From NCBI GenBank assembly GCA_001767915.1, contig MEMI01000008.1, positions 1,197-35,797 of the forward strand: a stretch of DNA of 34,601 bases, given 5' to 3'. Position numbers and translations under genes: made by a program. Numbering within the stretch: position 1 is the stretch's first letter; each line of letters begins with the position of its first letter. The notes below the pieces were generated by a model. That model searched no databases, had not been told where the DNA came from, and saw only the letters and a program-made list of their open reading frames with translations. Below are positions 1 through 34,601 of this stretch, in pieces. The DNA comes from Alphaproteobacteria bacterium RIFCSPHIGHO2_02_FULL_46_13. Its GTDB lineage: Bacteria; Pseudomonadota; Alphaproteobacteria; Micavibrionales; Micavibrionaceae.

Positions 1-1
1 C

Positions 2-484
2 AAAGGCCTAACCGTTGAAATCGGCAATACTGACGCCGAAGGACGACTGATTCTGGCCGATGGCCTCGCCCTCGCCTCCGAAGAAAACCCTGATTTGATC
101 ATCGATTTCTCGACCTTGACGGGCGCCGCCCGTGTGGCACTGGGGTACGATGTCATCGCCATGTATTCCAACAACGACGAAATCGCGCAAGACCTTCAAA
201 AACTCTCGATAGAGATCGGGGATCCGATGTGGCAAATGCCGTTATGGGGTGGTTATAAAAATGACATCTCCTCCCCCAATGCCGATTTAAGCAATAACTC
301 CAGCAACCCCGCAGGCTCGATCACTGCCGCACTCTTTTTGCAAAACTTTGTGGGCGAAGGCATCGACTGGATTCACCTCGACCATTACGCATGGGAATCC
401 TCAGGCAAACCAGGCCGCCCTCGCGGTGGCGCCGACACTGGCCTCCGCTCAATTCTGGCGTTGGTCGAGAAAAAATATAGTTAG
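2..484 (+). CDS. pepA: Leucyl aminopeptidase (M17), C-terminal part
   Basis: C-terminal portion of a cytosolic M17 leucyl aminopeptidase, which removes N-terminal residues from peptides using two metal ions. The gene enters from the left edge in frame 2. The visible protein starts with the M17 signature NTDAEGRLILAD, containing the metal-binding Asp and Glu and the catalytic Arg, followed by the conserved STLTGAARVALG and a C-terminal GGADTGLRS-like region. About two thirds of the usual length (near 500 residues) lies outside the window. The TAG stop overlaps the TAA stop of the convergent nadD gene by three bases. Family assignment is secure from the signature; the exact paralogue (pepA versus pepB) is not fixed by this fragment. 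Confidence 0.93.
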   Translation, partial: KGLTVEIGNTDAEGRLILADGLALASEENPDLIIDFSTLTGAARVALGYDVIAMYSNNDEIAQDLQKLSIEIGDPMWQMPLWGGYKNDISSPNADLSNNSSNPAGSITAALFLQNFVGEGIDWIHLDHYAWESSGKPGRPRGGADTGLRSILALVEKKYS

Positions 485-1206
485 GAAGGATGAGGCGTAG
501 AATAAAGACCGCGTTGCATAATATAATCCCGCAACCTATCCGGAATGCCGATAATCTCTTCGGCTCCGGAACGGATAGCTTGTCTGATAGCTTTGGAACT
601 GACCTCTACGCGGTCAATGATCTGCCCATCCTCGCCCACGATGGGCAATGTGGCTCGCGGTGCGCTCAATACATCTACATTCTGAAAGACGTCGTTGGCA
701 CGAATAACGCGATCTGCAAAATTTTGAATCATCGCGAAATCAAAGATCGACATGCTTTTGCATGTTTCCATCACCATGCTCAGATACGCCATTCCGGCAA
801 CGGCTTCTTTGTATTTTTGACTAAAATCTTCTCCGGCAACAATGCTGAACTTTGCATCCGCATGTTCATTAAACAACTTTTCAATGGTGCGTTTACAATA
901 TTGCAACTGCCCCGTGAAGGTGGTTGGAAAATTGGCGCAAGCATCCGATACCTTCAACCAATCATTATATGGCTCCGCGATAATCTGGCACATTTCCACT
1001 TTATCGTTAAAAGGAACCTGACCAATTTGTTTTTTATAAGGGGATTGCGGAATGGGTAACATCAAAACTGTATCAAGGCCACCCGCCTCTTTTAAATTCT
1101 TCGCAGTCTGCACATGCGCTTCATGCGGCGGATTGTAAGACCCGAATTGCAGGCCAATACGCTTTTCTTCATGCTTTCCTAAATTGATGCCGATATTCAT
1201 TTTCAT
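481..1206 (-). CDS. nadD: Nicotinate-nucleotide adenylyltransferase
   Basis: Probable NadD, which adenylates nicotinate mononucleotide with ATP in NAD synthesis. The N-terminal nucleotidyltransferase motif FGSYNPPHEAH corresponds to the family's GxFxPxHxGH, and the C-terminal VSSKAIRQAIRSG corresponds to the ISSTxIR motif, followed by the usual PDRLRDYIMQRGLY tail. The protein is about 241 residues, slightly longer than typical (190 to 220). I start at the first ATG (1206); a second ATG lies 6 bases on, and an upstream in-frame TTG at 1242 would add 12 residues. None has a clear ribosome binding site. It converges on the aminopeptidase with overlapping stops. It could be another member of the same nucleotidyltransferase family, but both motifs favour NadD. 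Confidence 0.75.
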   Translation of the reverse strand: MKMNIGINLGKHEEKRIGLQFGSYNPPHEAHVQTAKNLKEAGGLDTVLMLPIPQSPYKKQIGQVPFNDKVEMCQIIAEPYNDWLKVSDACANFPTTFTGQLQYCKRTIEKLFNEHADAKFSIVAGEDFSQKYKEAVAGMAYLSMVMETCKSMSIFDFAMIQNFADRVIRANDVFQNVDVLSAPRATLPIVGEDGQIIDRVEVSSKAIRQAIRSGAEEIIGIPDRLRDYIMQRGLYSTPHPS

Positions 1207-1268
1207 AATCAGCACAATACGGCCAAAAACGCTTAAATTCAAGAAAAATCACATAATTGGCTGAAAAC

Positions 1269-2543
1269 TCAAGAAAACTGGGACAGAAACTTCTGATACT
1301 CACCCTCATCCATCGACACATCAAGGGTGATATCATCCTCCCCGTCCTGACGATTGAGGACAGACCCATGGCGGTGCAACCACGCAAGCGCCTTGCCGTC
1401 CTGATGTTTCAGGGTGATTTTATGGATGCTATGGCTTTGTGACAGAACGGCATCAATCGCGGCCTTCAACTCATCCAGCCCCGTATTGTGCAGCGCGGAT
1501 ATCGCCACTTGCCGCCCCCGCATATCAGGCCGCCGCCAGACCGAAGCCCCGCCATCGGGCAGTTTATCAGTCTTATTCAAGACCTCGATAATCCGCGGGT
1601 CATTCTCGACATCGATTTCAAGGTCTTTCAGGATGCTAATCACATCCTCCCTCTGCGCCTCGGTATCCTCAGACGATACATCGCGGACATGCAGAATGAC
1701 ATCGGCATATTGCACTTGCTCCAACGTCGCACGAAACGCCGCGACCAGATGGGTCGGCAAGTCGGAAATAAAACCGACCGTATCCGACAGTATCACATCG
1801 CGCCCACCCGCCAATTTCATCCGGCGCATCGTCGGGTCAAGCGTTGCGAATAACAGGTTTTCGGCAAAGACCTCTGCCCCCGTCAGGGTATTGAATAAAG
1901 TTGATTTGCCCGCGTTGGTATAACCAACAATCGCAACCACAGGAAAAGGAACCCGCTCGCGGCTCTTACGCTGCAAATCACGGTTCTTGCGGACATGCTC
2001 CAATTGGTCTTTTAACAGGATGATTTTGTCGTCAATCAAACGACGGTCAATCTCCAACTGCGTCTCACCCGGGCCACCAGTCGATCCTGTTCCGCCGCGT
2101 TGGCGTTCCAAGTGAGTCCATGATTTAACCAAACGGGATCGTTGATAGGAAAGCGCCGCAAGCTCAACCTGCATCTTCCCCTCCTTGGTCTGCGCCCGTG
2201 CGCCAAAGATTTCAAGGATCAGGCCAGTGCGGTCAATGACCTTGCACTCCCATGCCTTTTCAAGATTGCGTTGCTGAACGGGGGATAAGGTTGCGTTGAC
2301 GATAACGACTTCGGGCTCTAACTCTTTAACCATTTCTTTAATGGTATCGCGTGCACCCTCGCCGATAAAGTACCCTGCGGTGATTTTATAGACTTTGGCG
2401 ATATGAGCATTCAGAACTTCCAGATTAATCGCTGCCGCAAGCCCCACCGCCTCTTCCAACTGAACATCTGGCAAGCGACCTTTACGCCGCTTTTCAAAAT
2501 CGGTCGGAACAACAGGATGGACAACAAGTGCGGTTGTGGTCAC
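1269..2543 (-). CDS. hflX: GTPase HflX
   Basis: HflX, a ribosome-associated GTPase that splits stalled 70S ribosomes, notably under heat stress. The protein has 424 residues. The N-terminal HflX domain contains the glycine-rich linker GGTGSTGGPGETQLEIDRR, followed by the G domain with P-loop GYTNAGKSTLFN, Switch II DTVGFI and NKTD for guanine specificity. The start is GTG at 2543, directly abutting the hfq stop (TAA then GTG), so translation is probably coupled. The hfq-hflX pair is the usual arrangement in Proteobacteria. Nothing is missing in the catalytic motifs. Confidence 0.96.
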   Translation of the reverse strand: MTTTALVVHPVVPTDFEKRRKGRLPDVQLEEAVGLAAAINLEVLNAHIAKVYKITAGYFIGEGARDTIKEMVKELEPEVVIVNATLSPVQQRNLEKAWECKVIDRTGLILEIFGARAQTKEGKMQVELAALSYQRSRLVKSWTHLERQRGGTGSTGGPGETQLEIDRRLIDDKIILLKDQLEHVRKNRDLQRKSRERVPFPVVAIVGYTNAGKSTLFNTLTGAEVFAENLLFATLDPTMRRMKLAGGRDVILSDTVGFISDLPTHLVAAFRATLEQVQYADVILHVRDVSSEDTEAQREDVISILKDLEIDVENDPRIIEVLNKTDKLPDGGASVWRRPDMRGRQVAISALHNTGLDELKAAIDAVLSQSHSIHKITLKHQDGKALAWLHRHGSVLNRQDGEDDITLDVSMDEGEYQKFLSQFS

Positions 2544-2825
2544 TTATTCAGCTTGTGCAGGGGAAGCAGGAATTGTGCTCGCGCCATTATCTGCATCATC
2601 ACCATCATAGAGTGACAATGGGCCAGATGGCATAATGGTCGAAATCGCGTGTTTATATACTAATTGGATATGTGAATCTCTTTTAAGTAGCAAAGAGAAA
2701 TTATCGAACCATGTTACGATACCCTGTAGTTTCACACCGTTGACTAAAAACACCGTCACGGAATTTTTTTCTTTACGAATTTTATTCAGAAAAACGTCCT
2801 GAATGTTTTGATTTTTTTCGTTCAT
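2544..2825 (-). CDS. hfq: RNA chaperone Hfq
   Basis: Hfq, the Sm-fold hexameric RNA chaperone that pairs small RNAs with mRNAs. The protein has 93 residues: Sm1 region with [26 protein letters not shown], and Sm2 with [10 protein letters not shown], the latter including the conserved YKHAIST of the proximal RNA site. A short acidic tail (DGDDADNG) follows the core. The ATG at 2825 is preceded by GAGGA about eight bases upstream, a good ribosome binding site. It is followed without a gap by hflX and preceded by 101 bases that should carry the promoter; no single clear sigma-70 site stands out there. Confidence 0.97.
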
Positions 2826-2926
2826 TTTTTTCGTGTCCTCACACTGTCTTTATTGTCCGCTGATTATTTAGGACTGGGGCACAATAATAGACGAAACCGC
2901 CACGGGCAAGGGGATATTGCACTGCA

Positions 2927-3595
2927 TTAGGCATATTTTTTAACCAATTCCATCAATTGGAGCAGGTCTTTTACAAAATACGGTGCCAGACCATGTTTTT
3001 CACAGTCGGAACGGTCGCCCAGCCCGTGCTCTATGAAAATTGGTTGAAACCCAGCCGCAACCGCCGCCATCATATCGGTTTCAGTATCGCCCACATACCA
3101 GATCTCGTTGACCTCGGGCGACAACCCGATTTTCGAAGCGGCGAGTAATAACGGATCAGGTTCAGGCTTATCCTTCGCTGCCTCCCCCGCGCCGATATTG
3201 GACACCAGATATTTGTCCCACCCCAGATGGGAAATTTCCTTCAGCAGGAAAGAATGTTTTTTATTACTGACGATTCCCAATTGAATATTAAGGGTGGCAA
3301 GCTCTGCCATAAAATCATGGCTTTCAACAAACACCTCAAGATGTTCCAGATGGGTTTTGGACACATAGTCATAGAAGACATTTAAAGCTTCATCCGCCTG
3401 ATCCCCAAAAACCTCAGGAAAGACTTCGCGGGCGGAGCGGCGAATATTCCGCTTCGCCTCCTCAATACTGATCGCCGGTTTGGAATACACAGCCAAAACA
3501 TGATTGTAATATCCATTCAGCGCAGGAAGACTATCGACCAGCGTCCCATCCCAGTCAAAGAAAATGGCGTCAGGTTTCCGCAGAGGTTTTGTCAT
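2927..3595 (-). CDS. HAD-family phosphatase (Gph-like)
   Basis: Haloacid-dehalogenase-superfamily phosphatase with a small helical (C1-type) cap, close to phosphoglycolate phosphatase Gph. Motif I is DWDGTLVD near the N-terminus, motif II is the Ser of GIVSNKK, motif III the Lys before PEPDP, and motif IV GDTETDMMAA. These give the full catalytic set, but the substrate cannot be read from sequence. I start at the ATG at 3595, four bases after the ntrX stop, giving 222 residues; a longer in-frame start inside ntrX is unlikely. It sits between ntrX and hfq, where many alphaproteobacteria carry trkA, and is probably cotranscribed with ntrYX. Confidence 0.88.
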   Translation of the reverse strand: MTKPLRKPDAIFFDWDGTLVDSLPALNGYYNHVLAVYSKPAISIEEAKRNIRRSAREVFPEVFGDQADEALNVFYDYVSKTHLEHLEVFVESHDFMAELATLNIQLGIVSNKKHSFLLKEISHLGWDKYLVSNIGAGEAAKDKPEPDPLLLAASKIGLSPEVNEIWYVGDTETDMMAAVAAGFQPIFIEHGLGDRSDCEKHGLAPYFVKDLLQLMELVKKYA

Positions 3596-3599
3596 GGTA

Positions 3600-5039
3600 C
3601 TACGCCGAAATTTTGACAGGTTTGTCGTTGTAATCATCGGGGCTATCGACCACATCCCCCTGCTCATCACGTTCAGAGGTCGAGATGTGGAGGGATTTTA
3701 ATTTACGGTGGAGAGCCGAACGCTCCATCCCGATAAATTGTGCGGTACGCGAAATATTGCCGCCGAAACGGTTAATTTGTGCCAGCAGATATTCACGTTC
3801 AAACACCTCGCGCGCCTCACGAAGCGGCAAGGCAATCATATCGGTTTTCCAATCGCCTTTCAGGGCAGCATGGATAGTCCCCGCAATTTCGGGAGGTAAA
3901 TCGCTCGCCTGAATCGGCGCACCGGATTGGGATGATCCTAAAATCATCATCCATTCCACCAGATTTTTCAATTGGCGGACGTTGCCCGGCCATGAATAAC
4001 CGATAAAGGCCGACATCGCACCTTCGGACACCGTCCGTTCAGGGATATTGGATTGTTTGGCGTGCAGATTCATAAAATGATTGATCAGCAACGGAATATC
4101 ATCCTTACGGTCACGGAGTGGCGGTATCACCAAAGGAACAACATTCAGGCGGTAATATAAATCCTCGCGGAATTTACCTTCCTCGATTTTTTCTTCCAGA
4201 TTGCGGCTGGTGCTGGCGATAATCCGTACATCCACCTTAATTTGGGATATACCGCCCAGATGGGTAAAGGTTTGATCTTGCAACACGCGGAGAATTTTGG
4301 CCTGTGTCTCCATCGGCAAATCCCCCACTTCGTCCAGCAACAACGTCCCGCCATCGGCACGCTCCAGAACGCCAATGATATTTTTGCCGTCAATATCACT
4401 ACCGAATAATTCTTCTTCGATACGGTCAACATCAAATGCAGCACAGTTCAGAATCATAAACGGATGGGATGCGCGGGCGGATTTGGAATGGATGGCACGT
4501 GCCACAATTTCCTTGCCCACACCGGCAGGGCCGGAAATCAAAATACGGCTATTGGTCGATGCAACTTTATCAACCATCTGTAATAACAACTGGAATGGTT
4601 GGGATTTGCCAATCATGTTGGTCGGAGCATCATGTTGTTGACGCAGGAACGCATTCTCGCGCTTCAAACTCGCGGCTTCTAAGGCACGCGCCACCATCAA
4701 TAACAAACGGTCAGTTTTAAATGGTTTTTCAATGAATTCATAAGCGCCCATACGAATGGCTTTAACCGCGGTCTCAATCGTGCCATGACCACTGATCATG
4801 ATCACAGGCACATCAGGGTATGTGGATTTAATACGCTCGAGAATCCCGAGGCCGTCATATTCACTATTCTGCAACCAGATGTCCAGAATGACTAACGAGA
4901 ATTTCTTATGCTTGATCAGCTCAAACACCTGCTCGGCATTTTCGGCCTGCGCGGTTTTATATCCTTCATCATCCAGAATTCCGTCTATCAGATTCCGGAT
5001 GTCTGCTTCATCATCAACAATTAAAATATCTGCGGTCAT
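3600..5039 (-). CDS. ntrX: Response regulator NtrX
   Basis: NtrX, the response regulator of the NtrY-NtrX system, linked to nitrogen metabolism, redox and envelope control in alphaproteobacteria. Residues 1-120 form a receiver domain with the acidic pair at 9-10, the phosphoacceptor Asp53 (VILDIW) and Lys in EKPFK. Then follows an AAA+ domain with Walker A GPAGVGKE and Walker B GGTLLLDEV, and a Fis-type helix-turn-helix near the C-terminus (GGNISRTAQFIG). The GAFTGA loop that contacts sigma-54 is absent: between ELFG and GVLERADGG the sequence is SDIDGKNII. That is usual for this family and argues against classical sigma-54 activation. It lies 15 bases after ntrY. The ATG start has a weak purine-rich site. 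Confidence 0.95.
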   Translation of the reverse strand: MTADILIVDDEADIRNLIDGILDDEGYKTAQAENAEQVFELIKHKKFSLVILDIWLQNSEYDGLGILERIKSTYPDVPVIMISGHGTIETAVKAIRMGAYEFIEKPFKTDRLLLMVARALEAASLKRENAFLRQQHDAPTNMIGKSQPFQLLLQMVDKVASTNSRILISGPAGVGKEIVARAIHSKSARASHPFMILNCAAFDVDRIEEELFGSDIDGKNIIGVLERADGGTLLLDEVGDLPMETQAKILRVLQDQTFTHLGGISQIKVDVRIIASTSRNLEEKIEEGKFREDLYYRLNVVPLVIPPLRDRKDDIPLLINHFMNLHAKQSNIPERTVSEGAMSAFIGYSWPGNVRQLKNLVEWMMILGSSQSGAPIQASDLPPEIAGTIHAALKGDWKTDMIALPLREAREVFEREYLLAQINRFGGNISRTAQFIGMERSALHRKLKSLHISTSERDEQGDVVDSPDDYNDKPVKISA

Positions 5040-5054
5040 ATAAGTCTTTTCTTG

Positions 5055-7313
5055 TTAGTTTAATTCTCGTTCAGGCAAAATCAAAGTCACTGTGGCACCA
5101 CCCAAATCTTCCCACCCAGTAATCATTTTAATGGTATCGGTTACACCAAATATAATCTGTCCACCGTGATCTTCCATGATTTTTTTGACAATGGCTAACC
5201 CCAGCCCCGTCCCCTTTTCTTTAAAGGTAACGTATGGTTCTGTCAAAGTCTCGTGATTCTTGTCTTTTGGCAATCCCAAACCGTTGTCGCCCACAGAAAT
5301 CAAAAGGTTTCCTTGTGTATCACGCCCCATCCACAGGCCTAATTTCGGCTGGATTTCTTCTGATTTTGCCCGTTCCTCAATCGAATCAAGGCCGTTTTGG
5401 ATGATATTGGTGACTACTTGGCGGATTTGTTGTTCATCGCAATAGAACTGCTGCCCCTTTAAGGCCTCGATACTTTCCTTGCCCAGATAGGTGACTTTCG
5501 GATGCGCCTGACGATAGAACATCAAACTGTCATTCAGGATGGACGATAAATCACACTGTTTGAACATGGGTTCGGGCAAGCGTGCGAAGGATGAAAATTC
5601 GTTGACCATACGACCAATATCTTCGACATGGCGAACGATGGTATCAATACATTGCCCGAAAATTTCACGGTCTTTTTCTTCGACCATTTTGTCCAGATAA
5701 CGGCGTTTCAAACGTTCGGCTGATAATTGAATGGGGGTCAATGGATTTTTGATTTCATGGGCAATACGGCGCGCCACATCCGCCCATGCGGATTTGCGTT
5801 GAGCGGACTGTAAATTGGTAATGTCATCAAATGTCACAACTGCGCCCAAATCACGTTCGCCCAATAATTCAATAGCAACCCGCACCAACAAAACACGGCG
5901 TCCGCCGATATCTTTCTGGATGGTGATTTCTGATTGGTGGATTTTATCAGGCAGCAAATACGCTTCCGCAATCAAGGCCGAGGCATGAGGAATAACGGTT
6001 TCAATATTTTGCCCGACTATTTTTTCCTTATCTTTGGCGATAATATCGCATGCAGAATTATTGGCGAGAGAGATAATCCCATGGTTATCCACGCTCAATA
6101 CACCTGACGTCACGCCTGCCAAAATGGTTTCGGTAAATTGGCGGCGTTCGTCAATCCGTCGATTGGCGGTCATTAATTCATTGCGTTGATCGCTGATCTG
6201 CGATGTCATACGGTTGAACGACCGCGCCAGAAAGTCGAACTCCTGAAATCCGCTATTCTCGGAAATATGGGCGGTCAGGTCGCCCTGGCGCACTTTATCG
6301 GACGCCTCGATCAACACAATAATCGGTTGCGCCAAACGCCGCGCAAAAATCAAAGCAAACCAGATTGCCGAAAACAATAAAATTAAAGCCACAACCAGAT
6401 AAATCAAAGTAATGGTTGTTTGCAGCCCCATATAATTCGCCGACATTTCATCATATTTCTGGACGGCTTCGCGGGTGGTTTGTAAATGGTTTAAAACATT
6501 CGATTCAACCATCCGCCCAACATACAGATAAGTATCGGGGAAATTGACTAATTTCACCAATGCCCTGATCTGGCTGTCATTAATATCTGTTAACAGGACA
6601 ACATCACCTTGGTCAGCGTTCTTCAAAACATACGAAGGAAAATCTTTAATATCGAAATCAAGTGCTGACCCTACCTGATTGTCGATATGCCCGCTCTGAT
6701 CAAATATAACCACCTCGGTCAAACCGCGTAACATACCCTGTGTCTGAACAAACTTGGCAAAAGCCTGTGGATTAACAATTGACAATGTCGCCTCATTATC
6801 CAAATCTTTTGCCATCGCCATAATATCCGCGCGGATCACTTGATGATGCTCACGCAGGTAAGATTCTGCAACGGCTTGAGATTCATTGACCGCTGTTTTG
6901 ACACGGTCACTAAACCATGTTTGAACGCCATAATGGAAAAAGAACAATGAAAACACAGTCATAATGACCGCAGGAACCATCGCCAATAATCCGAAGATAT
7001 AAACAAAGCGAAGATGGAGACGCGCCCCCGGTATCCCGCGTTTCCAGACATTATAAAGAAGAAGGACACGGCGGGCGATTAACACCCCCAAAATACCCAA
7101 GGCAATCAGGTCAATATTCAACAACCAAATCACCGCACTGGAATTATTTCCGAAAGGTGGCGCCGACCGTAAAGCCGCATAAGTCGCGGAACATAAAATA
7201 ATGGCAATCGTAATGAGAATGACAGCCGATTTTTTATCCCAAGACGCCCCAAGTCGCCTGAGAGTTCGGGCAGAAAGCCTGTACCGAGAAGAAAATGTTA
7301 AACTGTTGCGCAT
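5055..7313 (-). CDS. ntrY: Sensor histidine kinase NtrY
   Basis: NtrY, the membrane histidine kinase that phosphorylates NtrX. In order: three N-terminal membrane segments (KSAVILITIAIILCSATYAA and two following), a periplasmic sensor region, another membrane segment (TITLIYLVVALILLFSAIWF), a HAMP domain, a PAS domain (ETILAGVTSGVLSVDN), the HisKA H-box ARRIAHEIKNPLTPIQLSAE and the HATPase domain with DNGLGLPK and GTGLGLAIVKKI. I start at the ATG at 7313; an in-frame GTG at 7340 adds nine residues, and neither has a clear ribosome binding site. It is divergent from ispDF with only tens of bases between them, so the promoters must overlap the coding starts. It is the first gene of the ntrY-ntrX-HAD-hfq-hflX run. 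Confidence 0.94.
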   Translation of the reverse strand: MRNSLTFSSRYRLSARTLRRLGASWDKKSAVILITIAIILCSATYAALRSAPPFGNNSSAVIWLLNIDLIALGILGVLIARRVLLLYNVWKRGIPGARLHLRFVYIFGLLAMVPAVIMTVFSLFFFHYGVQTWFSDRVKTAVNESQAVAESYLREHHQVIRADIMAMAKDLDNEATLSIVNPQAFAKFVQTQGMLRGLTEVVIFDQSGHIDNQVGSALDFDIKDFPSYVLKNADQGDVVLLTDINDSQIRALVKLVNFPDTYLYVGRMVESNVLNHLQTTREAVQKYDEMSANYMGLQTTITLIYLVVALILLFSAIWFALIFARRLAQPIIVLIEASDKVRQGDLTAHISENSGFQEFDFLARSFNRMTSQISDQRNELMTANRRIDERRQFTETILAGVTSGVLSVDNHGIISLANNSACDIIAKDKEKIVGQNIETVIPHASALIAEAYLLPDKIHQSEITIQKDIGGRRVLLVRVAIELLGERDLGAVVTFDDITNLQSAQRKSAWADVARRIAHEIKNPLTPIQLSAERLKRRYLDKMVEEKDREIFGQCIDTIVRHVEDIGRMVNEFSSFARLPEPMFKQCDLSSILNDSLMFYRQAHPKVTYLGKESIEALKGQQFYCDEQQIRQVVTNIIQNGLDSIEERAKSEEIQPKLGLWMGRDTQGNLLISVGDNGLGLPKDKNHETLTEPYVTFKEKGTGLGLAIVKKIMEDHGGQIIFGVTDTIKMITGWEDLGGATVTLILPERELN

Positions 7314-7365
7314 AAGGGTCAAAATATCACTGTTCAGCACAAAAAAAGCAAGCTAAACCATAAGA

Positions 7366-8574
7366 ATGAGTGAAATTACCCCCCTTTCAAACGCATATTC
7401 CTGCACTGTCATTATCGTTGCGGGGGGGAGCGGTACGCGCTTTGGCGACACACTCCCCAAACAATATCATAAAATCCACGGCATCCCTGTTTTACGGCAT
7501 ACGATTCAGAAATTTTCAGATCATCCCGCCGTTCAACAAATTCAGGTCGTAATCGCCGAAGGGTTTGAAGATTTATACGGTGAGGCGGTATCCGGTATCG
7601 ACAAATTATTACCCCCTGTGATCGGTGGAGCAACACGGCAGGAAAGTGTTTACAATGCGCTCTCTGCCCTCTCTCTCAATGCAAATGATATTATTTTGAT
7701 CCATGATGCCGCGCGACCATGTGTTGATATTAAATCAATTGATGCGATTTTGGATGTTTTGAAAACACATCCCGCCGCAAGTCTTGCAACAGCGGTCAGC
7801 GATACACTTCGCCATTCGGATAAAGGGACTTTTACGGATGTCGTTAACCGCGATGGATTATACGCCATGCAAACCCCGCAAGGGTTTCATTTCAGCGTTA
7901 TTCGATCAGCACATGAAAAATTCAAAGGACAAAATTTTACGGATGATACGTCTCTGGTCACTGAAATGGATGTGCCCGTCTCCATCGTCATCGGAACCCG
8001 CGAGAATATCAAAATCACCACGCCCGAGGATATGATGCTTGCCACGAAATATTTATCACCATCCACGCAACTTATCCCGCGCACGGGCTTAGGGTTTGAT
8101 GTTCATGCCTTTGGTGATGCGGGGGATATGATCCGTATCGGCGGCGTTGATATTCCGCATACCCATAAATTAAAAGGTCATTCGGACGCCGATGTTTTAC
8201 TCCACGCCATCACGGATGCCCTTTACGGTGTTATTGCGGACGGCGATATTGGCAGCCATTTTCCGCCAAGCAACCCCGCCTATAAAGGCAAAGACAGTGC
8301 GTTCTTTTTGGAGGAAGCCGTCAAAGCCGTGCGCGCCAAAGGCGGGCGTATTGTTCATATTGATAGCGTCATTATGTGCGAAGCCCCGAAAATCGGCCCG
8401 CACCGTGCCTCCATTCAAAACCGTGTAGCGGAGATTATCAGCATCGCCCCCTCACGCGTATCGATCAAAGCCACAACAACCGAAGAATTAGGTTTCACAG
8501 GCCGCCGCGAAGGGATTGCGGCGCAAGCGATTGTGACCGTGCTTTTACCCGATGAGGACAGCGATGGATTTTAA
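7366..8574 (+). CDS. ispDF: Bifunctional IspD/IspF
   Basis: Fused enzyme of the MEP isoprenoid pathway. The N-terminal half (to about residue 235) is IspD, MEP cytidylyltransferase, with AGGSGTRFG and PKQYHKIHG for CTP binding and the conserved HDAARP. The C-terminal half (about 240-402) is IspF, MECDP synthase, with the zinc site GFDVHAFG, HSDADVLLHAITDAL and GDIGSHFPPSNPAYK. Fusion is common in alphaproteobacteria because the two activities flank IspE. The length of 402 fits. The ATG at 7366 has no convincing ribosome binding site. The end overlaps pgpA by 11 bases, suggesting coupled translation. Confidence 0.97.
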   Translation: MSEITPLSNAYSCTVIIVAGGSGTRFGDTLPKQYHKIHGIPVLRHTIQKFSDHPAVQQIQVVIAEGFEDLYGEAVSGIDKLLPPVIGGATRQESVYNALSALSLNANDIILIHDAARPCVDIKSIDAILDVLKTHPAASLATAVSDTLRHSDKGTFTDVVNRDGLYAMQTPQGFHFSVIRSAHEKFKGQNFTDDTSLVTEMDVPVSIVIGTRENIKITTPEDMMLATKYLSPSTQLIPRTGLGFDVHAFGDAGDMIRIGGVDIPHTHKLKGHSDADVLLHAITDALYGVIADGDIGSHFPPSNPAYKGKDSAFFLEEAVKAVRAKGGRIVHIDSVIMCEAPKIGPHRASIQNRVAEIISIAPSRVSIKATTTEELGFTGRREGIAAQAIVTVLLPDEDSDGF

Positions 8575-9148
8575 AGAAATCTACCTCGAAAAAAAGGCAG
8601 AACGTGCGCAATTTATCGCGGCGCTTAATCCGAAATCTTTTGATTTTCAACTCTCCACTTGGTTCGGATCAGGGCTTTTGATCCCTGCCCCCGGAACATG
8701 GGGAACGATTGGCGGGTTAATATTCGGTCTTATTCTCTGGTCATTGACCAATGGTTTCTTTGTCTTCATTGCCGCTGTTATTTTGTTCTTTATGGGGCTT
8801 CAATCCGTTGAACGGCTTGAAAAAAAATTGAAGAACCATGATCCATCCTTTATTGTGATTGACGAAGTCGCCGCTATCCTCCTCATCCTGTCTTTTAATT
8901 CATTGATGATTGCGTGGATGGGGTCACTGGGGGTTGGCGGTCATTTCCCAACCATTGTAAACACCGTGACTTTTTTGTTATTCCGTTATTTTGATGCAAA
9001 AAAGCCCGGATATATCGGTGTTGCGGACAGAAATATTAAAGGCGCATGGGGCGTGATGATGGATGATATCATCGCCACGCTTTATACAATTGGGGCAAGT
9101 ATCCTGTTGTTGATTGTGTTTTATTTTCTGACTGTTTTTGTGGGGTAA
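8564..9148 (+). CDS. pgpA: Phosphatidylglycerophosphatase A
   Basis: PgpA removes the phosphate from phosphatidylglycerophosphate at the inner membrane. Recognisable blocks are FGSGLLIPAPGTWGTIGG, FIVIDEVAAILLIL, and FRYFDAKKPGYIGVADR with KGAWGVMMDD, matching the conserved acidic clusters of the family; several hydrophobic stretches lie between them. I choose the ATG at 8564 because GAGGA stands five bases upstream. An ATG at 8552 is in frame but lies before that site. The start overlaps the ispDF stop, and pncC begins two bases after the stop, so ispDF-pgpA-pncC is an operon. Confidence 0.92.
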   Translation: MDFKEIYLEKKAERAQFIAALNPKSFDFQLSTWFGSGLLIPAPGTWGTIGGLIFGLILWSLTNGFFVFIAAVILFFMGLQSVERLEKKLKNHDPSFIVIDEVAAILLILSFNSLMIAWMGSLGVGGHFPTIVNTVTFLLFRYFDAKKPGYIGVADRNIKGAWGVMMDDIIATLYTIGASILLLIVFYFLTVFVG

Positions 9149-9150
9149 AT

Positions 9151-9624
9151 ATGTTGTCTCTTGTTCAAGCCGCCAGTCAAACGCTCCGCGCACAAGGGTT
9201 TAAATTAGCCACCGCAGAATCCTGCACGGGTGGCATGATTTCTGCCGCTTTTACGGATTTATCAGGGTCATCGGATATTTTTGACCGTGGTTTTGTGACC
9301 TATTCCAATGAAGCGAAAATAGCGATGTTGGGTGTATCCCCCGCCACCCTCGAAGCCCATGGCGCGGTCAGTGAACAGACAGCCCGAGAGATGTGCGAAG
9401 GCGCATTGAAAAACAGTTTCGCAGATGTCACCATCGCCGTCACAGGCATTGCTGGCCCATCAGGCGGCACACCCGACAAACCCGTGGGACTTGTCTATAT
9501 CGGGCTTGCCAAAAAGAAGAGTGAGACACGCATTTTCAGACATGTGTTCGCAGGCGACAGACAAGCCGTTCGCCAGCAAACAGTCGAGCAAGCCTTAGAG
9601 CATTTAATGGATATTATTTCGTAG
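9151..9624 (+). CDS. pncC: NMN amidohydrolase PncC (CinA C-terminal domain)
   Basis: Stand-alone CinA C-terminal domain of 157 residues, the nicotinamide-nucleotide amidase that converts NMN to NaMN in NAD recycling. The family motifs are all present: ATAESCTGGMISAA with the catalytic Ser, then GFVTYSNEAK, HGAVSEQTAREM and AVTGIAGPSGGTPDKPVGLVY. The N-terminal molybdopterin-binding-like domain of full-length CinA is absent, as in E. coli YgaD/PncC. It starts two bases after pgpA. Its 3' end overlaps the convergent prfC by 11 bases. Its NMN link to nadD nearby is probably coincidental. Confidence 0.93.
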   Translation: MLSLVQAASQTLRAQGFKLATAESCTGGMISAAFTDLSGSSDIFDRGFVTYSNEAKIAMLGVSPATLEAHGAVSEQTAREMCEGALKNSFADVTIAVTGIAGPSGGTPDKPVGLVYIGLAKKKSETRIFRHVFAGDRQAVRQQTVEQALEHLMDIIS

Positions 9625-11185
9625 CCATAAATTTGATATCAGGGTTTTTGTCCTGCGTATCATTCAAATGCCATGCGTTCCGCGCCATAAAGACAGGATC
9701 CCCATCATGGTCAATCGCCATTGCGCCCCGATTATTATCAAGGAATGATTTTAATTTTGCAGGATCATCACTCATTACCCAGCGTGCGGTATGCAAACTG
9801 GTTGGCTCCAACTTCACCGGCAAATTATATTCGGTACGAATACGGTCGGCCAGAACGTCAAATTGCAACATCCCGACGACACCCACAATCCATGCGTTAT
9901 CAAGGAGGGTTTTGAACACGCGTGCAACCCCCTCTTCAGCCAATTGTTGAAGGGCATTGCCCAGATGTTTGGCCTTCAGCGGGTCTTCGGACACAATCCG
10001 TTGCAGATATTCAGGAGCGAAGGATGGGATGCCCGTGAATTTTAATTTTTCACCTTCGGTCAACACATCGCCAATCCGCAAATTGCCATGGTTTGGAATA
10101 CCGATGATATCGCCCGCATAGGCGTCTTCGACCATTTCACGGTCTTGGGCAAAGAACATGAGGGGGGAGTGGATGACCATTTGTTTTTCGGTACGCGTAT
10201 GAAAGAGCTTCATACCGCGTTTAAAGTCACCCGAACAGATGCGGGTAAAGGCGATACGGTCACGGTGTTTCGGGTCCATGTTGGCCTGAATTTTAAAGAC
10301 AAAGCCAGTGACTTTTTTCTCATGCGGGTCAACAATACGTTCAGCCGTCTTTTGTGGGCGTGGAGCAGGTGCAAATTGCCCAAGGCCGTTCAATAATTCA
10401 TTCACACCAAAGTTATTGACCGCAGACCCAAAGAACACAGGCGTCATGTGCCCCGCCAAATAGCTTTCTAGATCAAACGGGGGACAAACGCCACGGATCA
10501 TTTCAACATCTTCGCGGAGTTTTGCGGCCTGTTCAGGCGGTAATTTTTCGTCAATCAGTTTGTCATCAAGGCCAGTACAAGTCAGCGTTGTCGCAAGTAA
10601 CTTGTCACCTTTGGTACGGTCAAACAAAACCAATTCATCTTTGAGTAAGTCGTAACAGCCTTTGAAGTCGCGTCCCATACCAATCGGCCATGATGCGGGG
10701 GTGACTTCCATCTGCAATTTATCTTCGACCTCGTCCATCAATTCGAACGGGTCAAGAGATTCCCTGTCCATTTTATTGACGAAGGTGATAATCGGGATAT
10801 TGCGCATCCGGCAAACTTCGAACAGTTTGAGCGTTTGGGTTTCAATACCTTTCGCGGCATCCAAAACCATAACGGCACTATCAACCGCCGTCAGTGTACG
10901 ATAAGTATCTTCCGAGAAGTCTTCGTGCCCCGGTGTATCGAGCAGGTTATAAGTGATATTGTTAAAATCAAATGTCATCACGGACGATGCAACTGAAATA
11001 CCGCGCTCCTGCTCAACCTTCATCCAGTCGGAACGGGCGCGGCGGCGATCACCGCGTGCCTTCACCATCCCCGCAAGCTGAATAGCACCTCCGAATAGCA
11101 ACAGCTTTTCAGTGAGGGTGGTTTTCCCCGCATCGGGGTGGGCAATAATCGCAAAGGTGCGACGTGAATCGACTGGTGACGTCAT
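9614..11185 (-). CDS. prfC: Peptide chain release factor 3
   Basis: RF3, the translational GTPase that recycles RF1/RF2 from the ribosome after termination. The protein has 523 residues: G domain with AHPDAGKTTLTEKLLLFGGAI, the RF3-type block GDRRRARSDWMKVEQERGIS, DTPGHEDFSEDTYR and NKMDRE; then domain II with RICSGDFKRGMKL and domain III with VGVVGMLQFDVL. The order and length match E. coli PrfC. The ATG at 11185 overlaps the last base of the preceding DUF1491 stop (TAATG), so the two are translationally coupled. It converges on pncC with overlapping ends and no visible terminator between them. Confidence 0.97.
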   Translation of the reverse strand: MTSPVDSRRTFAIIAHPDAGKTTLTEKLLLFGGAIQLAGMVKARGDRRRARSDWMKVEQERGISVASSVMTFDFNNITYNLLDTPGHEDFSEDTYRTLTAVDSAVMVLDAAKGIETQTLKLFEVCRMRNIPIITFVNKMDRESLDPFELMDEVEDKLQMEVTPASWPIGMGRDFKGCYDLLKDELVLFDRTKGDKLLATTLTCTGLDDKLIDEKLPPEQAAKLREDVEMIRGVCPPFDLESYLAGHMTPVFFGSAVNNFGVNELLNGLGQFAPAPRPQKTAERIVDPHEKKVTGFVFKIQANMDPKHRDRIAFTRICSGDFKRGMKLFHTRTEKQMVIHSPLMFFAQDREMVEDAYAGDIIGIPNHGNLRIGDVLTEGEKLKFTGIPSFAPEYLQRIVSEDPLKAKHLGNALQQLAEEGVARVFKTLLDNAWIVGVVGMLQFDVLADRIRTEYNLPVKLEPTSLHTARWVMSDDPAKLKSFLDNNRGAMAIDHDGDPVFMARNAWHLNDTQDKNPDIKFMATK

Positions 11186-11526
11186 TATAAAATCAATTTT
11201 CCTTCGAAAGGGTTTATCCCCTCACGGTCTTCGACCTCAATCACCCAGATATCCGGGTCACGGTCTACCGCGCGGCGAATATACGCATCTGCGTCACTTT
11301 CTGCAACCCGTTCTTCTTTGGTAGCATTCATCCAGCCCAAATTGCCGTCCATATCGCGGATTTGTGTCAAAATATGGGAAAAACCGTCCAAAAGATTGAT
11401 TTTAACCAGAACCGTCCCGGCGGCAAACGCACCTTTGTTCAGGATATAATACCCGCGCCCTATTTCATTTAATCGGCGCAAATGGGCATCAATCCAGATG
11501 GATATGGGGATACGGGCATCCGTCAT
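11185..11526 (-). CDS. DUF1491 family protein
   Basis: Small cytosolic protein of 113 residues resembling the DUF1491 family found in alphaproteobacteria. Visible features are an N-terminal WIDAHLRRLNEIGRGYYILN segment and a C-terminal acidic DPDIWVIEVEDREG segment. I start at the ATG at 11526, one base after the fur stop; a longer frame reaching 11571 would overlap fur by 44 bases and begin before the family's usual start. The gene overlaps prfC by one base. The function is unknown; its fixed place between a Fur regulator and a translation factor says only that it is cotranscribed. Confidence 0.8.
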   Translation of the reverse strand: MTDARIPISIWIDAHLRRLNEIGRGYYILNKGAFAAGTVLVKINLLDGFSHILTQIRDMDGNLGWMNATKEERVAESDADAYIRRAVDRDPDIWVIEVEDREGINPFEGKLIL

Positions 11527-11527
11527 A

Positions 11528-11932
11528 TTATGACTTTGCTTTGCGTCCGTATAAATCAAGCCTGTGGTCAATCAGGTCGTAACCCAATTCTTTGGCGATC
11601 TTGATTTTTAATTTTTCAAGTTCTTCGTTTTTGAATTCGATCACTTCGCCTGTTTCCAGATCGATCATATGGTGATGATGTTCTGTGTTCGTGTCGTAAC
11701 GGGCAAATGTTTCGTTAAACTCACGTTTAACAATGATATCCATTTCCTCAAGCAGGCTGAGCGTCCGGTAAACGGTTGCAATACTAATCGTTGAATCGAC
11801 CGCTTTGGCGCGTTCAAAGACACTTTCAACGGATGGGTGATCCTCTGAAGATTCCAGAGTCTTTAAGATAACACGGCGCTGCCCTGTCATTTTAAGACCA
11901 GCTTCCGTACAGCGTTGTTCTAAATTTTTCAT
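11528..11932 (-). CDS. fur: Fur family transcriptional regulator
   Basis: Metal-responsive Fur-family repressor of 134 residues. The N-terminal winged helix includes MTGQRRVILKTL and the recognition region STISIATVYRTLSLLEEM. The metal-binding part contains EHHHHMIDLETGEVIEF and ends with LGYDLIDHRLDLYG. No CxxC structural-zinc pair is present, as in alphaproteobacterial Fur/Mur proteins, where the effector may be iron or manganese. Irr is less likely because the tail matches Fur. No strong ribosome binding site precedes the ATG at 11932. It is downstream of a Cys-rich exported protein and followed one base later by the DUF1491 gene. Confidence 0.9.
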   Translation of the reverse strand: MKNLEQRCTEAGLKMTGQRRVILKTLESSEDHPSVESVFERAKAVDSTISIATVYRTLSLLEEMDIIVKREFNETFARYDTNTEHHHHMIDLETGEVIEFKNEELEKLKIKIAKELGYDLIDHRLDLYGRKAKS

Positions 11933-11977
11933 GGGTTCAGATTACCGCGACTATAACTCGAAATCAATATGGGTTTA

Positions 11978-12361
11978 TTACTCTGGCACTTTGCTCTGCT
12001 TAACCGGCGCTTCACTGGCTTTCACAGCTTGGCAAACGCCTTCTTGACACAGTGCAACCATTTTATTTTCCGGAGTATCCCTCCACATCGGGCAATCAAT
12101 AAATGCTCCTGCCTGACGGGTACAAATTTCGGATCGGCCTTTATGCATCTTATTCACACCAAGCGACGGCCAGCCGCAAGGGTTTAAAGAAACCGCGCAA
12201 TCCTCATCACTCACACATTGATACCATTCAGGGTGTTTCATTTGACATTTTTGCATGACTTCATCGTTCGTACCCGCATCATCTGCCGCGCGAACGGAGT
12301 TCATAGGGCTAGAGACGAAAAACATTAAAAGCAAAGTCAGTAGAATTGGTTTTATCAACAT
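11978..12361 (-). CDS. Exported cysteine-rich protein, unknown function
   Basis: Not recognised. It has a signal peptide (hydrophobic PILLTLLLMFFVSSP with a likely cut after VRA), followed by about 100 residues holding eight cysteines, several in spaced pairs (CQMKHPEWYQC, EDCAVSLNPCGW, CQEGVC). That pattern suggests a disulfide-stabilised periplasmic or secreted protein. The ATG at 12361 is supported by GAGGAG seven bases upstream; an in-frame TTG six bases earlier is too near that site. It lies 25 bases after the histidine kinase gene and 45 before fur on the same strand, so it could be an accessory or target of either, but nothing in the sequence decides this. Confidence 0.75.
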   Translation of the reverse strand: MLIKPILLTLLLMFFVSSPMNSVRAADDAGTNDEVMQKCQMKHPEWYQCVSDEDCAVSLNPCGWPSLGVNKMHKGRSEICTRQAGAFIDCPMWRDTPENKMVALCQEGVCQAVKASEAPVKQSKVPE

Positions 12362-12386
12362 GCTCAAACTCCTCTATTTTATACAC

Positions 12387-13919
12387 CTAATAAGATGTGG
12401 CGATTTCTGGCCTGCGTAACACGCGCCGACTGGGGAATGTGATTGTAACCACCGTTCCTTTTCCCACATCTGAGTCCAGATGTAACTGACCACCATGTAA
12501 CTCTACCATAGCTTTGGCCAAAGGTAACCCTAAACCTGTGCCTGTCACCTCGCCTACGGCATGGGCGGTTTCATGAATTTGGCCAAATGGTTCTAATGCT
12601 TGGGGAATTTTGTGTTTTGGCATACCAACCCCGGTATCTATTACCTGAAGTTCCAAGTCTCCATCCCGCTTTAAATGACCCGAAATGGTGATTTCTCCAC
12701 CCGCTTTACAGAATTTAACAGAATTACTGACCAGATTGATCAACACCTGACGGATCAACCTCTGGTCACCAATCAATAACGGTAAATTGGGCTCAACATG
12801 AGAATGAATCGCAATATTTCCACTAAAGGCGCGAGAGGCCATCATCCGTTCAACCGATAAAATGGTTTCCTGAACATTGACCTGATGCTCATCCAACTCA
12901 ACACGCCCTGCTTCGATTTTCGACATATCGAGAACTTCGTTGATGATCTCCAGTAAATGGCACGCACTGGAATGAATGTCGCCCATATATTCTTCGTATT
13001 TCGGGATATTCAACTGCCCGAATGTACCGTTCATCATGATTTCAGAAAAACCGATAATGGCATTGAGCGGCGTCCGCAATTCATGACTCATATTCGCAAG
13101 GAATGCCGACTTCGCATGGTTGGCGGTATCTGCCTGATCTTTGGCAACGCGCAAGGATAATTCCATTTGCTTCCGCATCGTAATATCCATGATGGTCGTC
13201 ACTTGGAATTTACGGCGTTGAGAGAGTTCGAGTGTTGCGGTTGTATAAAGTGTGTTGGCAATACTTCCGTCTTTTTTGATCAACTTCATCTCGCCCGAAC
13301 TGCGGGTTGAGCTTTTCAAATATCTTTCATGATTATAGGATGCAACCTGCTGTTCATCAGGGCTAATCAGCACCACAAAATCTTCACCGACAATCTGCTC
13401 CCTCGCCCAGCCAAAGCTGCGCACGAAGCCGTCATTCACCCTGACAATGCGGCGGTTATGGTCGGTAACCACGATCCCCACGTTGGATGCGTCAAAGATA
13501 GATGTCAGCAATGAAATCGCGTCATCACGTTCACGTTGCAAAACGGAATCATCAGACGAGTCCGGTTGCGCCATCACGTCCAGTAAAATAACCTTGCCTT
13601 CAAAATCCAGAAGCGGATTGATCCAGAATCCATAGACACGAATCCCCCCTGGGAAGCTTGGCAGGGCATGAATACTCACCGGAACTTTTTGTTGAATACA
13701 CACTTCGAAAGCCTGTTCGAAATGGCGGGCATTTTCACTGTCCATAAATTCAGAGACCGCCAAGCCAACAATCGCATCTTCTTTACGGTTGAAATATTCA
13801 AGCCCGCGGCGATTAATCTCTATCACATGGTAATGACCATCCCTCCGCGCTTCGATTAAAAACCGAGGCACGGGCATAGATTCAAATAGCGCTTTATGAT
13901 CGACGACGATTCCGCCCAT
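12387..13919 (-). CDS. Cytosolic PAS-PAS histidine kinase
   Basis: Sensor histidine kinase of 510 residues without membrane segments. An N-terminal PAS-like region (residues 8-115) is followed by a clear PAS domain (about 140-250) with ASNVGIVVTDHNRRIVRVND and a PAC segment ending DITMRK. The HisKA H-box FLANMSHELRTPLNAIIGFS carries His279. The HATPase domain has NLVSNSVKFCKAGGEI (N-box), DTGVGMPK and GTGLGLPLAKAM. No response regulator is adjacent, so it is an orphan kinase here. The C-terminal domain resembles PleC/DivJ-like kinases of alphaproteobacteria, but this is a loose likeness. The 84-base gap from upp may hold its own promoter. Confidence 0.92.
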   Translation of the reverse strand: MGGIVVDHKALFESMPVPRFLIEARRDGHYHVIEINRRGLEYFNRKEDAIVGLAVSEFMDSENARHFEQAFEVCIQQKVPVSIHALPSFPGGIRVYGFWINPLLDFEGKVILLDVMAQPDSSDDSVLQRERDDAISLLTSIFDASNVGIVVTDHNRRIVRVNDGFVRSFGWAREQIVGEDFVVLISPDEQQVASYNHERYLKSSTRSSGEMKLIKKDGSIANTLYTTATLELSQRRKFQVTTIMDITMRKQMELSLRVAKDQADTANHAKSAFLANMSHELRTPLNAIIGFSEIMMNGTFGQLNIPKYEEYMGDIHSSACHLLEIINEVLDMSKIEAGRVELDEHQVNVQETILSVERMMASRAFSGNIAIHSHVEPNLPLLIGDQRLIRQVLINLVSNSVKFCKAGGEITISGHLKRDGDLELQVIDTGVGMPKHKIPQALEPFGQIHETAHAVGEVTGTGLGLPLAKAMVELHGGQLHLDSDVGKGTVVTITFPSRRVLRRPEIATSY

Positions 13920-14003
13920 ATAAATTCCAAAACTTGGTCAGCAAAATTATGGGAACAATTCCCTTTTAACCCCCTACAATACTCATAGAAAGGTTAACAG
14001 AGG

Positions 14004-14660
14004 TTAAATTGTTCCAAATATACGGTCACCCGCATCACCCAAGCCTGGAACGATATAGGCATGTTCGTTCAAATGGCTATCTAGGGACGCTGTAAAAATC
14101 TTAGCGGTTGGGTGTTTGGCGTGAACAGTCTTCACCCCTTCTGGAGCCGCGACCAAGGTCATGAGCGAGATTTTATCCTTAGACACGCCCCGCGCAATCA
14201 ATACGTCAATGGCGTGAACGGCGGAATTACCAGTCGCGAGCATCGGGTCAACAATAATGAATCTGCGATCATCCGGAATCGGGTTCGGCATACGCACCAG
14301 ATATTCATGTGGTTGATGGGTTGCCTCGTCACGATACAATCCCACATGCGCGATAATGGCGTCAGGAAAAACAGTCAATAAGCCGTCCACAAGACCGAGT
14401 CCTGCCCGCAAAATCGGAACAATTACCGGATCACGCTCTGCCAAAGTCGGAGCATCCATCTCAATCAATGGCGTTACGATTTGGCGCGTGGTCATCGCCA
14501 TATCTTCTGTCACATTATAGGCCATCAACATGGATATTTTTTGAAGCAATACCCTAAAATCCGCTGTCGGGCATGTCTTTTCCCGCATACGGCTTAATTT
14601 ATCCTGTACCAAAGGGTGATTAACAACAAAAAGATTTGGGAACTCAGGGAAAGTTTTCAT
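14004..14660 (-). CDS. upp: Uracil phosphoribosyltransferase
   Basis: Upp makes UMP from uracil and PRPP in pyrimidine salvage. The protein has 218 residues, with PILRAGLGLVDGLL, the PRPP-binding loop IIVDPMLATGNSAVHAI and the uracil-binding C-terminus PGLGDAGDRIFGTI, all standard for the family. A slightly longer N-terminus (FPNLFVVNHPLVQDKLSRMR) is normal. It starts five bases after the upstream GGDEF-like gene, so it is cotranscribed with rpmB-tgt. No unusual features. Confidence 0.97.
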   Translation of the reverse strand: MKTFPEFPNLFVVNHPLVQDKLSRMREKTCPTADFRVLLQKISMLMAYNVTEDMAMTTRQIVTPLIEMDAPTLAERDPVIVPILRAGLGLVDGLLTVFPDAIIAHVGLYRDEATHQPHEYLVRMPNPIPDDRRFIIVDPMLATGNSAVHAIDVLIARGVSKDKISLMTLVAAPEGVKTVHAKHPTAKIFTASLDSHLNEHAYIVPGLGDAGDRIFGTI

Positions 14661-14665
14661 GACAA

Positions 14666-15496
14666 TTATTCAAGCTTTTCTTTTAGTGATTTTAAATAGC
14701 GGGTCAAAGGTGACACCTCTTTATATTCTTCCGCAAGACCTTCTTCGTACTGCGCGATAGTATCCAATTCTTTCCTCACATTTTCAATTAATTGAGGAAT
14801 AGAATCTCCAGGAACCGGCTCTGCCACTATAGACGACATGGCAAAATGAATGTCTGTATTTTCTTTCAGGATATAATTGAGGCGAGCCACAAATTTCAAA
14901 CCGCCATTATTATCCGAATGTTTTAAGCTGGAAATAAATTCACCATCGGCTGTGATATAGGCATCATCAAAGCTACGAATTGTTTTCAAAACAGCCTTTG
15001 AAGCGAGCAGAATATTAGCCGTATTTTTTCTATTTTCTTCACCATCAATGCGCGAGATAACAAAACAGAATGGCTGTCCACGGCGAGACCGTCTTTCCAG
15101 TTCGCGTTGAAGTTCAGGAATCATTCTGTCTTGAGTCTGCATCCCCGTCAATTCATCAATCCCGAAATCCGCCATCAATTGGCCATGTTCGAGTTTTTGA
15201 AGCGATGCTTGGAAATTTTCGAACGTCACCAAGAAAAGCTCCATCACATCTTTTGATGGCTTGGAATCAGCATTCATAATTTTCTTAGCCAGCTCATGCA
15301 AAATTCCCTGACTATCCAGAAGCCGAGAAGGTATTTTTAATCCTGCTTCGGTTTTAGAGGTTAATAATTCAGGAAACATAATCTCTTTACGATCAGCCAC
15401 AGAGTCATAGAGAGAAGACAACAAAATTTGCGTTAGCCATGCGGCGTAGTCGCTTTGAAGGGTCGCTAAAAAATGGATGTCTTTTTCATGTGTCAT
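14666..15496 (-). CDS. Degenerate GGDEF-domain protein
   Basis: Cytosolic protein of 276 residues with a GGDEF-like C-terminal half. The domain opens with the typical DELTGMQTQDRMIPELQREL and FCFVISRIDG (residues 113-152). The signature position, however, reads ADGEF (183-187) instead of GGDEF, and no RxxD inhibitory site precedes it. Diguanylate cyclase activity is therefore doubtful; a GTP-binding, c-di-GMP-independent or structural role is more likely. The N-terminal 110 residues are helical and unrecognised. It is placed between tgt and upp with 24 and 5 base gaps, as part of the rpmB transcription unit. The fold assignment is made by eye. Confidence 0.7.
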   Translation of the reverse strand: MTHEKDIHFLATLQSDYAAWLTQILLSSLYDSVADRKEIMFPELLTSKTEAGLKIPSRLLDSQGILHELAKKIMNADSKPSKDVMELFLVTFENFQASLQKLEHGQLMADFGIDELTGMQTQDRMIPELQRELERRSRRGQPFCFVISRIDGEENRKNTANILLASKAVLKTIRSFDDAYITADGEFISSLKHSDNNGGLKFVARLNYILKENTDIHFAMSSIVAEPVPGDSIPQLIENVRKELDTIAQYEEGLAEEYKEVSPLTRYLKSLKEKLE

Positions 15497-15520
15497 TTCA
15501 GGACTATAGCCGAAAACCGA

Positions 15521-16726
15521 CTATTCTGGAAGCCACTCTTTTTTAAGCTGGTCGAGCGCCCCCGGCTGACCAGACTTGAGTGCCGCGCGGATTTCACGCA
15601 TCAATTTGGCAAGGGTTGCCACGTTATGCTGACTGACGATTTGAAAGGCCAGCATTTCGCCCACTTTAAACAAATGGTGAATATAGGATTTAGAGTAATA
15701 ACCTGACGTATAAAGCCCAAGCGTTTCATCCAGAACCGATTGGTCGTCTTTATATCTGGAGTTCAGAATGTTGATATACCCCTTCGGAGCGCCTTTCATC
15801 AGCACACGTCCATGACGCGCCTCACGCGTTGGAGTAACGCAGTCGAATGTATCCATCCCTTGCTTCACACCTTCGAAAATATCTTCGATTTTGCCGATGC
15901 CCAATAGATGGATCGGGCGATCAGGATGGAGACGCCCCGGAAGCCATGATAAAATTTCATAGAAGTGAACTTTTGTACCACCCAAACATCCGCCGACAGC
16001 CGTGCCAAAGAATGGACGACTGACCGTATAGTCGGCACTTTCTTCACGCAATTCACGATACACACCGCCCTGCACCACACCATACAAACCTTGAGTACCG
16101 TCATGCGCCGCATTAAACGCATTAAGGGATCTGTCGCCCCAACGATGGCTCATATGCATGGATTTTTCGGTATAGTCGCGGTCGGCGCTATGCGGAGTGC
16201 ATTCATCCATTTGAACGATGAGGTCAGCGCCGAGTTTGCGTTGAATCTCCATGGAAATTTCAGGGTTTAAACGGCAGATACTTCCGTCTTTATAAGACTT
16301 GAAAATCGCACCCAATTCTTCGTCGATTTTAATCAGTGATTTGCCACCGACACGACCTTTACCCTTAATCTCGTCAGCACCAGTACCAGTCCCCAACGAG
16401 AAAATCTGGAAGCCACCAGAGTCGGTCAACATCGGCCCATCCCAACCGCAAAATTTATGCAGCCCACCCATTTTTTGAACAAGGTCAGGCCCCGGTTGGA
16501 TATAAAGGTGATAAGTGTTCGAGAGCATGATGTCTGCCCCCGCCTCGCGCAATTGGTGCGGATGCAAATTCCGAACCGCGGCCTTTGTCCCCACGAAAAT
16601 AAAATTCGGGGTTTCAATTGTCCCGTGCGGCGTTTGTAAACGACCCAGACGAGCAAAAGATCCTGCATCTTTGTGCAGAACCTCAAAACCGAAATTCGGA
16701 TAATCTATCTTGGTGTTAAATTCCAA
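15521..16726 (-). CDS. tgt: tRNA-guanine transglycosylase, zinc-site-less variant
   Basis: TGT swaps guanine at tRNA position 34 for preQ1 (or queuine) in queuosine formation. The protein has 401 residues with DSGGFQIFSLG (Asp102), MDECTP (Cys176), YGVVQGGVY and the nucleophile motif FDCVTPTREARHG (Asp295). Oddly, the zinc ligands are gone: where family members read CDCYTC, this one reads LGLYTS (336-341), in an otherwise gapless match running into YSKSYIHHL; the His of QHN (367) is kept. The substrate loop is GGCLGGTK instead of GGLAVGE. The frame opens with TTG at 16726, eight bases after rpmB, without a clear ribosome binding site; no better start is visible. The family call is firm; activity and substrate are open. 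Confidence 0.92.
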   Translation of the reverse strand: MEFNTKIDYPNFGFEVLHKDAGSFARLGRLQTPHGTIETPNFIFVGTKAAVRNLHPHQLREAGADIMLSNTYHLYIQPGPDLVQKMGGLHKFCGWDGPMLTDSGGFQIFSLGTGTGADEIKGKGRVGGKSLIKIDEELGAIFKSYKDGSICRLNPEISMEIQRKLGADLIVQMDECTPHSADRDYTEKSMHMSHRWGDRSLNAFNAAHDGTQGLYGVVQGGVYRELREESADYTVSRPFFGTAVGGCLGGTKVHFYEILSWLPGRLHPDRPIHLLGIGKIEDIFEGVKQGMDTFDCVTPTREARHGRVLMKGAPKGYINILNSRYKDDQSVLDETLGLYTSGYYSKSYIHHLFKVGEMLAFQIVSQHNVATLAKLMREIRAALKSGQPGALDQLKKEWLPE

Positions 16727-16734
16727 GGTGAAAA

Positions 16735-17028
16735 CTAAGCAGCTTTAGCCGCAATAGCCTTTTCAACTTTTGCCTTCATGGAATGAAGCAAAGGATCAAG
16801 TTTAGATACCGGAGTATCCATCAGGAACTTGTCAAATCCGCCTTTGTGGTCAAGAGTACGAAGACCAGCAGTTGATACGCGGATACGAACAGTCACGTTC
16901 AAAGCTTCGCTGTAAACGCTAGTGTCTTGAATGTTCACATTGAACACACGGCGTGTTTTACGTTGGGAGTGGGATACACAGTTCCCGCTCATTAATTTTT
17001 TACCTGTAATCTGGCACTGACGACCCAT
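16735..17028 (-). CDS. rpmB: 50S ribosomal protein L28
   Basis: L28, a small protein of the large ribosomal subunit. The protein has 97 residues with the typical opening MGRQCQITGKK, NCVSHSQRKTRR and the core of RIRVSTAGLRTLDHKGGFD. The length is that of alphaproteobacterial L28 proteins, longer than the 78 residues of E. coli. ATG at 17028 follows AAGGA with nine bases between. It is the first gene of the unit rpmB-tgt-GGDEF-upp; the 217 bases upstream also hold the divergent promoter of the gene at 17246. Confidence 0.97.
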   Translation of the reverse strand: MGRQCQITGKKLMSGNCVSHSQRKTRRVFNVNIQDTSVYSEALNVTVRIRVSTAGLRTLDHKGGFDKFLMDTPVSKLDPLLHSMKAKVEKAIAAKAA

Positions 17029-17193
17029 AATTTTATTCCTTCATATTCTATAGCGAATCTTTTCAAACGCTTGGAGCAAAGCTTGGGGGAAACTAGTGCA
17101 TTTTGGGGCGTGGCGTCAAGTATTTAATGTCACTTTATTGGAAAATCGGGTCAAAAATTCTGAAAAAGCAGGGTATATAAGCATTCCCTTGCA

Positions 17194-17221
17194 TTGACCC
17201 AGCCAACATAATTATGATAAT
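17194..17221 (+). promoter_or_regulatory. Putative sigma-70 promoter
   Basis: TTGACC at 17194-17199, a 16-base spacer, then GATAAT at 17216-17221, five of six matches each to the consensus boxes. It precedes the unknown gene at 17246, which has AGGGAA at about seven bases from its ATG. Read by eye only. Confidence 0.5.
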
Positions 17222-17245
17222 TCTTAGAGAAAACAGGGAAAAATC

Positions 17246-17809
17246 ATGAAATATGTATTTGAATTCACAAATTCAGCCAATCCTCCAACCCATCCACACG
17301 CCTTTAGTATCAGCTTTATAGAATCGCCTAATGGATGGGTAGAAGATAATTTAAACTTTAAAACTGGCGCAGACTGGTTAACCTATGTGCAACGCAAACT
17401 TTTGGTATTAGGTATTACGGATGTATTTTGCATGGCAAGAACCCCAGATACGGATCGCAAAGAAGTTCATAACTTTACATTTTATTTTACCAATGCCGCC
17501 CAGTGTCTCCAATTTCAAGCCTCTACGACACCCAATAGAAAGGGTAATTTTGTCCGAAGGATTGTTGGTTCGACCGAGTCAGAATCTCTTCATCAAGAAA
17601 TGAAGATCCGTGAATTTTTTGATGAGAATGAAATCAAATACGCCATGACGCGCAGAGACCGATTAAGATTGATTGTTACAACCTCTTACAAGCAAGACGA
17701 TCTAATTTTTGCCATGCATCTGGCCAACAAAATTTTTGACTCCCCCTCACCTCTTTCACGTCCCCAAAAGAAAACAGCAATACTTCTTTTATCAAACGAA
17801 AAGGTCTAA
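17246..17809 (+). CDS. Hypothetical protein
   Basis: Not recognised. A 187-residue soluble protein without signal peptide or membrane segments. The N-terminal half is rich in aromatic residues with a pattern suggesting beta strands (MKYVFEFTNS, HAFSISF, FTFYFTN); the second half is basic and helical (MKIREFFDENEIKYAMTRRDRLRLI). The gene is well supported: a promoter-like sequence upstream, AGGGAA before the ATG, and a strong terminator after the stop. It stands alone on the plus strand between two minus-strand operons (rpmB and fab), so context gives no functional hint. Confidence 0.75.
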   Translation: MKYVFEFTNSANPPTHPHAFSISFIESPNGWVEDNLNFKTGADWLTYVQRKLLVLGITDVFCMARTPDTDRKEVHNFTFYFTNAAQCLQFQASTTPNRKGNFVRRIVGSTESESLHQEMKIREFFDENEIKYAMTRRDRLRLIVTTSYKQDDLIFAMHLANKIFDSPSPLSRPQKKTAILLLSNEKV

Positions 17810-17821
17810 CGAATGACACAG

Positions 17822-17849
17822 AAAAAAACGGGCTGACTGCCCGTTTTTT
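17822..17849. terminator. Bidirectional rho-independent terminator
   Basis: A run of seven A, stem CGGGC (17829-17833), loop TGACT, stem GCCCG (17839-17843), then six T. The A and T tracts make it usable in both directions. It sits 12 bases after the gene at 17246 and overlaps the stop codon of fabI (17848-17850), so it should end both convergent transcripts. Confidence 0.9.
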
Positions 17850-18660
17850 ATTCCCCATCCCCCATCAATTCATCCCAACGCTCGGACGGGCACATACCCA
17901 CGACGTTTGCGCCGCAATCGACATAGTGGATTTCGCCTGTTACCGCGGAGGACATTCCGGAGAGAAGATAGACGCCTGTATTCCCCAACTCTTCCAAATC
18001 AACATTCCGTTGGAGAGGAGCAGAGACAGCGCTGTATTTAAATGTTTTCCGCGCACCGCCGATTGCAGAACCGGCCAGTGTCCGCATAGGCCCCGCAGAG
18101 ATTGCGTTGACACGGATATTATCCTGCCCCAGATCCATCGCAAGATAGCGAACGGAAGATTCAAGAGCCGCCTTAGCAACCCCCATCACATTATAAAACG
18201 GCATCACTTTTTCTGCGCCATAATAGGACAGAGTAATTGCAGACCCGCCATTTTTCATGAGAGGTGCTGCACGTTTCATCACAGCGGTGAAGGAGTAACA
18301 GGAAATATTCATCGAGTTGAGGAAATTTTCAAGCGTCGTATCAACATAACGCCCTTTCAATTCTTCTTTGTTCGAGAACGCAATAGAGTGAACAAGGAAA
18401 TCAATCTGGCCGAATTCTTTTTCAATCTGGGCAAATGCCGCATCAAGGGACGCCATATCTGACACATCACAATCGATCAGTGTTTTTACACCGATTTCGG
18501 CAGCCAATGGTTCAACACGCTTTTTGAACGCATCGCCTTGGTATGTGAATGCCATTTCGGCACCCTGTTCAGCGCACGCCTTGGCGATGCCCCATGCGAT
18601 GGAATAGCCATTGGCTACGCCCATCACGACTCCGCGTTTTCCTTTTAATAATCCGGTCAT
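17848..18660 (-). CDS. fabI: Enoyl-ACP reductase FabI
   Basis: NADH-dependent enoyl-ACP reductase, the last step of each fatty acid elongation cycle, in the short-chain dehydrogenase fold. The protein has 270 residues with GVANGYSIAWGIAKA (dinucleotide loop), LVHSIAFSN, and the catalytic Tyr and Lys in YNVMGVAKAALE, spaced by six as in FabI, followed by NAISAGPMRTLA. ATG at 18660 has TAGGAC upstream. It lies 14 bases after fabB and shares a terminator with the convergent unknown gene. Confidence 0.97.
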   Translation of the reverse strand: MTGLLKGKRGVVMGVANGYSIAWGIAKACAEQGAEMAFTYQGDAFKKRVEPLAAEIGVKTLIDCDVSDMASLDAAFAQIEKEFGQIDFLVHSIAFSNKEELKGRYVDTTLENFLNSMNISCYSFTAVMKRAAPLMKNGGSAITLSYYGAEKVMPFYNVMGVAKAALESSVRYLAMDLGQDNIRVNAISAGPMRTLAGSAIGGARKTFKYSAVSAPLQRNVDLEELGNTGVYLLSGMSSAVTGEIHYVDCGANVVGMCPSERWDELMGDGE

Positions 18661-18674
18661 TTTGTCCTACAATT

Positions 18675-19922
18675 CTATTCTGCTTTAGCAAACGCGAGAG
18701 TACAGTTTGTCCCCCCGAATCCGAATGAATTCGAGATGATCGTTTGATGTTCGACGTTATCGACACGTTTTTGCGCAATCGGCAGACCTGCGGCCAATTC
18801 GTCCAATGTGTCGATATTAATACTTGGTGCCACAAATTTTTCTTTCATCATCAGCAAGCTGTAAATTGCTTCCTGAACCCCTGTCGCGCCGAGGGAGTGC
18901 CCTGTCATCGACTTGGTGGAACTGATATGTGGTAAATCTTGGTCAAGCCCTGTAAACACTTCACGGATCGCGCCCAATTCTTTGGCATCGCCAACAGGGG
19001 TCGATGTTCCGTGGGTGTTGATATAGGTCACAGGTTTATCACAGGTCTCAAGCGCCTGACGCATACAACGCACTGCTCCCTCACCGCTTGGTGCAACCAT
19101 GTCCGCACCATCAGATGTCGCGCCATATCCCACGAGTTCCGCATAAATTTTTGCGCCGCGCGCTTTGGCATGTTCATAATCTTCAAGAACCAGCATCCCG
19201 CCGCCGCCCGCAATGACGAATCCGTCACGGTTGGCATCATAGGCACGAGAGGCTTTTTCAGGTGTTTCATTATATTTGGATGACATGGCACCCATCCCGT
19301 CAAACAGGACGGATAATGTCCAATCTAATTCTTCACCACCACCTGCAAACATCACATCTTGTTTGCCCATGGCGATCAATTCAGCCGCATTTCCAATACA
19401 GTGCGCAGAGGTCGAACAAGCCGATGAAATCGTGTAATTCACACCCTTAATTTCATGGTTGGTGCAAAGGGTTGCAGATGTTGTGGAGGACATACAACGC
19501 GGAACCATAAATGGCCCGACTTTTTTAGGACCGCTTTCAAGCGTGATGCGTGCCGCCTCAACTTGGTTACGCGTGGAAGGCCCGCCAGACCCGACGACCG
19601 CACCTGTGCGCAGATTGCTGATTTCATTTTTCTCAAGACCGGCATCCGCAATCGCTTGCACCATCGCAAGATGGGTATAGGCCGCAGAGTCGCCCATAAA
19701 ACGCAACAAACGACGGTCAATTGATTCTGCAAGATTTACATTGGGGAGTCCGTACACTTGGGAACGGAAACCTTTATCGGCATAATCTTGGGAAAATGTA
19801 ATTCCGGATTTACCGGCTTTCAAAGATTCGGTCACTTCATCCAAGCTGTTCCCGATACATGAGATAATTCCCATGCCAGTTACAACAACCCGACGCGGAG
19901 TATAGGGTTTTAACAACGCCAT
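18675..19922 (-). CDS. fabB: 3-oxoacyl-ACP synthase I
   Basis: Beta-ketoacyl-ACP synthase that condenses malonyl-ACP with acyl chains; next to FabA it should extend the unsaturated intermediate. The protein has 415 residues with a Cys-His-His triad: the Cys in [12 protein letters not shown], the His of [12 protein letters not shown] and the His of [12 protein letters not shown]. The ending [15 protein letters not shown] is standard. AAGGAAA lies before the ATG at 19922, and fabA ends 25 bases upstream. FabB rather than FabF is chosen from the fabA partnership as well as the sequence. Confidence 0.95.
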
Positions 19923-19947
19923 AGCATTTTCCTTTCAGATGATATTT

Positions 19948-20496
19948 TTAAAGACTGCGGGGATTATCAAACAATCCAACACGCAAATCTTTGGCATCAT
20001 AAATCAACTTGCCATCCACCAACACCTGACCATCCGCAATACCCAGAACGAGGGAACGGTTAATCACGCGTTTAATATCAAGGTGATAAGTGACAAGTTT
20101 GTTTTCAGGAAGAACCTGACCCGTGAATTTCAATTCACCAAGCCCGAGCGCACGCCCAGAACCTTTGGCACCTGTCCAACCCAGATAAAACCCGAGCAAC
20201 TGCCAAACAGCATCAAGCCCCAAGCAACCCGGCATCACCGGATCGCCCTCGAAATGGCATCCGAAGAACCATAAATCGGGGTTAATGTCGAATTCAGCGG
20301 TTAATTCGCCCTTCCCGAATGCACCACCTTCGGTGGATACATGCGTAATACGGTCGAACATCAGCATCGGTGGCAAAGGTAATTTCGCATTACCAGGACC
20401 GAACAACTGCCCATGTCCGCAGGATATTAAATCCTCACGGCTATAGGAACCCTTGGGGGAAAAGTCCCACCCCGCTTTTTCTTGAATCGCAGTCAT
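19948..20496 (-). CDS. fabA: 3-hydroxydecanoyl-ACP dehydratase/isomerase
   Basis: FabA dehydrates 3-hydroxydecanoyl-ACP and isomerises trans-2 to cis-3-decenoyl-ACP, the entry to unsaturated fatty acids. The protein has 182 residues; the active-site His lies in [12 protein letters not shown] and the Asp in [15 protein letters not shown]. It is the first gene of fabA-fabB-fabI. The ribosome binding site before the ATG at 20496 is weak. The 103 bases upstream are shared with the divergent gene at 20600, whose promoter is visible; the fabA promoter is not evident. Confidence 0.97.
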
Positions 20497-20563
20497 GCGT
20501 CTTTATAAAACCTTTGTGCGATTGTTACAATTAGAAATATTACGTTACTCAAAGACTATTTGA

Positions 20564-20593
20564 TTGACATAAGGTAAAATTATTCAATATAAG
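20564..20593 (+). promoter_or_regulatory. Sigma-70 promoter implying a leaderless mRNA
   Basis: Perfect TTGACA at 20564-20569, an 18-base spacer, and TATAAG at 20588-20593. A start point seven bases further falls on or next to the ATG at 20600, leaving no room for a ribosome binding site. Boxes are seen directly; the transcript start is inferred. Confidence 0.6.
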
Positions 20594-20599
20594 CAAAAT

Positions 20600-21823
20600 A
20601 TGATAGATATTTCGTCTCAATTTAATGACGCCCACCTCTTTAGGGAGCCTACAGACAAAGAAATTTCCGAAATGCTGGATGGCGTTCCCGTCTTCAGTTT
20701 TCGCGCCGAAGACCTGCCTCAATATAAACAACCTGACCGCCATTATAATTTATTTGACCGAACAATCCGCGGTCGCGCCTTGGCTAAAAAAATATTTGCC
20801 TCTCACCCGACTTACTCAGGCATCCATTTCAGAAAAATTTCTGAATTAGCATCCTCTCATTCTTTTGCCGCTATGCGGGTACTTTTAAAAACAACGGCAA
20901 AAGGGTCTGAGGCTGCCCTCTTCATTTTAAAAAGACCTAATGTTAAAGAAGCATCACTCCAATCTGCCTCCAAACTTTTAGGGATGCGTCCTTCAAGTGT
21001 CACACCGCATATCCCAGAGGCGATAACTCGATTTGTTGCCGTTCATCATGAAATCGGACACATGCTCCAAATCATAAATGATGAAAACCACCCGAATAAT
21101 TTTACGGGAGATTACTACTCAGAGCTCAGTGCTGAAAGTAACGGACTGAGCGAGTTTCAAAAAGCGTCGCAACACAAACCATACTCTCCTCACTACTTAA
21201 AAAATCTGATTGAAAGACGCGCTCTGGCATCCTTTACAGCAGCCTCGCCAGAATATTGGCTCGCCCCCGCTCTCAGCAAAATGTTTTTAGAAAATGACTA
21301 TCTTTTCTTAGATCAGCATAACCCGCATGATGTCTACAGAAGCTATGCCGAAATCCGCTTAAGGGTTGCCATCCTCTCCGAAAACCAGAGCGCGGCTCAA
21401 GTCGCTGCACAATGGGGCCTCTCTCAAAAAAAATTAACACGGGTCTGGAAAGCAAAAAATAATATCGCACTTTCCGCGTCATCACATTATCTACAACAAG
21501 CCATCACCCTCTGGGTTACTGGAAATGTCTCGAGAGTTTATGGACTGCCTGAAGAAGCATCAGGAAGCAACTTCTACCTCGCCCATTTCATCCCCCAATT
21601 AGATACGATCAGACACAGCATAGTGTACCAAGAACAACTCAATAACGGTGCTTTATTCCAACTTCTCGAACAAGTCCATCAACAGGGCAACCTCAGCGAG
21701 GTTACACGAAAAAACATTACCCAAATACTGGACAGCACCCATATTTTCTGCCCCGAAATCGCTCCACAGCGTCAAAATGCAGAAAATAAAACTAAACTGA
21801 CTTGCCCCGAACCAAAAAACTAA
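20600..21823 (+). CDS. HEXXH putative metallopeptidase, unknown family
   Basis: Not recognised as a named family. A 407-residue soluble protein with a zincin-type motif HEIGH at residues 150-154 in the context AVHHEIGHMLQI. Acidic residues downstream (SELSAES around 174-180) could provide the third metal ligand, as in gluzincins. It has no signal peptide or membrane segment, so it should act in the cytoplasm. A QVAAQWGLSQKKLTRVWKAK segment in the C-terminal half resembles a helix-turn-helix, which with the N-terminal peptidase would recall ImmA-type regulators, though the order is reversed. Translation probably begins at the transcript's 5' end. It stands alone between fabA and the tRNA, with visibly lower GC than the fab genes. 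Confidence 0.75.
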   Translation: MIDISSQFNDAHLFREPTDKEISEMLDGVPVFSFRAEDLPQYKQPDRHYNLFDRTIRGRALAKKIFASHPTYSGIHFRKISELASSHSFAAMRVLLKTTAKGSEAALFILKRPNVKEASLQSASKLLGMRPSSVTPHIPEAITRFVAVHHEIGHMLQIINDENHPNNFTGDYYSELSAESNGLSEFQKASQHKPYSPHYLKNLIERRALASFTAASPEYWLAPALSKMFLENDYLFLDQHNPHDVYRSYAEIRLRVAILSENQSAAQVAAQWGLSQKKLTRVWKAKNNIALSASSHYLQQAITLWVTGNVSRVYGLPEEASGSNFYLAHFIPQLDTIRHSIVYQEQLNNGALFQLLEQVHQQGNLSEVTRKNITQILDSTHIFCPEIAPQRQNAENKTKLTCPEPKN

Positions 21824-21859
21824 ATATAACAACGCACCAACCTTAATCAAAACAGTCAC

Positions 21860-21949
21860 GGGCAGGTGGCAGAGTGGTTGAATGCGCTAGTCTCGAAAAC
21901 TAGTATGGGTGCAAGCCCATCGGGGGTTCGAATCCCCCTCTGCCCGCCA
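21860..21949 (+). tRNA. tRNA-Ser (anticodon CGA)
   Basis: Complete type II tRNA of 90 nt including encoded CCA. The acceptor strands GGGCAGG (21860-21866) and TCTGCCC (21939-21945) pair with one G-U. The anticodon stem CTAGT/ACTAG (21887-21891 and 21899-21903) encloses loop CTCGAAA with anticodon CGA, reading UCG. A long variable arm (ATGGGTGCAAGCCCAT) is typical of serine. The T arm is GGGGG-TTCGAAT-CCCCC, and CCA is at 21947-21949. Its 3' end is duplicated 396 bp downstream. Confidence 0.97.
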
Positions 21950-22113
21950 CGAAGTCCCCAGACTTCCTGCTATCAGAGAATATATCCCTCAGTGCCCCGC
22001 AATTTGCGCCCTACACGCAAATCATATTTTAAGTCACACACCAGAGAATATCAAATTTGCTCCGAATATATCTGTTTTTCTCAGCAGCCCAATTTTCCGT
22101 GTGACTGGTCATA
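21926..22113 (+). repeat. 188-bp direct repeat, copy 1 (tRNA-linked)
   Basis: Starts in the T loop of the tRNA-Ser gene and runs 164 bp past its CCA. By eye it is about 91% identical to copy 2 at 22322-22509, with equal length and no net indel. Internal inverted repeats are GAAGT/ACTTC just after the tRNA, TTTGCG/CGCAAA (22003-22008 and 22016-22021) and AGTCACAC/GTGTGACT (22032-22039 and 22099-22106). It may be an attachment site with arms, or a structured RNA linked to the tRNA. Confidence 0.85.
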
Positions 22114-22321
22114 GTCTTTTCAGTTATAATTTTTACGAATTTGGGATTACCTTTTGGGTTAGTCACTGACTCTGATCTACCCATAGAGTCATTTCTAACT
22201 TTTCTCCGCATTTTTTTGATGATCATTAAGTTTAAAGAATTCATATAAAAAGCTACTTAAGTTATGGGTTTTCAAGACTTACAGCCATACAATAACAAAG
22301 ATTCAGCATAACATGACAACA
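22114..22321. other. AT-rich unique spacer between the repeats
   Basis: 208 bases with no credible gene. The only structure I see is a GACTCT/AGAGTC hairpin around 22168-22191. It is visibly AT-richer than the core genome. It could be the remnant of an integrated element bounded by the two repeat copies. Confidence 0.4.
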
Positions 22322-22509
22322 GTTCGAATCCCCTTTGCCCCGCCACGAAGTCCCCAGACTTCCCATTTTCAGAGAAAATACCCCTCAGTGCCCCGCAATT
22401 TGCGCCCTACCCGCAAATCATATTTCAAGTCACACACCAGAGAATATCAAATTTGCCCCTAATATATCTGCTTTTCTCAGCAGCCCAATTTGGCGTGTGA
22501 CTGGTCATA
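22322..22509 (+). repeat. 188-bp direct repeat, copy 2 (tRNA 3' fragment)
   Basis: Second copy. It opens with GTTCGAATCCCC and reaches CGCCACGAAG, a slightly decayed copy of the tRNA-Ser 3' end without the rest of the tRNA. The three inverted repeats of copy 1 are all kept, including AGTCACAC/GTGTGACT at 22428-22435 and 22495-22502, although about 17 bases differ. A 3' tRNA fragment at a distance is the expected mark of tRNA-targeted integration. The recombinase gene lies 130 bp further on. Confidence 0.85.
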
Positions 22510-22510
22510 T

Positions 22511-22550
22511 AAATTCCCTGCTATCAGGGAAAAAAACAGGGAATTTTATT
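22511..22550 (+). terminator. Hairpin with two alternative folds, likely terminator
   Basis: AAATTCCCTG (22511-22520) pairs with CAGGGAATTT (22537-22546), followed by TATTTTTA. A competing hairpin uses the same left arm: TCCCTG-CTAT-CAGGGA (22515-22530). The T-rich tail on the plus strand suggests termination of reading from the tRNA side; the two exclusive folds are unusual. Confidence 0.55.
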
Positions 22551-22571
22551 TTTAAAGACAGATTACAGGCA

Positions 22572-22598
22572 TAAAAAAGAGCCTTAAGTTTAAGGCCC
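22572..22598 (-). terminator. Rho-independent terminator of the recombinase unit
   Basis: Read on the minus strand: stem GCCTT, loop AAACTT, stem AAGGC (extendable inward), followed by TCTTTTTTAT. It lies about 45 bases after the recombinase stop codon, in the right orientation. Confidence 0.75.
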
Positions 22599-22641
22599 AT
22601 AATTGTAAAATTTCGAGAAATGATTAAAAAAGCAGTTTTCA

Positions 22642-24207
22642 CTACAGAGAATAACTGCGAGCATCCAAGCTGGCATTTATCAGCTTACCTACAAGCGCTT
22701 CCGAACAATTATTGTTCTGAGCAATAGATCTGATTGTCTTGCCATTGAAATGGTCTTGCCTCCAAGCAATTCCTTGCACTAGTCTTTTTAGACGATCCGG
22801 AGGCAATTTAAGAATATCTTCCGAAGCGCCCTCTGGTTGAATTAATATTGCCCCAGCTTTAGTTCTATTTACTTCATACGGAATATTAATGTCCGCAATA
22901 TCTTCTCCAATGGTTTCCGGCAAGCAAACTCCCAAGATAGCCTTAAATAGATTTTTGAGTTTGATAACATTGATTTTTATTTCTAGCCTTTCAGGATAAA
23001 CTACAATTTTCTTGATAAAATCAAATAAATCCACTTTCAAGATTTGATCGTTTTTTTTGGGAATTAACTGTAATTGTTGTACGTATCGATCATTTGGAAG
23101 GTTCAGAACTTGCTCCAATTTGAGGGGATGAAATAAATATTGGCGAATTTCCGTTTCTATTCTTAACTCCAATTCATGCGCTGGAAATCGGTCAATAATA
23201 CCTACTGGCTTTATTTTAAATTGAAGCACCGATTGATTTATATAGTAACGATATCGCTTATTACCTTTCATCGTATAAGTAGGACTATAATAATTACCAT
23301 CTTGGTCAAACAGCTTTCCTTTTAAGAAATTCCCCTCTTGTTGATCGTTTAAGGATCCTCGCTTTTTGCCTGCGTGTTCAGCCAATTTTTCTTGAACTTT
23401 ATCCCATAGCTCTTGTGTTAAAATTGGCTCATGCTGCCCTTCATAAATATGATTTTTATGAGCAATCTTACCTATGTAGATTGGATTACGCAGAATTTTA
23501 TAAAGGAGGCCTCGGCTAAAGTAGCATGCAGGATGGACTATACCTTTCTTTGAAACCCATTCTCTTGATTTAATTTGAAGTCGATCAAGTTCATTTTTGA
23601 CATCAGTAACCGAATCTAATCTTAAATATGTTTTATAAATTTTTTGTACTGTATCAGCAGACGCTTTATCTGGAACCAATTGCCGCCCTTCAACTCTATA
23701 CCCAATCGGGGATGCCCCTCCCATCCACATTCCTTTCTTTTTACTAGCGGCAATTTTGTCTCTTACTCTTTCCCCGATAACCTCACGTTCAAATTGGGCA
23801 AACGAGAGTAAAACGTTAAGAGTTAATCTGCCCATGGATGTTGTAGTGTTAAAGGATTGGGTTATGCTTACAAACGTGACACCATATTTATCAAATGTTT
23901 CGACAAGTTTGGAGAAATCCATTAAAGATCTTGTCAGACGATCAATCTTATATACGACAACAATATCAATTTTTCCTGCTTCAATATCTACGATCAGATT
24001 TTTAAGAGCTGGACGTTCTATATTGCCACCAGAATACCCCCCATCATCATAATGCGTTTTAACAGCCTGCCAGCCCTCTGCCTTTTGACTCAAAATATAA
24101 GCTTCACACGCCTCCCTTTGAGCATCAAGAGAGTTAAACTCCATATCAAGCCCCTCTTCTGTTGATTTACGAGTATAAATGGCACAATTTTTTACGAATA
24201 CCTTCAC
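22642..24207 (-). CDS. Serine recombinase (resolvase/invertase type, large)
   Basis: Site-specific serine recombinase of 521 residues that cuts and rejoins DNA through a serine linkage. The N-terminal resolvase domain has YTRKS with the catalytic Ser15, YDDGGYSGG, VYKIDRLTRSLMDF and FAQFEREVIGERVRDK. A recombinase domain follows (SPIGYRVEG, LLYKILRNPIYIGKI). The zinc-ribbon segment is cysteine-free (LKGKLFDQDGNYYSP), as in related alphaproteobacterial enzymes. The start is GTG at 24207 with GGGGAGG upstream, inside the end of the DUF2924 gene whose stop is two bases before. It is probably the integrase of the island or of a phage remnant. Confidence 0.93.
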   Translation of the reverse strand: MKVFVKNCAIYTRKSTEEGLDMEFNSLDAQREACEAYILSQKAEGWQAVKTHYDDGGYSGGNIERPALKNLIVDIEAGKIDIVVVYKIDRLTRSLMDFSKLVETFDKYGVTFVSITQSFNTTTSMGRLTLNVLLSFAQFEREVIGERVRDKIAASKKKGMWMGGASPIGYRVEGRQLVPDKASADTVQKIYKTYLRLDSVTDVKNELDRLQIKSREWVSKKGIVHPACYFSRGLLYKILRNPIYIGKIAHKNHIYEGQHEPILTQELWDKVQEKLAEHAGKKRGSLNDQQEGNFLKGKLFDQDGNYYSPTYTMKGNKRYRYYINQSVLQFKIKPVGIIDRFPAHELELRIETEIRQYLFHPLKLEQVLNLPNDRYVQQLQLIPKKNDQILKVDLFDFIKKIVVYPERLEIKINVIKLKNLFKAILGVCLPETIGEDIADINIPYEVNRTKAGAILIQPEGASEDILKLPPDRLKRLVQGIAWRQDHFNGKTIRSIAQNNNCSEALVGKLINASLDARSYSL

Positions 24208-24209
24208 TG

Positions 24210-24653
24210 TTATACCTCCCCTTTTGAAGCGGTTTTTTTAAGACCAAAGAAAACCCAACCGTTCCATCTTGTTCCAGTGATGCTTGAGGCGATTTTTGAC
24301 AAACTGCTAAATATTTTCCCTTGATAGCTAAATCCTTCGCCTTGAACAATTACTGAATAGGATTTTCCTCTCCATGTCCGAACTAATCTGGTTCCGGGTT
24401 TAAGAGATGCCGTTCTTTCAATGGTATCAGGTGATTTTTGATATGCCTTAACTAGATTTTCTAACCTCCCCTGCTGAATGGTTGAGAGGACCTCACCACT
24501 TTGCTCCTGCATTTTAAATAGAAGACTTTTTTCAAGCATAGGCCTGCTGAGGTGAATGGGGACTGACATTCCCCAAAGCTCGCTCCAGCGCGCATTGAGT
24601 ATTTCTCGGTCCATTTGTCTAATTATTTGTGTATGATCTAATTTGTTATTCAT
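24210..24653 (-). CDS. DUF2924 family protein
   Basis: A 147-residue basic protein of the DUF2924 family, often found directly before serine recombinases in alphaproteobacterial mobile DNA. Conserved features are the LW segment near the N-terminus (ARWSELWGMSVP), then LKPGTRLVRTWRGKSYSVIV and YQGKIFSSLSKIASSITGTRWNGWVFFGL. The last two resemble small beta-rich DNA-associated folds, but the function is not known. The ATG at 24653 overlaps the end of the 31-codon ORF by eight bases. An upstream GTG at 24665 is possible but lies inside that ORF. Its last codons carry the ribosome binding site of the recombinase, so the two are translationally tied. Confidence 0.85.
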   Translation of the reverse strand: MNNKLDHTQIIRQMDREILNARWSELWGMSVPIHLSRPMLEKSLLFKMQEQSGEVLSTIQQGRLENLVKAYQKSPDTIERTASLKPGTRLVRTWRGKSYSVIVQGEGFSYQGKIFSSLSKIASSITGTRWNGWVFFGLKKTASKGEV

Positions 24654-24741
24654 AGATCCATACACGCTCTTGGTATGAAAGAAGTCCAGTCAATTTTGGT
24701 TGATTATTCCGGATGTTTTGTGATGATTGACTTTGCTGCAT
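24646..24741 (-). CDS. Small ORF (31 residues) coupled to DUF2924
   Basis: A short ORF with an ideal AGGAGG five bases before its ATG (24741-24739), the best ribosome binding site in this unit. The peptide is polar and Gln/Ser-rich at the start and ends LTGLLSYQERVWIYE. Its TAA overlaps the DUF2924 ATG (ATGAATAA), so ribosomes ending here could restart on DUF2924. It may be a leader peptide for coupling or a real small protein. I know no family for it. The end of its coding sequence is half of a short direct repeat. Confidence 0.5.
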   Translation of the reverse strand: MQQSQSSQNIRNNQPKLTGLLSYQERVWIYE

Positions 24742-24793
24742 AAAAACCTCCTATAAGGTCTTTACACGCTCTACTCCCTCACAAAGTCCAGTC
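24661..24793. repeat. Pair of short direct repeats before DUF2924
   Basis: TACACGCTCT followed by AAGTCCAGTC occurs at 24661-24691 and again at 24762-24793, with 11 to 12 unrelated bases between the halves each time. On the minus strand, the copy at 24762 lies upstream of the small ORF and the copy at 24661 within it. They may be binding sites for a regulator or for DUF2924/recombinase. Confidence 0.5.
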
Positions 24794-24811
24794 TTAATAA
24801 AGAAAAATGAA

Positions 24812-26194
24812 TTAATTTGATTTCTTCCATGCAATAATTTTACTTCCTGTTTTACTGAGAACTGGCGATATTAATCCTTTATCTCTTAGGTTATAAAATA
24901 TCCCCTTCATCACATTTTCTGATTTAATGCCAGTTATCTCTCTTGCTTCTCTATTTTTAATTGATGGATTTGTTTCTAGGTATTTCAATACGGATTCTTC
25001 CGGTGATGCCAAAGGTGTGTGGGCAATCGTAACTTTAATAGAGTTATTAAATTCTTCTATTACGGGAGGCTTAAGTCTAAACTCTTCCATTTTTTGAAAT
25101 GCTGTATTTAAACCCTCACCCATATCTTTATTTGGGGGGTTTTTATATTTATTCAAAATCCTAACTAGTTTCGAGTTCCGTGAAAATCTTGCATTAAGGA
25201 TATTCTTGACCGTAACATACCCTGGAAGGCTCCCTGGGCTAATTATTTCTATTCTATTATTAAATATAAGAACATGGATATCATCGGAGATTGAATAGTC
25301 TCTATGAACCACTGCATTGACTAATATTTCCCAGATTGTTTCTGGAGGATAATTCGCCATTATTAGACCACTTTCCCCCATAATACGAATAGCCTCCATA
25401 ATTTCAGTAATCTTTTTAGACGCATTCTGTATTTGATTATATAGGCTACCTTCAATGCTATATTGATCTTTCAAGTGGATTCTCTCAGGTCTCTCTTCTG
25501 CAGTATCATAGCGAGTGATCTTTATGCCACATCTTTTAGGTAATATCGTTACGGGATTATCAGCGAAAAGAAGTATACCGGCAACTTTGGGATCATAAGT
25601 TCTCCGATCAATCAAATTTTGATTAAAAGAAAAATCTATGGCATCGGACTTAGGAGAATAGTCATTTAAAAAATTTCGAGTTTCAGCAGATGTATATATG
25701 TCTTCAGCAACTGCGTCGGGCACTATGCAATCTTCGTATGAAGTCTGCCCTTTTGAGTAAGATAGCTCTACTATCCTATTGGGGTCTTTTACAGGTAACG
25801 ACTGTGCTGACTTTCTTATATAAACAGTACCATCAGATGTCTTATGGACAGATCCACTTTTCTCAATGATAACTCTCAGAGCGTACTTTCCGTTAGGGTC
25901 TTTTAAAAATTCTAGGTCGCAAGGTAATGATGGTTCTATGTCCTGTATATTCTGGATTATAGAATTAAAATCTTCAATTTTCTCAATCCCCTGCCAACGT
26001 TCTTGAGCCGACGGTTTCTCTGAAGGGTCTTGAATACCAATAATAAACTCACCCCCGTCTGCGTTAGCAAGAGCAACCGAGATCTTTTGCACTTTTCTAC
26101 CTTCTACTCCATAGGCTTTAAAATCAAAGAAGTGACTCTCTTCTTGCGAACAAAAATTTATAATCTCCTGCCAGCTTAGATCTCTTACTTTCAT
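24812..26194 (-). CDS. AlbA_2/Schlafen-type ATP-binding protein
   Basis: 460-residue protein of the widespread family annotated as putative transcriptional regulator or ATP-binding protein. The N-terminal AlbA_2 (Schlafen-like) domain covers about 10-140, with ESHFFDFKAYG, VALANADGGEFIIGI and GTVYIRKSAQS. The middle and C-terminal part has a GHKL-type ATPase segment (EILVNAVVHRDYSISDDI, NNRIEIISPGSLPG, about 285-350), and the end is a winged helix (about 400-455). Such proteins occur in mobile islands, some near defence genes. The upstream site GGTGG gives a weak ribosome binding site. It is a single gene with its own promoter region. Confidence 0.88.
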   Translation of the reverse strand: MKVRDLSWQEIINFCSQEESHFFDFKAYGVEGRKVQKISVALANADGGEFIIGIQDPSEKPSAQERWQGIEKIEDFNSIIQNIQDIEPSLPCDLEFLKDPNGKYALRVIIEKSGSVHKTSDGTVYIRKSAQSLPVKDPNRIVELSYSKGQTSYEDCIVPDAVAEDIYTSAETRNFLNDYSPKSDAIDFSFNQNLIDRRTYDPKVAGILLFADNPVTILPKRCGIKITRYDTAEERPERIHLKDQYSIEGSLYNQIQNASKKITEIMEAIRIMGESGLIMANYPPETIWEILVNAVVHRDYSISDDIHVLIFNNRIEIISPGSLPGYVTVKNILNARFSRNSKLVRILNKYKNPPNKDMGEGLNTAFQKMEEFRLKPPVIEEFNNSIKVTIAHTPLASPEESVLKYLETNPSIKNREAREITGIKSENVMKGIFYNLRDKGLISPVLSKTGSKIIAWKKSN

Positions 26195-26254
26195 TCAAAC
26201 CACCAATCGAAAAATAGAATTGCCCTTTAATAGTTACAAACAAAAGAAAAACTT

Positions 26255-26278
26255 TCTACGTAGAGAAACCTTATTATA
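26255..26278 (-). promoter_or_regulatory. Putative -10 box and palindromic operator
   Basis: On the minus strand TATAAT (26278-26273) is followed by the palindrome TCTACGTAGA (26264-26255), which would fall at the transcription start of the AlbA_2 gene. No good -35 box is visible. The gene product itself has a winged helix, so autoregulation is conceivable. Confidence 0.35.
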
Positions 26279-26426
26279 TTACCTTGTTTGCTAAACCAAA
26301 AATATAGCCCAAATTATTATGAATAAAAATAGTTTAATCGAAATTATCCTTCCAAAACTTGAAATATTAACTATTAAATTTTACACAATCTACGTTATCA
26401 CGCTACTAATCACCCATATGTCGGTT

Positions 26427-27422
26427 TTAATTCATCTGAACATTCTTAACTTGCCAAATATTAGTATCGTCAGCGCTCCAATATACTTTACAAATATAAT
26501 TACTCCTTATCATTGCCCCAAATGTATTTTGAGCGTCAACGTAAGATTTAACCGTAAACACTTTAGTATGAGGATCAACACCTACATAATCAGCATATAA
26601 TGGGAAATCTGCTGTCGAAGGTGCTATCAGAGAGTTTCGTACGGCGTATTCACATTTAATTGATGCTACATTTTCTTTACTCTTCATTTTTTCTTCCAAA
26701 GCATCCTGTTGCTTCAACGTTTCCATGCGTGCCGCAGATTCAGCCTCAAACTTAGCAATCTCATCATCCTCTTTCTTAACCCTTAGCCTTGCCTTCTCAA
26801 CCAAATTCTCAATTTCTTTGTCACGAAAATCGGCCACCTTATTTGCAAAATTGACTGCCGCTCGATCCTGTTTAGACTTCAAAAACTCTTTGATTTCAGA
26901 AACAATACCTGCGCGATCATTCAAATATCTGTTCTTCCATTTTGTATCTTCTTCTTGTTGCTGCTTTTTGACGTCAGCTACAGCATTCTCGTATTTCTTC
27001 AGAAAGTCACCATCTGCAACTTGTTGAAAAGGTTCACTATCAGCGATTGCTTTCATTTTGATTTTTATATCTGGGAACTCAAGCCCCCATAATAAATCTG
27101 CCTTTTTAGCTTCAAACTCGACCTCAATTTTTTTCATAGCTATATCTTGGGGTGTTTCACGGAAAAAAGCAGACAATATTATTGCCCAAACAATCAGTAA
27201 TACCCTCGCAAATTTGAGGTGAGAACGAGTGATAACATCAAAATATTTACGATCATTATGTGTTTCTGCAATCACACCACATAAAATGGAACCAATAATT
27301 CCCACGATTATCCAAATAGTAGAAGACTTAAAAATCGCGATTAAAAATATAATAAAGAAGCATACTCCTAACAAGTATTGCCAGTCTTTTGGATCATAGC
27401 TTTTATTATCTAACGAACCCAT
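26427..27422 (-). CDS. Membrane protein with long coiled coil, unknown function
   Basis: Not recognised. A 331-residue protein: two hydrophobic hairpin segments near the N-terminus (LLGVCFFIIFLIAIF and WIIVGIIGSILCG), a third after a short loop (FARVLLIVWAIILSAFF), then about 150 residues of charged Lys/Glu-rich helix likely to form a coiled coil (EEDTKWKNRYLNDRAG to QQDALEEKMKSKEN). A compact C-terminal domain (about 265-331) with two cysteines has ADFPLYADYVGVD and FGAMIRSNYICKVYW. ATG at 27422 has AAGGGAG eight bases upstream. The frame extends upstream to a TTG inside the structured RNA region, which I reject as the start. Confidence 0.8.
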   Translation of the reverse strand: MGSLDNKSYDPKDWQYLLGVCFFIIFLIAIFKSSTIWIIVGIIGSILCGVIAETHNDRKYFDVITRSHLKFARVLLIVWAIILSAFFRETPQDIAMKKIEVEFEAKKADLLWGLEFPDIKIKMKAIADSEPFQQVADGDFLKKYENAVADVKKQQQEEDTKWKNRYLNDRAGIVSEIKEFLKSKQDRAAVNFANKVADFRDKEIENLVEKARLRVKKEDDEIAKFEAESAARMETLKQQDALEEKMKSKENVASIKCEYAVRNSLIAPSTADFPLYADYVGVDPHTKVFTVKSYVDAQNTFGAMIRSNYICKVYWSADDTNIWQVKNVQMN

Positions 27423-27445
27423 TCTCAAAACTCCCTTAAAGTAAA

Positions 27446-27636
27446 CGGCCACCAAGTTGCCTTGGTAGCCGAGGGATGGTTACGATCCGAGAATCGCGCA
27501 GCGTATTCGCTCTCGCTATTATATTCCGCCGCCCCCTCGACCAAAGGTGAGAGAGCAACGTCATTGATAACGGTCTGACGTTGTTAGTAGACCGCTCGGA
27601 TGAGGTAACCAGCCTCGATTCCTGCACATGCAGAAA
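27446..27636 (-). ncRNA. Candidate structured RNA with pseudoknot
   Basis: A 191-nt gene-free stretch that folds far beyond chance when read on the minus strand. An 18-nt hairpin (27619-27636) comes first. A long-range stem is built from CGAGG/CCUCG (27613-27617 with 27470-27474), GGUUAC/GUAACC (27605-27610 with 27478-27483) and AUCCGAG/CUCGGAU (27595-27601 with 27485-27491). Inside it, CGGUCU/AGACCG (27589-27594 with 27571-27576) and CAACGUCA/UGACGUUG (27576-27583 with 27556-27563) interleave as a pseudoknot, and GCUCUC/GAGAGC follows. It closes with an 11-bp hairpin capped by GCAA (27446-27471). G-U pairs work only on this strand. It is either a 5' leader of the gene at 27422 or a separate RNA; I know no matching family. 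Confidence 0.6.
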
Positions 27637-27714
27637 CTATGAAAAAATTAGCGTCTTATAGAAAGAATTGCAAATAGATTGTGTTAATGGGTCAGTTAAA
27701 GCATTAGAAATCTC

Positions 27715-28020
27715 TCACTCCCATACAGGAATGTGATTATCTATTATTTTGAAGAGTATTTTAGCGTACTCTGCATCTTCTGTTGCCAGTTTCATTAATT
27801 GTGAGATTAAGAGCCTTTTTCGGGTAAACTTTCTAATTCGGCCAGTTTTCTTATCTTGGACATCAATTAATCTGTTCAATTCCTCAAGTATAGTTAATCC
27901 CAATGACTTTTTCTTCTTTGGTCTACCTTTAGGATTTCCACTTTTACCCTTTTTAAAGCGATTTTTTTGTGGTGGCTTGCGGTAACCAACTTCATATTCA
28001 GAATCATCATCTTTACTCAT
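27715..28020 (-). CDS. DUF5681 domain protein
   Basis: A 101-residue, very basic protein with the DUF5681 signature: VGYRKPPQKNRFKKGKSGNPKGRPKK, here seen around residues 11-36 and matching the usual GYGKPP, F-x-PG-x-SGNPKGRP pattern. The C-terminal half is helical (LLISQLMKLATEDAEYAKIL). Such proteins are common next to phage DNA-processing genes, often close to a terminase; the function is not established. Its ATG overlaps the stop of the methyltransferase gene (ATGA), so they are coupled. Confidence 0.85.
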   Translation of the reverse strand: MSKDDDSEYEVGYRKPPQKNRFKKGKSGNPKGRPKKKKSLGLTILEELNRLIDVQDKKTGRIRKFTRKRLLISQLMKLATEDAEYAKILFKIIDNHIPVWE

Positions 28021-29426
28021 TTTGCACCTACTTTCTTGTTCAATCGAATAATTGACATTTCATCAAATGTTTTTCCTGTTTCATCCAAAACAGCACTTTG
28101 CCCTGTATATCTTTCCCAACGGCGGACACTTGTATCAACATATGTCTCATCAAGTTCAATTGCCCTCGCACAACGTCCTGTGAGGTGAGCAGCTACTAAT
28201 ATTGTTCCGCTGCCACAGAAAGGATCCAGAATGATGCTTTGTTTATGACTACAGTCTCGAATTGCATCGGCAATTAGACTAAATGGCTTTACAGTGGGAT
28301 GAAGTTCTAAAAGCTTATTACCCTTGCCTTTGAAAGTATTTGCCCCTGGATAGTTCCATACATTTGTTCTGTATCGAAATTTACCAAGTTCAAAATTATT
28401 TATGTGTCCAGATGATCCTTTTCTAAAGACAAAGACTAATTCATGTTGTGATCGATAAAAAGTTCCCATTCCTCCATTGTCCTTAACCCATACACAAAGC
28501 TGCGCAAGTTCTCCAAATTTCTTTTCACCCGCCTCTTGAACTTCGCGCATATGCCTCCAGTCCATGAAACTAAATATCGTTGCATTCTTGGATGTGTTTC
28601 CTGAAATATGACCAAAAACAGTCGAAAGGAAATCAGTAAACTCCTTTATACTCAACTCACCATAAGCCATTCTAAAATCTTCGTGCTTATTCTTACCCTT
28701 TCCGCAGATATGACCTTTAGTCTTTACGTTATAAGGAGGATCGGTTACGCAAAGATCAGCAACCCTTCCCTCCATGACTGCCTCATAGGAAGATTTTTGC
28801 AATGAATCGCCGCAATATAATCTATGAGGGCCGCAAATCCACAAGTCGCCTTTTCTAGAGACAGTTTCCTTTGGTATATCCTCATATTCTAGCTCAGCGC
28901 CGTCCTCAGGCTGAGCTAATATATCCGGCATAATGGTATCAATCTCAGCCGTGGAAAATCCTGTGCATTGTAAGTCATAGCCCTCCACTAATAACTCATC
29001 AAATTGATAGGTTAATAGATCAGTATCCCATTGCCCCATTTGAGCCAGTTTGTTGTCGGCAATCACATATGCACGTTTTTCTTTTTTCGAGAGTCCTCTT
29101 AAAACGACAACTGGAACTTCTTTTAACCCTATTCTTTTGGCAGCTTCACTTCGGCCATGTCCCGCCAAGATGGTTCTTTTGTCATCAATCAAAATAGGAT
29201 TAGTAAATCCAAATTCTTTAATTGATGCTTCAAGTGCAGATAGTTGTTTATCGCCATGGATTCTTGGATTTTTATCCCATGGAACAAGCTTATCAGGGGG
29301 CAGATAAACAATTTCTTTCTCCAATCTTTTAGCCGATTTAATTGGAGAAGATTGAACTTCTGGGGTTCGAAAAAGCTTCTTCTTAGCAGATTTCTTGATT
29401 TTTTTGATATTAGTTATTTCTAGCAT
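28017..29426 (-). CDS. ParB-domain/DNA methyltransferase fusion
   Basis: A 469-residue solitary DNA methyltransferase with an N-terminal ParB/Srx-like domain (about 39-130: VPWDKNPRIHGDKQ, ILAGHGRSEAAKRIG). The methylase part has the catalytic motif DPPY at 229-232 before the SAM-binding motif (DPFCGSGTILVAAHLTG, about 400), the order of the N4/N6-amino beta group. HPTVKP precedes it. No restriction enzyme is adjacent, so it is more likely a phage or island modification enzyme than part of a restriction system. ATG at 29426 has AGGAG eight bases upstream. Target base and site cannot be read from sequence. Confidence 0.92.
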   Translation of the reverse strand: MLEITNIKKIKKSAKKKLFRTPEVQSSPIKSAKRLEKEIVYLPPDKLVPWDKNPRIHGDKQLSALEASIKEFGFTNPILIDDKRTILAGHGRSEAAKRIGLKEVPVVVLRGLSKKEKRAYVIADNKLAQMGQWDTDLLTYQFDELLVEGYDLQCTGFSTAEIDTIMPDILAQPEDGAELEYEDIPKETVSRKGDLWICGPHRLYCGDSLQKSSYEAVMEGRVADLCVTDPPYNVKTKGHICGKGKNKHEDFRMAYGELSIKEFTDFLSTVFGHISGNTSKNATIFSFMDWRHMREVQEAGEKKFGELAQLCVWVKDNGGMGTFYRSQHELVFVFRKGSSGHINNFELGKFRYRTNVWNYPGANTFKGKGNKLLELHPTVKPFSLIADAIRDCSHKQSIILDPFCGSGTILVAAHLTGRCARAIELDETYVDTSVRRWERYTGQSAVLDETGKTFDEMSIIRLNKKVGAK

Positions 29427-29459
29427 ATTCAGTCTCCTAAAATTAAAAATTTAAAATTT

Positions 29460-29616
29460 GGGAACAATGAATCATGCGACCTATAAGACACAACAAAGGG
29501 TGATTGAAATCAATCGGCAACAATAATTCATTGTTCCCCTCCGTGGGATTAATGGTCAACACACAATCGAAAATTGTTGTGTTGTTAGTCTCCGTTAGCA
29601 AATATTTTGCGCTAAG
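29460..29616. repeat. Cluster of three hairpins in a gene-free region
   Basis: Within the 543-base gap 29427-29969. First, a 13-bp perfect inverted repeat GGGAACAATGAAT (29460-29472) and ATTCATTGTTCCC (29526-29538) encloses a small hairpin GATTG-AAAT-CAATC (29502-29515). Second is a hairpin with arms CAACACACAAT and ATTGTTGTGTTG (29557-29584) and one bulge. Third, TTAGCAAA and TTTGCGCTAA arms lie between CC and GG (29592-29616). No ORF covers it. It may be a second structured RNA or the leader of the methyltransferase gene. Confidence 0.5.
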
Positions 29617-29900
29617 GAATTTCAGATGATCAACTAGTGAGAATCACATCTTGTATATTTCTGACATCGTCGATTTAGAAAAAAAAGACAAGTATATTTT
29701 TCGAATGCGGTCTTTTAGTTTTTCTGAAAATACACAAATCACTCATCCTATTTAAAAGGCAAGCTTCTTGAATACAGGGAAAATCCGCGCATTTCTTCGA
29801 AAGAAATATAGACCTAATTTTTCTGAAAATAGTCTTCTATGGCGTTCATAAAAGTTCACTAAAAATATTTAAATGAGATAACGCCACTCAAATTTTTCTC

Positions 29901-29936
29901 AATTTATACGAATCATAAGCATGATTCGTATAAATT
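29901..29936. repeat. 36-nt perfect palindrome (16-bp arms)
   Basis: AATTTATACGAATCAT, loop AAGC, ATGATTCGTATAAATT. It lies 34 bases past the stop of the nuclease gene and may act as its terminator, although no T tract follows on the minus strand. The sequence GATAACGC flanks it on both sides as a direct repeat (29877-29884 and 29948-29955), which recalls a protein binding or attachment site. Confidence 0.7.
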
Positions 29937-29969
29937 AACCCCGATGTGATAACGCAGCATATGCAAAGC

Positions 29970-30893
29970 TTACTCGTTATATTTCCTGCCACACGCTTTA
30001 ATAAAATCTTTCTTATCAGCAGGCCAAACCTCACGAATGTTTTGCTTAATAAGCACTTTCCGGTTTGCTGCTGGAATATTTTTTAAAAACTCTAAGCCTG
30101 TTAATTTTTGAATCTCATCTATGCTAGTCATATAACGCGAATGATCATAAGGCTTGCCTTCATAATAACCCGCCCCCACTTGAGGATAAATAAATGCTAA
30201 AATATCTGGCTTATTAGTAACCATCCCCTCTTTGATAACAATTTTAAAAAAGGCATCTGGAATAGCAACAGGAAACTCCCCCTCTTCTCCAATATAAGCA
30301 TTCGGAGATTTATCTGCGAAAATTGGGCCATCTATAATCCATACCGCGCCGTATTTCTGAGCCCAAGCAGCTGTTAAATCTTCTAGATCCAGCCAAATGC
30401 CTGCGTTAAATAATTGGCGTTGAGGAACCGCATTATAAAATGTATGTGTGTTCCATCCAGCACTTCCCCCCATCCGTTCAGCATGCATCTTCATAGCGAG
30501 ATGACCTCGAGAAAACCAATCTTTATGAGAACTTGTAAAGGCTTTTGGATAAGCGTAGCTTTTATCATCCGGCATAATACCTTGCACAAATAAATCTTTA
30601 TCAGTGATCCATACCCCTGGACGCTCATAGGTACTTACACAAGATTTATTTATCCTTCTCATTTCATAGGCAACCCACTTAGGAACACCCCATAAATCTG
30701 GAGAACCATCTCCATTATTATCATCAGTATTATCAAAACATGACCTATAAGCTCTAAAATCTTTAACTATACATTTCGAACTAGTGCCCCATTTGTCGTG
30801 ATCATAAGAGTTATCTAATTGCTCAGATTTATAATCAGCAGCATAAACAGGTAAAATTAGAAAAATACACAGTAGAAAAATAGTTTTTTTCAT
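29970..30893 (-). CDS. Exported DNA/RNA non-specific endonuclease
   Basis: Secreted nuclease of the NUC/EndA beta-beta-alpha-metal family that degrades DNA and RNA. The protein has 307 residues with signal peptide (MKKTIFLLCIFLILPVYA, probable cut after Ala18). The active site FSRGHLAMKMHAER carries the general base His131; the metal-binding Asn and supporting residues lie in NAVPQRQLFNAGIWLDLE. An Asp/Asn/Gly stretch (DNNGDGSPD, about 58-66) ahead of the domain looks like a calcium-binding loop. Last gene of a minus-strand run of exported proteins. The ribosome binding site (AGGA) is rather far from the ATG at 30893. Confidence 0.9.
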   Translation of the reverse strand: MKKTIFLLCIFLILPVYAADYKSEQLDNSYDHDKWGTSSKCIVKDFRAYRSCFDNTDDNNGDGSPDLWGVPKWVAYEMRRINKSCVSTYERPGVWITDKDLFVQGIMPDDKSYAYPKAFTSSHKDWFSRGHLAMKMHAERMGGSAGWNTHTFYNAVPQRQLFNAGIWLDLEDLTAAWAQKYGAVWIIDGPIFADKSPNAYIGEEGEFPVAIPDAFFKIVIKEGMVTNKPDILAFIYPQVGAGYYEGKPYDHSRYMTSIDEIQKLTGLEFLKNIPAANRKVLIKQNIREVWPADKKDFIKACGRKYNE

Positions 30894-30974
30894 TTTTCAA
30901 AGAATTCCTAAGGCTCAACAAGCAACTTAATTTATAATAAGCTGCAATATTTTAGATTTTATATTGCTGCGAAT

Positions 30975-32789
30975 TTATACTTTAAGTGTTCTTATATTTT
31001 TCACTTCTATTTTAATAGGCTCTTCAATTAGCCGAGGCTCAAGAGGATGAATCGGAATAATAGCTGGCTCATTCTGGTCATTTTCTTTATATAAGTTATT
31101 TAATTTCCAATCTTTTCGCTTAGGAGAATTATCTAGCCCAATAGGATAAAGGGTAATGGCATCTTTCTCTAATTTCATTCTAATGAAGTGCCTAAAGCTA
31201 TCCTTTCTCATTGCACTAAAAGCATCATTTGCATGCAATCCAAAAAAGTATGAAATTATAAGAAGGTAAATTCCCCAAATAAACCCACCTAAGAATCCGG
31301 AGAAGATCATACCAACACCAAAAGTTAAAAAGTATAGCAATTCTCCCAATCCAATATTTTGTAAAGGTTGAAGTAAATTTGTAAAATATATGGTTGAAAT
31401 TAAAAGAATCCCGAAATGAATGATTGCATGCGGTACACCAAATATAACTCTTCTTTTTTTATCAGGCATAGCAACGTAATTAATTAAAACTCCCAAAAAT
31501 ACGGCAAATAGAGCCACAGAGATTGGTGTAAAAAACAAGGCACTCATTTGATTGAAATAACCTCCGTCAGGAAGAATTGCGTAGTAGTTTCCCCATGATA
31601 AAATTAGCAAACTACATACCCAATAAATTACTCCCAAACTAAGACAGAAATCATAATTTTTGAAGATGAATAAGAGGTTCCCAATAGCCATGTGCTGACT
31701 GTCTTCTCTGCTTGGATAACATGCTTCTTTTTCCACCCCGGAAGCATCAGCCTTTCTAGATAAGTTTAATGTCTGTACAGATTTCGCCCATGTAATTTTA
31801 AGAGTATCTTTCAAATGATGTGTTGGGTGTAAAAAAGCCCCTCCACCACCTGCAGTTACAAAATTAACACCAGATTCTTTAGCTTCATATCTACTGTAAT
31901 GATGAAGGTCACCAGACAAAACCACAGGAATTTTAGCTCCTGGACATTCATTTCTGATTATATTAGCGATGTAATCAAGTCCACGATAATACAAATCTCT
32001 TTCTGAAGCATCCTTAGAATACATGTCCGCTTTAAGCCATGTTGGAACAGATGCACAAAGGATAACCTTTGAGTTAGGATTCATAAGCCGAGCTATAGAG
32101 GCAAAATAATTGGCTTGCGGAATATCAATGTCCTCTTCTAATTGAGAATCATATCCCCATACCCACCAATCATCACTTAAATGGATGGCAAAATAGCTTC
32201 TATTCTGTGTTGCTTTCCAACTACCAAGCTGCGTTTCTCTTCCACGGCAAAATTTTGCCAAAAATAATGTCAATCCATCGTACCAGTCATGATTTCCTGG
32301 GATTAAATAAACATTAGGATGTTCTGCGCCAGGTTTATTTGTTCTAGGAAAAGCAAATTCATATGGACGTTGCATACGTGTTTCATAATCATAACGGCTT
32401 GCATCTGGATATACCTGATCCCCTCCCATTATTAAACAAGCTGCTCTAGGCAACTCATATTGATTGATATTAAGTTTTTTTTGCCCTAAAAGATATGCAA
32501 TTGAATAAGTGGAATCAAAGCCATCTCCGAGATCAGCAACATAATCTAACCAAACAGCGCCATCTTTAGCTTTGAACAAACCGTCTGCTGCAAAGGATCT
32601 TTGTTCTAGTGTATCCTTCTCATTTAGAATATCTAACGAAGCCTGCATTAATCTGCGATCTGCATATTGAGCAAAAAGGCTAGATGCGATTACTTTCTTT
32701 ACTATTTTTCCCAAAACAATAGGGCTAAACCAATGAACCATACCTGGATATTCATGTTTATCATTTAAATCTGAAGGTATTTTGCTCAT
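30975..32789 (-). CDS. Membrane metallophosphoesterase
   Basis: Calcineurin-type phosphoesterase of about 604 residues with a C-terminal membrane part. The metal motifs are YVADLGDGFDST, MGGDQVYPD, PGNHDWYDGL and SGDLHHYSRY, all complete, in the first 310 residues. Then four or five hydrophobic segments follow (VIYWVCSLLILSWG, ISVALFAVFLGVLINYV, HAIIHFGILLISTIYF, FLGGFIWGIYLLIISYFFG) and a hydrophilic tail. No signal peptide, so the catalytic domain is probably cytoplasmic. I start at the ATG at 32789, which has AAAGAGA upstream; an ATG five codons earlier lacks such a site. The substrate is unknown: nucleotides, phosphoesters or lipid heads are all possible. Confidence 0.88.
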   Translation of the reverse strand: MSKIPSDLNDKHEYPGMVHWFSPIVLGKIVKKVIASSLFAQYADRRLMQASLDILNEKDTLEQRSFAADGLFKAKDGAVWLDYVADLGDGFDSTYSIAYLLGQKKLNINQYELPRAACLIMGGDQVYPDASRYDYETRMQRPYEFAFPRTNKPGAEHPNVYLIPGNHDWYDGLTLFLAKFCRGRETQLGSWKATQNRSYFAIHLSDDWWVWGYDSQLEEDIDIPQANYFASIARLMNPNSKVILCASVPTWLKADMYSKDASERDLYYRGLDYIANIIRNECPGAKIPVVLSGDLHHYSRYEAKESGVNFVTAGGGGAFLHPTHHLKDTLKITWAKSVQTLNLSRKADASGVEKEACYPSREDSQHMAIGNLLFIFKNYDFCLSLGVIYWVCSLLILSWGNYYAILPDGGYFNQMSALFFTPISVALFAVFLGVLINYVAMPDKKRRVIFGVPHAIIHFGILLISTIYFTNLLQPLQNIGLGELLYFLTFGVGMIFSGFLGGFIWGIYLLIISYFFGLHANDAFSAMRKDSFRHFIRMKLEKDAITLYPIGLDNSPKRKDWKLNNLYKENDQNEPAIIPIHPLEPRLIEEPIKIEVKNIRTLKV

Positions 32790-32841
32790 TTTTATCTCTT
32801 TCATTAGAAACTAAAATTGATCTAGTTCTAGTTTATTTGCG

Positions 32842-33105
32842 CTATTGATCAATTTCTATTTCGATACTATCGCCACGGGAATTATACCCTGATGCAGATC
32901 CATCATACAAATCAGCGCCGCGGACGCTCATATTTCCACCATTGGGCCATTCAACGTGAGTTACTTCTCCATTTTCTACTTCCACAGGAACCGTGTATGA
33001 TCCACTATCTGTCGTAACAATAGCGTCATAAGTACCATCGTCTAAATCATCGGCAACAGCGTGAAATGAAGATATCACAAGCAATAAAAGTACCAAATAT
33101 TTCAT
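32842..33105 (-). CDS. Small periplasmic protein
   Basis: An 87-residue protein with a signal peptide (YLVLLLLVISSFHAVA) and a short beta-rich acidic domain: DDGTYDAIVTTDSGSYTVP, VEWPNGGNMSVRG, YNSRGDSIEIEI. Similar short hypothetical proteins are widespread in Proteobacteria, but I know no function. ATG at 33105 has AGGGAA eight bases upstream. It lies 35 bases after the M48 lipoprotein and 52 before the phosphoesterase, so it belongs to the same run. Confidence 0.8.
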   Translation of the reverse strand: MKYLVLLLLVISSFHAVADDLDDGTYDAIVTTDSGSYTVPVEVENGEVTHVEWPNGGNMSVRGADLYDGSASGYNSRGDSIEIEIDQ

Positions 33106-33140
33106 TTTTAATTCCCTATATTTTTGTTTTGTTAGACAAG

Positions 33141-33983
33141 CTATTTTTTACTTAAATACGGTAGTTTCGAAGGATTATGATTTATTTCATCAATCGCTTC
33201 TTGCCATGCGACCACTCTTTCCACGCCCGCAGGGTGTGTATCTAGAAAAGCAGAGCGAGAAAGACTCCCTTCTCCAGAAGACTTAGATAAAACAACCATA
33301 ATATTTCCTGCCTTTTTCAGATCATATTTTGCACGAGATAAAAGATACGTTGCCAATAGATCAGCTTCCCTCTCCTGCTCCTTTGAGTAGCTAAGTGCTC
33401 CAACTTTTGCCCCAACATGCATCATATCCTCAAGAGTCTTTTGGTCTTGTTGTTGCTGATATGAATTATAATAGGGATTATTATTGTTAGCCGCAGCGAG
33501 AACCACTGCTGTCAGAATGCCAGAAATAGCAGCGCCTGCACTTGCGTTCTGCTGTTTTTCTTCGTTATGGTTGGCTAAATGATGCCCCATCTCATGTGCA
33601 ATAACAGCTGCAATCTCATCATTATTCTTAAGATACTGAAGCAACCCACGATAAACGGTTATTTTATAATTTTCGCTCGCATAAGCATTGATCTCGTTAC
33701 CTGGATTATACTCAACTTGGAAATAACAACTTTTATATTCTGCATATGTACAAAGAGGCTTTGCATTTTTTGCAAGACGACTGGCAATATTTGCAACTAA
33801 CTGCTTATTCTTCTTGTCACTCCTCTCATAGACTACCAAGGGCTCATTATTATCAGCTATCTTTTGCTGCATTGTTTTCACATCCGCATCATTTACCGCT
33901 GGTAATTTATAAGCAGACCCTGCGCAAGCTGTTAAGAGAGGAAGAGAAATTAATACTAAAAAAAAACGAGAAAATGTATTCAT
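33141..33983 (-). CDS. M48 family metalloprotease lipoprotein
   Basis: Zinc protease of the M48 family (as in BepA/LoiP), likely anchored to the envelope: a signal sequence ends in the lipobox LLTAC with Cys20. The protein has 280 residues; zinc motif HEMGHH at 130-135 and the third ligand in the EREAD segment (204-208). A Gln/Asn-rich low-complexity insert (NNNNPYYNSYQQQQDQ, about 166-181) separates them. Such proteases degrade misfolded outer-membrane proteins. The ribosome binding site is weak. Second gene of the run of exported proteins. Confidence 0.92.
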   Translation of the reverse strand: MNTFSRFFLVLISLPLLTACAGSAYKLPAVNDADVKTMQQKIADNNEPLVVYERSDKKNKQLVANIASRLAKNAKPLCTYAEYKSCYFQVEYNPGNEINAYASENYKITVYRGLLQYLKNNDEIAAVIAHEMGHHLANHNEEKQQNASAGAAISGILTAVVLAAANNNNPYYNSYQQQQDQKTLEDMMHVGAKVGALSYSKEQEREADLLATYLLSRAKYDLKKAGNIMVVLSKSSGEGSLSRSAFLDTHPAGVERVVAWQEAIDEINHNPSKLPYLSKK

Positions 33984-34029
33984 GTCATATTACCAAAGTT
34001 AAATTGTTTTTTGAAATAGATAAAATTCC

Positions 34030-34335
34030 TTAACAGCCACATGATGGACTTAGTATGCCATCACAACATTGAGCTCGCCCATCTGATGAACAGCCACACA
34101 CTCCTCCATGATGGGAACAACAACCTCTTCGCGCTATTTCTTCATATACCTGAACTTGACATTGATTAGAAGGAGATGAGGTGGTCTCTATGATCATAGA
34201 AAAATTGGTATTTTTGCTCTGACAAGATGAGGATATTGTTTGAATGGTCTTTCTTATTGGCTCTTCAAAAGCAAAGCTTTGTGTTGAAAGCAATAAAAGG
34301 CAAATCAAAATTGCCGCTAAATATCTTTTTAGCAT
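34030..34335 (-). CDS. Small secreted Cys-rich protein
   Basis: A 101-residue protein with a signal peptide (YLAAILICLLLLSTQSFA) and a cysteine-dense C-terminus: RRGCCSHHGGVCGC, then GRAQCCDG and LSPSCGC. The CCSHHGGVCGC pattern recurs in small exported bacterial proteins, but its role is unknown; metal binding or disulfide bonding is likely. I start at the ATG at 34335, with GGGGG upstream; a longer frame to 34371 adds 12 residues that do not suit a signal peptide. Probable first gene of the exported-protein run. Confidence 0.75.
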   Translation of the reverse strand: MLKRYLAAILICLLLLSTQSFAFEEPIRKTIQTISSSCQSKNTNFSMIIETTSSPSNQCQVQVYEEIARRGCCSHHGGVCGCSSDGRAQCCDGILSPSCGC

Positions 34336-34371
34336 AGTATGTCCCCCGCATAATGTAATGATAAGGTACAA

Positions 34372-34601
34372 TAACAGTCACTTGAATTGCACACAATCAA
34401 GATTCTTATAGAAAATATTAGGGTTAGCGAATATAAATAATTTCTAATATTTATAGAACTTCCTCACTTTTCACAGGATTCGAACTTCTTGTTCCATAAG
34501 AAAGATTATTACTTCTTTGCTTGTAGCCGCAAAGCTAAAATGTCACCTATTAGCAAAACAGAAATGTCACTCCTGTATTCATAATAATGGATAAGGAGTG
34601 C
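34372..34601. other. Gene-free right edge with possible element end
   Basis: No gene is visible. AAATGTCAC occurs at about 34539 and 34562, the kind of short repeat found at insertion-sequence ends, and ACTCCT...AGGAGT frames the last 30 bases. The terminal AAGGAGTGC could be a ribosome binding site for a plus-strand gene starting beyond the edge. TTCAAG and TATCAT on the minus strand upstream of the Cys-rich gene are a possible weak promoter. Confidence 0.3.

Follow-up and report, generated by a model that had tools for sequence, protein, structure and literature searches.

A tRNA-guanine transglycosylase without zinc cysteines, probably zinc-free, in an alphaproteobacterial genus with QueA and QueH

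Published accounts treat tRNA-guanine transglycosylase (TGT) as a zinc enzyme (PMC9508795, PMC6165067). The metal is said to be required for activity, which counts against any zinc-free reading (PMC9508795), and in the human enzyme the zinc cysteines are residues 317, 319 and 322 (PMC6165067). TGT has drawn interest as a target for drugs against shigellosis, and four aromatic residues have been named as the hot spot of its dimer (PMC5395182).

For queuine-type bacterial TGT, GG[LS][AS]G has been given as the "typical" loop motif (PMC11570991). The V233G variant of Zymomonas mobilis TGT did not have lower preQ1 affinity, its kcat was down tenfold and no queuine enzyme was made; the position of Z. 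mobilis Cys158 is Val in eukaryotes (PMC3660597). No description of a natural zinc-less TGT was found in the titles and abstract openings of a collection of mostly open-access PMC papers, and a search of the same scope for queuosine with Micavibrio gave none either.

The tgt gene and its former zinc site

The window is the whole stretch of DNA that was analysed, 34,601 nucleotides of contig MEMI01000008.1 from Alphaproteobacteria bacterium RIFCSPHIGHO2_02_FULL_46_13. The product of its tgt gene (Table 1) scores 393.2 bits against TIGR00430 (tRNA-guanine(34) transglycosylase), above the curated equivalog cut-off of 306.75, and 378.3 bits against PF01702. It is the sole PF01702 match in the source genome (2.13 Mb), so a second, zinc-bearing TGT elsewhere is ruled out in this assembly, which is 97.24% complete. 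Among named genomes in the collection, three Micavibrio sp. MAGs come closest, with 58-61% identity, which suggests a position in or near Micavibrionales, class Alphaproteobacteria.

The ORF directly downstream of tgt (14666-15496) matches a diguanylate cyclase model only weakly (34.6 bits against a cut-off of 256) and had no match in a Pfam profile search. Further along the window, positions 21860-24665 hold a tRNA-Ser (cga), then an ORF judged by eye to be serine-recombinase-like (22642-24207) and ORFs of unknown function; by eye, this region looks like the edge of an integrated element. ORF 28017-29426 resembles, by eye, ParB plus a DNA methyltransferase.

Table 1. Features of the window discussed in the text; residue numbers are those of the window TGT unless marked Zm (Z. 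mobilis)
Feature	Coordinates	Strand	Basis or remark
tgt, tRNA-guanine transglycosylase without zinc cysteines	15521..16726	(-)	401 aa, TTG start
rpmB (ribosomal protein L28), immediately upstream of tgt and on its strand	16735..17028	(-)	TIGR00009 76.1 bits, cut-off 48.3
Asp102, catalytic aspartate position	16421..16423	(-)	mapping onto 1ozm
17-residue insert, residues 114-130, after DSGGFQIFSL	16337..16387	(-)	alignments; common to the short-loop clade
Substrate loop GGCLGGTK (residues 245-252), shorter by one residue than the preQ1-enzyme loop	15971..15994	(-)	alignments
Asp295, position of catalytic Zm Asp280	15842..15844	(-)	mapping onto 1ozm
Gly316	15779..15781	(-)	Glu in 34/39 short-loop rows without a QueA match, 0/15 with one
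Former zinc motif LGLYTS (residues 336-341), where zinc enzymes have CxCxxC	15704..15721	(-)	alignments
His367, fourth zinc ligand position (Zm 349), kept	15626..15628	(-)	alignment to 1ozm

Positions 318, 320, 323 and 349 of Z. mobilis TGT are taken by us to be its zinc ligands. Cysteines 318, 320 and 323 of structure 1ozm align with L336, L338 and S341 of the window TGT with no gap. The sequence-only reading had claimed that the three cysteines are replaced by LGLYTS in a gapless alignment, with the histidine and the catalytic aspartates retained, and the mapping onto 1ozm bears this out. Where zinc-containing TGTs have CxCxxC and a histidine, the window TGT has LxLxxS and a histidine.

The window TGT is like the zinc TGT of Z. 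mobilis (1pud/1ozm; TIGR00430) in its fold, its pair of catalytic aspartates and the positions of Lys264, Arg286 and Arg289. The positions of Gln203 and Asp267 are kept as well; Asp156 of Z. mobilis is D174 in the window TGT in the mapping onto 1ozm. The residues matching the aromatic dimer cluster F92/W326/Y330/H333 are F92/Y344/Y348/H351, so that three hot-spot residues (F92, Y330 and H333) are identical and Trp326 is replaced by Tyr. The window TGT is unlike the Z. mobilis enzyme in this replacement, in having neither the zinc cysteines nor Glu235, in its loop, which is one residue shorter, and in its 17-residue insert. It shares with human QTRT1 a Phe at the Tyr106 position, the human Phe being implied in PMC3660597, whereas QTRT1 keeps zinc and has Val where the window TGT, like Z. 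mobilis, has Cys158 (PMC6165067, PMC3660597).

The gene looks to be under purifying selection from its sequence comparisons. Of nine pairs within the genus, four could be computed and gave dN/dS values of 0.007, 0.023, 0.027 and 0.038; dS was above 1.4 in three of these four, and the other five pairs were saturated. The AlphaFold model has a mean pLDDT of 92.7, and the only stretch of at least three residues with pLDDT below 50 is 114-126, within the insert. Superposed on Z. mobilis TGT 1q2r, the model gives a Z of 52.6 and an rmsd of 1.6 over 370 residues, and fold searches with it returned TGT and nothing beyond. Structure prediction had been named as a check by the sequence-only reading, and in the model the TGT barrel fold is intact. 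The ten-residue blocks 331-340 and 341-350, which cover the former zinc knuckle, have pLDDT values of 97 and 98. AlphaFold models no metal and yet models metal sites well, so high pLDDT in the zinc region is weak proof that zinc is absent.

Distribution of zinc-site loss

A TGT was counted as lacking the zinc site when it had none or one of the three cysteines, one-cysteine rows thus being counted as lacking. TGT was found in 10 of the 11 genomes of the genus, all ten without the zinc cysteines; the search of the remaining member, G006, gave no TGT match. The genus sequence at the CxCxxC knuckle is [LV]x[LI]xxS. TGT was present in 34 of the 38 genomes of the order sample, and 29 of these 34 lack the site while five keep it. 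The check on close relatives therefore came out in favour of a shared change. A sequencing error behind the cysteine loss is ruled out, as the change is common to all ten genus TGTs read.

Further TGTs of the class lacked the site in 14 of 62 cases (65 other genomes had a match; G068, G106 and G108, with fragment matches only, were left unread), and Bacteroidota TGTs in 22 of 30 (31 genomes, with G141 left out). The curated TIGR00430 model does not hinge on the zinc site, since these 22 Bacteroidota TGTs also do without it. The loss is not peculiar to this protein; it recurs among the bacterial TGTs sampled. The window TGT is like these 22 in having no CxCxxC, and its genome is like those of Bacteroidota in having QueA, which was present in all six Bacteroidota genomes tested. 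Unlike the window TGT, these Bacteroidota TGTs have an ordinary GG[LM][AS]VGE loop, and the six included in the 175-row tree form a separate, insert-free group there.

Among 175 aligned rows, 122 have three cysteines, none has two, 11 have one and 42 have none; the 30 Bacteroidota rows divide into eight with three, none with two, seven with one and 15 with none. As no row has two cysteines in either set, the zinc site goes as a unit. The zinc-ligand histidine is present in all 122 three-cysteine rows. It is also present in all 29 zinc-less order TGTs, is replaced in four of the 14 zinc-less class rows and is Gln in 12 of the 22 zinc-less Bacteroidota rows. A fragment (L120) and a divergent second copy (L179) were excluded from the cysteine counts and trees, and L177, L178 and L133 gave no usable row. 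The excluded second copy lies on contig 10 of G071 and is a divergent TGT-like protein without zinc cysteines; the same contig carries an ordinary-loop TGT (L192), also without the zinc site.

On a quick tree of the 175 rows, built with the trait columns left out, the zinc label needs 13 changes, at least five of them forced by supported branches; its sampling is biased towards relatives of the query, and 63 of its 172 inner branches are open. On a carefully built tree of 54 rows from the short-loop clade, in which the divergent L049 and L050 serve as outgroup and L088 is omitted, the label needs four changes, at least two of them forced. Change counts on trees do not separate gain from loss; the direction is read as loss because the outgroup rows carry the zinc site and the solved enzymes contain zinc. 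Zinc-site loss thus seems, on these sequences, to have happened repeatedly in bacteria.

Substrate loop and queuosine genes

The sequence-only reading had also placed a glycine at the position of Z. mobilis Val233 and suggested a base specificity changed towards queuine. Against the preQ1-enzyme loop GGLAVGEG, the window loop GGCLGGTK has one residue fewer before the next anchor, and the assignment "Val233 = Gly" hinges on where the gap is placed because the loop is one residue shorter. With phmmer, Gly pairs with 233 in both alignments to V233G mutant chains and Leu248 pairs with 233 of 1ozm; hhalign and hmmsearch with preQ1-enzyme profiles put the gap right after GG, which leaves Leu at the Val233 position. 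The glycine is therefore not robust, with phmmer split and the profile alignments favouring Leu. The loop sequence itself stands, as does the loss of Glu235, which pairs with Gly or Thr depending on the alignment. GGCLGGTK does not have the form GGL[AS]VGE of preQ1-type loops, nor that of the queuine motif, since GGCLG has Cys and Leu at the bracketed positions.

The short loop and the insert occur together with all three cysteines in 5 of the 34 order rows and in 9 of the 12 short-loop class rows. Since zinc-keeping relatives share both, the loop and the insert appear to predate the zinc loss here. A coupling of zinc loss to the loop change is ruled out by these three-cysteine short-loop TGTs and by zinc-less TGTs with an ordinary loop.

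The source genome encodes QueA (449.9 bits against a cut-off of 324) and QueH (224.5 bits against a Pfam cut-off of 23.5; no NCBIfam family was assigned to it). QueA with QueG or QueH marks a preQ1-type genome, and here it is QueA and QueH; the queuine-type pattern, tgt without QueA and QueG/QueH, is not that of the source genome. QueA was found in 11 of 11 genomes of the genus and QueH in 10 of 11. QueA and QueH act after preQ1 insertion, and with both retained the proposed change towards queuine finds no support in the genus. QueG was found in none of the 38 order genomes, and 7 of 14 control genomes were positive. A queuosine-precursor transporter (QPTR/YhhQ, PF02592) was found in 9 of the 38 order genomes and in 3 of 11 of the genus; it was not found in the source genome or in 8 of 11 genus genomes, which counts against preQ1 salvage. 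Salvage genomes without known transporters have been noted elsewhere too (PMC11130926).

Across the order sample, 15 of the 38 genomes have QueA (14 of these, and no others, have QueH), six have QueC and QueF without QueA, and 17 have neither QueA nor QueF; among the 34 TGT-bearing genomes the figures are 13, six and 15. QueF was over the cut-off in the same six of 38. Full-length QueC occurs in nine, these six plus the genus members G001, G004 and G005. The sequence-only reading had suggested looking for queF and queC, among others, in the genome; across the genus, QueF was over the cut-off in none of the 11 genomes, with one weak match in G005, and QueC is present in three. In G001 and G004 the full-length QueC (L199 5683-6384; L200 4554-5255) has no partners recognised nearby; no QueE or QueF was recognised by eye among ATG ORFs of more than 130 aa, a search in which a short QueD could be missed. 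With these two partnerless QueC genes, the genus does retain some preQ0-pathway genes. The G005 QueC (contig 283, L132) has FolE and a QueE below the cut-off as neighbours, together with ORFs that by eye resemble QueD, ParB and terminase. It looks phage-borne because FolE, QueE and the QueD-like and terminase-like ORFs surround it, and L132 may hold phage genes for placing 7-deazaguanine in DNA. ORF 4850-5770 on L132 had no NCBIfam match.

The TGT-bearing genome G015 carries a queF-queE-queD-queC cluster on contig 18 (L130 5055-7295), in which queF, queE and queC are over the cut-off and queD reaches 82.5 bits against 89.25. It gave no QueA or QueH match. By analogy with Bartonella, for which this is reported in traces, tRNA modification in G015 may end at preQ1.

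Gly occupies position 316 in 117 of 121 insert-free rows; in the QueA-bearing short-loop lines the residue is Gly, Asn, Met, Asp or Phe. The pooled 54 short-loop rows comprise 34 with Glu and no QueA, 15 with QueA and no Glu, and five with neither; the QueA match behind row L050 is partial. A prediction fixed beforehand, that Glu316 goes with absence of QueA, was right in nine of nine genomes. The reverse prediction, that a residue other than Glu goes with QueA, was right in none of three genomes, which are 75%, 84% and 99% complete. The link between residue 316 and QueA is a lead only, as a tree-based sign test reaches only p 0.125.

A dual or shifting specificity is possible, and we hold it tentatively. 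The short-loop scaffold would take both preQ1 and queuine, and each lineage would use what its pathway and its neighbours offer. One short-loop scaffold does stand alongside three gene sets within a single order, and for the Bartonella TGT the use of preQ1 and, at high concentration, of queuine has been reported (PMC11570991), although that precedent enzyme has a preQ1-type loop. The probabilities that we attach to the readings do not sum to one because dual specificity overlaps with our preferred reading.

A queuine-specific TGT as in Chlamydia appears unlikely. Here the short loop would open the pocket, free queuine would be inserted directly, and QueA and QueH would be leftovers or serve occasional preQ1. 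The window TGT is like the Chlamydia trachomatis type (PMC11570991) in a loop that differs from the GGLAVG of preQ1 enzymes; compared through the published motif it is unlike that type, as its GGCLG misfits GG[LS][AS]G and QueA and QueH are present. The lost Glu235 of preQ1 enzymes speaks for queuine, while Cys158, Val in eukaryotes, is kept. Outside the genus many gene sets fit queuine use: both QueA and an above-cut-off QueF are missing from 15 of the 34 order genomes with a TGT, QueA is missing in 13 of 14 further genomes and in five of six short-loop genomes tested, and genomes with tgt alone are predicted in the field to salvage queuine (PMC11570991). The presence of QueA throughout the genus and of QueH in 10 of its 11 genomes argues against carrying this over to the window TGT, as does its Gly316, the residue of insert-free rows, where most QueA-lacking short-loop rows have Glu.

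A probably zinc-free enzyme with a proposed part in preQ1 salvage

Two alternatives concern the metal and the activity. Zinc still bound through other ligands near His367 is very improbable. All 29 zinc-less order TGTs retain His367, yet the stretch compared over ten genus rows holds no conserved cysteine, and its only conserved histidines are H367 and H351, the latter at a dimer hot-spot position. A decaying or inactive TGT heading for loss is scarcely credible: the lost site is said to be required (PMC9508795) and G006 gave no TGT match, but dN/dS is below 0.04 in the computable pairs, the catalytic residues are kept and every genus genome has QueA.

Our preferred reading, which we consider probable, is a zinc-free TGT of ordinary fold that inserts salvaged preQ1, after which QueA and QueH finish queuosine. 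The protein would be a bacterial tRNA-guanine-34 transglycosylase that has lost its structural zinc, with the genus knuckle packing by side chains in place of the metal. The zinc-free part, as proposed by the sequence-only reading, is well supported by the shared all-or-none cysteine loss, the apparent purifying selection and the confident model. The retention of His367 in all 29 zinc-less order TGTs counts against a dead zinc site, which need not have kept it. The chemistry is presumably unchanged, with Asp102 and Asp295 as the catalytic pair.

The window genus carries the gene set expected for preQ1 salvage. The substrate would be preQ1, placed at G34 of GUN tRNAs and probably taken up from outside the cell, and QueA and QueH would complete queuosine on the tRNA. 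Because the window TGT is the sole TGT feeding QueA, it must, by a tight inference, insert preQ1. Queuine use is possible, and likelier in QueA-lacking relatives.

A wider conjecture is to be treated with caution, and we think it doubtful as a whole. The zinc of TGT would be dispensable and would have been shed many times, including in most Bacteroidota, each time with another packing. Within the short-loop clade, substrate use would have switched several times between queuine and preQ1 as QueA and QueH were lost and regained, and residue 316 would be part of the switch.

If large natural groups of TGT work without zinc, the metal would be a removable brace and not part of the mechanism. If true, several independent natural solutions to the loss of zinc would be open to comparison. 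The genus further indicates that queuine use should not be taken as proven by a short loop lacking the Val-Gly-Glu series, a point of weight when salvage pathways are read from sequence alone.
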